Shown: in pieces, positions 1 to 64,000 of the stretch
How positions within the stretch are numbered: position 1 is the first letter of the stretch
How the letters are laid out: each line of letters begins with the position of its first letter
NCBI RefSeq assembly: GCF_006352065.1
Contig: NZ_CP040915.1
Span: forward strand, 1,488,001 to 1,552,000
DNA from: Georgenia yuyongxinii
GTDB lineage: Bacteria > Actinomycetota > Actinomycetes > Actinomycetales > Actinomycetaceae
Length of the DNA stretch: 64,000 nucleotides
Direction: 5' to 3'
Position numbers and translations under genes: made by a program
The notes under the pieces: generated by a model
Databases searched by the model: none
Told to the model about the DNA's origin: nothing
What the model saw: only the letters and a program-made list of their open reading frames with translations

Positions 1-639
1 CCACGTCAACCACGCCGGGGCGAGGACCGCGAGCAGCACCGTCAGCACCGCCTGAAACCCCAGGAGGTTCGCGAACGCGCCGACCGCCGCCACCACGGCG
101 AGGAGCCCTGAGAGCCGCGCGAACCCCACCTGGTCGACGCGCAGGAGCAGCGCAGTGCCCAGCCACCAGGCGGCCAGCAGCAGCGGGTCCAGGAACTGCC
201 AGACCGCGTACACCGCCCCAGTGAGGAGGCCGAAGGCGACGGCGACGACAGCCTGGTCCGCCCCCGACTCCGCGTAGCTCTCCATCAGGGATGGACCGAC
301 AACGGCCAGCAGCGAGGCAGCGATGCCTCCGGCCACTGCGTAGGCGCACGCCGCCAGGAACGACAGGTCGGCCACGTGCGGGGACCGGGGCCGCGTACAG
401 CGCCACAGGACGTAGGCGATCACGGGAATGGCGAGGTAGTAGCTGAGCAGGTCCGCTGCGGCACCCCAGCGCAGCAGCGCTGCCTTCGTGGCGCCCGCGC
501 TCACGAGTGACGACGGGTCAAGGAAGCCCTCAGCCTGCCAGCCGAAGGCGGCGAGGAAGAGAACCAGGGAGACCAGCCCGAGCCCGATGTGCACCACGAG
601 GGCCACGGTCCCGGTGGAGATCAGGGTGTCGCCTGCCAT
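1..639 (-). CDS. Multi-pass membrane protein, C-terminus beyond window
   Basis: An open frame on the minus strand starts at ATG 639 and runs off the left edge (213 codons seen). A strong ribosome site (GAGGAGG) lies a few bases before the ATG. The translation begins MAGDTLISTG and has about six hydrophobic segments, including LSYYLAIPVIAYVLW and LLAVVAAVGAFANLLGF, so it should be an integral membrane protein. The pattern recalls DUF4386-like four-to-seven helix proteins, but I cannot confirm that. It is divergent from pheS. Function unknown; only the N-terminal part is visible. Confidence 0.6.
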   Translation of the reverse strand, partial: MAGDTLISTGTVALVVHIGLGLVSLVLFLAAFGWQAEGFLDPSSLVSAGATKAALLRWGAAADLLSYYLAIPVIAYVLWRCTRPRSPHVADLSFLAACAYAVAGGIAASLLAVVGPSLMESYAESGADQAVVAVAFGLLTGAVYAVWQFLDPLLLAAWWLGTALLLRVDQVGFARLSGLLAVVAAVGAFANLLGFQAVLTVLLAVLAPAWLTW

Positions 640-768
640 CGGGCCTCCTCACCGGGGCGCACGCCTAGCGTGCGCTCCCGTGCCCGTCCCCGCAACGGCC
701 CGAGTGCACGCCTGTGAGAGCATGACCTCGTGCTCCGCGCCGTGACCGCCGCCAGACGGCGATTTACC

Positions 769-828
769 GGGCCCGCCCAGGGCCCGGTCGCAGCCGCGCG
801 CTGAGACCGCACCGGGCCCGGGCGGGCC
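769..828. promoter_or_regulatory. Large inverted repeat in the pheST leader
   Basis: Arms 769-788 and 811-828 pair over about 18 bp (GGGCCCGCCC...GGGCCCGGT against ACCGGGCCC...GGGCGGGCC) with one bulged A and a 22-base loop. The stem is almost all G and C. No T-run follows, so it is not a classic terminator. It lies about 85 bases before pheS and could affect leader RNA or end transcription from upstream. Function is inferred only from position. Confidence 0.4.
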
Positions 829-861
829 GCCCAACTAGACTGACCCGCTGGCAGCGCGTGA

Positions 862-1977
<1,116 letters not shown>

Positions 1978-1978
1978 C

Positions 1979-4612
1979 ATGCCGTACGTCCCGCTGACCT
2001 GGCTCGCCGAGCACACGGACGTGCCCGCGGCCACCACCGCCGCCGACCTCGCAGCCGCCCTCGTCAAGGTCGGGCTCGAGCCCGAGCGGATCGTCCCGCC
2101 GGCCGTCACCGGCCCGCTCGTCGTCGGCCGCGTCCTCAGCATCTCCAAGGAGGAGCAGAAGAACGGCAAGACGATCAACTACTGCCGCGTGGACGTCGGC
2201 GAGCACAACGACGCCCCCGGCACCGGGAAGGAGCCGGCTGACGTGCCCAGCCGCGGCATCATCTGCGGCGCGCACAACTTCGCCGAGGGTGACCACGTCG
2301 TCGTCGCCCTGCCGGGCGCCGTCCTGCCCGGCCCGTTCCCCATCGCCTCCCGCAAGACCTACGGGCACATCTCCGACGGCATGATCTCCTCCGCCCGCGA
2401 GCTTGGCCTGGGCGAGGACCACTCCGGGATCATCGTGCTCGAAGAGCTGCTCGGCGCCGAGCGCGTCCCGGCCCCCGGCACCGACGCCCTGGCCCTCCTC
2501 GGCCTGGGTCAGGAGGTGCTGGAGATCAACGTCACCCCGGACCGGGGCTACTGCTTCTCCATGCGCGGCGTGGCCCGGGAGTACGCCCACGCCACCGGGG
2601 CGCCCTTCACCGATCCCGGCCTGCCGGAGAACCTCCCAGGCGGCACGGTGCCCGCCCCGACCCCGGACGGCTTCCCCGTCGAGGTCGACGACACCGCCCC
2701 ACTCAACGGTCAGGTCGGCTGCGACCGGTTCGTCACCCGGGTCGTGCGCGGCGTCGACCCGGTCGCGGCGTCGCCCGCGTGGATGACCGAGCGTCTCGTC
2801 CAGGCCGGCATGCGCCCGATCTCCCTGGCCGTGGACGTCACCAACTACGTCATGCTCGACCTCGGCCAGCCGCTGCACGCCTACGACCTGGCCACGGTCA
2901 GCGGGCCGATCGTGGTGCGCCGCGCCGTCGCGGGGGAGCGCCTGACCACCCTGGACGACGTCGAGCGCACCCTCGACGCCGAGGACCTCCTCATCACCGA
3001 CTCGCCCGACGGCGCACGCGGCTCCCGCGTGCTCGGCCTCGCCGGCGTCATGGGCGGGGCGGACACCGAGGTCTCCGGTGCGACCACCGACATCCTCGTC
3101 GAGGCCGCCCACTTCGACCCCGTCTCCATCGCCCGCACCGCCCGGCGCCACCGGCTGCCCACCGAGGCGGCCAAGCGCTTCGAGCGCGGCGTGGACACCG
3201 CACTGCAGGCCGTCGCCGCGCAGCGGGTGGTCGACCTCCTCGTCGAGCACGGCGGCGGCACCGCCGACCCGGCCGTCAGCGACCTGGACACCACGGCCGC
3301 GCCCACGCCGATCGAGTTCGACCCCGCCCAGGCCCCGCGCCTGGTGGGTGTGGACTACCCGCGCGAGCAGGTGCTCGACCTCCTGCGTCAGATCGGCTGC
3401 GCCGTCACCATGGTGGCCGACGGCCTCACCACCGCTGACGACGACGGCGCTGACGACGCCGCCGGGACGGTCACCGTAAACCCGCCCACGTGGCGCCCGG
3501 ACCTGGTCGGCCCCGCGCACCTGGTCGAGGAGGTCGCCCGGCTCGCCGGCTACGACGCGATCCCGTCCGTGCTGCCCCCCGCGCCGGCCGGCCGCGGGCT
3601 GACCGTGGCGCAGCGGCAGCGCCGTGACGTGGCCCGCACCCTGGCCGAGCAGGGCCTGACCCAGGTGCTGTCCTACCCGTTCATCGGCGACGTGCACGAC
3701 AAGATGGGCCTGCCGGCCGACGACGTGCGACGCCGGACGCTGCGGCTGGTCAACCCGATCGCCGACGACACACCCGCGCTGCGCACCTCGCTGCTCGACA
3801 CGCTCCTGGAGACCGCGCGGCGCAACGTCGGCCGCGGCGCCACGGAGCTCGCCCTCTTCGAGATCGGCCTGGTGACCCGGCCCGACGGGATGGTCGCCAC
3901 CGGGGGGCCCGGCGTGGACCGCCGCCCCGGCGGCGCCGAGCTCGCCGCCCTGCACGCCGCCGTCCCGGCCCAGCCGCGGCACGTCGCCGGGGTGCTCGCC
4001 GGGCAGCGGGGCCCCGACGGGGTGTGGGGCGCCGGCCGGCCCAGCGACTGGGCCGACGCCGTCGAGGCCGCCCGGCAGGCGGCCTGCACCGTCGGCGTGG
4101 CGCTGACCGTGCGCTCGGGTGCCGCGGCGCCCTGGCACCCCGGCCGGTGCGCCGAGCTCGTGGTGCGCACGGGCGGCGGGGAGCAGCTGGTCGGTCACGC
4201 CGGCGAGCTGCACCCGAAGGTCTGCGAGGCGCTCGAGCTCCCGCCACGCACCGTGGCCTTCGAGCTGGACCTCGACGCCGTGCTCGCCGCCAGCCCGGCG
4301 GACCCCGTGCAGGTGGCGCCGGTCTCGACGTTCCCGCTCGCCAAGGAGGACGTCGCGCTGGTCGTCGACGCCGCCGTGCTTGCGGCCGACGTGCTCGCGG
4401 CGGTGCGCGAGGGCGCCGGAGAGCTCGCCGAGGAGGTGCGTCTCTTCGACGTCTTCACCGGCGAGCAGCTCGGCGCGGGCAAGAAGTCCCTCGCGTTCGC
4501 CCTGCGGCTGCGCGCCGCCGACCGCACGCTCACGGCGGAGGAGACCGCCGCGGTGCGTGACCGGATCGTCCAGGTGGCGGGCGCCCGTGTGGGCGCGGAG
4601 CTGCGCAGCTGA
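1979..4612 (+). CDS. pheT: Phenylalanyl-tRNA synthetase beta subunit
   Basis: Beta chain of PheRS, 877 residues. It carries the N-terminal OB-fold tRNA-binding domain (about 40-190), the B3/B4 editing region, the B5 domain and a C-terminal ferredoxin-fold anticodon-binding domain (starting near PVSTFPLAKEDVALVVDA, about residue 780). ATG 1979 was chosen although the frame stays open further upstream, because it lies one base after the pheS stop and gives MPYVPLTWLAEH, the usual start of this family. It hydrolyses mischarged Tyr-tRNA-Phe and positions the tRNA for PheS. Confidence 0.97.
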   Translation: MPYVPLTWLAEHTDVPAATTAADLAAALVKVGLEPERIVPPAVTGPLVVGRVLSISKEEQKNGKTINYCRVDVGEHNDAPGTGKEPADVPSRGIICGAHNFAEGDHVVVALPGAVLPGPFPIASRKTYGHISDGMISSARELGLGEDHSGIIVLEELLGAERVPAPGTDALALLGLGQEVLEINVTPDRGYCFSMRGVAREYAHATGAPFTDPGLPENLPGGTVPAPTPDGFPVEVDDTAPLNGQVGCDRFVTRVVRGVDPVAASPAWMTERLVQAGMRPISLAVDVTNYVMLDLGQPLHAYDLATVSGPIVVRRAVAGERLTTLDDVERTLDAEDLLITDSPDGARGSRVLGLAGVMGGADTEVSGATTDILVEAAHFDPVSIARTARRHRLPTEAAKRFERGVDTALQAVAAQRVVDLLVEHGGGTADPAVSDLDTTAAPTPIEFDPAQAPRLVGVDYPREQVLDLLRQIGCAVTMVADGLTTADDDGADDAAGTVTVNPPTWRPDLVGPAHLVEEVARLAGYDAIPSVLPPAPAGRGLTVAQRQRRDVARTLAEQGLTQVLSYPFIGDVHDKMGLPADDVRRRTLRLVNPIADDTPALRTSLLDTLLETARRNVGRGATELALFEIGLVTRPDGMVATGGPGVDRRPGGAELAALHAAVPAQPRHVAGVLAGQRGPDGVWGAGRPSDWADAVEAARQAACTVGVALTVRSGAAAPWHPGRCAELVVRTGGGEQLVGHAGELHPKVCEALELPPRTVAFELDLDAVLAASPADPVQVAPVSTFPLAKEDVALVVDAAVLAADVLAAVREGAGELAEEVRLFDVFTGEQLGAGKKSLAFALRLRAADRTLTAEETAAVRDRIVQVAGARVGAELRS

Positions 4613-5475
4613 TGAGCAGCCCCGTGGCGGGTGGGCGCCAGGGACCGGTCGACGCCGTCGTCCCGCCCGCCCGCACCGCCCTGGTCACCGGCGCCTCGCG
4701 CGGCATCGGCCGCGCCGTGGCGGGCGGGCTGGCCCGGGCCGGCCTCGACGTCGCCCTGCTGGCCCGCGACGCCGACCGCCTGGCCGAGGTGGCCGCGGAG
4801 GTCCGGGGGCTCGGGCGGCGCGCCGTCGTGCTCGCCGCGGACGTCACCGACGGCGGTGCCGTTACGGCTGCCGTCGGGGCGGCGGAGACCGAGCTCGGTG
4901 CGATCGACCTGCTCGTCAACAATGCCGGCCGCATCGACACCGAGGTGCCGCTGTGGGAGGCCGACCCCACCGAGTGGTGGGACGTGGTCGAGACCAACGT
5001 GCGCGGACCCTTCCTCCTCGCCCACGCCGTCGTGCCCGGCATGCTGAACCGCGGCGGTGGCCGCGTGGTGGACCTCAATTCCGGTGCCGGCACCCGCGAC
5101 ACCCCGGACGCCACCGCCTACAACGTGTCCAAGACCGCCCTGTTCCGCATCGGCGGGAGCCTGCACGAGGCCGGGTACGCCCGCGGCCTGCGCACGTTCG
5201 AGGTGGCACCCGGGGTGGTGGTCACCGACATGACCCGGTCGATGCGCGCGCACACCGCCCGCACCGAGTGGACGGACGTGGCCGACGTCGTCGAGCTGGT
5301 CGTGGTCATCGCCCGCGGCGGCCTGGACGACCTGTCCGGGCGGTACCTGCGGGCCGGCACCGACACCCCCGCCTCTCTGCGGTTCCGCGGCTCCCTGGGT
5401 GAGCTCGGCCCGGACACCCGCCGGCTGCGCGTTCGCGACTGGCCCTCGGGGAGGACCGGGCAGAACGGGACATAG
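4612..5475 (+). CDS. SDR family oxidoreductase
   Basis: A short-chain dehydrogenase/reductase of 287 residues. The dinucleotide motif TGASRGIG is near residues 26-33, NNAG is near 103, and the catalytic Ser region (LNSGAG) and YNVSK are near 155 and 169-173, so the Ser-Tyr-Lys triad is present. The start overlaps the pheT stop (ATGA), implying coupling to the pheST transcript, but the enzyme has no evident role in tRNA charging. Basic residues in TGASRG and after the second strand suggest NADPH preference; this is inference. Substrate cannot be told from the sequence. Confidence 0.9.
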   Translation: MSSPVAGGRQGPVDAVVPPARTALVTGASRGIGRAVAGGLARAGLDVALLARDADRLAEVAAEVRGLGRRAVVLAADVTDGGAVTAAVGAAETELGAIDLLVNNAGRIDTEVPLWEADPTEWWDVVETNVRGPFLLAHAVVPGMLNRGGGRVVDLNSGAGTRDTPDATAYNVSKTALFRIGGSLHEAGYARGLRTFEVAPGVVVTDMTRSMRAHTARTEWTDVADVVELVVVIARGGLDDLSGRYLRAGTDTPASLRFRGSLGELGPDTRRLRVRDWPSGRTGQNGT

Positions 5476-5515
5476 GTCCCGCGGAGCTCTCGCCGTCGAG
5501 GGTCAGAGTGGGAGC

Positions 5516-6046
5516 ATGAAGGTCCTCGTCGTCGTCGCGTCCAAGCACAACGCCACCGCCGAGATCGGTGACGTCATCGTGGAGGAGCTGCGGGCCGCCG
5601 GTCTGCAGGCCAAGCGGGTGGCCCCGGCCGAGGTCCGCTCGTTCGACGGCATCGACGCCGTCGTGCTGGGCTCCGCGGTGTACATGACCCAGTGGATGGA
5701 GTCCATGCGGGACCTGGTCGCCCGGCAGGGCGACGCGCTGCGCCGGCTGCCCGTGTGGGTGTTCTCCTGCGGCCTGGCCGGGGTGGCCACCACGGGCCAG
5801 GTGCAGGACCCGGCCCGGGCGTCCGGCCTCGTCCGCCAGATCGACCCCATCGACTCCACGACCTTCCGCGGCCGGCTCGACGCGACGGCGCTCGGCCTGC
5901 GTGAGCGGTCCGTCACCCGCCTCAGCAGCGCCCCGGAGGGCGACTACCGCGAGTGGGACAAGATCCGCGCCTGGGGCCGGGGCATCGCCGCCAACCTCCG
6001 CGAGCACCTCACCCCCAGCGGCGAGGGCAGCCTGCTCACGCGCTGA
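5516..6046 (+). CDS. Flavodoxin-domain protein
   Basis: A 176-residue protein beginning MKVLVVVASKHNATAEIGDVI, the FMN phosphate-binding loop of the flavodoxin fold, followed by LGSAVYMTQWMESM and VFSCGLAG. This resembles HemG-like (protoporphyrinogen oxidase type) flavodoxin domain proteins common in actinobacteria. ATG 5516 follows a GGGAG ribosome site; the frame is open further upstream but those residues lie inside the preceding gene. Likely an FMN-binding electron-transfer protein; the redox partner is unknown. It ends three bases before the convergent quinone oxidoreductase gene. Confidence 0.85.
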   Translation: MKVLVVVASKHNATAEIGDVIVEELRAAGLQAKRVAPAEVRSFDGIDAVVLGSAVYMTQWMESMRDLVARQGDALRRLPVWVFSCGLAGVATTGQVQDPARASGLVRQIDPIDSTTFRGRLDATALGLRERSVTRLSSAPEGDYREWDKIRAWGRGIAANLREHLTPSGEGSLLTR

Positions 6047-6049
6047 CTC

Positions 6050-9348
<3,299 letters not shown>

Positions 9349-9352
<4 letters not shown>

Positions 9353-10305
9353 GCGGGCACCCCGACGGCGCCGGGGCACTGGTCCCGGCCGACGAGAACT
9401 TCGACACCGAACGCGACCTCCTCGCCTCCCAGAAGGCCGAGGTCCTGATCCAGGCGCTGCCCTGGCTGCGCCGCTTCTCCGGCGCCCGGGTGGTCATCAA
9501 GTACGGCGGCAACGCCATGGTCGACGATCGGCTCAAACGCGCCTTCGCCCAGGACGTCCTCTTCCTGCACCAGGTGGGCCTGCAGCCGGTCATCGTGCAC
9601 GGCGGCGGCCCGCAGATCTCCCTGCTGCTCGACCGGCTGGGCCTGGAGACGGAGTTCCGCGGCGGGCTGCGGGTGACCACGCCCGAGGTGATGGACGTCG
9701 TCCGCATGGTGCTCACCGGGCAGGTGCAGCGCGAGCTCGTCAGCCTGCTCAACGCGGAGGACGCCCACGCGGTGGGCCTGTCCGGCGAGGACGGCCAGCT
9801 GCTCACCGCCGAGCGCCGCCCGGCCACGGTCGACGGCGCCCCGGTGGACGTCGGGCTGGTGGGCGACGTCGTCGCGGTCGACCCGCAGGCGGTGGAGGAC
9901 CTCCTCGCCGCCGGGCGCATCCCGGTGGTCTCCACGGTGGCCCTGGACGCGGCCGACCCCAGCCAGGTGCTCAACGTCAACGCGGACACCGCCGCCGCCG
10001 CGCTCGCCGTGGCCCTGGACGCCACCAAGCTCGTGATGCTCACCGACGTCGAGGGCCTCTACGCCGCGTGGCCGGACCCGGCCTCGCTGATCAGCCAGCT
10101 GCGCGCGACCGAGCTCGAGGCGATGCTGCCGGCGCTGCTGACCGGGATGGTGCCCAAGATGGAGGCCTGCCTGCGGGCGGTGCGGGGCGGCGTGCCCCAG
10201 GCCCACGTCATCGACGGCCGGCAGCCCCACTCGATGCTGCTGGAGATCTTCACCGACGCCGGGGTGGGCACGCTCGTGGTGCCCGACCGGGAGGGAGAGG
10301 CATGA
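9349..10305 (+). CDS. argB: Acetylglutamate kinase
   Basis: Phosphorylates N-acetylglutamate, usually the arginine-inhibited control step when ArgJ recycles acetyl groups. The 318-residue protein has [12 protein letters not shown] (about 48-59), IVHGGGPQI and the later [10 protein letters not shown] segment, all characteristic of the amino-acid kinase fold. The N-terminal extension before the kinase core (about 45 residues with [14 protein letters not shown]) matches the hexameric arginine-sensitive type, so feedback inhibition is likely. ATG 9349 overlaps the argJ stop. Confidence 0.97.
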
Positions 10306-11519
10306 GCCAGGACTGGGCGCAGCGCTACGGCGGCGCGCTGATGAACACGTTCGGCCCGCCCCAGCGGGTGCTGGTGCGCGGCGAGGGCGCCTACGTCTGG
10401 GACGCGGACGGCCGGCGCTACCTCGACCTGCTCGGCGGCATCGCCGTCAACGCCCTGGGCCACGCCCACCCCGCCGTCGTCGCCGCCGTGACCGAGCAGC
10501 TGAGCACCCTGGGCCACGTCTCGAACTTCTTCGCCACCCCGGCGCAGATCACTCTGGCCGAGAAGCTCCTCGGGATCGTCACCCCCGGCGGGGCACCGAC
10601 CGGGTCCCGGGTGTTCCTGGCCAACTCCGGCACCGAGGCCAACGAGGCCGCCTTCAAGATGGCCCGCCGCCACGGCGGCCCCGACCGCCCGCGAATCTTG
10701 GCCCTGGAGGGCGCCTTCCACGGCCGCACCATGGGCGCCCTGGCCCTGACCCACAAGGCCGCGTACCGCCAGCCGTTCGAACCGCTGCCCGGCGGCGTGG
10801 AGTTCGTCCCGTTCGGGGACGTCGCCGCGCTCGAGGCCGCCATGGGCGACGACGTCGCGGCGCTGTTCCTCGAGCCCATGCAGGGCGAGGCGGGGGTGCG
10901 GCCGTTGCCCCCTGGCTACCTCGCCCGGGCGCGCGAGCTCACCACGGCCGCCGGGGCGCTGCTCGTGCTCGACGAGGTCCAGTCGGGCATGGGCCGCACC
11001 GGTACCTGGATGGCCCACCACCTGCCCTGGGGCGACGGCGTGGTGCCCGACGTCGTCACCCTCGCCAAGGGCCTGGGCGCCGGGTTCCCGATCGGCGCGA
11101 CGGTCGCGCTCGGCGAGCACGCCGCGACGCTGCTCGGCCCGGGCCAGCACGGCACCACCTTCGGCGGCAACCCGCTCGCCGCCGCGGCGGCCCTGGCCGT
11201 GATCGGCGTCCTGGAGGACGGGCTCCTCGAGCACGTCGCCGAGGTGGGCACGTGGCTGAAGGAGAAGCTCGGCGGGCTCGGCCATGCCGGGGTGGGGGAG
11301 GTGCGCGGCGAGGGCCTCCTCCTGGCCGTCGACCTCGCCGACCCGGTGGCCAAGGAGGTCAGCGCCGCGCTCCTGGAGTCGGGGTTCATCGTCAACCCCG
11401 TCCGCGAGGACGCGCTGCGCCTGGCACCGCCGCTCATCCTCACCCAGGAGCAGGCGCAGACGTTCGTCGACGCCCTGCCGACGGCGCTCGCCGCCGTCGG
11501 CACGGAGGGACGACGATGA
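10302..11519 (+). CDS. argD: Acetylornithine aminotransferase
   Basis: A PLP enzyme converting N-acetylglutamate semialdehyde to N-acetylornithine. The 405 residues show [15 protein letters not shown], the FHGRTMGAL loop, [12 protein letters not shown] and [14 protein letters not shown], with Lys256 as the expected Schiff-base lysine. Start and stop overlap argB and argR. In many actinobacteria argF follows argD directly; here argR follows instead. Confidence 0.96.
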
Positions 11520-12058
11520 GCGCCGTGGCCGGGCCCGGTGAGGGGCCCACCACCCGGGTGGCCGCGACGAAGACCGGTCGGCACGCCGTCATCGCCGAGA
11601 TCCTGACGCACTCGGCGGTCAAGTCCCAGGCCGAGCTCCGGGACGCCCTCGCTGCGCGCGGCATCCAGGCCACCCAGGCCACGCTGTCCCGCGACCTGGA
11701 CGAGCTGCGCGCCCTGAAGGTGCGCGGTGTCGACGGCGACCAGGTGTACGCCCTGCCGCCCGAGGGCGGCGCCGGCCGCCCGGCGAGCGAGCTGGAGCAG
11801 ATCGCCGCACGGCTGCAGCGCTGGTGCGCCGAGGTGCTCGTCGCCGCGGACACCACCGCCAACCAGGTGGTGCTGCGCACCCCGCCCGGGGCCGCGCAGC
11901 TGCTCGCGTCCGCCATCGACCACTCCGTGCTGCCCAACGTGCTGGGCTGCATCGCCGGGGACGACACCGTGCTGGTGATCACGCGGGACGCCGCGTCGGC
12001 CCAGTCGGTCGCCGCGCGCCTGCTCGACCTCGCCGGACGCGGCCGCCCCCAGCCCTGA
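11516..12058 (+). CDS. argR: Arginine repressor
   Basis: A 180-residue ArgR protein. The N-terminal winged helix (about 20-90) has the motif [25 protein letters not shown], which binds ARG boxes. The C-terminal part (about 95-175) is the hexamerisation and arginine-binding domain and contains [12 protein letters not shown], with the acidic pair that contacts arginine. It should shut down the arg genes when arginine is plentiful. ATG overlaps the argD stop. The sequence shows no departure from the family. Confidence 0.96.
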
Positions 12059-12111
12059 CGACCCCGTGGGCGCCTGCCCGCCGGGAGAAGAACCACCCAG
12101 GAGACACCCTC

Positions 12112-13368
12112 ATGACCCAGACCCTGCCCCAGTCCTCCAGCCCCACCGCGCCCAAGAAGGAACGGGTGGTGCTCGCCTACTCCGGCGGCCTGGACACCTC
12201 CGTCGCGATCGGCTGGATCGGTGAGCGCACCGGGGCCGAGGTCATCGCCGTCGCCGTGGACGTCGGGCAGGGCGGGGAGGACCTGGAGGTCATCCGCCAG
12301 CGGGCCCTGGACTGCGGGGCCGTCGAGGCCTACGTGGCGGACGCGCGCGACGAGTTCGCCGAGGAGTACTGCATGCCGGCGCTCAAGGCGAACGCGCTGT
12401 ACATGAACGCCTACCCGCTCGTCTCCGCCCTGTCCCGCCCGGTCATCGTCAAGCACCTCGTCCGCGCCGCACGTCAGTTCGGCGCCACCACCGTGGCCCA
12501 CGGCTGCACGGGCAAGGGCAACGACCAGGTGCGTTTCGAGGTGGGCATCACCTCCCTGGCGCCGGACGTGCGCTGCATCGCCCCGGTGCGGGACCTCGCG
12601 CTGACCCGCGACGTCGCCATCGAGTACGCCAACACCCACTCCCTGCCGATCGAGACCACCAAGCACAACCCCTTCTCGATCGACCAGAACGTGTGGGGCC
12701 GGGCCATCGAGACCGGGTTCCTCGAGGACATCTGGAACGCGCCCACCAAGGACGTCTACTCCTACACCGACGACCCCACCTACCCGCCGCTGCCGGACGA
12801 GGTCGTCATCACCTTCAAGGAGGGCGTCCCCGTCGCGCTCGACGGCCAGGCCGTGACCCCCCTGCAGGCCATCCAGGAGCTCAACCGCCGCGCCGGTGCC
12901 CAGGGCGTGGGCCGGATCGACATCGTCGAGGACAGGCTCGTGGGCATCAAGTCCCGCGAGGTGTACGAGGCACCCGGCGCGATGGCGCTCATCGCCGCCC
13001 ACCAGGAGCTGGAGAACGTCACCCTCGAGCGCGAGCAGGCCCGCTTCAAGCGCGGCGTCGGGCAGCGCTGGACTGAGCTGGTCTACGACGGCCAGTGGTT
13101 CTCCCCGCTCAAGCACTCCCTGGACGTCTTCATCGACGACACCCAGCGCTACGTCTCCGGCGACATCCGCCTGGTGCTTCACGGCGGCCGCGCCACGGTC
13201 ACCGGCCGGCGCAGTGACCAGAGCCTGTACGACTTCAACCTCGCCACCTACGACACCGGCGACGCGTACGACCAGTCCCAGTCCAAGGGCTTCATCGAGA
13301 TCTTCGGCATGACCTCGAAGCTCTCGGCGGCCCGCGACGAGCGCTTCGGCAACGGCGTGGAGCTGTAG
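12112..13368 (+). CDS. argG: Argininosuccinate synthase
   Basis: Joins citrulline and aspartate using ATP. The 418-residue protein has the N-type ATP pyrophosphatase loop AYSGGLDTS (about 22-30), [10 protein letters not shown] and the downstream KSREVYEAP region. ATG 12112 follows an AGGAGA ribosome site, 53 bases after argR. The gene ends at the large palindrome at 13390-13446 and faces arcB. Its partner argH is not adjacent: it lies 7.6 kb away beyond arcAB and the multicopper oxidase. Confidence 0.97.
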
Positions 13369-13389
13369 AGCGAACCGCCCAGAGCGCGC

Positions 13390-13446
13390 GAGATGTCATC
13401 TTCTCCGCGACATGTCATCGACATCTCGCGGAGAAGATGACATCTC
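13390..13446. terminator. Perfect 21-bp inverted repeat between argG and arcB
   Basis: Arms 13390-13410 and 13426-13446 are exact reverse complements over 21 bp (GAGATGTCATC...CCGCGA). The 15-base centre holds a smaller palindrome, ATGTC-atc-GACAT. It lies between two convergent genes, so a bidirectional terminator is the simplest role, although no T-run follows on either strand. The inner CGACATGTC copies repeat the outer CGAGATGTC motif, giving a nested four-copy layout like that at 50059-50127; it may be a dispersed palindromic repeat. Confidence 0.6.
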
Positions 13447-13467
13447 ACGGATGCTCGGGGGGACCGC

Positions 13468-14496
13468 TCATCCTCGCGGCCCGGCGAGGGTCGCGACGAG
13501 CACCGCCTTGATGGTGTGCATGCGGTTCTCGGCCTGGTCGAACACCACAGAGGCCGAGGACTCGAAGACCTCGTCGGTGACCTCCAGGGCGTCCATCCCG
13601 GTGCGCTCGTGGATCTCGCGCGCGAGGGACGTGCCCAGGTCGTGGAACGCGGGTAGGCAGTGCATGAACTTCACGGCCGGGTTGCCGGTTGCCGCGAGGA
13701 GGTCGGCGTTGACCTGGTAGCCGTGCAGCAGCGCGATGCGCGCGTCCCAGGTCTCCTTCGCCTCGCCCATGGAGACCCACACGTCGGTGGAGACGAAGTC
13801 GACCCCGCGGACGCCGTCGGCCACGTCCTCGGTGACCAGGAGCCGGGCGCCGGTCCGGGCCGCGACCTCCTCCGCCTGCGCCACCACCGCGGGCTCGGGC
13901 TGGAGCCCGGCCGGGGCGACGAGCCGGACGTCCATGCCGAGCATGGCGCCGGCGACGAGGAGGGAGTGGGCGGTGTTGTTGCGGGCGTCGCCGACGTAGG
14001 CGAAGGCGATCTCCTCGTCCGGCTTGCGCCGGCCGTCCACGAGCGGCGCGTGCTCGCGCATGGTCAGCTGGTCGGCGAGCATCTGCGTGGGGTGCCACTC
14101 GTCGGTGAGCCCGTTGAACACCGGCACCCCGGCGTGCTCGGCGAGCGTCTCGACGTCGGCCTGCCGGGCGCCGCGGTACTCGATGCCGTCGAAGATGCGG
14201 CCGAGCACGCGGGCGGTGTCCTTGACGGACTCCTTGTGCCCGATCTGGGAGCCGGCGGGGTCGAGGTAGGTGACGTGGGCGCCCTGGTCGTGCGCGGCCA
14301 CCTCGAACGCGGTCCGGGTGCGGGTGGAGGTCTTCTCGAAGATCAGGGCGATGTTCTTGCCACGCAGGCGCGGCTCCTCGGTGCCGGCCCGGCGGGCGGC
14401 CTTTAGCGTCGCGGACAGGTCGAGCAGGTACCGCCACTCCTCACCGGTGAAGTCCAGCTCCTTGACGAAGCTGCGTCCGCGCAGGTCGATGGTCAC
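13468..14496 (-). CDS. arcB: Ornithine carbamoyltransferase, ArcB type
   Basis: A 342-residue ornithine carbamoyltransferase. The carbamoyl-phosphate motif FEKTSTRTR (about 53-61), HPTQ (about 138-141) and MHCLPAFH (ornithine site, about 272-279) are present. The surrounding [19 protein letters not shown] and [19 protein letters not shown] patterns are those of the ArcB and enteric ArgF branch rather than the usual actinobacterial ArgF. It follows arcA by 23 bases on the same strand, so it is named arcB. The arg cluster lacks argF, so this enzyme may serve both breakdown and synthesis. GTG 14496 was chosen from family alignment; the ribosome site is weak. Confidence 0.88.
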
Positions 14497-14519
14497 GCTC
14501 GTACCCCAGTCTCGTATCC

Positions 14520-15782
14520 TCAGATGCCCTCCCGGATCGTAGGGCAGCTCATGCAGTGCGGTCCGCCGCGTCCGCGCCCCAGCTCCCCGCCGGGGACCAC
14601 CCGCACATCGATGCCCAGGTCCTGCAGGTACGCGTTCGCGGTGGCGTTGCGGTCGTAGGTGATGACCACGCCCGGGGCGATCGCCAACGCGTTGCACCCG
14701 TCGCCCCACTGCTCCCGGGCGGCGGAGTGCACGTCCTGCTCCGGGGCGAGGATGCGCAGGCCGGTCACACCCATGGCCTCGGCGATCACGCCGTGCATGT
14801 GCTCGGGCTCGTGGGGCACCACCCGCAGGCCGTCACCCGTCGGGGTCAGGGTGGCGGAGGGCAGCATGCCCAGGCCCGCGTACTTGATGAAGGAACGCTC
14901 GTCCACCATCGTCATGACGGTGTCCAGGTGCATAAATGCCCGGGCCTTGGGCATGGACAGGGTCACCACCCGGTCGGCCGCGCCGGCGGCGAACAGCCGG
15001 GAGGCGAACAGGTCGACGCCCTGCGGGGTGGAGCGCTCGCCCATGCCCACAAGCACCGCGCCGTCGCCGAGCACGAGCACGTCCCCGCCCTCCACGGTGG
15101 TGATCGCGTCCGCGAGCGGCGCCGACCAGCGGTGGTGCGCACTGCCCGCGAACCGCGGGTGCCACCGGTAGATCGCCTCGAGGTGGACGGACTCGCGCAC
15201 CCGGGCCGGCATCCGCATCGAGTTCACTGCGACGCCGTCGTACACCCAGGAGGAGGTGTCACGGGTGAACAGGTGGTTGGGCAGCGGGGGCAGCACGAGG
15301 TCGTCGAGCCCGAGGGAGGCGAGCACGATCGAGCGCGGCTCCACGGTCCGTTCGAGCATCTCGCGCTTGGTCATGCCGCCGATGAGGACGTCGGTCAGCT
15401 CGGCGTCGTCCATCGCCTCCGCCATCGCGCGCAGCACCGGCGCGGCGCTGGGCCCGTGCAGGCGCACCCCGAAGGTGTGGTCGACGACGTACCGGCGGGC
15501 CTCGGGCACGGCGAGGATCTCGCGCAGCAGGTCCGTCAGGAAGAGCACCTCCACGCCCGCGGCGGCGAGGACCGCGGCGAACTCGTCGTGCTCCTCCTGG
15601 GCGCGGGGGAGCCACAGCAGGTCGTCGAAGAGCAGCTCGTCCTTGTTCTGCGGCGTCAGCCGCGTCATCTCCCGGCCGGGCCGGTGCAGGATCACCTGCC
15701 GGAGCCGGGCCACCTCGGAGGCGACGCCGAGCGTGCCGGCGGGGGTCGGCGCCGGGCCGGGCGCGGGCTTCTCCGTGAGCAT
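14520..15782 (-). CDS. arcA: Arginine deiminase
   Basis: Hydrolyses arginine to citrulline and ammonia, the first step of the ADI pathway, which yields ATP when followed by OTC and carbamate kinase. The 420-residue protein has [31 protein letters not shown] and the C-terminal GGPHCMSCP, in which Cys410 is the expected nucleophile. A GAGGAG ribosome site precedes ATG 15782. No carbamate kinase gene (arcC) or arginine/ornithine antiporter (arcD) is visible in the window, so the pathway is incomplete here. Confidence 0.96.
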
Positions 15783-15906
15783 GTCTCCTCGCTCGGGTCG
15801 GCGGATGCGGCGGGCAGGCCAAACTTGCCACAGGCCGCGGCCGCCCGAAAGGCGACGGCGTGCGCGGGCGGCGCGCCGACGCCTGCGGTGGCCCTGGACG
15901 CGCAAG

Positions 15907-15938
15907 GGCCGACGGCGGCCCGAGGACCGCCGCCGGCC
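15907..15938 (-). terminator. Hairpin after the multicopper oxidase gene
   Basis: Arms 15907-15917 and 15928-15938 pair at ten of eleven positions (GGCCGaCGGCG with CGCCGcCGGCC) around a ten-base loop. On the minus strand it comes just after the multicopper oxidase stop and before arcA. There is no T-run. It could separate the two transcripts, although all three genes point the same way. Confidence 0.4.
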
Positions 15939-15966
15939 GTGCGCCGTCCGGCGCCTGCTCAGCCGC

Positions 15967-18900
15967 TCACGGCGCCGGAGCCACCGTGGCCACCGGCGAC
16001 CAGGCCGAGGAACCGAGCACGTTCGTCGCCCGGATGCGGACGAACCACTGCTGCCGTGCGACGTTCCCCGTGGTGAGGCTCGTCGCGTTGGCCGGCGCGC
16101 TGGTGCTCCCGGCCACCGAGGTGAAGGCCGTGGTGGTGCTCCACTGGATCGTCTGGCTCGCCTCGTTGTCGGCGACGTCTGTCCAGGTCAGGGTCATGCG
16201 CTCGTTGCCACCCTGGCGGGCGGCCTTGCCCGCCAGGTTCGTGGGCGCCGCCGGCGGACCGGCGGTCACGGCGAGCTGGGCCGGGGCGGAGCTCCCCGCG
16301 GCGTTCACCGCGGTCACCCGGTAGGCGTACGTGGAGCCCAGGGCCGGTGTGGTGTCCACGTACGTGACGTTGCCCGTGCTGTTGCGCGCGGGCGCCGTCG
16401 TGAGCTGAGTGAAGGTCGCTCCGCCGTCGGCGGACCGTTCCACCACGAAGCCGGACTCGTTGGTGGCGTTGTCCCGCCAGGTGAGGCTCACCCGGGGGCC
16501 GCTCTGCAGCGTCGCCGTCAGGGCCGTCGGCGCGGCCGGCGTGTTGACCCCGACCGTGGCGGACGTCGAGGCCGCCGTGACGGACGGGAACGCCCCGCCG
16601 TAGCCCACGGTGTTCTGGGCCACGACCCGGTAGCGGTACGGGGTGGTCGCGTTCGAGGTGGGGTCGGTGAAGGCCCGCGCCCCGTGGACGTTGGGCTGGT
16701 CGAGCGGCGAGGCGACCGTCCCGACGTCGGTCCAGGCCCTGCCGTCGGTCGTGCGCTGGACGAGGAAGCTGGTCTCGGTGATCGACTGGTCGTTCCACGT
16801 CAGCCTGACCCGGGCGTTCTTGCCGTTGCCCGTGACGGCCCAGGCGAGCCCGTCCGGCGTCTGCGGCGGTAGCGCCACCGACACCGGCCGCATCATGTCC
16901 ATCTCCTCGTGGCTGAGGATGTGGCAGTGGACCACGTACTCCCACCCGAAGTTCACGAGCTTGTTGGTGATCGGCGCGGTCGGGTTGCCCTGCGGGTCGA
17001 CGCTGTTGAACCCGGCGGTCGCGCCGAGCTCCATCATCGGGCTGAGGGGCCGCACGGCGTTGGGCACCTCGAACGGCACCCTCGGGATGATCGGCCGGAG
17101 GGCGACGATCGTGTCCTCCAGCGGGCTCATCCGCACGGTGTCCTTCCACCCCAGCTCGGACGCCTCCGTCGGGATGATGATGTTGTCCCAGGTGACCCGG
17201 TTGAGGACCTGGACGTCGTAGAGATGGAAGTGGATCGGGTGCGTGTCCACCCCGTTGTGGGTGAAGCGCCAGATCTGGCTGCCGTCGGGCGCGGTGCCCA
17301 GCGGTGCCACCCGGACGTCGCCGGACGGTCGGCCGTCGGCATCGAGCCTGACCTCCGCCCTGGGCAGGCCCGTCGCGTCGATCAGCTCCGTGGGCGGGTT
17401 GACGTACGGGTAGAGCGTGACGTTCTGCGCCCCCGGGGTGGGTGGCTGGGCCTCGAGCCCCATCGTGGCCTGCATCCGCCCGAACTCGTCGAACGTCGTC
17501 GAGTTCGTCTCGTCGTGCAGCGCCTTCGGCTCGAGCTTCATCACCGTCCTGGCGCCCGGCGACCGCAGGGTGTTGAAGCCGAAGTCCGTGGTGTCGTTCA
17601 CCCGGACCAGGCCGTCGCAGCTCTTCGCAGTGCTGTTCGGGGCGTTGCAGCTGGCCGCCGCCGGGAAGTTCGTGCCGTAGGCGGAGTCGTAGGCGTCCTG
17701 ACCGACGATGATCGGGTTCTGGCCCGACTCGAACACACCGGTGCCGCTCGCGTTGTGCCGGAACGCGGCACGGAGCCTGGCGATGTCGAACGCCGGTGCC
17801 GGCGCCGTCGGCGCGATCGTGACCTGCATGACCGTGCGGGTGTTGGGCCCGTAGCCGGGCAGGATCTGCGGGGCGCCGACGGGGCTGAGGTCCGGCGCGC
17901 CGGTGTAGTAGTCGTAGGACGGCACGCGCGCGGGAAAGGCGGCGGGGGCGTCGTTGTAGAGGATCAGGGTCTTCCCGGCGAACTTCGAGAAGTCGACGAT
18001 GGCGTCGGCCCGCTCGGCCGGTGCCAGGAGCAGCGAGTGCTTGTCGACGTTCCCGACGTCGAACCGGGTCGGGTCCGTGATCCAGGTGGTCGGCTGCTGA
18101 CCGTCCACCACGGCCGGCGCGGGCAGGAAGCCGCCCTCTGAGGCGATCTGGATCCAGTCCGGGCCGGCAGCGTCGTTGTTGGCGTCGACCGGGGTGGGCG
18201 AGATCGTCGTGTCCGTCTGGGCGGCGGCGAGCTCGGCCGGCTTGAGGGCGACCTCGGTCGTCCCGTCGCCCTGGGTCGCGTCGGCGACGTACCACTGGAA
18301 GTTGAAGAACCGGTCGTTGGCGGCGTTGAGCATCCGCAGCCGGTAGGCCTTGGGCTCCAGCGTCACCTTCGGGTAGGCCACCCCGTTGACGACCGGGGTG
18401 TCGTTGAACTGCTCCATGCCCGCCGAGACGTTCGGTGTGCCCGGGATCTGCTCGGGCTCGCAGAACGGGTCGGTCTGGTACTGCCAGGTGGCCGGGTCGT
18501 CGAGCTTGCAGGCGGGGTCGTGGTACGGGTTGGGGATGGGACCGTACTTCGTGTCCGCCGCCGGCGGCCAGAACCAGGGGCCGTACATCCAGCGGCCGTA
18601 GGCGCTCATGCCGGACGGGTCGCCGGGGTTCTGCGCGGGCATGTAGACGTGGTGGTACCACAGGTCGCCCTCGGCGCCCCAGCGGGACTTGTCCCAGGTG
18701 GGGTCCTGGCCGTACCCGGTGATGGCGCCGGCGGCGTCAGTGGTGTCGTAGAGCTGGCTGTCGGCGGGGACGAACGTCTTGTCCTGGACGACCAGCGGCA
18801 GGGTCGCGTCGGCACCGGGGATGACGCCGTCGGCGACGAGCCGCTTCTCGGTGTCGTCGCTGATGGTGTAGCCGGCGGCCTCGCCGGCGTAGACGTTCAG

Positions 18901-20694
18901 GCGTGTGATGCCCCACGAGTGGTCGTGGTAGAACATCAGCCGGGCGCTCTGCTGGTTGGTGTAGAAGAACGTCGAGCAGCCGTCGTCGGCGGCCTCGCAC
19001 ACGGGCGCGTCGGTGGCGGGATCCACCATGTCCGGCACGTTCTCCACGCCGACGCCCTGCGGCCAGGAGGTGCTCTCGTTCGCCGGGGTGATCCACTGGT
19101 GGGGCGTGCCGTCGCTGATCCAGGGTGTGGTGCCGCCGTGCAGGTGGAGCGTGGCCCGGTTGTCCGCGAAGCAGTGGTCGCTCTTGGGTGACTCGCTGCA
19201 CAGCGGGTTGCGTACCTCGTCCGTGACGGAGGAGTCGTCGACCGGGTCGGGCATCGCCATGGTCATCGGCGCCATGCCGGAGCCCATCATGGAGCTGTCG
19301 GTGGGCAGGAACAGGTCGCCCGCCGCGCCGGTCGGCAGGAGGTTCCGGAACACGATCCGCACCGGCTTGTCCTTCGTGGCGCCGATGAACGGGCCGAGGT
19401 ACTGCGGCGGGGTGACGGCGAGGACGGGGCTGCCGTCGGCGTCCGTCACGGGCACGACGGTGCCGTCCTGCAGGGTGTTCGTCAGTGCGACGTGCTGGCT
19501 GATGCCCGCGTTCTCCGGGGTCTCCAGCTGGACGTAGCCGCGCACGAGGGTGCCGGTGCCGGGCAGGTCGGAGGAGAACTGGGTGTGGTACTGCACGAGA
19601 CCGATGACGTACTCGTCGGACTTCACCCCGTTGTAGTCCTTCTCCGCCGGCACGGCGTTGGGGATGTACTTGCCGCCGTCCGTCGGGCAGGGGGAGGCAG
19701 CGTCGCCGGGCGTGCACGTGAGCGGGAGGTCGTCGACGAACTTCCGCATGCCGGGGGTGAGGTATCCGTCGCCGGCGGTGTCGACTCTGACGGCGGTCAC
19801 GGCGCCGACGTCGGTGTGGGCGGTCCCCGCGGCGCCGGTGCCGTCGCCCGTGACGGCGACGTCCGGCGCGGAGGTGTAGCCGGTGCCGAAGGCGTCGACG
19901 TTGACGGCCGTGAGTACGAGCGTCGTGGTCACGGCGGCGAGGCTCCCGCCGTCGGCCAGCGCGACGGGGTCGAACTGCGTGCCGTTGCGGATGGCGACGG
20001 CCGGTGCGGTGACATACCCAGATCCGGGGTTGTCCACGACGACCTTGGTGATGGTGCCGGCGGCGTCCATGCCGTCCTCGGTGTCGCCGTTCGCGATCAT
20101 GGGAACGTGTCCGGTGGCCCGGGTGCCGTTGGGGTCGTCGGGCAGGTCGAAGTCGACGGTCGGCATGGTGTAGCCCCTGCCGCCGTCGGTGATCGCGACA
20201 GCCTCCACCCCGCCGGACGCGACCGCGGTCGCGCCGCTGCCACCGCCGCCGCTGAGCGTCACACCGAAGGAGGTGTACCCCGAGCCCGGGGTGATGTCGG
20301 TGAAGCCGGTGACGACGCCGCTGGCGCTCACGGTTGCGGCGGCGCTCGCCGTCGTCCCGGTGCTGCCGTCGATGGTCACCGTCGTCGTGTCCGCGGCGTA
20401 CCCACGGCCAGGGGACGTGATCTCGACCGACGCGATGCCGCCGCTGACCGGGTCGACCTGCGCGACGGCGGTCGCTCCCGCCCCCGCACCCTCGATGGTC
20501 ACGGCGGCGTTGTCGAGGGTCAGCGGGCTGTTCGCCCAGTTGGGCCACGGACCGTAGTAGTGCGGGACCTTGGTCGAGTCGACGGGCGACTGCGGTCCGG
20601 CTGTCGCGCGCGGTGCGGCAGTCGCCGGAAGCTGCCCCGCCACGAGAGGAAAGAGCGCGAGGACGGCCAGCGCCGCCCACCTTCGTTGATGCAT
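15967..20694 (-). CDS. Giant secreted multicopper oxidase with fibronectin III domains
   Basis: A 1575-residue exported protein. Residues 1-27 form a signal peptide (MHQRRWAALAVLALFPLVAG...ATAA). Residues about 45-330 contain several degenerate repeats with a GxGY core (PGSGYVTAPAVAI, FGTGYTSAPDVAV). The multicopper oxidase part has four copper motifs: HLHGG (about 515), HDHSWG (about 588), HPIHFH (about 1150) and HCHILSHEEMDMM (about 1245-1257), giving type 1, 2 and 3 ligands. Three fibronectin III domains fill about 1275-1575. Length and layout recall MofA-like manganese-oxidase relatives, but that is inference; copper, metal or phenolic oxidation is possible. AGGAGA precedes ATG 20694. No sorting signal or C-terminal anchor is seen. 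Confidence 0.9.
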   Translation of the reverse strand: MHQRRWAALAVLALFPLVAGQLPATAAPRATAGPQSPVDSTKVPHYYGPWPNWANSPLTLDNAAVTIEGAGAGATAVAQVDPVSGGIASVEITSPGRGYAADTTTVTIDGSTGTTASAAATVSASGVVTGFTDITPGSGYTSFGVTLSGGGGSGATAVASGGVEAVAITDGGRGYTMPTVDFDLPDDPNGTRATGHVPMIANGDTEDGMDAAGTITKVVVDNPGSGYVTAPAVAIRNGTQFDPVALADGGSLAAVTTTLVLTAVNVDAFGTGYTSAPDVAVTGDGTGAAGTAHTDVGAVTAVRVDTAGDGYLTPGMRKFVDDLPLTCTPGDAASPCPTDGGKYIPNAVPAEKDYNGVKSDEYVIGLVQYHTQFSSDLPGTGTLVRGYVQLETPENAGISQHVALTNTLQDGTVVPVTDADGSPVLAVTPPQYLGPFIGATKDKPVRIVFRNLLPTGAAGDLFLPTDSSMMGSGMAPMTMAMPDPVDDSSVTDEVRNPLCSESPKSDHCFADNRATLHLHGGTTPWISDGTPHQWITPANESTSWPQGVGVENVPDMVDPATDAPVCEAADDGCSTFFYTNQQSARLMFYHDHSWGITRLNVYAGEAAGYTISDDTEKRLVADGVIPGADATLPLVVQDKTFVPADSQLYDTTDAAGAITGYGQDPTWDKSRWGAEGDLWYHHVYMPAQNPGDPSGMSAYGRWMYGPWFWPPAADTKYGPIPNPYHDPACKLDDPATWQYQTDPFCEPEQIPGTPNVSAGMEQFNDTPVVNGVAYPKVTLEPKAYRLRMLNAANDRFFNFQWYVADATQGDGTTEVALKPAELAAAQTDTTISPTPVDANNDAAGPDWIQIASEGGFLPAPAVVDGQQPTTWITDPTRFDVGNVDKHSLLLAPAERADAIVDFSKFAGKTLILYNDAPAAFPARVPSYDYYTGAPDLSPVGAPQILPGYGPNTRTVMQVTIAPTAPAPAFDIARLRAAFRHNASGTGVFESGQNPIIVGQDAYDSAYGTNFPAAASCNAPNSTAKSCDGLVRVNDTTDFGFNTLRSPGARTVMKLEPKALHDETNSTTFDEFGRMQATMGLEAQPPTPGAQNVTLYPYVNPPTELIDATGLPRAEVRLDADGRPSGDVRVAPLGTAPDGSQIWRFTHNGVDTHPIHFHLYDVQVLNRVTWDNIIIPTEASELGWKDTVRMSPLEDTIVALRPIIPRVPFEVPNAVRPLSPMMELGATAGFNSVDPQGNPTAPITNKLVNFGWEYVVHCHILSHEEMDMMRPVSVALPPQTPDGLAWAVTGNGKNARVRLTWNDQSITETSFLVQRTTDGRAWTDVGTVASPLDQPNVHGARAFTDPTSNATTPYRYRVVAQNTVGYGGAFPSVTAASTSATVGVNTPAAPTALTATLQSGPRVSLTWRDNATNESGFVVERSADGGATFTQLTTAPARNSTGNVTYVDTTPALGSTYAYRVTAVNAAGSSAPAQLAVTAGPPAAPTNLAGKAARQGGNERMTLTWTDVADNEASQTIQWSTTTAFTSVAGSTSAPANATSLTTGNVARQQWFVRIRATNVLGSSAWSPVATVAPAP

Positions 20695-20719
20695 GGGAGT
20701 TCTCCTGCCGTCGTTGTGA

Positions 20720-23073
<2,354 letters not shown>

Positions 23074-23220
23074 CGCTGGTGCTCACCCCGGGTTGACCCG
23101 CGTTCGACGCTGCTCGTGACACCGGTCGCACAGCAGCGGATGCTGGCCTGGCGGCGACCGCACGGCACACTGGGAGGCGTGCCCGGGCAGACGTCCCGGG
23201 TGATGACGAGAGGCAGAAGA

Positions 23221-24486
23221 GTGACTGACATCCTCGACGAGCTCCAGTGGCGTGGGCTGCTGGCACAGTCAACAGACATCGCCGCCTTGCGCGCGGCGCT
23301 GGGCGAGGGTCCGGTCACCTTCTATTGCGGGTTCGACCCCACCGCTCCCAGCCTCCACCACGGCCACCTCGTCCAGCTCGTCCTGATGCGCCACCTGCAG
23401 CGGGCGGGGCACCGACCGATCGCGTTGGTGGGTGGCGCCACCGGCATGATCGGCGACCCCCGCATGTCGGGGGAGCGGGTGCTCAACGACAAGGAGACGG
23501 TCGCCGGCTGGACCGAGCGGCTCCGCACGCAGATCGGGCGCTTCCTCTCCTTCGACGGGGACAACGCGGCTCGCATGGTCAACAACCTGGACTGGACGGG
23601 TGACCTCTCCGCGATCGACTTCCTTCGCGACATCGGCAAGTACTTCCGCCTGAGCACGATGCTGGCGAAGGACACGGTGGCCCGCCGGCTGGCGAGCGAG
23701 GAGGGCCTCTCTTTCACGGAGTTCAGCTACCAGATCCTCCAGGGCCTGGACTATCTCGAGCTCCACCGTCGGCACGGCTGCGTGCTGCAGACCGGCGGCA
23801 ACGACCAGTGGGGCAACCTGCTCTCGGGGGTAGACCTCATCCGTAAGGCCGACGGGCACGGTGTGCACGCCGCCACCACCCCGCTCATCACCAAGGCTGA
23901 CGGCACGAAGTTCGGCAAGTCCGAGGGCGGGGCCATCTGGCTCGACGGCGACATGTTCAGCCCGTACGCCTTCTACCAGTTCTGGCTCAACACCGACGAC
24001 GCCGACGTCCTGGGCTACCTGAAGGTCTTCACCTTCCGCTCGCGTGAGGAGATCGCCGAGCTCGAGGCGGCGGTGACCGAACGCCCCCAGGCGCGAGAGG
24101 CGCAGCGCGCCCTCGCCGAGGACGTCACCGCCCTGGTGCACGGCGCCGAGGTTGCCGAGCGGGTACGGCGCGCGTCGCAGGCCCTGTTCGGACGCGACGA
24201 CCTGCGTGAGCTCGACGGCGTGACGCTCGGTGACGCGGTTGCCGAGCTTCCCCGGGGCGGCGTCACGCCCGGGGAGACGACGGTGGTCGACCTGCTCGTG
24301 GCCACCGGCCTGGAAAAGGGGCGCTCCGCCGCGCGACGCACGCTGGCAAGTGGTGGGGCGTACCTCAACAACGACAAAGTGGACGACGAGGACCGGGTCA
24401 TCGACGCCGGTGACCTCCTCGACGGCGGTTACGTCCTGGTGCGCAAGGGCCGTCGGAACCTCGCTGTGGGCGTGCACGCGTCCTGA
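23221..24486 (+). CDS. tyrS: Tyrosyl-tRNA synthetase
   Basis: A class I synthetase that charges tRNA-Tyr. The 421-residue protein has the HIGH-type motif HHGHL (about 42-46), the tyrosine-binding region NNLDWTG, the KMSKS-type KFGKS (about 229-233) and a C-terminal S4 domain (TGLEKGRSAARR onward, about 360-421). GTG 23221 follows GAGAGG at seven bases; an ATG at 23203 is a less likely start. It is the last gene before the rrn operon. Confidence 0.96.
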   Translation: MTDILDELQWRGLLAQSTDIAALRAALGEGPVTFYCGFDPTAPSLHHGHLVQLVLMRHLQRAGHRPIALVGGATGMIGDPRMSGERVLNDKETVAGWTERLRTQIGRFLSFDGDNAARMVNNLDWTGDLSAIDFLRDIGKYFRLSTMLAKDTVARRLASEEGLSFTEFSYQILQGLDYLELHRRHGCVLQTGGNDQWGNLLSGVDLIRKADGHGVHAATTPLITKADGTKFGKSEGGAIWLDGDMFSPYAFYQFWLNTDDADVLGYLKVFTFRSREEIAELEAAVTERPQAREAQRALAEDVTALVHGAEVAERVRRASQALFGRDDLRELDGVTLGDAVAELPRGGVTPGETTVVDLLVATGLEKGRSAARRTLASGGAYLNNDKVDDEDRVIDAGDLLDGGYVLVRKGRRNLAVGVHAS

Positions 24487-24543
24487 TCGGCGAACGGAGT
24501 TGCACGTCGCGCGCCGCAGGTTGCGCGCAGCAGGCCGGGTCGT

Positions 24544-24584
24544 CCGCCCCCGTCGTCCCTCGTCCCGAGGTATGACGGGGGCGG
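24544..24584 (+). terminator. Hairpin downstream of tyrS
   Basis: Arms 24544-24554 and 24574-24584 are perfect complements over 11 bp (CCGCCCCCGTC with GACGGGGGCGG). The loop holds a second small hairpin (CCTCG with CGAGG). It starts 57 bases after the tyrS stop and would end that transcript before the rrn promoters. There is no T-run, as is often the case in high-GC actinobacteria. Confidence 0.55.
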
Positions 24585-24764
24585 AGCAGTACCCGGAAGG
24601 GTCCGGCTGACACCGACCAGGGGTGGTGCGCTCCGGTGCTCGGATGTGCGCCAGGTCTCGAATATCGGATGACGCCCCGACGGAGCCGTTCTTGGCGGTT
24701 CGGAGCAGTGAAAGCGCAGGTCACGAGCCCGTTCGCGTCGCCGTAACCTCCTCGAAACCGAAAG

Positions 24765-24793
24765 TTGACGGGCCCGACGGGGCGCCGTAATGT
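24765..24793 (+). promoter_or_regulatory. Candidate upstream rrn promoter
   Basis: TTGACG at 24765-24770 is separated by exactly 17 bases from TAATGT at 24788-24793, a good match to a vegetative sigma -35/-10 pair. It is about 525 bases before 16S rRNA. Together with the second pair at 24960 it suggests tandem rrn promoters. Not tested. Confidence 0.55.
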
Positions 24794-24959
24794 TCTTCTT
24801 GCTGCGCCGGACGGGAGCAACGAACGCGGGAACCGAGAGGTTCCACGGTCGGTCCCACGGAGCAGATCCTCAGCCAACACGAGCCGGTGACACAGTCACC
24901 GGCGGCCGGTTGTCGGAGGGACCAGGCGGGAACGGTCCGCAGGTTGCGAAAATCGCGAC

Positions 24960-24988
24960 TTGACAAACCGGATCTGAATGGTTAAGGT
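24960..24988 (+). promoter_or_regulatory. Candidate main rrn promoter
   Basis: A consensus TTGACA at 24960-24965 and TAAGGT at 24983-24988 are separated by 17 bases. It lies about 330 bases before 16S, with a T- and G-rich leader after it. The leader contains CTTTGAGAACTCAACAGTG (around 25053-25071), a conserved element of actinobacterial rrn leaders that recurs before 23S as CTTGAGAACTGTACAGTGG. Confidence 0.7.
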
Positions 24989-25318
24989 AGAGAGGTTGCC
25001 CCGGAGGCGGTTGGGACTTGGGTCCTGGTTGGTTTCTGGTGTGTGTCTGTTCTTTGAGAACTCAACAGTGTGCCAAGTTTTTGATGCCATTTGATTCCGT
25101 GCATCGCTTGTCCTGCCTTTTGTGGGTGGGGTGTGTGGTGTGTGGGGTCTTTGTTTTGTTTTGGTTACATGCTCATCGTCTGCCTCGTCGGGTGGTGGGT
25201 GTGATGCCATGGATTGGCCTCGCTTCGGTGGGGTTGTCTTCGTATGGTTTGTCGCTCCTGGTATGGCTGGTCTTGCTCTTCGGGGTGGGGTTGGTTGTCG
25301 GGGGTTGGCAGTTGGTTT
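24989..25318 (+). other. rrn leader region
   Basis: No gene is seen here. Base composition changes to T/G-rich on the plus strand, as is usual for rrn leaders. The element TTTGAGAACTCAACAGTG near 25054-25071 is a typical actinobacterial leader motif linked to antitermination or processing. An open frame at 25018-25437 crosses into 16S and is not a gene. Confidence 0.6.
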
Positions 25319-30312
<4,994 letters not shown>

Positions 30313-30353
30313 ACAACACTCACCCCGGTGAGAAGAAGTAAAAGCACTGCATA

Positions 30354-30367
30354 CGCGTCCACTGTAC
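30354..30367 (+). other. 3' half of the 23S rRNA processing stem
   Basis: CGCGTCCACTGTAC pairs perfectly with 27166-27179 before 23S rRNA. It lies between 23S and 5S rRNA and is the expected RNase III site that releases pre-23S. Confidence 0.75.
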
Positions 30368-30433
30368 GGTTCCCGAGAAACCCACCCCCAACACCCATGT
30401 TGGACAAAGGGCCCACGGGTACATCTCCATAGA

Positions 30434-30552
30434 GTTACGGCGGTCATAGCGAGGGGGAAACGCCCGGTCCCATTCCGAACCCGGAAGCTAAGCCCCTCAG
30501 CGCCGATGGTACTGCACGGGAGACTGTGTGGGAGAGTAGGACACCGCCGAAC
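30434..30552 (+). rRNA. rrf: 5S ribosomal RNA
   Basis: A 119-base 5S rRNA. The 5' GTTACGGCGG pairs with 3' CCGCCGAAC, and the loop sequence CCCATTCCGAACCCGGAAG with GCCGATGGTACTG is typical. It follows 23S by about 120 bases and is followed at once by the operon terminator. Exact ends are by pairing. Confidence 0.95.
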
Positions 30553-30560
30553 ACCCATTA

Positions 30561-30604
30561 ACAAGGAGGCCGCAACGATTTCGTTGCGGCCTCCTTGTCA
30601 TTTA
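30561..30604 (+). terminator. rrn operon terminator
   Basis: Arms 30561-30577 and 30582-30598 are perfect complements (ACAAGGAGGCCGCAACG with CGTTGCGGCCTCCTTGT) around a four-base ATTT loop, followed by CATTT. This is a strong intrinsic terminator nine bases after 5S rRNA. Confidence 0.92.
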
Positions 30605-30668
30605 TGGCCCAATTTGAGTTGCGCCGACGTGAAGATATAGGCGTGTGATGACGAGTAGAGGAAACACC

Positions 30669-33299
30669 ATGTCGACCAACCAAGAGGGCCAGAACCAGGA
30701 CCGCCCCCGCCGCCGCGATGATTCCGGCCGGCCCAAGCAAACCTCGCGTCCCGGTGGGGATCGGGCGTCCGGGAGCGGTAGCCGCTCGGGGCGTGGTGAC
30801 GAAGCTTTCCGCGAACGCGCCCAGCGCCGCTACGGCAGCGGCCCAAATGATGCGCGTCGTGACGGCCGCGGCGAACGCACGGGCGAGCGCCGCGAGGGCG
30901 GTTACCAGCCGCGCGACGGCGGCTACCAGCAGCGGGAGGGCGACCGTCGCAGCGGTGGTTACCAGGGTCGGTCGGACGACCGTCGCAGCGGTGGTTACCA
31001 GGGTCGCTCTGATGATCGCCGGGAGGGCGGTTACAAGCCCCGCGAAGGTGGCGCCCCGCAGCGTGAGGGCGACCGGCGCCAGGGTGGTTACCAGGGCCGG
31101 TCGGACGACCGGCACCAGGGTGGTTACCAGGGCCGGTCGGACGACCGTCGCCAGGGCGGTTACCAGGGCCGGTCGGACGACCGCCCCGCAGGTGGTTACC
31201 AGCGTCGCGAAGGTGGTTACCAGGGCCGCTCGGACGACCGCCCCGCAGGTGGTTACCAGCGTCGCGAAGGTGGTTACCAGGGGCGCTCGGACGACCGTCG
31301 CCAGGGCGGTTACCAGGGGCGGTCGGACGACCGTCGCCAGGGCGGTTACCAGGGCCGGTCGGACGACCGCCCCGCAGGTGGTTACCAGCGTCGCGAAGGT
31401 GGTTACCAGGGGCGCTCGGACGACCGCCGCGAGGGCGGTTACCAGGGGCGTTCCGATGATCGCCGCGAGGGCGGTTACAAGCCCCGCGAGGGCGGTTACA
31501 AGCCCCGCGAAGGTGGCTACAAGCCCCGCGAAGGTGGCGCCCCGCAGCGTGAGGGCGACCGGCGCCAAGGTGGCTACCAGGGTCGCTCCGATGACCGACC
31601 CGCAGGTGGTTACCAGCAGCGTGATAGCGACCGCCCCGCAGGTGGTTACCAGGGGCGCTCGGACGACCGCCGCGAGGGCGGTTACCAGAGGCGTTCCGAT
31701 GATCGGCGCGAGGGCGGTTACAAGCCCCGCGAAGGTGGCGCCCCGCAGCGTGAGGGCGACCGGCGCCAAGGTGGCTACCAGGGTCGCTCCGATGACCGCC
31801 CCGCAGGTGGTTACCAGCAGCGTGACAGCGACCGCCGTCAGGGTGATTTCCAGGGGCGCTCCGATGACCGTCGCCAGGGTGGCTACCAGGGTCGGTCGGA
31901 CGACCGCCCCGCAGGTGGCTACCAGGGTCGCTCCGACGACCGCCCCGCAGGTGGTTACCAGGGGCGCTCGGACGACCGTCGCCAGAGTGGTTACCAAGGT
32001 CGCTCCGATGACCGTCGTGAAGGTGGTTACCAGCGCCGAGAGGGTGGTTTCCAGCAGCGTGATGGCGACCGCCGCCAGGGTGGCTACCAGGGGCGCTCGG
32101 ACGACCGCCCCGCAGGCGGCCATCAAGGACGCTCGGACGAGCGGCGTGACGGCGGCTTCCAGAAGCGTGAGGGCAGCCCTCGTGGGGGTAGCTATCAGCA
32201 GCGCGATGGTGGCTTCCAACGGCGAGACGATGGCCGACACACGGGCGGAGAAGCACGTGGGTTCGGTCCGCGCCGCGATGACTACGAGGACCGCCCGGCG
32301 GAGCCTCACATCTCGGACGAGGTCGAGGCGCAGATGCTTGACCGCGCTGCGCGTACCCGGCTGCGGACCCTCGGCAAGAACAATGCAGAGCTCGTGGCTC
32401 GTCACCTCGTGATGGCCGGCCGTCTTATCGACGATGAACCCGAGACCGCCTATGGCCATGCACAGGCCGCCATGCGGCGTGCGGGTCGCGTCGACGTCGT
32501 CCGGGAGGCTCTTGCCCTCACCGCGTACGCAACGGGTAGGTACTCCGAGGCGTTGCGTGAACTGCGGACCGTGCGTCGTCTCTCCGGCATCGACGCGCAC
32601 CGCGCCATGGAGGCCGACTGTGAGCGCGGCCTCGGCCGACCGGAGCGCGCCCTGACAGTCGTGGCCGAGACAGACCCTGGCACGTTGTCCGAGGAGGACC
32701 GTGTCGAGCTCGCCATCGTCGCTAGCGGCGCCCGCTCCGACCTGGGTGAGCATGAGGCGGGCCTGCTCGTGCTCGAGTCCAGGCTCGTGGACCACGTAAA
32801 GGACCCTGAGCTTCTCCGTCGGCTGACGCTCGTGCGGGCAGACCGGCTCGAGGAGCTCGGCCGCATGGACGAGGCCGACGCCGCGCGGGCGGCCGCCGGC
32901 CCGGAGATGGACGACGATGAGCCGATCGTCGTCGTGGACCTGGAGGCGTCCGAGGCCGAGGCAGAAGACGAGGACTTCGCCGAACCGACGGATGACGTGG
33001 CCACGACCGACGCTGAGCCCTTGACGGACCTGCCGGCCGATGAGGATGCCGCAGCGGACGAGGCAGCGGACGTTGAGCCGGATGCCGCAGCGGACGAGGC
33101 AGCGGACGTTGAGCCGGATGCCGCAGCGGACGTTGAGCCGGATGCCGCAGCGGACGTTGAGCCGGATGCCGCAGCGGACGAGGCGCCGGCAGCCCCGACC
33201 GACGAGACACCAGACGCCGGAGCCGAGCAGCCGACGGCGTCGGAGACCGAACAGCCCGCCCCCGGTGCGGAGGAGACCGCGGACGAGGAGCGCGCATGA
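30669..33299 (+). CDS. Repeat-rich Arg/Gly/Tyr disordered protein with TPR-like C-terminus
   Basis: An 876-residue protein in three parts. Residues about 1-75 are charged linker. About 76-525 are a tandem array built on GGYQGRSDDR followed by RQ, RE, RS or PA; about 20 copies of QGRSDD are seen, mixed with GGYQRRE, GGYKPRE and GGAPQREGDR variants. About 550-745 is an alpha-helical TPR-like domain (LDRAARTRLRTLGKNNAELV onward, with A/G repeats every 34 or so residues). The rest is an acidic tail with repeats of AADVEPDA. The position between tyrS and the HAD gene matches TPR protein Rv1691 of M. tuberculosis; only the helical domain is likely shared. RGG- and Tyr-rich arrays often bind RNA and condense. 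GAGGAAA precedes ATG 30669. Confidence 0.85.
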   Translation: MSTNQEGQNQDRPRRRDDSGRPKQTSRPGGDRASGSGSRSGRGDEAFRERAQRRYGSGPNDARRDGRGERTGERREGGYQPRDGGYQQREGDRRSGGYQGRSDDRRSGGYQGRSDDRREGGYKPREGGAPQREGDRRQGGYQGRSDDRHQGGYQGRSDDRRQGGYQGRSDDRPAGGYQRREGGYQGRSDDRPAGGYQRREGGYQGRSDDRRQGGYQGRSDDRRQGGYQGRSDDRPAGGYQRREGGYQGRSDDRREGGYQGRSDDRREGGYKPREGGYKPREGGYKPREGGAPQREGDRRQGGYQGRSDDRPAGGYQQRDSDRPAGGYQGRSDDRREGGYQRRSDDRREGGYKPREGGAPQREGDRRQGGYQGRSDDRPAGGYQQRDSDRRQGDFQGRSDDRRQGGYQGRSDDRPAGGYQGRSDDRPAGGYQGRSDDRRQSGYQGRSDDRREGGYQRREGGFQQRDGDRRQGGYQGRSDDRPAGGHQGRSDERRDGGFQKREGSPRGGSYQQRDGGFQRRDDGRHTGGEARGFGPRRDDYEDRPAEPHISDEVEAQMLDRAARTRLRTLGKNNAELVARHLVMAGRLIDDEPETAYGHAQAAMRRAGRVDVVREALALTAYATGRYSEALRELRTVRRLSGIDAHRAMEADCERGLGRPERALTVVAETDPGTLSEEDRVELAIVASGARSDLGEHEAGLLVLESRLVDHVKDPELLRRLTLVRADRLEELGRMDEADAARAAAGPEMDDDEPIVVVDLEASEAEAEDEDFAEPTDDVATTDAEPLTDLPADEDAAADEAADVEPDAAADEAADVEPDAAADVEPDAAADVEPDAAADEAPAAPTDETPDAGAEQPTASETEQPAPGAEETADEERA
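30897..32245 (+). repeat. Tandem coding repeats (GGYQGRSDDR units)
   Basis: About 1.35 kb of imperfect 30- to 36-base repeats inside the preceding gene, with the core GGTTACCAGGGNCGNTCGGA encoding GYQGRSD. Many neighbouring units are nearly identical at the DNA level, including silent positions, which points to recent expansion or homogenisation. It is an assembly and slippage hotspot. It is not a CRISPR array: there are no unique spacers and the reading frame is kept throughout. Confidence 0.9.
33040..33184 (+). repeat. Tandem coding repeats of the acidic tail
   Basis: The segment repeats GATGCCGCAGCGGACGTTGA and GCGGACGAGGCAGCGGACGT type units four or five times, encoding AADVEPDA and ADEAADVEPDA. 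The units are almost identical, as in the N-terminal array, so two independent repeat expansions occur in one gene: one basic, one acidic. Confidence 0.8.
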
Positions 33300-34363
33300 G
33301 CACCCCCACCATGCTTCTCGCCAGCGCGGAGCCCCTGGCCACCGCGTATGACGTTGCACTGATGGACCTCGACGGAGTCTGCTATCGCGGCGCCGAACCG
33401 GTCGACCACGCCGACGCGGCGGTGGAAGAGGCACGGCGCCTCGGGCTCCGCATGATGTTCGTGACCAACAACGCTGCCCGCGAGCCGCAGACGGTGGCCG
33501 ACCAGCTCAGCTCCCTGGGCATCCCGACGTCCCCGGACGAGGTGATGACCTCGTCCCAGGCGGCGGCCGCCATCCTCGCCGCGGTGCTGCCCACCGGCTC
33601 GGTCGTCCTGCCTATCGGCGGCGCCGGCCTGCGGACAGCCCTGACGGAAGCCGGGTTCACCCTGGCCACGGGCGCGCACGACGCACCGGTCGCCGTCGTC
33701 CAGGGATTTTCGCCGGACCTCGGGTGGCGCGAGCTCACCGAGGCCGCCTACGCGATCAACGCCGGTGCGCGGTACGTGGCCACGAACCTCGACGCCACCC
33801 TGCCCACCGAGCGTGGTATGGCGGTCGGGAACGGCTCCCTCGTGGCGGCCGTGACGAACGCTACCGGCGTCGTCCCCATCTCCGCGGGCAAGCCTGAGCC
33901 GGAGATCTTCCGGCAGGCGACCCGTCGCAGCGCCGGCAGCCGCCCGATCGCTGTCGGTGACCGGCTCAACACCGACATCGCCGGCGCCCGCGCCGCCGGC
34001 ATCCCCAGCGTGCATGTCCTCACCGGCGTCAGCGACGCCCGCGACGTCGTCCTCGCCGCACCGCACGAGCGCCCGAGCTACCTCGCCGTCGACCTCCGCG
34101 GCCTGGTGGAGCCCCACCCCGTCCCCAGCCGGGACGGCGCGTGGTGGCGCTGCGGCGCCGCGGCGGCCCGCGTGAGTGGTGCGGAGCCCCATCTGGAGAT
34201 CCGGCTCGGTGACCGGGAGGTCCCGCTGGAGCCCGGCGAGCCGGTGACCGTCTCCCTGGACACGTGGCGATGCCTCGCCGCCGCAGCGTGGGAAGCGGCC
34301 GACGACGGCGCGCCGCTCACCGTCTCGCAGGTGCCTGCGCTCCAGGTGGTCGCGCCGCGATAG
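33296..34363 (+). CDS. HAD-IIA family phosphatase
   Basis: A 355-residue haloacid dehalogenase superfamily hydrolase of the NagD/phosphoglycolate phosphatase subgroup. Motif I DLDGVCYRG (about 23-31), motif II VTNNAA (about 55-60) and motif IV GDRLNTDIAGA (about 221-231) are present, so the aspartyl-phosphate chemistry should be intact. The last 90 or so residues form an extra domain after the HAD core, as in Rv1692, a glycerol-3-phosphate phosphatase in M. tuberculosis; the same activity is possible here. Its ATG overlaps the previous stop. Confidence 0.93.
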   Translation: MSTPTMLLASAEPLATAYDVALMDLDGVCYRGAEPVDHADAAVEEARRLGLRMMFVTNNAAREPQTVADQLSSLGIPTSPDEVMTSSQAAAAILAAVLPTGSVVLPIGGAGLRTALTEAGFTLATGAHDAPVAVVQGFSPDLGWRELTEAAYAINAGARYVATNLDATLPTERGMAVGNGSLVAAVTNATGVVPISAGKPEPEIFRQATRRSAGSRPIAVGDRLNTDIAGARAAGIPSVHVLTGVSDARDVVLAAPHERPSYLAVDLRGLVEPHPVPSRDGAWWRCGAAAARVSGAEPHLEIRLGDREVPLEPGEPVTVSLDTWRCLAAAAWEAADDGAPLTVSQVPALQVVAPR

Positions 34364-34400
34364 CCTTCGAACGGACTGCGGAGGTGGGAAGGAGCGACGG

Positions 34401-34562
34401 ATGGACGTAACGCCTGCCGATCTGGCGGCGCGATCGGTGCCGGCGGGGGACCCGTTGGCGCGCCTCGACGACCTCGAGGAGATCCCGCTCGCGGAGCAGG
34501 TCGCGGTGTTCGAGACCATCCACTCGCACCTGTCCGCGCGTCTCGCGAACGCCGAGAGCTGA
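34401..34562 (+). CDS. Small conserved protein (Rv1693-like position)
   Basis: A 53-residue frame, MDVTPADLAARSVPAGDPLA to the end HLSARLANAES, predicted mostly helical. GGAAGGAG stands before ATG 34401 at good spacing, and the next gene starts one base after the stop. A small protein occupies this same slot in mycobacteria (Rv1693). No known domain is recognised and no function can be given. It is probably translated with tlyA. Confidence 0.75.
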   Translation: MDVTPADLAARSVPAGDPLARLDDLEEIPLAEQVAVFETIHSHLSARLANAES

Positions 34563-34563
34563 C

Positions 34564-35427
34564 GTGGCCCGGCTCGTCCGTATCGATACCGAGCTCGTCC
34601 GCCGCGGCCTGGCCCGGTCGCGTCAGCACGCCGGTGAGCTGCTGGCCGCCGGCCATGTGCGACTCGACGGGCAGGTGGTGACCAAGCCGGCCCGTCAGGT
34701 GGACCCCGCGCAGGCGCTCCTGGTGGACGACGCCGGAGCCGCCGACGACTACGTCTCACGCGGCGCCCACAAGCTCGCCGGCGCCCTCGACGCGCTCGGT
34801 GACGCGGCCCCACTCGTCGCCGGCCGCCGCTGCCTGGACGCGGGCGCCTCCACCGGCGGCTTCACCGACGTCCTCCTGCGCCGCGGGGCCGCCCACGTGG
34901 TCGCCGTCGACGTCGGCTACGGCCAGCTCGCCTGGTCCCTGCAGACCGACCCCCGGGTGACGGTCCTGGACCGGACGAACGTGCGCACGCTGACCCCCCA
35001 GATGGTGGCGCCGGCCCCGCAGCTGGTGGTCGGCGACATGTCCTTCATCTCCCTGACCCTGGTTCTGCCGGCGCTGGCCCGGGCGGCCGCGCCGGACGCC
35101 GACGTTCTCCTCATGGTCAAGCCCCAGTTCGAGGTGGGCAAGGAGCGCCTCGGCCACGGTGGCGTCGTCCGCGACACCGCGTTGCACGTGGAGTCCGTGC
35201 TCACGGTCGCCGAGGCCGCCACCCGCGAGGGCCTCGACACCTGGGCCGTCGTGCCCAGCCCGCTGCCGGGCCCCTCGGGCAACGTGGAGTACTTCGTGGC
35301 GCTGCGCCGGGACCACCCCGGTGCCCTGCGGGGTGAGGCGCTGCGCGACGCCGTCGCCGCCGCGGTGCGCACGGGCCCGGCGGGGACCGCCGCCGTACCG
35401 ACCGACCCCGAGGGGGAGCCAGCATGA
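34564..35427 (+). CDS. tlyA: TlyA-type rRNA 2'-O-methyltransferase
   Basis: A 287-residue protein with an N-terminal S4 RNA-binding domain (RIDTELVRRGLARSRQHAGEL, about 4-65) and an FtsJ-like Rossmann methyltransferase domain (about 75-250; CLDAGASTGGFTDVLL is the SAM motif, VVGDMSFISL and VKPQFEV carry catalytic Asp and Lys). In mycobacteria TlyA methylates 16S C1409 and 23S C1920, giving capreomycin sensitivity. Start is GTG 34564; the stop overlaps the nadK ATG. Confidence 0.95.
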   Translation: MARLVRIDTELVRRGLARSRQHAGELLAAGHVRLDGQVVTKPARQVDPAQALLVDDAGAADDYVSRGAHKLAGALDALGDAAPLVAGRRCLDAGASTGGFTDVLLRRGAAHVVAVDVGYGQLAWSLQTDPRVTVLDRTNVRTLTPQMVAPAPQLVVGDMSFISLTLVLPALARAAAPDADVLLMVKPQFEVGKERLGHGGVVRDTALHVESVLTVAEAATREGLDTWAVVPSPLPGPSGNVEYFVALRRDHPGALRGEALRDAVAAAVRTGPAGTAAVPTDPEGEPA

Positions 35428-36263
35428 GCCGCCGCATCCTGGTCGTCTGTCACGAGGGCCGACCCGACGCCGTCGCCGCCGCGGACAACCTCAGCGCGGC
35501 CCTCCAGGCGAACGGTATCGACACCATCCGCGACGGCAGCGCGGAGGGCGTCGAGCTCGCCATCGTCCTCGGCGGCGACGGCACCATCCTGCGTGCGGCG
35601 GAGGTGGCCCGGCGCCACGACGTCCCCCTCCTCGGTGTCAATCTCGGCCACGTAGGCTTCCTCGCCGAGGCCGAGGAGGAGGCGTTGCCCGACGTGGTCG
35701 ACCGCGTGGTCGCCCGCGACTACCTCGTCGAGGAACGGATGACGCTCGACATCACGATCACCCGCCCGGACGGCACGGTCGAGCGGGACTGGGCCATCAA
35801 CGAGGCCGCCGTGGAGAAGGGCGCACGCGCTCGCATGGTCGAGGCCACCATCGGCGTCGACGGGCGGGGTCTGTCCACCTTCGGCTGCGACGGCATCGTC
35901 CTGGCCACCCCCACCGGGTCCACCGCCTACGCCTTCTCCGGCGGCGGCCCCATCGTGTGGCCCGACGTCGACGCGCTCCTGGTCGTCCCCGTCGCCGCGC
36001 ACGCATTGTTCGCCCGGCCGCTGGTCGTGGGGCCGAACTCGGTGCTGGAGGTCGAGGTGCTGCCGTACGAGGAGAAGCACGCGGTGGTGTGGTGCGATGG
36101 GCGGCGGATGCTCGACGCGCCCGCCGGGTCCCGGATCCGGGTGTGCCGGGGCGCCCAGCCGGTGCGGCTCGCCCGGATGAGCCAGGTCCCCTTCTCCGGC
36201 CGCCTCGTCGCCAAGTTCCGACTGCCGGTCCAGGGCTGGCGCGGCGTGCGGGAGCGGGCGTGA
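35424..36263 (+). CDS. nadK: NAD kinase
   Basis: Makes NADP from NAD and ATP or polyphosphate. The 279-residue protein has VLGGDGTIL (about 48-56), NLGHVGFLAE, NEAAVEKG (about 124-131) and TPTGSTAYAFSGGGP (about 162-176), all diagnostic of the family. Overlaps tlyA at its start and recN at its stop. Confidence 0.97.
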   Translation: MSRRILVVCHEGRPDAVAAADNLSAALQANGIDTIRDGSAEGVELAIVLGGDGTILRAAEVARRHDVPLLGVNLGHVGFLAEAEEEALPDVVDRVVARDYLVEERMTLDITITRPDGTVERDWAINEAAVEKGARARMVEATIGVDGRGLSTFGCDGIVLATPTGSTAYAFSGGGPIVWPDVDALLVVPVAAHALFARPLVVGPNSVLEVEVLPYEEKHAVVWCDGRRMLDAPAGSRIRVCRGAQPVRLARMSQVPFSGRLVAKFRLPVQGWRGVRERA

Positions 36264-37972
36264 TCGAGCAGGTCCGGATCGAGAACCTCGGGGTGATCGC
36301 GACCGCCGAGCTCGACCTCGACCCCGCCCTGACAGTCATCACCGGTGAGACGGGCGCCGGCAAGACCATGGTGCTCACCAGCCTCGAGCTGCTGCTCGGC
36401 GGCAAGGCCGACGCCGCACTGGTGCGTCGCGGCGCCGAGCGCGCCGTCGTCGAGGGCACCTTCACCGTCCCCGTCGACGGCGCCGCGGCCGCCCGCGCCG
36501 AGGAGGCCGGGGCCACCGTGGAGGACGGCGAGCTCCTCGTGGCCAGGACCGTCCCGGCCGCCGGCCGTTCCCGGGCACACCTGGGCGGACGCACGGTGCC
36601 GCACGCCGTCCTGACGGAGATCGGCGAGCAGCTCGTCACCGTGCACGGCCAGTCCCAGCAGCTGCGGCTGCGGGCCCCGTCCCAGCAGCGCGCCGCCCTG
36701 GACGCCTTCGGCGGACCGAAGCACGCCGCGCTGCTGGCCACCTACCGCGAGGCCTGGGCCGCGCTCGTCGCCGCCCGCGAGGAGCTGGCGACGTGGGAGC
36801 GGGAGGCGGGGGCGCGTGAGCACGAGATCGCCCTGCTGCGCGCCGGGTTGGACCGGGTCGACGCCCTAGACCCGCAGCCGGGGGAGGACCACACCCTGCG
36901 CGAGGAGGCCCAGCGGCTCGGCAACGTCGAGGAGCTGCGGGTGGCCGCCGGCACCGCCCACCAGGCCCTCACCGGTGGCGTCGACGCCCCCGACGCCCTC
37001 GACGCCACCAGCCTCGTCGACGCCGCCCGCCGCGCCCTGGAGCAGGCCGCCGACAGCGATCCCGCCCTCACCGGCTGGGCCACCCGTCTCGCCGAGGCCG
37101 CCTACCTCTTGTCCGACGTGGCCGGCGAGCTGGCCGCGTACCTCGACGGGCTCGACGCCGACCCCGCACGGCTGGCGGTCGTGCACGAGCGCCGTGCCGC
37201 CCTCACGGAGCTGACCCGGCTGCACGGTCCCGACGTCGACGCCGCCCTCGCCTGGGCGGAGCAGGCCCGGGAGCGCCTGGCCTACCTGGACGGCCCCACC
37301 GACACCGCCACCGCCCTACGCGAGCGCCTGCAGCAGGCGACGGCGCAGGTCACCCGCACCGGCGCCGCGCTGACCGCCTCACGCCGCCGCGTCGGCGAGC
37401 TCCTCGGCTCCGCCGTCGACGACGAGCTCGCGGGCCTCGCGATGGCCGGTGCCCACCTGACCGGCCGGCTGACGCCGCTGGAGGAGCCCGGACCCCACGG
37501 CGTCGAGGGCGTCGAGCTGCTGCTCGCCGCCCATCCCGGCGCGCCCGCCCGGCCGTTGGGCCAGGGCGCGTCGGGCGGTGAGCTGTCCCGGGTGATGCTC
37601 GCCATCGAGGTCGCGCTTGCCGGCACGGAGCCGGACCACGGGCAGCGCACGTTCGTGTTCGACGAGGTCGACGCCGGGGTGGGCGGCAAGGCCGCGGTCG
37701 AGGTCGGCCGGCGGCTGGCCCGGCTGGCCCGCACCGCGCAGGTGGTCGTCGTGACGCACCTCGCGCAGGTCGCTGCCTTCGCCGACCGGCACCTGGTGGT
37801 GAGCAAGCCCACCCCCGGGGACGACGCCGTCGTCACGGCCACCGACGTCACCGAGGTGGAAGGGCCAGATCGCGTGCGAGAGCTGGCCCGGATGCTCTCC
37901 GGGCAGGAGGAGTCCGACACCGCTCTGCAGCACGCCGCTGAGCTCCTGGAGCGGGCGGACGTGCGACGATGA
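36260..37972 (+). CDS. recN: DNA repair protein RecN
   Basis: An SMC-like ATPase for double-strand break repair. The 570-residue protein has Walker A GETGAGKTMVL (about 28-38), a long central helical region (about 160-420), the ABC signature GQGASGGELSRVMLAIE (about 435-451) and Walker B TFVFDEVDAGVGG. GTG 36260 overlaps the nadK stop (GTGA); the frame is open far upstream, but the family N-terminus VIEQVRIENLGVI begins here. Confidence 0.96.
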   Translation: MIEQVRIENLGVIATAELDLDPALTVITGETGAGKTMVLTSLELLLGGKADAALVRRGAERAVVEGTFTVPVDGAAAARAEEAGATVEDGELLVARTVPAAGRSRAHLGGRTVPHAVLTEIGEQLVTVHGQSQQLRLRAPSQQRAALDAFGGPKHAALLATYREAWAALVAAREELATWEREAGAREHEIALLRAGLDRVDALDPQPGEDHTLREEAQRLGNVEELRVAAGTAHQALTGGVDAPDALDATSLVDAARRALEQAADSDPALTGWATRLAEAAYLLSDVAGELAAYLDGLDADPARLAVVHERRAALTELTRLHGPDVDAALAWAEQARERLAYLDGPTDTATALRERLQQATAQVTRTGAALTASRRRVGELLGSAVDDELAGLAMAGAHLTGRLTPLEEPGPHGVEGVELLLAAHPGAPARPLGQGASGGELSRVMLAIEVALAGTEPDHGQRTFVFDEVDAGVGGKAAVEVGRRLARLARTAQVVVVTHLAQVAAFADRHLVVSKPTPGDDAVVTATDVTEVEGPDRVRELARMLSGQEESDTALQHAAELLERADVRR

Positions 37973-37976
37973 AGCG

Positions 37977-39179
37977 GTGACTGCCCTTTTCCGACGCCGA
38001 CGTGCGGTCGTCGACGGTGGGCCCGGGACCTCGGGCCCCGCCCGGGTCGACCCCCGGACGAAGAACCTGACCAAGCGTCTGCGCCCGGGCGACGTCGCCG
38101 TCATCGACCACGAGGACCTCGACCGGGTCTCCGCCGAGGCGCTGGTGGCCTGCCGGCCGGCCGCGGTGCTCAACGCCGCCCGGTCGACGTCGGGGCGGTA
38201 CCCCAACCTCGGCCCGGGCATCCTCGTCGAGGCGGGGATCCCTCTCGTGGACGATCTCGGCCCGGCGGTGATGTCGGTGCGCGAGGGCCAGCAGCTGCGC
38301 CTGGAGGGCGCCGAGGTCCATACCGGGGACCGGCTGGTGGCCGAGGGCACCGTCCAGGACGCCTCGACGGTCGAGGCCAACCTCGACAAGGCCCGCGAGG
38401 GGCTGTCGGTCCAGCTAGAGGCCTTCGCGGTGAACACGATGGACTACGTCCACCGGGAGCGGGACCTGCTCGTCAACGGTGTCGGTGTGCCCAAGGTGCG
38501 CGCCAAGTTCGAGGGGCGGCACGCCCTGGTGGTGGTGCGCGGGTACCACTACAAGGAAGACCTCGCGATGCTGCGCTCCTACATCCGGGAGTACCGGCCG
38601 CTGCTCATCGGCGTCGACGGCGGCGCCGACGCGATCATCGAGGCCGGGCTGCGCCCGGACATGATCGTGGGCGACATGGACTCCGTCTCTGACAAGGCAC
38701 TGACCTCCGGCGCCGAGATCGTGGTGCACGCGTACCGCGACGGCCGCGCCCCCGGGCAGCGGCGGGTGGAGGACCTCGGCGTCGAGCACGTCGTCTTCCC
38801 CGCCACGGGCACGAGCGAGGACATCGCGATGCTGCTCGCCGACGACCTCGGCGCCGAGCTCATCGTCGCCGTCGGCACGCACGACACGATGATCGAGTTC
38901 CTCGACAAGGGCCGCGCCGGCATGGCCTCGACGTTCCTCACCCGGCTGCGGGTCGGCAGCAAGCTCATCGACGCCAAGGGCGTCTCCCGGCTCTACCGCA
39001 CCCGTATCTCCACCTGGCAGCTCGTGATCCTCGCCCTGGCAGGCCTCCTCGCCCTCTTCGTTGCGCTCGCGACGACCAACGTGGGGCAGACCACCTTCGG
39101 CCTCGCCGGCGCCTGGTTCGACGACCTCGTGAACTTCTTCCGGTCGCTCGTGGGGATCGCCCCCGCACCGACGACCTGA
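37977..39179 (+). CDS. steA: SteA-like septation protein
   Basis: A 400-residue orthologue of Rv1697 and Corynebacterium SteA. It has a thiamin pyrophosphokinase-like catalytic region (GVDGGADAIIEAGLRPDMIVGDMDS, about 210-234) and one transmembrane helix near the C-terminus (about 345-365, LVILALAGLLALFVALA). In C. glutamicum SteA acts with SteB in cell separation, and here the SteB/MctB gene follows directly. GTG 37977 lies four bases after recN. Confidence 0.9.
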   Translation: MTALFRRRRAVVDGGPGTSGPARVDPRTKNLTKRLRPGDVAVIDHEDLDRVSAEALVACRPAAVLNAARSTSGRYPNLGPGILVEAGIPLVDDLGPAVMSVREGQQLRLEGAEVHTGDRLVAEGTVQDASTVEANLDKAREGLSVQLEAFAVNTMDYVHRERDLLVNGVGVPKVRAKFEGRHALVVVRGYHYKEDLAMLRSYIREYRPLLIGVDGGADAIIEAGLRPDMIVGDMDSVSDKALTSGAEIVVHAYRDGRAPGQRRVEDLGVEHVVFPATGTSEDIAMLLADDLGAELIVAVGTHDTMIEFLDKGRAGMASTFLTRLRVGSKLIDAKGVSRLYRTRISTWQLVILALAGLLALFVALATTNVGQTTFGLAGAWFDDLVNFFRSLVGIAPAPTT

Positions 39180-39194
39180 CCCCCGGAGCGCACA

Positions 39195-40265
39195 TTGATC
39201 GACTTCCGCTACCACCTCGTCTCGCTCATCGCGGTCTTCCTGGCCCTGGCCGTGGGGATCGTGCTGGGCGCCGGCCCGCTGCGCGACACCATCGGCGATA
39301 CCCTCACCGGGCAGGTCCAGGACCTGCGTGCGGACCGTGAACGCCTGCGCGGCGATCTCGAGGCCTCCGAGGCGGACGTGACCGAGCGGACCACCTACCT
39401 CGAGCAGTCCGCCGGTGTCCTGCTGGAGGGGGCACTGACCGACCAGTCGGTCACCGTGGTCACCGTGCCCGGCACCGCCGCGGACGACGTCGAGGCCGTG
39501 CGGGACCGGCTTGCGCAGGCCGGCGCCGAGGTCCTCGGCGAGGTGGCCGTCACCGAGGCGTGGACCGACCCGGCCAACCTGACCTTCCGCCAGACCTTCG
39601 CCGGCCAGCTGCTGGGGTACATCGACCCGGCGCCGGGTGGCGACGCCGGCGTGGAGACGATCTTCGGGCTCGCCCTGGCCCACGCACTCACGGACACCGG
39701 CGAGGACGGGGCCCCGACCGAGGACGCCGCCACGCTGCTCGACCTGCTCAGCTCCGCCGAGGCACCGCTGGTGAGCCTGACGACGGCACCCACGGGGCAG
39801 GCCGACGCGACCGTGCTCGTCGGGCCGCCCGCCGCCGCGCCGCCCGCCCCCGACGCCGACCCCGAGGAGACCGACGCGGCCGCCGCGGTGCTCGGCAGCC
39901 ACGTCCGCCTGGCCCAGGCGCTGAGCGGCGTCGCACCCGCCGTCACCGTCGGTGCCGCCGCCTCCGACCTCGACCTGGTCGCGGCGGTCCGTGCGGACGA
40001 CGCCGCTGCCGCCGCGGTCACCACCGTGGACTCGGTCGGCGAGATCACCGCGGCGCTGTCCACGCCGCTGGCCACCGCCGTCGCCCTCTCCGGTGGCCAC
40101 GGCCACTTCGGGTTCCTCGGCGGCGCGGACGCGGCCGTCCCGCCGCGCGTCGAGCTCGCACCCCCGGTGGTCGAGCCAGAGGGCGAGGCGCCCGCCGATG
40201 CGGAGGCCGGGACCGAGGACGGGACGGCGGGGACCGAGGCCGCGCCCGTCCAGGACGCCGCGTGA
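39195..40265 (+). CDS. mctB: Copper transporter/septation protein MctB (SteB)
   Basis: A 356-residue protein that starts at TTG 39195 (IDFRYHLVSLIAVFLALAVG), with a CGGAG ribosome site. An N-terminal transmembrane helix (about 7-28) is followed by a coiled coil (about 35-70) and a large extracytoplasmic Ala-rich domain. In mycobacteria Rv1698 (MctB) is needed to keep copper low; in corynebacteria the equivalent SteB pairs with SteA. The C-terminal tail is acidic and low complexity. The name follows synteny and the conserved N-terminus. Confidence 0.88.
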   Translation: MIDFRYHLVSLIAVFLALAVGIVLGAGPLRDTIGDTLTGQVQDLRADRERLRGDLEASEADVTERTTYLEQSAGVLLEGALTDQSVTVVTVPGTAADDVEAVRDRLAQAGAEVLGEVAVTEAWTDPANLTFRQTFAGQLLGYIDPAPGGDAGVETIFGLALAHALTDTGEDGAPTEDAATLLDLLSSAEAPLVSLTTAPTGQADATVLVGPPAAAPPAPDADPEETDAAAAVLGSHVRLAQALSGVAPAVTVGAAASDLDLVAAVRADDAAAAAVTTVDSVGEITAALSTPLATAVALSGGHGHFGFLGGADAAVPPRVELAPPVVEPEGEAPADAEAGTEDGTAGTEAAPVQDAA

Positions 40266-41170
40266 GCCGCCTCGTCGACGTCGCGCTGCCCACCGTGCTC
40301 GGGGCGGCCGCCACCACAGTGGCTGCCGCGGTCCTCGAGCACCGGCCACCCGGTGGCCGGCGCCGCTGGGAACGCACGAACTTCGCCGGCCGCACTGTCA
40401 GCCTGCTCGGCGGCGCGGCCGCCGGCGTGGGAGCCGTCGCGGGCCCGGTGCTCGCAGCCGCGGCGACGGCGCCACCCGGCGCCGCTCGTGCCGCCCGTGC
40501 CGCCCACGGCGGCGCCGGCGCTGCCCGCACCTCCGCGGCCGCCGTCCTCGCCGCTTCGGCCGGCGCCGCCATGGGCCTCCTCGACGACCTCACCGAGGAC
40601 GCCACCGGTGCCGCCAAGGGGCTGCGCGGCCACCTCGGTGCACTGCGTCAGGGCCACGTCACCACCGGAGCGCTGAAGATCCTCGGCATCGGTGCCGGCG
40701 CCCTCGCGGCCGCCGCCGTCGCCACCCCGCGCAGGACCTCGGGAACCGGGCGGATCGTGGAGATTCTGGGCGGGGCCGCCCTCGTGGCCGGCACCGCGAA
40801 CCTGCACAACCTCTTCGACCTGCGACCGGGCCGTGCCCTGAAGGTCGCCACCGCCGTCAGCGGCCCCCTCGCCCTCACCGGGCCCGGCACGCCCCACGGG
40901 ACCCTGGCCGCCACCGCCCTCGGTGTGGCCGGCGCGGCCCTGCCCGACGACCTCGCGGAGCGCACCATGCTCGGTGACACCGGCGCCAACGCCGTCGGCG
41001 CGCTCGTGGGCACCGCCCTGGCCGCCCACCCGTCCCGCACCCTGCGCGCGGGGGCGCTGAGCGCCGTCGTTGCGCTGACCCTGCTCAGCGAGCGGGTGAG
41101 CTTCTCCGGCGTGATCGAGCGCAACGGCGTGCTGCGCCGGGTGGACGCCCTGGGCCGGCGCCCCCGCTGA
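40262..41170 (+). CDS. GT4 (MraY/WecA-like) membrane protein
   Basis: A 302-residue protein with many Ala/Gly-rich hydrophobic segments. It keeps shortened forms of phosphoglycosyltransferase motifs: MGLLDDLTED (the DD motif), KGLRGHLGALRQGHVTTGALK, NLHNLFDLRPGRALK (the N..N..D motif) and LGDTGANAVGA. The usual 10-11 helices do not all fit in this length. It may attach a sugar phosphate to a lipid carrier or be a reduced relative. Lying before murJ and a glycosyltransferase, an envelope role is likely. GTG overlaps the mctB stop. Confidence 0.65.
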   Translation: MSRLVDVALPTVLGAAATTVAAAVLEHRPPGGRRRWERTNFAGRTVSLLGGAAAGVGAVAGPVLAAAATAPPGAARAARAAHGGAGAARTSAAAVLAASAGAAMGLLDDLTEDATGAAKGLRGHLGALRQGHVTTGALKILGIGAGALAAAAVATPRRTSGTGRIVEILGGAALVAGTANLHNLFDLRPGRALKVATAVSGPLALTGPGTPHGTLAATALGVAGAALPDDLAERTMLGDTGANAVGALVGTALAAHPSRTLRAGALSAVVALTLLSERVSFSGVIERNGVLRRVDALGRRPR

Positions 41171-41174
41171 GGCG

Positions 41175-42821
41175 ATGAGTCCCCGCACGCGAATGCTCGG
41201 CGGCGTCCTCGGCGCCGCGGGCCTGATCGCCGTCGTGACCCTGGCCTCCCGGGCCGTGGGGTTCGTGCGCTGGCTCGTCCAGTCCTGGACCCTGGGCGCC
41301 TCCGACGCCGCGATGGCCTACGAGACCGCCAACAAGGTGCCCAACGTGCTCTTCGAGGTGGCGGCCGGCGGGGCGCTGGCCGGCGCGGTCGTCCCCCTGC
41401 TCGCGGTGCCGCTGGCCCGGCACCTGCGCACGGAGGTGGACCGCACCGCGTCGGCGCTGCTGACCTGGGCGCTGCTGGTGCTGGTGCCACTGGCCGCGCT
41501 GGTCGCCGCGGCGGCCGGCCCGGTCGCGGGGCTGCTCCTGCCCGGTGGCACCGACCCCGCCCTGCGGGAGCTGACCACCAGCTACCTGCGGATCTTCGCG
41601 CTCCAGATCCCCCTGTACGGGGTCGGGGTGATCTTCTCCGGGGTGCTCCAGGCGCAGAAGAGGTTCTTCTGGCCGGCGTTCGCCCCGCTGCTGTCCTCCC
41701 TGGTCGTCATCGTCAGCTACCTCGCCTTCGGGGCGGTGTCCCAGGGCCGGCAGGACGACCCCGCCGCCCTGCCGCTCGCCGCCGTCGCCTGGCTCGCCTG
41801 GGGCACCACCGGCGGCGTCGCGGCCATGAGTCTGTGCCAACTGGTCCCCGTGCTGCGTGCCGGTGTGCGGCCACGGCCCGCGCTGCGCTTCCCGCCGGGC
41901 GTCGCGCGGCGGGCCGGGCGCCTCGCCGCCGCGGGGATCGGGGCGCTGCTCGCCCAGCAGGCCAGCGTCGTCGTCGTCCTGCTGCTGGCGAACACCCACG
42001 GCGAGACCGGCACCATCAACGTCTACACCTACGCGCAGGCGGTGTACTTCCTGCCCTACGCCGTGCTCGCGGTACCGCTGTCGACCGCCGTGTTCCCACG
42101 CCTGTCCGAGCGCGCGGGCACGGGGGACCGGCACGGGTTCGCCGCGATGGCGGCCGGGTCCACCCGCCTGGTGGTCGCCGCCTCGCTGGTGGGCGCCGCC
42201 CTGCTGGTGGCCGTCGCGCCCGCCGCCACGGCGGTCTTCTCCCTGCGTTTCGAGATGGCCGGGATGACACAGGCGATCACCTGGTTCGCTCCCGGGATCG
42301 TCGGCTACGCACTGATATTCCACCTCTCCCGGGCGCTGTACGCCGTCGACCACGGCCGCGCCGCGGTGCTGGCGACGGCGACCGGCTGGCTCGTGGTCTC
42401 CGCCGCCTCCTGGGCCGGGGTGCTTCTGCTGGCCCCCGACGGCGGCGACGGACCCGCCACGCTGACGGCGCTCGGGGCCGGCTCGTCCGCGGGCATGGTC
42501 GTGGCGGGGACGCTGCTGCTGTGGGCCGTGCGCCGAGCCGGCGGCCCCGGTGCGCTGGCGGGGCTGTCTCGCACGTTCGCCGTCGGCGCGCTGCCCGCGG
42601 TGGCCGGTGGCCTCGTGGGCCGGTGGGTCGCCACGAGCCTGCTCGACGCACTCGGCGCGGGCCTGGGCGGCGCGGTCGTCGCCGCGGTGGGCGGTGCGCT
42701 GCCCGCGGGCGGGCTCGTGGCCGCGGCGGTGCTGCTCCTCGATCGCGGCACCATCCGGGTGGGGACGTGGTCGCGGGAGCGGCAGGCCGCCCAGGGCCCG
42801 GGTGCCGGCCGCCCGGGCTGA
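41175..42821 (+). CDS. murJ: Lipid II flippase MurJ
   Basis: A 548-residue multi-pass membrane protein of the MviN/MurJ family. The start VTLASRAVGFVRWLVQSWTLGAS, then AYETANKVPNVLFEVAAGGALAGAVVP, matches the first helices of MurJ, including the conserved arginine of the central cavity. Roughly 14 helices are predicted from hydrophobic segments. It would move lipid-linked peptidoglycan precursor to the outer face of the membrane. The long C-terminal cytoplasmic kinase-like part of mycobacterial MviN is missing, which is usual in Micrococcales. Confidence 0.92.
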   Translation: MSPRTRMLGGVLGAAGLIAVVTLASRAVGFVRWLVQSWTLGASDAAMAYETANKVPNVLFEVAAGGALAGAVVPLLAVPLARHLRTEVDRTASALLTWALLVLVPLAALVAAAAGPVAGLLLPGGTDPALRELTTSYLRIFALQIPLYGVGVIFSGVLQAQKRFFWPAFAPLLSSLVVIVSYLAFGAVSQGRQDDPAALPLAAVAWLAWGTTGGVAAMSLCQLVPVLRAGVRPRPALRFPPGVARRAGRLAAAGIGALLAQQASVVVVLLLANTHGETGTINVYTYAQAVYFLPYAVLAVPLSTAVFPRLSERAGTGDRHGFAAMAAGSTRLVVAASLVGAALLVAVAPAATAVFSLRFEMAGMTQAITWFAPGIVGYALIFHLSRALYAVDHGRAAVLATATGWLVVSAASWAGVLLLAPDGGDGPATLTALGAGSSAGMVVAGTLLLWAVRRAGGPGALAGLSRTFAVGALPAVAGGLVGRWVATSLLDALGAGLGGAVVAAVGGALPAGGLVAAAVLLLDRGTIRVGTWSRERQAAQGPGAGRPG

Positions 42822-42858
42822 GACATACTGGGGGACCTGCCCACGAAAGAGGACCAGC

Positions 42859-44055
42859 ATGCGGGTGCTGCAGCTGACCGGGTCGAGCGCCGGCGGGGTG
42901 GGTCGGCACGCCCGGGAGGTCGCCGCGCTGCTCGGCGCGGACGGTCCGGTCGTGCTCGCCGGCCCGGCCGACGTCGTCACGCCGGCGGGCCCGGGGGAGT
43001 CCGGAGCCGGGAAGGTGCGCGCCGTCGTCGTCGACATCGCCGACCGGCCCCGCCCGCGGGACGCGAGCGCCGTCCGGCAGGTCCGACGCCTGGCCGCGGG
43101 CGCGGACGTGGTCCACGCCCACGGCCTGCGTGCCGGCGCCCTGGCCGTCCTGGCCGTGCGCAGCCTCGGCCGGCGCCGCCCCCGCCTGGTCGTCACCGTG
43201 CACAACCTGCCCGTGGGCGGCCCGCGGGTGCGGGCGGTCGCGGCCGTCCTGGAGACCCTCGTGGCCCGCGGCGCGGACGCCGTGCTGGGGGTGAGCGGCG
43301 ACCTGGTGGAGCGTATGCGTGCGCGGGGCGCACGAGAGGTCGAGCGGGCGCTCGTGCCTGCGCCCGAGCGGCCGGCGTCCACCGTCCCCGCCGAGCAGCT
43401 GCGCGAGGGGCTGGGGCTGGCCAGCGGCGAGCGGCTGGTCCTCACCGTTGCCCGGCTGGCGCCGCAGAAGGGTCTGGACCTGCTCGCCGACGCGGCCGCG
43501 ATCCTCGCGGGGTCGGACGCCGGTCCCGGCGCGGGGCTGGGCGCGGGGCGCGGCGCCGGGCCGGACGCAGCCGCACCGACGGGCCGCCACGCCGAGGAAC
43601 GCACCGAGGACGGCGCGCGCCGGACCGGCTGGCGGTGGGTGGTCGTCGGCGACGGGCCCTTGCGCGAGGCCCTCGCGCGCCGCGCGCGCACCGAGGACCT
43701 GCCGATCTTGCTGACCGGGCGCCGCGACGACGTGCCGGACCTGCTCGCCGCGGCGGACGCCGTCGTCTCCACCGCCACCTGGGAGGGGCAGCCCATCGCC
43801 GTGCAGGAGGCGTTGCGGGCCGGGGCCGCGCTGGTGGCGACCGACGTGGGCGGCACCCGCGAGGTCACCGGCGACGCCGCCGTCCTCGTCCCGGCCGGGG
43901 ACGCACCGGCCCTGGCCGCCGCGATCCGCGCGGTCCTCAGCGACGACGGGCGCCGCGCGGCGCTGCGGGTGGCCGCGCTCGAGCGTGCCGCCGTCCTGCC
44001 CGGCCCGGCCGACGTGCTGGCCCAGCTGCAGAAGGTCTACGGCGGGCTCGGCTGA
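42859..44055 (+). CDS. GT-B glycosyltransferase (GT4 family)
   Basis: A 398-residue cytoplasmic glycosyltransferase. The N-terminal half has the donor/acceptor motif SSAGGVGRHAREVAALL and DVVHAHGLRAG; the C-terminal half has TVARLAPQKGLDLLADA and the EX7E-like STATWEGQPIAVQEALRAG, typical of family 4. A stretch of about 40 residues rich in Gly, Ala and Asp (GSDAGPGAGLGAGRGAGPDA onward, about 216-255) interrupts the second domain and looks like a low-complexity insertion. AAGAGG precedes ATG 42859. It probably glycosylates a lipid or wall precursor. Confidence 0.88.
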   Translation: MRVLQLTGSSAGGVGRHAREVAALLGADGPVVLAGPADVVTPAGPGESGAGKVRAVVVDIADRPRPRDASAVRQVRRLAAGADVVHAHGLRAGALAVLAVRSLGRRRPRLVVTVHNLPVGGPRVRAVAAVLETLVARGADAVLGVSGDLVERMRARGAREVERALVPAPERPASTVPAEQLREGLGLASGERLVLTVARLAPQKGLDLLADAAAILAGSDAGPGAGLGAGRGAGPDAAAPTGRHAEERTEDGARRTGWRWVVVGDGPLREALARRARTEDLPILLTGRRDDVPDLLAAADAVVSTATWEGQPIAVQEALRAGAALVATDVGGTREVTGDAAVLVPAGDAPALAAAIRAVLSDDGRRAALRVAALERAAVLPGPADVLAQLQKVYGGLG

Positions 44056-46535
<2,480 letters not shown>

Positions 46536-46546
46536 GAGGAGAACCG

Positions 46547-46885
46547 ATGATCGCCGTCGTCCCCGTTACCGCCGAGGGCCGCACCGGGCACAGCTGGGGC
46601 AAGGCGCCCCGCGTCGCCGTCGCCACCGTGAGCGACGGCGCCATCACGGACTGGCAGGAGCACGAGGTCCGCTGGGACGTCTCGCACGACGAGGGCACCG
46701 AGGGCTCGCACCACGCCCGGGTCGCGCGTTTCCTCCTCGACCACCAGGTGGGGGCCGTGGTGGTCGACCACATGGGTGCGGGCATGGTCCGCATGCTCGC
46801 GAGCATGGACATCCGGGTGCTGCAGGCGACGCAGGACGACGCACACGAGGCGGTGCTCGCCGCGGTCCGCGCGGTGCCTGCCTGA
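46547..46885 (+). CDS. NifX/NifB-like (FeMo-cofactor fold) protein
   Basis: A 112-residue single-domain protein, MIAVVPVTAEGRTGHSWGKA followed by GSHHARVARFLLDHQVGAVV and GAGMVRMLASMDIRVLQA. This is the pattern of the dinitrogenase iron-molybdenum cofactor domain (RNase H-like fold). No nitrogenase genes are near. Small proteins of this family occur widely and their job is mostly unknown; metal-cluster handling is a guess. A near-perfect GAGAGGAGAA site precedes ATG 46547. Confidence 0.8.
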   Translation: MIAVVPVTAEGRTGHSWGKAPRVAVATVSDGAITDWQEHEVRWDVSHDEGTEGSHHARVARFLLDHQVGAVVVDHMGAGMVRMLASMDIRVLQATQDDAHEAVLAAVRAVPA

Positions 46886-46924
46886 CCCTTGGTCGTGGCG
46901 GGGGGTTCGCGTTCAGCAGCCGGC

Positions 46925-47968
46925 TTAGTCGCGGCGCGTGTAGAACGAGCTGCAGGCGTATGTCACGGCGACCGTCACCAGGCCGGCACCGAGCATGTGC
47001 AGGCCCACCAGCACCTCCGGCAGGCCGAGGAAGTGTTGGGTGTACCCGATGACACCCTCGACGACCACCACCGCCAGCAGCCACGGCCACACCTGGCGGG
47101 CGCGGTCCAGGCGCAGGTCGTCGCGGCGGCGCTGGAGCAGCACGGCGCCGGCGATCGAGACGAGCACGAACAGCCACACCGAGACCGAGTGCATGCGCGT
47201 GACGGCGATCGGGTCGAGTGCGTAGCGGAACGGCTCGTCCGCGTCGCCGGAGTGCGGGCCCGTCCCCGTGACCACTGTCCCGAGCGTCAGCAGCACCACG
47301 GTGAGCCCCGCAAGCACCCAGGGCAGCGGCCGCAGCCCCGGTGGGGCGAGCCGCACCAGCGCGCCGTCGCCCTCGCGCAGCCGCACCAGCAGGTAGGCGG
47401 ACACGGCCACCAGCGCCAGCGAGATCAGCATGTGCGAGCCGACGATCGCGGGGTGCAGGTCCACCCACACCGTGATGCCGCCGATGACGGCCTGCAGGGC
47501 GATGCCCGCCAGCGGCAACCAGGCCAGCCGCTTGAGCGAGGCGGGGCGGGAGGCGACGGGCTCGCGTCGGTACACGGCCCACAGCAGCGCTATGGCGATG
47601 ACCGTGAGCACCCCGGTCAGCGTGCGGTTGCCGAACTCGATGTACTGGTGGATCGAGGTCTCCTCGTGGAAGACCGGGGTGAACGAGCCCGGCTCGCACA
47701 TCGGCCAGGAGGAGCAGCCGAGGCCCGAGCCGGTCAGGCGCACTGCGCCGCCGGTGACGATGATGCCGATCTGCGCGACCAGGTTCGCCACGGCCAGCCC
47801 CCAGGTGAGCCGGTCCACCCGCGCGGGACGCGTGGGGGCGGCGGGCCCGGCGCCGGTGCCGGAACCGGCCGCCGCGCCCGTGCTCGTGGCCGCGTGGGGC
47901 GTGCTTGTGGTCGCCGCGGAGCCGCGGGCGCCGTCGTCGGACCGGCTCGGATCGATCGTGGTGCTCAC
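46925..47968 (-). CDS. ctaA: Heme A synthase (COX15/CtaA)
   Basis: Oxidises heme O to heme A for cytochrome aa3 oxidase. The 347-residue membrane protein has eight helices and the four conserved histidines in IHQYIEFGNR, GSHMLISL, RMHSVSVW and GLHMLGAG. The CSSWPMCEPG pair of cysteines in the first extracytoplasmic loop is also present. GTG 47968 is the likely start; the N-terminal 45 residues are Ala/Thr/Gly-rich cytoplasmic tail. It is convergent with the NifX-like gene and lies after an ABC exporter on the same strand, as in many actinobacteria. Confidence 0.92.
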   Translation of the reverse strand: MSTTIDPSRSDDGARGSAATTSTPHAATSTGAAAGSGTGAGPAAPTRPARVDRLTWGLAVANLVAQIGIIVTGGAVRLTGSGLGCSSWPMCEPGSFTPVFHEETSIHQYIEFGNRTLTGVLTVIAIALLWAVYRREPVASRPASLKRLAWLPLAGIALQAVIGGITVWVDLHPAIVGSHMLISLALVAVSAYLLVRLREGDGALVRLAPPGLRPLPWVLAGLTVVLLTLGTVVTGTGPHSGDADEPFRYALDPIAVTRMHSVSVWLFVLVSIAGAVLLQRRRDDLRLDRARQVWPWLLAVVVVEGVIGYTQHFLGLPEVLVGLHMLGAGLVTVAVTYACSSFYTRRD

Positions 47969-48061
47969 GGCACCAGGGTACGTGCGCGCACCGACACGTC
48001 GGGGCGCGGCACCACCCGGCACGACCGGTTCGTCAGCCAGACCAGGAGGCGCTGCGGTCGC

Positions 48062-48906
48062 TCAGTCCCAGCGGAACCATCGTGTGGCCAGCCAGGTGCC
48101 GACGGCGGTCCACACGGCCAGCACCGCGACGGCACTGAGGTCGAGCGCGCCGGTGGTGGCCAGCGTCCGTAGACCCTCACCGAGCGCACCCGGCGGCAGG
48201 AGCGCGACCACCGCCGCCACCGGGTCCGGCAGCACCGCGAGCGGGACCAGCAGCCCCCCGCCGCCGGCCATGAGCACCCAGAGCAGGTTCGCGACGGCGA
48301 GCACGGCTTCGGGCCGCAGGGTGCCGCCGACGAGCAGCGCCAGCGACACGAACGCGGCCGCCCCGAGCAGGATCAGCAGCGCGCCGCCGAGGACGGCGAG
48401 CGGCCCGGCGCCCTCGCCGCGCCACCCGAGCAGCACTGCCACCAGGAGCAGCACGACTGTCTGCACCGCGAGCACGCAGGCGACGGCGCCGAGCTTGCCC
48501 GCCATGAGCCCGCGCGGGCCGAGCGGGGTGGTGGCGAGCAACCGCAGCACGCCCCACCTGCGGTCGAACGCGACGGCGATCGCCTGGGAGGTGAACCCGG
48601 TGGACGCCACGGCCAGCGCGAGCGCCCCGGCGAGCGCGGCCGGGGTGCGGGTCTCGCCGGGGAGATCGACCACGTCGGTGCGCACGAGCAGCACCAGCGC
48701 GATGACCGGCAGGACGAAGGTGAGCAGGAGCTGCTCCCCGTTGCGCAGCACGGCCGCGGTCTCGAAGCGGGTCTGCGCGAGGACGCGCCGCGCGTGGGTG
48801 CGCAGGCCGGCGGTGCCGGTGGCGGCAGGTGCACCGGGTGCACCGGGTGCACCGGGCTCGCCAGGTGCGCCGGGTGCGCCGGGCTCGCCGACGGTCCTCG
48901 TGCCGG

Positions 48907-48910
<4 letters not shown>
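48062..48910 (-). CDS. ABC-2 type transporter permease
   Basis: A 282-residue permease with six hydrophobic segments (for example LLLTFVLPVIALVLLV and VLAVQTVVLLLVAVLLG), typical of two-gene ABC-2 exporters. The N-terminal tail carries a collagen-like run of Gly-X-Y triplets (GEPGAPGAPGEPGAPG, about residues 8-28) coded by near-identical 9-base repeats. A GGAGG site precedes ATG 48910, which overlaps the stop of the ATPase gene. Neighbours ctaA and the suf genes suggest heme- or redox-linked export, but the substrate is unknown. Confidence 0.88.
48818..48886 (-). repeat. Tandem 9-base repeats coding Gly-Ala-Pro/Gly-Glu-Pro
   Basis: On the plus strand the segment repeats GGTGCACCG, GGTGCGCCG and GGGCTCGCC units about seven times. 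Translated on the minus strand it gives GEPGAPGAP triplets in the permease N-terminus. Copy number probably varies between strains. Confidence 0.75.
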
Positions 48911-49920
<1,010 letters not shown>

Positions 49921-50058
49921 CCGCCCAGCGTAGGTGGCCGACGACGGCGCACGGCCGCACGTCCCGGCGTCACAGCGTGCGCCAATCCCCTCACTGACTG
50001 ATCCGGTCCCGCTCTCCTGCTCTTTCCGGTACACGACACGGCGAGCTTTCCACCGCGC

Positions 50059-50127
50059 CGAGACCTGCCTGTTGCGCCGAAACCTGCTGGTGGAACGGCA
50101 GGTGTCGGTCGGAAACTGCAGGTCTCG
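50059..50127. repeat. Nested palindromic element
   Basis: Four copies of one 10-base motif are set two forward and two inverted: CGAGACCTGC (50059-50068), CGAAACCTGC (50078-50087), GCAGGTGTCG (50098-50107) and GCAGGTCTCG (50118-50127). Outer and inner pairs both form hairpins, spaced every 19-20 bases. The layout matches the element at 13390-13446 with another motif. It lies between the ABC ATPase start and sufR. Confidence 0.75.
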
Positions 50128-50187
50128 CCGCGTGGGACCCGTGCCGAAGCCGCGTGTGCCGGTCGCGCCGGCCTGCCGTTGTGCGGG

Positions 50188-50219
50188 CCATCACGCTCGG
50201 CGTGAGGGGTCTCACCCTC
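50188..50219. repeat. Short inverted repeats in the sufR upstream region
   Basis: ATCACGCTCGGCGTGA is a palindrome (TCACGC-tcg-GCGTGA), followed within eight bases by the related TCACCCTCGGCGCTGA. They sit between the nested palindrome at 50059 and the tandem array at 50249, so the whole 49921-50525 interval is repeat-rich and holds no supported gene. Confidence 0.5.
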
Positions 50220-50248
50220 GGCGCTGACGGCGCCCCCCTGCCCGCGCT

Positions 50249-50340
50249 GGCAGGCTGATCCGCGAGACAGGCCGGGCAGGCTGATCGCCGATCCGGGCAG
50301 GCTGATCGCCGATCCGGGCAGGCTGATCCGCGAGACGGCC
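50249..50340. repeat. Four-unit tandem array before sufR
   Basis: Units start with GGCAGGCTGATC. Unit 1 (50249-50273) and unit 4 (50316-50340) end in CGCGAGAC(a)GGCC; units 2 (50274-50294) and 3 (50295-50315) are identical 21-mers ending GCCGATCC. The order is therefore 1-2-2-1. Its position about 190 bases before sufR would suit regulator binding, but a dispersed repeat cluster is equally possible. Confidence 0.8.
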
Positions 50341-50525
50341 AGGTCGAGGGGTGACGTCCGCCATGCCGTGGGGTGCGGGGTCTCACACCGCCGGTGAGGC
50401 TGACCTTCCTTGCGGGGATCAATTTTGGGCACGACAATGTTTCCTAATGACCGGGAGCTTCCCGGTGTCCCGCGCGGGGAGCGCCCGCAGCACGCACGAC
50501 GACCAGCCGAGGGGAGACCACGCCC

Positions 50526-51299
50526 ATGACACAGCCGTCGACGGCGTCCCCGCACCGCAGCCCCGTCCCCGACGAGGCCGGGACCCGCGAGCGGGTGCTC
50601 GAGCTCGTCGTCGAGAAGGGGCCTGTGACCGCCGCGATCCTCGCGCGCGTCCTTCAGCTGACCCCCGCAGCGGTCCGCCGGCACATCTCCCACCTGCAGA
50701 CGCAGGGCCAGATCGTCGTGCACGAGCTCGCCGGGCCGGAGGTCCGCCGCCGCGGCCGGCCCGCCCGCCACTACGTCGCCACCGACGCCGGTCGTGCCAC
50801 GTTCACCGACGCCTACTCCGACCTCGCCACCCACGCCCTGGGCTTCCTGGAGCAGGTCGCCGGGGAGGGGGCGCTCGACGCTTTCGCCGAGTCCCGGGTC
50901 GGGGAGCTCGAGCGCCGCTACGCCCCGTTGCTGGCGCAGGCCGGCCCGGTGCCCGCCGCCCGTGCGCACGCCCTCGCCGTCGCCCTGACCGCGGACGGCT
51001 ACGCGGCCACCACCCGCGCCGTCGGGCCGAAGGGCTTCGCGCTGCAGCTGTGCCAGGGCCACTGCCCGGTGCAGGAGGTCGCCGAGCACTACCCGCAGCT
51101 GTGCGAGGCCGAGACCCAGGCGTTCTCCCGGCTGCTGGGCGTGCACGTGCAGCGCCTGGCGACCCTCGCCACCGGCGGCCACGTCTGCACCACCCATATC
51201 CCGCTCTCCGCGGTCCCGACACCGCTGACCAGGCGGGAGCCCGGCCTCGCCCGTTCCCAGACCACCACGTCGCCCGGCGACGTCACGGAAGGAAACTGA
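50526..51299 (+). CDS. sufR: SufR-type Fe-S transcriptional regulator
   Basis: A 257-residue regulator with an N-terminal winged helix ([20 protein letters not shown] and [14 protein letters not shown], about 20-65) and a C-terminal cluster-binding region with Cys176, Cys180 and Cys193 (CQGHC then PQLCEAE). In cyanobacteria and mycobacteria SufR binds a cluster and represses the suf operon when Fe-S supply is adequate. It is the first gene of the operon, so autorepression is likely. GGGGAGA precedes ATG 50526; the sufB ATG overlaps its stop. Confidence 0.93.
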
Positions 51300-52750
51300 T
51301 GACAAGTCCCACCCAGGAGCAGGTCAAGGCGCCCGACGCGCCGATGACCCAGGACGAGACGATCGCCTCGATCGGCAACTACAAGTTCGGTTGGCACGAC
51401 GCCGACGACGCCGGCGCGAACGCCCGGCGTGGTCTGAGCGAGGACGTCGTGCGCAACATCTCCGCCCTGAAGAGCGAGCCGGAGTGGATGCTCAAGCGTC
51501 GCCTCAAGTCGCTGAAGCTGTTCGACAAGAAGCCCATGCCGAACTGGGGCGCCGACCTCTCGGGCATCGACTTCGACAACATCAAGTACTTCGTGCGGTC
51601 GACCGAGAAGCAGGTCACCAGCTGGGAAGACCTGCCGGACGACATCAAGAACACCTACGACCGCCTGGGCATCCCGGAGGCCGAGAAGCAGCGTCTCGTC
51701 TCGGGCGTCGCCGCCCAGTACGAGTCCGAGGTCGTCTACCACCAGATCCGTGAGGACCTCGAGAAGCAGGGCGTCATCTTCCTCGACACCGACACGGGCC
51801 TGAAGGAGCACCCCGAGATCTTCGAGGAGTACTTCGGCTCCGTGATCCCCGCCGGGGACAACAAGTTCGCCTCCCTCAACACCGCGGTGTGGTCCGGCGG
51901 CTCCTTCGTGTACGTGCCCAAGGGCGTGCACGTGGAGATCCCGCTGCAGGCCTACTTCCGGATCAACACCGAGAACATGGGCCAGTTCGAGCGGACGCTG
52001 ATCATCGCCGACGAGGGCTCCTACGTGCACTACGTCGAGGGCTGCACCGCCCCGATCTACCAGTCCGACTCGCTGCACTCCGCCGTCGTGGAGATCATCG
52101 TCAAGAAGGACGCCCGCGTCCGGTACACGACGATCCAGAACTGGTCGAACAACGTGTACAACCTGGTGACCAAGCGCGCCACGGTCGACGCCGGCGGCAC
52201 CATGGAGTGGATCGACGGCAACATCGGCTCCAAGGTCACCATGAAGTACCCGGCCGTGTACCTCATGGGCGAGCACGCCAAGGGCGAGACCTTGTCCATC
52301 GCCTTCGCCGGCGAGGGGCAGCACCAGGACACCGGCTCCAAGATGGTGCACCTGGCGCCGCACACCTCCTCCTCGATCGTGTCCAAGTCCGTGGCCCGCT
52401 CCGGCGGGCGCGCCTCCTACCGCGGCCTGGTGCAGGTGCTCGAGGGTGCCGTGCACTCCAAGTCCATCGTGCTGTGCGACGCGCTGCTGGTGGACCAGAT
52501 CTCCCGGTCGGACACCTACCCCTACGTGGACGTGCGCGTGGACGACGTCGAGATGGCGCACGAGGCCACCGTGTCGAAGGTGAGCGAGGACCAGCTCTTC
52601 TACCTCATGTCCCGGGGCATGACCGAGACCGAGGCCATGGCGATGATCGTCCGGGGCTTCGTCGAGCCCATCGCGCGTGAGCTGCCGATGGAGTACGCCC
52701 TCGAGCTCAACCGACTGATCGAGCTGCAGATGGAAGGGGCCGTCGGCTGA
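51299..52750 (+). CDS. sufB: Fe-S cluster assembly scaffold SufB
   Basis: A 483-residue SufB protein, part of the SufBC2D scaffold that assembles Fe-S clusters in the cytoplasm. [19 protein letters not shown], the core beta-helix ([20 protein letters not shown]) and [21 protein letters not shown] are typical. No intein interrupts it, unlike SufB of M. tuberculosis. GGAAGG stands just before the overlapping ATG; the longer upstream frame lies inside sufR. It ends with an overlap to sufD. Confidence 0.96.
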
Positions 52751-53961
52751 TGACCGCCACGACCAACATGTCCACCGACCACACCCGCGCCGCCGCGGAC
52801 GCCGCCCACACCCACGGCGGCGGCACGGTGCCGGAGTCCTCCCGCGCCGACCGCCGCTCGTCGTTCGACCTGGCCGACTTCCCGGTCCCCACGGGCCGGG
52901 AGGAGGACTGGCGCTTCTCCCCGGTGGACCGCCTCCAGCGGCTCTTCGCCGGTGACCTCACCGGCACCGGGCCCGTGGTGACGGTCGAGACCGACGACGC
53001 CGTGCGCGTGGAGCGCGTGGGCCGCGACGACGCCCGTCTGGGTCAGGTCGGCGCACCGGGCGACCGCATCTCGGCCGCCGCGTGGCACTCCTTCGGCGAG
53101 GCCTTCGTGGTCACCGTCCCGAAGAACCACGTCGCCGAGCGGCACACCATGCTCGCCGTCAACGGCGACGACGTGACCGCCTTGGCCCCGGCCGCGCAGC
53201 ACGTGCTCGTGGTCGCCGAGGAGCTCTCCGAGTCCCTCGTGGTCCTGGACCACCGCGGCACCGCCGAGCTCGCCCAGACGGTCGAGATCGACGTGCGCGA
53301 CGGCGCTCGCCTCACCCTGGTCTCGGTCCAGGACTGGGCCGAGGGCGGCGTGCACGTGGCCAACCACCGCGCCCGCATCGCCAAGGACGGGCACCTCAAG
53401 CACATCGTCGTCACCCTCAACGGCGACGTCGTGCGGGTCACCCCGGACGTGGCCTTCACCGGACCCGGCGCGGACGTCGAGCTCCTCGGCGTGTACTACG
53501 TCGACGCGGGCCAGCACTTCGAGCACCGCCTGTTCGTCGATCACGCCGTGCCCAAGGCGAAGTCCCGGGCCACCTACAAGGGCGCCCTGCAGGGCGACGG
53601 CGCGCACTCGGTGTGGGTTGGCGACGTCCTCATCCGCAAGGAGGCCGAGGGCACCGACACCTACGAGCTCAACCGCAACCTGGTCCTGACCGAGGGCGCC
53701 CGCGCGGACTCGGTGCCGAACCTGGAGATCGAGACCGGCGAGATCGAAGGCGCCGGCCACGCCAGCGCCACCGGCCGGTTCGACGACGAGCAGCTGTTCT
53801 ACCTGCGCTCGCGCGGCATCCCCGAGACCGAGGCCCGCCGCCTCGTGGTGCGCGGCTTCTTCGCGGAGCTGATCAACCAGATCGGCGTGCCGCTGGTGCA
53901 GGACCGCCTCATGGCCGCCATCGAGGAGGAGCTGTCCCGCACCATGGGGGCCGCGTCCTGA
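52750..53961 (+). CDS. sufD: Fe-S cluster assembly protein SufD
   Basis: A 403-residue paralogue of SufB. The C-terminal half has the SufBD core (YYVDAGQHFEHRLFVDH, SRATYKGALQGDGAHSVWVG and LFYLRSRGIPETEARRLVVRGF). The N-terminal 40 or so residues are a charged, His-containing tail. SufD pairs with SufB and SufC and helps iron entry. It overlaps sufB by one base and the Rieske gene by one base, so the three are translationally coupled. Confidence 0.95.
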   Translation: MTATTNMSTDHTRAAADAAHTHGGGTVPESSRADRRSSFDLADFPVPTGREEDWRFSPVDRLQRLFAGDLTGTGPVVTVETDDAVRVERVGRDDARLGQVGAPGDRISAAAWHSFGEAFVVTVPKNHVAERHTMLAVNGDDVTALAPAAQHVLVVAEELSESLVVLDHRGTAELAQTVEIDVRDGARLTLVSVQDWAEGGVHVANHRARIAKDGHLKHIVVTLNGDVVRVTPDVAFTGPGADVELLGVYYVDAGQHFEHRLFVDHAVPKAKSRATYKGALQGDGAHSVWVGDVLIRKEAEGTDTYELNRNLVLTEGARADSVPNLEIETGEIEGAGHASATGRFDDEQLFYLRSRGIPETEARRLVVRGFFAELINQIGVPLVQDRLMAAIEEELSRTMGAAS

Positions 53962-54305
53962 TGAGACAGCACGCCTGCGACACCGCCGACCTCGAGCCCG
54001 GGGAGGCCATGCGCCTCGAGCTCGAGACGGCGGACGGCGCACCCCTCCCGGTCGCGCTCGTACGCGACGAGGACGGGGAGTTCCACGCCATCTCCGACAT
54101 CTGCTCGCACGGGCAGGTGAGCTTGTCGGACGGCGAGGTCGAGGGCCGCACCATCGAGTGCTGGCTGCACGGGTCCACCTTCGACCTGCGCACCGGCAAG
54201 CCGCTCAGCCTGCCCGCCACCCAGCCCGTTCCCGTCTACCCCGTGACCGTGGACGGGGAGCGCGTCCTGGTCGACGTCGACACCACCGCCGACGTCGTCA
54301 GCTGA
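53961..54305 (+). CDS. Rieske [2Fe-2S] ferredoxin in the suf operon
   Basis: A 114-residue Rieske-fold protein. Ligands Cys48 and His50 (CSH) and Cys67 and His70 (CWLH) are spaced as in the ferredoxin components of non-heme oxygenases. There is no signal peptide, so it is cytoplasmic. Its place between sufD and sufC, with overlap to sufD, suggests it feeds electrons to cluster assembly or iron reduction; that is inference. A Rieske gene here is a known actinobacterial suf pattern. Confidence 0.93.
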   Translation: MRQHACDTADLEPGEAMRLELETADGAPLPVALVRDEDGEFHAISDICSHGQVSLSDGEVEGRTIECWLHGSTFDLRTGKPLSLPATQPVPVYPVTVDGERVLVDVDTTADVVS

Positions 54306-54349
54306 CGCCCCCCGCCGCCCAGACCCCAGGAAGAGAAGAAACCATCACG

Positions 54350-56964
<2,615 letters not shown>

Positions 56965-56968
<4 letters not shown>

Positions 56969-57312
56969 GCGAGACCACCCAGCCCACGGTGACCAACCCG
57001 TCGCCGACCACGGCGGCCGACGTCGAGGAGGCCATGCGGGACGTCATCGACCCCGAGCTCGGTATCAACGTCGTCGACCTCGGCCTGGTTTACGGCATCA
57101 CCGTGGACCAGAACAACGAGGCGGTCATCGACATGACCCTGACCTCGGCGGCGTGCCCGCTGACCGACGTCATCGAGGACCAGGCCCACATCGCCACCGA
57201 GGGCCTGGTCAACAGCATCCGCATCAACTGGGTGTGGATGCCGCCGTGGGGCCCCGACAAGATCACCCCGATCGGCCGCGAGCAGCTGCGGGCGCTGGGG
57301 TTCAACGTCTAG
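56965..57312 (+). CDS. sufT: SufT/MIP18-family Fe-S assembly factor
   Basis: A 115-residue DUF59 protein. EAMRDVIDPELGINVVDLGL, followed by LTSAACPLTD with its conserved cysteine, and WMPPWGPDKIT are the family pattern (PaaD/MIP18 like). It helps mature cluster-containing proteins. ATG 56965 overlaps the sufU stop. Last gene of the suf operon. Confidence 0.94.
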
Positions 57313-57327
57313 CTCTTGGGCGGCGTT

Positions 57328-57349
57328 CCGCTGATCGTCAGATCAGCGG
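57328..57349 (+). terminator. suf operon terminator
   Basis: CCGCTGATC at 57328-57336 and GATCAGCGG at 57341-57349 are a perfect 9-bp stem with a GTCA loop, 16 bases after the sufT stop. The stem extends by TT/AA with one bulge. There is no T-run. It marks the end of the conserved core and the start of accessory DNA. Confidence 0.6.
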
Positions 57350-57558
57350 GAATGCTGCCTGACCTGCGACGACGCCGTTTCCGTTGGGGACTCAGGTGGA
57401 CTGAAAGGCCCTCTCAGGGCACCTCATTCCCCCACTGGTCCCCCACGGAGATCGGTCCCTTTGTGCAGGTCGGAGCCCGGATTGCCGGCGTTGGCGCGTG
57501 TGCGATTCCCCCACCAGAGGAGGTCCCGGCGGGACACCTGATGGGTGGAGGCACACCC

Positions 57559-58819
57559 ATGACAGGCAACACCGGACCAAGGCGGACCTTCGGTGAGCTC
57601 GAGCGGCGCAAGAGCCAGCCGGCTGGCGCGGTCATCGGCTGGCGCGCCCGCTACACCGGGCCCGATCTGAAGCGGCACTCGCGCAACTTTGGCGACAAGA
57701 TGGCCGCCGAGGCCTGGCTCAACGCCGAGCGGCTCCTGATCGACCGCGACCTGTGGACCCCACCGCGCGAGCGGGCGCGCCGTGCTCGATTGGATGCGCA
57801 GCGCGGGATCACGTTCGCCGAGTGGGCGGAACGATCGATCGCCGGCAGGCCGCTGCGCGCGTCCACCCGCTATCGGTACGAGGGAACGCTGCGTAAGCGC
57901 ATCCTGCCCGAGCTCGGCGACATCCCGCTGAGGGAGCTGTCGCGGCTGGACGTCACCAACTGGTACACGAAGATGCGGGCGCAGCTCGCTGCCGAGGCCC
58001 GGGCCGCGCATCGCAGAGGCGACGGCCGTGGCGCGGCGTTCTCCGCCTATCAGGTGCTGTCCTCAGTACTGAACGACGCGGTCGACCACGAACTTCTCGA
58101 AACGTCGCCGGCCCGCGTCAAGGGGGCGTTGCGGTATGACGCCGTCCACGAGCCTGTGGTGCTGACGCCAGAGCAGATGTGGACGCTGCACGAACTGATG
58201 CCCGACTATCTGGCGGCGCTCGTGCCGCTGGCCGCGACGACCGGGCTGCGACACGGCGAGCTGCGGGCGCTGCAGCGCCAGCACCTGGACCTGGAGGACC
58301 CGGCGCGGGCCGTCGTGCATGTTCGCGGTACTGCTGCCAACAACAAGGTCAGCGGGAGGTACAACGAGATCGGAGAACCGAAGACGAAGGCATCCAAGCG
58401 TGACGTCGCGATCCCGTCGTTGGTCGTGCCGATCTTGAAGGCTCACCTCGACAAGCACGCACAGCCCGGTGACGACGGCTTCGTCTTCGTCGGGCGGAAG
58501 GGCGCGGTGCTGCACGCTTCCGTCGTCGAGTCGAACTGGCAGGCCGTGGCGCAAGCAGGTGGGACTGGACGACCTGCACATCCATGACCTGCGGCACACG
58601 GCGCTGACGTGGGCCGCGCGTTCGGGTGCGACGTTGGCCGAGCTGATGGCGATCGCGGGCCACAAGAACCCCACCATCGCGCTGCGCTACCAGCACATCG
58701 GCGACGAAGAGCGCCGGCACGCCATCGCGGAGAAGGTGGGGGCTGCCTTCACCGACGAGCTCACCCAACGACGTGCTCGTCGCACGACCGGCGGCGAAGG
58801 TGCCGGGCAGTCGCATTGA
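57559..58819 (+). pseudogene. Phage-type tyrosine recombinase, frameshifted
   Basis: An integrase coded in two frames. ATG 57559, after a GGAGG site, starts the arm-binding and core-binding domains and reaches the first catalytic arginine in TTGLRHGELRAL (about residue 229). The frame then drifts at about 58546-58551 into a stop at 58587. The second half (HDLRHT, AGHKNPTIALRYQHIG, holding HxxR, His and the Tyr nucleophile) reads on in the next frame to 58819. Removing one G from GTGGCGCAAG restores VRKQVGLDDLHIHDLRHT. A complete frameshift by insertion is the simplest reading; sequencing error or programmed slippage cannot be excluded. Confidence 0.85.
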
Positions 58820-58918
58820 TGGTGGACGCCACCGGACCGCGAGGGGCCGGAGGGGCCCGGCACACACCTCATGGATGACGGCGGAGTGCGCCGTCCACGT
58901 CCACCAGGAGGCCCTCAG

Positions 58919-59128
58919 ATGAACACGAATCGGCCGGCCACGCGGGTGCCGAGCGGCAAGCTGGTCGCTCTCGCCGATGCCGCAGCAGAGTTCAGCGTCT
59001 GCACGAAGACGATCCGGCGACGCATCGCCGACGGCACCGTCACCGGATACAAGATTGGTCGCGTGATCCGGGTCGATCTCGACGAGTTCCGGCGGGCACT
59101 CGTCATCACGATCCCGGCGGCGCGGTAA
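58919..59128 (+). CDS. Excisionase-like MerR/HTH_17 DNA-binding protein
   Basis: A 69-residue protein with the helix-turn-helix LADAAAEFSVCTKTIRRRIA and the wing GTVTGYKIGRVIRVDLDEFR, as in excisionases of integrative elements. AGGAGG stands seven bases before ATG 58919. It follows the broken integrase on the same strand, 99 bases away, so the two probably belonged to one element. Alternatively it is a small regulator. Confidence 0.8.
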   Translation: MNTNRPATRVPSGKLVALADAAAEFSVCTKTIRRRIADGTVTGYKIGRVIRVDLDEFRRALVITIPAAR

Positions 59129-59192
59129 GCGTGACGCCGAGCGCATCGGACCGACGGGACATGGGCCGGCCCCGGCTTGGGGGCGCGGTCTG

Positions 59193-59385
59193 TGCGGTGG
59201 GCGTGAGTCACGCCCACCGTTCAGTCCTCCATTGATGTCGCCTTCGAAGCGCGAGGCACCCTCCTGGCGGCGTCAGCGTCACGGTTCTCGGCCAGCAGTT
59301 CCTTCAGTTCTCGGGAGAGCGTCGCCCCCTCCCACGGCGACGACGCTGCGTCCCGGCACGGACGGAAGTGCAGCAACGCAACCTC
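59193..59385 (-). repeat. Direct repeat copy A with hairpin core
   Basis: The first 38 bases (59193-59230) are identical to 63841-63878, and similarity continues with gaps for about 150 more bases (CGAAGCGCGAGGC, CTCGGCCAGCAG, CGGCACGGA). The core 59196-59218 is a palindrome, stem GGTGGGCGTG/CACGCCCACC with an AGT loop. On the minus strand the hairpin comes two bases after a TGA stop, so the repeat looks like the 3' end and terminator of a minus-strand gene. Confidence 0.8.
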
Positions 59386-59643
59386 ACCGAAGCAGCAGCC
59401 GGTGACGACGCGTCGGCCGAACTCATCATCGTCGCCAGCGCCCTACCTGCGGAAACGGTCGAGCAGTCCATGCCCCCACCATGGCGGCGGCGCGTACCCC
59501 TTTCCGTCCCCCTGACCGGGTCCTCCCAGCGTCCCCCCGTCGAAGGCACGGCAGCAGTGCTGGTCACACGGCGTCCCCCTCGTCGTGAAGCGCCTTGGCT
59601 CGGCGGCGAGGATCTGTGTTGGAACCTCCGCCCACGGTGCCAT
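59221..59643 (-). pseudogene. Possible decayed minus-strand gene ending in repeat A
   Basis: One minus-strand frame runs from about 59643 to a TGA at 59221-59223 and is broken only by a TAG at 59443-59445. The last part reads GCCFGEVALLHFRPCRDAAS, then SRELKELLAENRDADAARR, which looks protein-like and helical. Repeat copy B near the right edge codes a related but frame-changed ending (RFPPCRDASR, LLAEDRN). I do not recognise the family. It may be a truncated duplicate of the gene at the right edge. Confidence 0.35.
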
Positions 59644-60066
59644 TGGCGACGATCAAGAAGTCGGCCAGGAGCGGCACCCTCGAGGACTGCGCCAGTACCG
59701 GACGGACGTGTGCGGATGCCACGCGTGCGAACTGCGGCCCCTCCCACGTGCACGCAAGAACTGAAACGGGTCGAGGTCGACGAGGAGGTCGTCGCCAGAC
59801 CCACGGCCGATCCGGTGTTCCTTGGCGGGGCCGGCGGGCCTCGATTTTGTCGACAGGCGGCATGTGCGGCATCCCGCTGGGTGCGTCGATGCCGCGACAT
59901 TTGCGGAGGCGGGGCATGTGATCGTGCGCTCGGCGGTTGGCGATGTCGGTTGCATCATCGAGTTGGGCGGTCGTGGTGCCGCGTCCCCCAGCAGGGTGAG
60001 GTAGCTCCGGCCGCCGGATCGTCGTCGATCGCTCTGTCGTCTCTGTCGTTGCCTGTCAACGACGGC

Positions 60067-60110
60067 TGAAAGTGGACCCCCTGGCGACGGCCGCCAGGGG
60101 TCATTTTTCA
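60067..60110 (+). terminator. Palindrome with T-run; possible intrinsic terminator or IS end
   Basis: TGAAAGTGGACCCC at the left mirrors GGGGTCATTTTTCA at the right (11 of 14 positions pair), with CTGGCG/CGCCAG inside and an ACGGC loop. On the plus strand the stem is followed by ATTTTTC, like an intrinsic terminator. TGAAA-TGACCCC ends also occur in some actinobacterial IS21-type elements, from memory. The minus-strand coiled-coil gene stops inside it. Confidence 0.5.
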
Positions 60111-60338
60111 CGTGCCGTTGACATAGTCGACGGTCTCGATGGCCTGCTGAGTGTCGGCGAGCGGGGCTCGCACCTTCTCCGCACCTTCGAGGTCGCCACG
60201 GGCCTCCGGCGCGGCCAGTGTGGCGAGATGGTGCTGGCTTTTGAGCTTTTCGCGTTCGCGCACGAGTTCCTGCTCGGCCTTCCTCTGCTCGCGCAGCTCC
60301 TCGCGCCGGGCGCGGGGAGCCGCCGCTCTCCACCACAT
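60108..60338 (-). CDS. Small coiled-coil protein
   Basis: A 76-residue minus-strand frame from ATG 60338 to TGA 60108, with AGGA five bases or so upstream. The centre (ARREELREQRKAEQELVRER then EKLKSQ) is a charged helix with heptad character, so a short coiled coil is likely. It lies 80 bases after the membrane protein on the same strand and may share its transcript. No family recognised. Confidence 0.5.
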   Translation of the reverse strand: MWWRAAAPRARREELREQRKAEQELVREREKLKSQHHLATLAAPEARGDLEGAEKVRAPLADTQQAIETVDYVNGT

Positions 60339-60418
60339 CAGGATCCTGGGACCACCGCCGGCGGCTGCTTGACGCCCGAACACCGGTGGAGCCACTCGGC
60401 CGAGGTCGTCCCCACGAC

Positions 60419-60832
60419 TCAGGCCGTGTAGGAGCGGACCGAACGGGACATCGCGAGCGCGATGAGCGCCACATCGGCCGCGCCAAAGGCGATGGCCTCC
60501 GTCTCCTGCCACCAGATCAGCTTGGCGACCGTGAAGCAGATGCCGAACAATGCGTAGGCGATCAGCACCTTGCGGGCTGTGTTGCTTCCCTTGAACATGT
60601 TGATGGCCGCGGCAACGCCCGTGACCGCCACGGCGATGAAGGCGACGACGAAGAGCACCGTCCACACCGAGCGCTGCGGCGCGCCCTCCCAGAAGAGGGT
60701 GAAGTAGGTGGCGCCGTAGGATGTCACGGCGGCGAGCGCGTACGTGAGGACCGTGGCGACCCAGACGGTGGCCGGACGGCTGCGGCGGTCGGAAACGGTG
60801 GTCTTGACCGCGGTCGTGCGGGTGCTGGACAT
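60419..60832 (-). CDS. Small four-helix membrane protein
   Basis: A 137-residue protein with four hydrophobic segments: VWVATVLTYALAAVTSYG, VWTVLFVVAFIAVAVTGVAA, VLIAYALFGICFTVAKLIWW and FGAADVALIALAM. A GAGGAG site precedes ATG 60832. The N-terminus is basic and the protein has no recognised domain. It is divergent from the sensor kinase gene, 160 bases apart, so the two may share a control region; the kinase could regulate it. Confidence 0.8.
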   Translation of the reverse strand: MSSTRTTAVKTTVSDRRSRPATVWVATVLTYALAAVTSYGATYFTLFWEGAPQRSVWTVLFVVAFIAVAVTGVAAAINMFKGSNTARKVLIAYALFGICFTVAKLIWWQETEAIAFGAADVALIALAMSRSVRSYTA

Positions 60833-60992
60833 GCTGTCTCCTCGTTCTCGGGGGATCTTGCCGTCAGCATCCGCGCGACGATGTCCCGCCCGCGAGGGGC
60901 GGCGGACCCGTATCGCGCCAGGTCTCCTCGTCCCGGCAGATCGGGACGCCGAGTCCCATGACAGAGCGGTCCGAAACGGCGACCATGGGCTC

Positions 60993-62984
60993 ATGACACC
61001 TCGCGGCGCGGCGGTGCCGGCCGCTATCGCGTCGGCTGCCCTGTTCCTCGGTGCGGGATCGGCCCTCCACCTGATGCAGCGCGGGACACCCACCGGTGCC
61101 GGGGTCACCGACTGGTGGCTCATGGCGGTGTCGATGACCGTGGCGTTCGCCACCACGGGAGGGTGGTTGGCGAGACGCCGCTCGCAGCTCGTCATCGGCT
61201 GGCTCATGCTCTCCATCGGCGTGACGGCCTCCTTGTCCATGCTGTCGCTCGAGTACGGCGTCTACGGCCTTGACCACCCGGGCGTACCCGGCTCCGACTT
61301 CCTCCTGTGGGTCGGCAACTGGGCGTGGTCGGCAGCGGTTGTCGCGGTCGCGGCACTGCTGCCCCCGTTGCTGCCCGAGGGCCGCCTGCCGAACCGAACG
61401 TGGTGGCCTGTTCTCGTCCTCGGCTCGCTCTCCGTGGTCGCGGCGAGCGTCCAGTGGGCGTTGATGCCGTACGAGGCCTGGTCTCCCGTTATCGCCGACG
61501 CGGGTGCGGTCAACCCGGTCGGTGCTGACGTTGTGGCGACGCCAGCGGCCCAGACGATGTTCGCGCTGGTTGTGCTGGCCGGCCCGCTCGCGGCCGCGGG
61601 GGGCCTGGTGGTCCGGTGGAGGGCGTCGCAGGGGGCGACGAGACAGCAGCTCAAGTGGATCCTTCTCGGGCTGGTCTGGGCGGTGGTGCTGTTCGCGGCG
61701 GGGTTCGCTCTGGGCCCGCTCGTGACGGCGGCCGCGGTGCTGCCGGTCCCCGCCGGCATCGTGGTCGCGGTGCTGCGCTACGGGCTGTGGGACGTGGACG
61801 TGGCCATCAGCAGGTCGCTCCTGTACCTGGCGCTGGCCGCAGCCGTCGCCACGGTCTACGTCACGGTCGTCGGGCTGCTCGGGGGGTTGCTGGGCGCCAC
61901 TACGGGGGCGCCGGTGCTCGCGACCGCGCTGGTCGCCGTCCTGGTGGAACCGTTGCACCGCCGCCTGCGCAGGGTGGTCAACCGCGTCGTGCACGGCAGC
62001 ATGTCGGACCCTCTGACGGCCCTGGCGGAGATGGGGTCCCGGGCGGCTGCTGCTCATGACGCCTCGACGGTCGGGGAGCACCTGCTGCCGAGGCTGCTCG
62101 CCTCGACGGCCAGCACGATGCACCTGGGCTACGCGGCGGTGGAGCTCGCCGATGGGTCGGTGATCTCCAGTGGCGAGGTCGGGGGAGAGCACGTGCGTGT
62201 GCCGCTGGTCCACGACGGTGCCGATGTCGGCTTCCTCGTCGTCGGTGGCCGGCGTGCGGGCCTGTCGCGCAGGGATCGAGACCGCCTGGCACGATTGGCG
62301 AGTCAGGTCGCCGTAGCGGCCCACAACGTCCTCTTGGTCAACGCGTTGCGCCGGTCCGGCGAGGAGCTCGTCAACGCGCGAGAGGAGGAGCGGCGACGCC
62401 TGCACCGGGAGCTGCATGACGGGGTCGGACCCTCCCTCGCCGCTCTGGCGCTGACCATCGAGCTGGCGCGTGACCTGGTTGTGGACGAACCGAAGGAGGC
62501 CGTCGAGCTGCTCGACCGGACCCTGCCCCGGCTGAAGGGGACGGTGGACGACGTCCGGACCGTCGTCCTCGGTCTGCGGCCGCCCGCGCTCGACGACCTG
62601 GGACTGGCCGGGTCCGTGCGGGAGCTGGCCGCTGGTTTCGCCGGGCCGAGCCTCTTGGTGCGCGTGCAGGTCGACGGCGACCTGTCGGATCTGCCGGCAG
62701 CGACCGAGGTGGCGACCTATCGGATCGTCGCCGAGGCGCTGGCGAACGCGAGCCGGCACGCCGATGCAGGGGAGATCGTCGTCTGGCTGGAGCGGTACGG
62801 GGATGAGGTGAGCGTCGACGTGGTGGACGACGGCCGGGGCATCGAGGTGAGCCGACCGGGTGGCGTCGGGCTGCAGTCGATGACGGGGCGGGCCACCGAG
62901 GTTGGTGGTCGGCTGCTGCTCGGCCCGGGCAGGGACGGCCGCGGAACCAGCGTCCGCGCGGTCCTCCCGGCGGTGACACCGTGA
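60993..62984 (+). CDS. Membrane sensor histidine kinase, NarL/HisKA_3 type
   Basis: A 663-residue sensor. The first 320 or so residues form eight to ten membrane helices (WLMLSIGVTASLSMLSLEYG and others), with a GAF-like segment at about 340-440. The kinase core has His475 in RELHDGVGPSLAALAL, the N box VAEALANASRH and the G box VVDDGRGIEV and GVGLQSM. ATG 60993 has no clear ribosome site, so translation may be leaderless. It overlaps the response regulator gene (GTGA). The signal is unknown. Confidence 0.9.
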   Translation: MTPRGAAVPAAIASAALFLGAGSALHLMQRGTPTGAGVTDWWLMAVSMTVAFATTGGWLARRRSQLVIGWLMLSIGVTASLSMLSLEYGVYGLDHPGVPGSDFLLWVGNWAWSAAVVAVAALLPPLLPEGRLPNRTWWPVLVLGSLSVVAASVQWALMPYEAWSPVIADAGAVNPVGADVVATPAAQTMFALVVLAGPLAAAGGLVVRWRASQGATRQQLKWILLGLVWAVVLFAAGFALGPLVTAAAVLPVPAGIVVAVLRYGLWDVDVAISRSLLYLALAAAVATVYVTVVGLLGGLLGATTGAPVLATALVAVLVEPLHRRLRRVVNRVVHGSMSDPLTALAEMGSRAAAAHDASTVGEHLLPRLLASTASTMHLGYAAVELADGSVISSGEVGGEHVRVPLVHDGADVGFLVVGGRRAGLSRRDRDRLARLASQVAVAAHNVLLVNALRRSGEELVNAREEERRRLHRELHDGVGPSLAALALTIELARDLVVDEPKEAVELLDRTLPRLKGTVDDVRTVVLGLRPPALDDLGLAGSVRELAAGFAGPSLLVRVQVDGDLSDLPAATEVATYRIVAEALANASRHADAGEIVVWLERYGDEVSVDVVDDGRGIEVSRPGGVGLQSMTGRATEVGGRLLLGPGRDGRGTSVRAVLPAVTP

Positions 62985-63634
62985 GGGTGGTCGTGGTGGA
63001 TGACCACCCCGTCTACCGGGAGGGTCTGAGCGCGGTGATCGGCCGCATGGACGCCGTCGAGGTGGTGGGAGAGGCGGATGACGGCGAGGCTGCGGTGCCG
63101 CTAGTGCAGCGCCTGCAGCCCGACGTGGTCGTCATGGACCTGCACATGCCGCGTCTGAACGGCATCGACGCCACGCGGCAGGTCCTGGAAGTCGCTCCGT
63201 CGACCGGCGTGCTGGTGCTGACGATGCTCGAGGGCGACGAGTCCGTGTTCGCCGCGATGCGAGCGGGGGCCCGCGGTTACGTGCTCAAGGGCGCCGACCG
63301 CGGCGAGATCGAGCGGGCCCTGCGCGCCGTCGCCAGCGGGGAGGTCGTCTTCAGTGCAGGCGTCGCCGCGCGGGTGCTCGCCTGGTTCCGCACCGGAGGT
63401 GCAGCCCGCGAGTCGCTGGCCCCCTTTCCCGAGCTGACGGAACGCGAAAGGGAGGTGCTCACCCTGGTGGCCCGAGGTCTGACGAACACGGAGATCGCGA
63501 GCAGGCTCGTCGTGTCCGGCAAGACGGTGCGTAACCACGTCTCCAACGTCTTCGCCAAGCTGCACGTGACGGACCGCGCGTCTGCGGTGGCACGGGCACG
63601 GGACGCCGGTCTCGGTAGAACAGACCTGGCGTAG
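62981..63634 (+). CDS. NarL/FixJ-family response regulator
   Basis: A 217-residue regulator paired with the kinase before it. The receiver domain has Asp7-Asp8, the phosphorylation site Asp53 (VVMDLHMP) and the conserved lysine in YVLKGAD. The C-terminal LuxR-type helix-turn-helix is ELTEREREVLTLVARGLTNT followed by IASRLVVSGKTVRNHVSNVF. It should bind DNA as a dimer once phosphorylated. Targets are unknown; the divergent membrane protein is a candidate. Confidence 0.95.
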   Translation: MRVVVVDDHPVYREGLSAVIGRMDAVEVVGEADDGEAAVPLVQRLQPDVVVMDLHMPRLNGIDATRQVLEVAPSTGVLVLTMLEGDESVFAAMRAGARGYVLKGADRGEIERALRAVASGEVVFSAGVAARVLAWFRTGGAARESLAPFPELTEREREVLTLVARGLTNTEIASRLVVSGKTVRNHVSNVFAKLHVTDRASAVARARDAGLGRTDLA

Positions 63635-63840
63635 GTCAGCGATCCGAGCGGCGGTTGACATGCTGCGGCGTCGCTCAGGGGGACCAGGTGAGCGCTCGTG
63701 GGTGGGACGTCGTTGCGGGCCATGTCCGTCTACAATCGGATCGACGCCTTTGTCCATCAGGTGTACTGGGGGCGCCGCGCAAGGCAACGTCGGGCGGACC
63801 GTCGGTCAGACGCTCGCCGGGCTGGCGAGGGCGGGGTCTC

Positions 63841-64000
63841 TGCGGTGGGCGTGAGTCACGCCCACCGTTCAGTCCTCCGCTGATTCGTCTCCGAAGCGCG
63901 AGGCCTCCGGCCGCGTTGCGGTCCTCGGCCAGCAGCCGAGGGGCGCCGCCTCGCGGGGACAGCGGCTTGCGTCTCGGCACGGAGGGAAACGCAGGATCGC
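63841..64000 (-). repeat. Direct repeat copy B at the right edge
   Basis: 63841-63878 is identical to 59193-59230, with the palindromic core at 63844-63866. Similarity to copy A continues to the window end (CGAAGCGCGAGGC, CTCGGCCAGCAG, TCTCGGCACGGA). On the minus strand it would be the 3' end of a gene entering from beyond 64000 and stopping at TGA 63869-63871. The upstream interval 63635-63840 shows no gene. Confidence 0.75.

Follow-up and report, generated by a model that had tools for sequence, protein, structure and literature searches.

An arginine-, glycine- and tyrosine-rich repeat array joined to a conserved domain of actinobacteria and encoded behind an rRNA operon of Georgenia yuyongxinii

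The rRNA operon and the genes that follow it

The window analysed here is a stretch of 64,000 nucleotides from Georgenia yuyongxinii (NZ_CP040915.1, forward-strand positions 1,488,001 to 1,552,000). It contains an rRNA operon on the plus strand (25319–30552), in which Rfam places the 16S gene at 25319–26841, the 23S gene at 27199–30315 and the 5S gene at 30436–30552. Directly 3′ of the 5S gene, a long and perfect hairpin (30561–30598, plus strand) is presumed to act as the rrn terminator, and the segment that contains it (30553–30612) folds with a minimum free energy of −36.9 kcal/mol (z −8.9). The hairpin has no T run and is missing from the output of the terminator pattern scan; between 30300 and 33500, pattern scanning found neither promoters nor T-run terminators. 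The hairpin carries an AAGGAGG/CCTCCTT pair, which has the letters of the Shine–Dalgarno and anti-Shine–Dalgarno sequences.

The gene behind this hairpin (30669–33299, plus strand) is an intact frame of 876 residues plus a stop codon. The sequence-only reading, which had placed it 64 bases past the terminator, was right about the position directly behind the hairpin, although the gap measures 70 bases. The ATG at 30669 is preceded by a Shine–Dalgarno-like AGAGGA (30657–30662, plus strand) and coincides in an alignment with the ATGs of nine relatives, nine of the ten sequences having a purine-rich stretch before the start; as the start-choosing rule favours purine-preceded starts, this stretch gives no independent support.

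Three further plus-strand genes follow. The first, a HAD phosphatase in an Rv1692-like position (33296–34363; open reading frame with Pfam Hydrolase_6 at 7.1e-25 and Hydrolase_like at 4.5e-17, and a GNAT_like match below the Pfam cut-off), shares 4 bases of its start with the stop of the array gene. It is succeeded by a protein with S4 and FtsJ-like methyltransferase domains in Pfam (34564–35427), which we take to be of the TlyA type from our knowledge of this locus, and by a NAD kinase (35424–36263; Pfam). This order of HAD phosphatase, TlyA-type protein and NAD kinase agrees with the earlier assignment to an Rv1691-type locus, and on the basis of gene order the array gene is taken to be orthologous to Rv1691 of Mycobacterium tuberculosis. 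Farther downstream lies a SteA-like protein (PF12555, 37977–39179), preceded by an open reading frame that by eye resembles RecN.

Other long open reading frames cross the array, namely two antisense frames of 958 and 552 residues (within 30558–33434, minus strand) and one plus-strand frame of 564 residues (30718–32412). They probably arise because codon periodicity clears stops in several frames at once, and they look like by-products rather than genes. A misassembled repeat is unlikely, since the source genome is one contig of 4.17 Mb in which the gene gives a single match, and since eight congeners have open frames of 662–900 residues for this gene. A phage origin was rejected, as phage records gave no match to the gene at E 1e-5.

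Architecture of the encoded protein

From the N terminus, the protein is made up of a lead and an array, which together form its N-terminal half, then the conserved domain and finally the acidic tail. The lead (residues 1–76; 30669–30896) has no tandem units, and unit parsing divides the array (residues 77–523; 30897–32237) into 39 units, of which 27 have 12 residues, eight have seven, three have 19 (7+12) and one has 10. QGRSDD occurs 20 times in the protein, as the earlier count of about 20 had it, and GGYQGRSDDR 18 times. The third position of a unit is Tyr or Phe in 38 of the 39, so that the spacing of aromatic residues is mostly 12 or seven. The N-terminal 539 residues match themselves at a shift of 12 residues with a frequency of 0.48 (0.15 expected from composition) and tandem-repeat scores of the gene reach 649, which places the array far beyond chance.

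The composition of the array is dominated by glycine (24.6 %), arginine (21.9 %), aspartate (13.2 %), glutamine (11.9 %) and tyrosine (7.6 %), with 1.3 % lysine and with Leu, Ile, Val, Met and Cys entirely missing. Described earlier as basic, the array does carry a net positive charge, but a weak one (R+K 23.2 %, D+E 17.9 %, +0.054 per residue). Its local charge asymmetry of 0.018 is far below the mean of 500 shuffles (0.069, sd 0.008), a difference that derives in part from the periodicity. The array is R/G-rich, contains aromatic residues and has low hydrophobicity, as do RG/RGG-type regions, and its charge–hydropathy value (−0.54) lies on the disordered side; the proposed resemblance to disordered regions that bind RNA or condense was thus borne out at the level of composition. 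Judged in this way, the N-terminal half appears to be an intrinsically disordered, well-mixed polyampholyte of Arg, Gly and Asp with evenly spaced Tyr. Among 27 aligned 12-residue units pN/pS is 0.30, a rough guide, as the units are mutually non-independent, which suggests constraint at the protein level.

The conserved domain (residues ~547–746; 32307–32906) was delimited with two alignments, A1 (34 rows) and A2 (51 rows), each of which has 17 invariant columns, with a mean column identity of 53 %. It fits the pattern RAGR..VVREA / ALRELR..RR / ADCERGLGRPERA of the Rv1691-type actinobacterial family, a pattern derived from our own alignment. The domain had been called TPR-like; it is real and its pattern is helical, but TPR_2 reaches 12.7 bits against a Pfam cut-off of 27, and the best match of the domain profile in the PDB is SRP72 at E 0.044. 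A TPR-like fold is therefore plausible but unproven. NCBIfam returned nothing above its cut-off. The tail (residues 763–876; 32955–33296), rich in Ala, Asp, Glu and Pro, is as acidic and repetitive as first described, with 38 % D+E and repeats of 24 and 36 bases.

Spread of the family and constraint on its N-terminal region

The domain query matched all nine genomes of the genus, 203 of 213 genomes of the family and 236 of 248 genomes of the order sample, and the domain profile matched 152 of 396 genomes of the phylum sample, a figure that does not give class coverage. Good-quality genomes that gave no domain match numbered six of 199 in the family sample and five of 233 in the order sample. 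Two matches per genome were seen in two family genomes, two order genomes and one phylum genome; in one of the family genomes, one of the two matches sits within a 1780-residue open frame. The family is nearly always single-copy and is widespread in the order and the class, and it also reaches some of the other classes of actinobacteria, which contradicts the description of the protein as lineage-specific.

In total 181 loci were read, of which 177 are distinct and 158 are distinct with a complete 5′ end. In these 158, an N-terminal region with at least 15 % arginine extends over at least 50 residues in 147, at least 100 in 134, at least 200 in 105 and at least 300 in 67. N-terminal length varies from 16 to 817 residues among loci with a complete 5′ end, with possible errors of tens of residues, the starts having been set by rule. 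Beyond the order, a long N-terminal region is present in L195, L198 and L199 (presumed Streptomyces) and in L192 and L196. Outside the class, four of nine loci have at least 100 residues with at least 15 % arginine; three others reach 13–14 %, one has a short region and one is truncated. Two presumed mycobacterial loci (L191 and L210) resemble the window in the conserved domain, which lies 102–120 bases behind a 5S gene, but their N-terminal regions are short, with 39–57 arginine-containing residues and no tandem array (539 residues in the window protein), and their tails measure 26–30 residues (114 in the window protein). The arginine-rich form is therefore the usual one among the loci read and the plain short form the exception, the reverse of the earlier statement that this position usually holds a plain TPR protein. 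With the array alone as query, none of 60 genomes was matched, although at least two of them (G462 and G478) carry arginine-rich N-terminal regions, which leaves this negative uninformative.

Over 159 loci with a complete 5′ end and at least 30 N-terminal residues, the medians are 25 % arginine, 20 % glycine, 18 % D+E, 5.5 % aromatic residues, 0.5 % lysine and 1.3 % LIVMC. The median net charge of the N-terminal region is +0.078 (0.05 to 0.13 for the 5–95 % range), and that of the tail is −0.33 in the 144 non-fused loci. Among the 36 pairs within the genus, the domain has a mean identity of 0.82 and the N-terminal composition a mean cosine of 0.95 (minimum 0.90), whereas shared N-terminal 4-mers have a mean Jaccard index of 0.08 (maximum 0.41). 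Among congeners, then, the individual repeat units are replaced but the overall composition persists.

A GC-driven origin of the array arginine was rejected: over 153 loci and before kinship correction, arginine correlates with GC at rho −0.20 in the array and +0.59 in the domain. In the same comparison, likewise uncorrected for kinship, array glycine (rho +0.50), lysine (−0.56), aromatic residues (−0.49) and acidic residues (−0.42) track GC; some features of the composition are thus tuned to GC. Self-attraction between a basic and an acidic end had also been proposed. Across 140 loci, end charges are indeed correlated (rho −0.47). In independent contrasts corrected for kinship, however, the relation falls to rho −0.08 (p 0.32; 81 of 133 contrasts of opposite sign), and charge compensation was therefore rejected as mostly kinship, which leaves self-attraction with weak support at most. 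In length, by contrast, the N-terminal region and the tail still vary together after this correction (rho 0.24, p 0.004).

Of the 181 loci, 105 have a 5S gene on the same strand no more than 600 bases upstream. Among distinct loci for which 1000 or more upstream bases were available, this is true of 64 out of 99; the remaining 35 of the 99 have no detectable 5S gene in that range, which a divergent 5S could escape. The hairpin behind the 5S gene is kept in relatives, as seen by alignment. Perfect stems of at least eight pairs occur in 73 of 98 intergenic stretches, with letters that differ from lineage to lineage. The AGGAGG..CCTCCT pair appears in eight of these 98, seven of them from the window's genus and its nearest relative, and this hairpin motif is thus local.

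Downstream, 165 of the 181 loci encode a HAD relative, which in 17 of them is fused in frame to the domain, and Pfam confirmed HAD domains in all three fusions tested. TlyA was detected in 91 and NadK in 78 of the 181 loci, both counts being limited by short downstream sequence. The fusions belong to two Actinomyces, to Mobiluncus, Schaalia, Pauljensenia and Gleimia, to nine genomes of the window's family and, in L193 and L194, to another order of the class. In one fusion (L139), a region rich in R, G, D and Y, the domain, the HAD part and an acidic tail form a single frame of 1130 residues.

Possible roles of the array protein

RG/RGG-type disordered regions are well known from eukaryotic RNA-binding proteins such as FUS, DDX4 and LAF-1. 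The array shares with them its content of R, G, Y/F and D, the near-absence of aliphatic residues and the spaced aromatics; it differs in being bacterial, periodic and charge-balanced, nearly all of its units containing D or E, and in being joined to a helical-looking domain rather than to an RRM or a helicase, and no homology is implied. In the same genome, R/G-rich stretches occur in RNase E and in three of eight DEAD-family loci read (21 matches), none with such an array. The richest 80 residues picked in each of these proteins contain 17–25 % R and 16–22 % G, as the array does, but 0–5 % aromatic residues and no periodic units. RG-type disordered regions are of a known kind; the novelty lies in the periodic and charge-balanced form of this RG/Tyr array and in its attachment to a conserved domain of actinobacteria encoded behind rrn.

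In a study on M. smegmatis, MSMEG_3754, the orthologue of Rv1691 annotated in mycobacteria as a TPR-repeat-containing protein, is in the high-confidence list from a crosslinked RNA polymerase beta pull-down (PMC7092591). FLAG-MSMEG_3754 yielded no DNA, an amount that according to the authors could be below detection, and of this and another such protein they wrote that they 'may simply be RNA associated' (PMC7092591). As the N-terminal region of MSMEG_3754 is probably short, these data say nothing on the array. Enrichment of F, Y, D and N is described for the RG motifs of a functionally annotated human set (PMC12502372), and enrichment of arginine for low-complexity regions in bacterial proteins with RNA-binding terms (PMC6821194). 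Low-complexity regions in general are depleted of arginine and aromatic residues according to the latter source, which makes the array unusual. In the passages of open-licence main text that were searched, the gene is mentioned for mycobacteria only, with neither a description of the array nor a report of RNA binding or condensation by an array-bearing member; a review of bacterial phase transitions (PMC9312465) lacks the terms Streptomyces, Actinobacteria and tetratricopeptide.

Our preferred reading, held tentatively and at somewhat less than even confidence, is a scaffold associated with RNA or ribonucleoprotein through its charge-balanced RG/Tyr array. The array would serve as a low-specificity RNA-contacting 'sticker' region, with Arg and Tyr as stickers and Gly, Ser, Gln and Asp as spacers; the conserved domain would dock on one specific partner, be it from transcription, rRNA or translation, and the acidic tail may tune solubility or compete with RNA for the array. 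This reading is favoured by the data on the mycobacterial orthologue, by the RG and arginine literature (PMC12502372 and PMC6821194) and by the frequent position behind rrn. It is also supported by the recurrence of the arginine-rich region, by a composition kept while the sequence changes, by the low pN/pS, by the TlyA-type methyltransferase downstream in the window and by the R/G-rich stretches of RNase E and the DEAD-family proteins. On the other hand, it is weakened by the small net charge, by the loci with no detectable 5S gene, by the GC dependence of array glycine, aromatic and acidic residues, and by the weak match of the domain to its best solved relative.

The fusions to a metabolic-type phosphatase fit a metabolic partner better than RNA. 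The protein might accordingly scaffold or regulate the neighbouring HAD phosphatase, its conserved domain holding the enzyme and its disordered arms solubilising or placing it, with no role for RNA. The persistence of a HAD gene downstream, the confirmed fusions and the overlap of the two genes in the window speak for such a partner, and so does the description of Rv1692 as a glycerol-3-phosphate phosphatase (PMC12722247). Nevertheless, we consider this the somewhat unlikely main rival: the downstream sequence of 16 of the 181 loci yielded no HAD (many with only ~1500 bases downstream, and divergent HADs may escape), the N-terminal regions of L193 and L194 span just 16 and 24 residues, so that array and phosphatase link are separable, and the Tyr/Arg-rich composition seems unlike that of an ordinary linker. 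The RNA-linked and phosphatase-partner readings may both be valid together. The divergence of units even inside the genus, the wide range of N-terminal length and the partly GC-following composition would also suit a weakly constrained expansion, in which tandem duplication drifts and charge balance keeps a spacer soluble, one that has no specific partner. This is unlikely, given that arginine and the near-absence of lysine are kept, that array arginine, unlike that of the domain, does not follow GC, that synonymous differences predominate between units and that the arginine-rich region recurs so widely. A nucleoid- or DNA-associated protein near rrn loci is very improbable; the association of MSMEG_3754 with crosslinked RNA polymerase and the capacity of arginine-rich disordered regions to bind DNA (PMC6821194) would agree with it, but the FLAG-tagged orthologue gave no DNA, with the detection limit given above.

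A bolder extension of the RNA-linked reading, which we regard as quite improbable, is a scaffold of rRNA loci that is broadly conserved in actinobacteria and often encoded right behind the operon. Its Arg/Tyr array would condense with rRNA as it is being made, or else with the clusters of RNA polymerase engaged in transcribing it, as a functional counterpart of nucleolar RG proteins with a lineage-tuned repeat number. The gene may be an overlooked RNA-handling protein. It is conserved, uncharacterised and nearly always single-copy in actinobacteria, with a long, arginine-rich and disordered-looking region in most loci read. Its natural series of N-terminal lengths, fusions and short forms suits tests of repeat number against RNA binding and condensation, and because it so often lies behind rrn, a connection with the making of ribosomes can be tested directly. 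MSMEG_3754 is also listed in a table of a ClpC1 interactome (PMC10433963).
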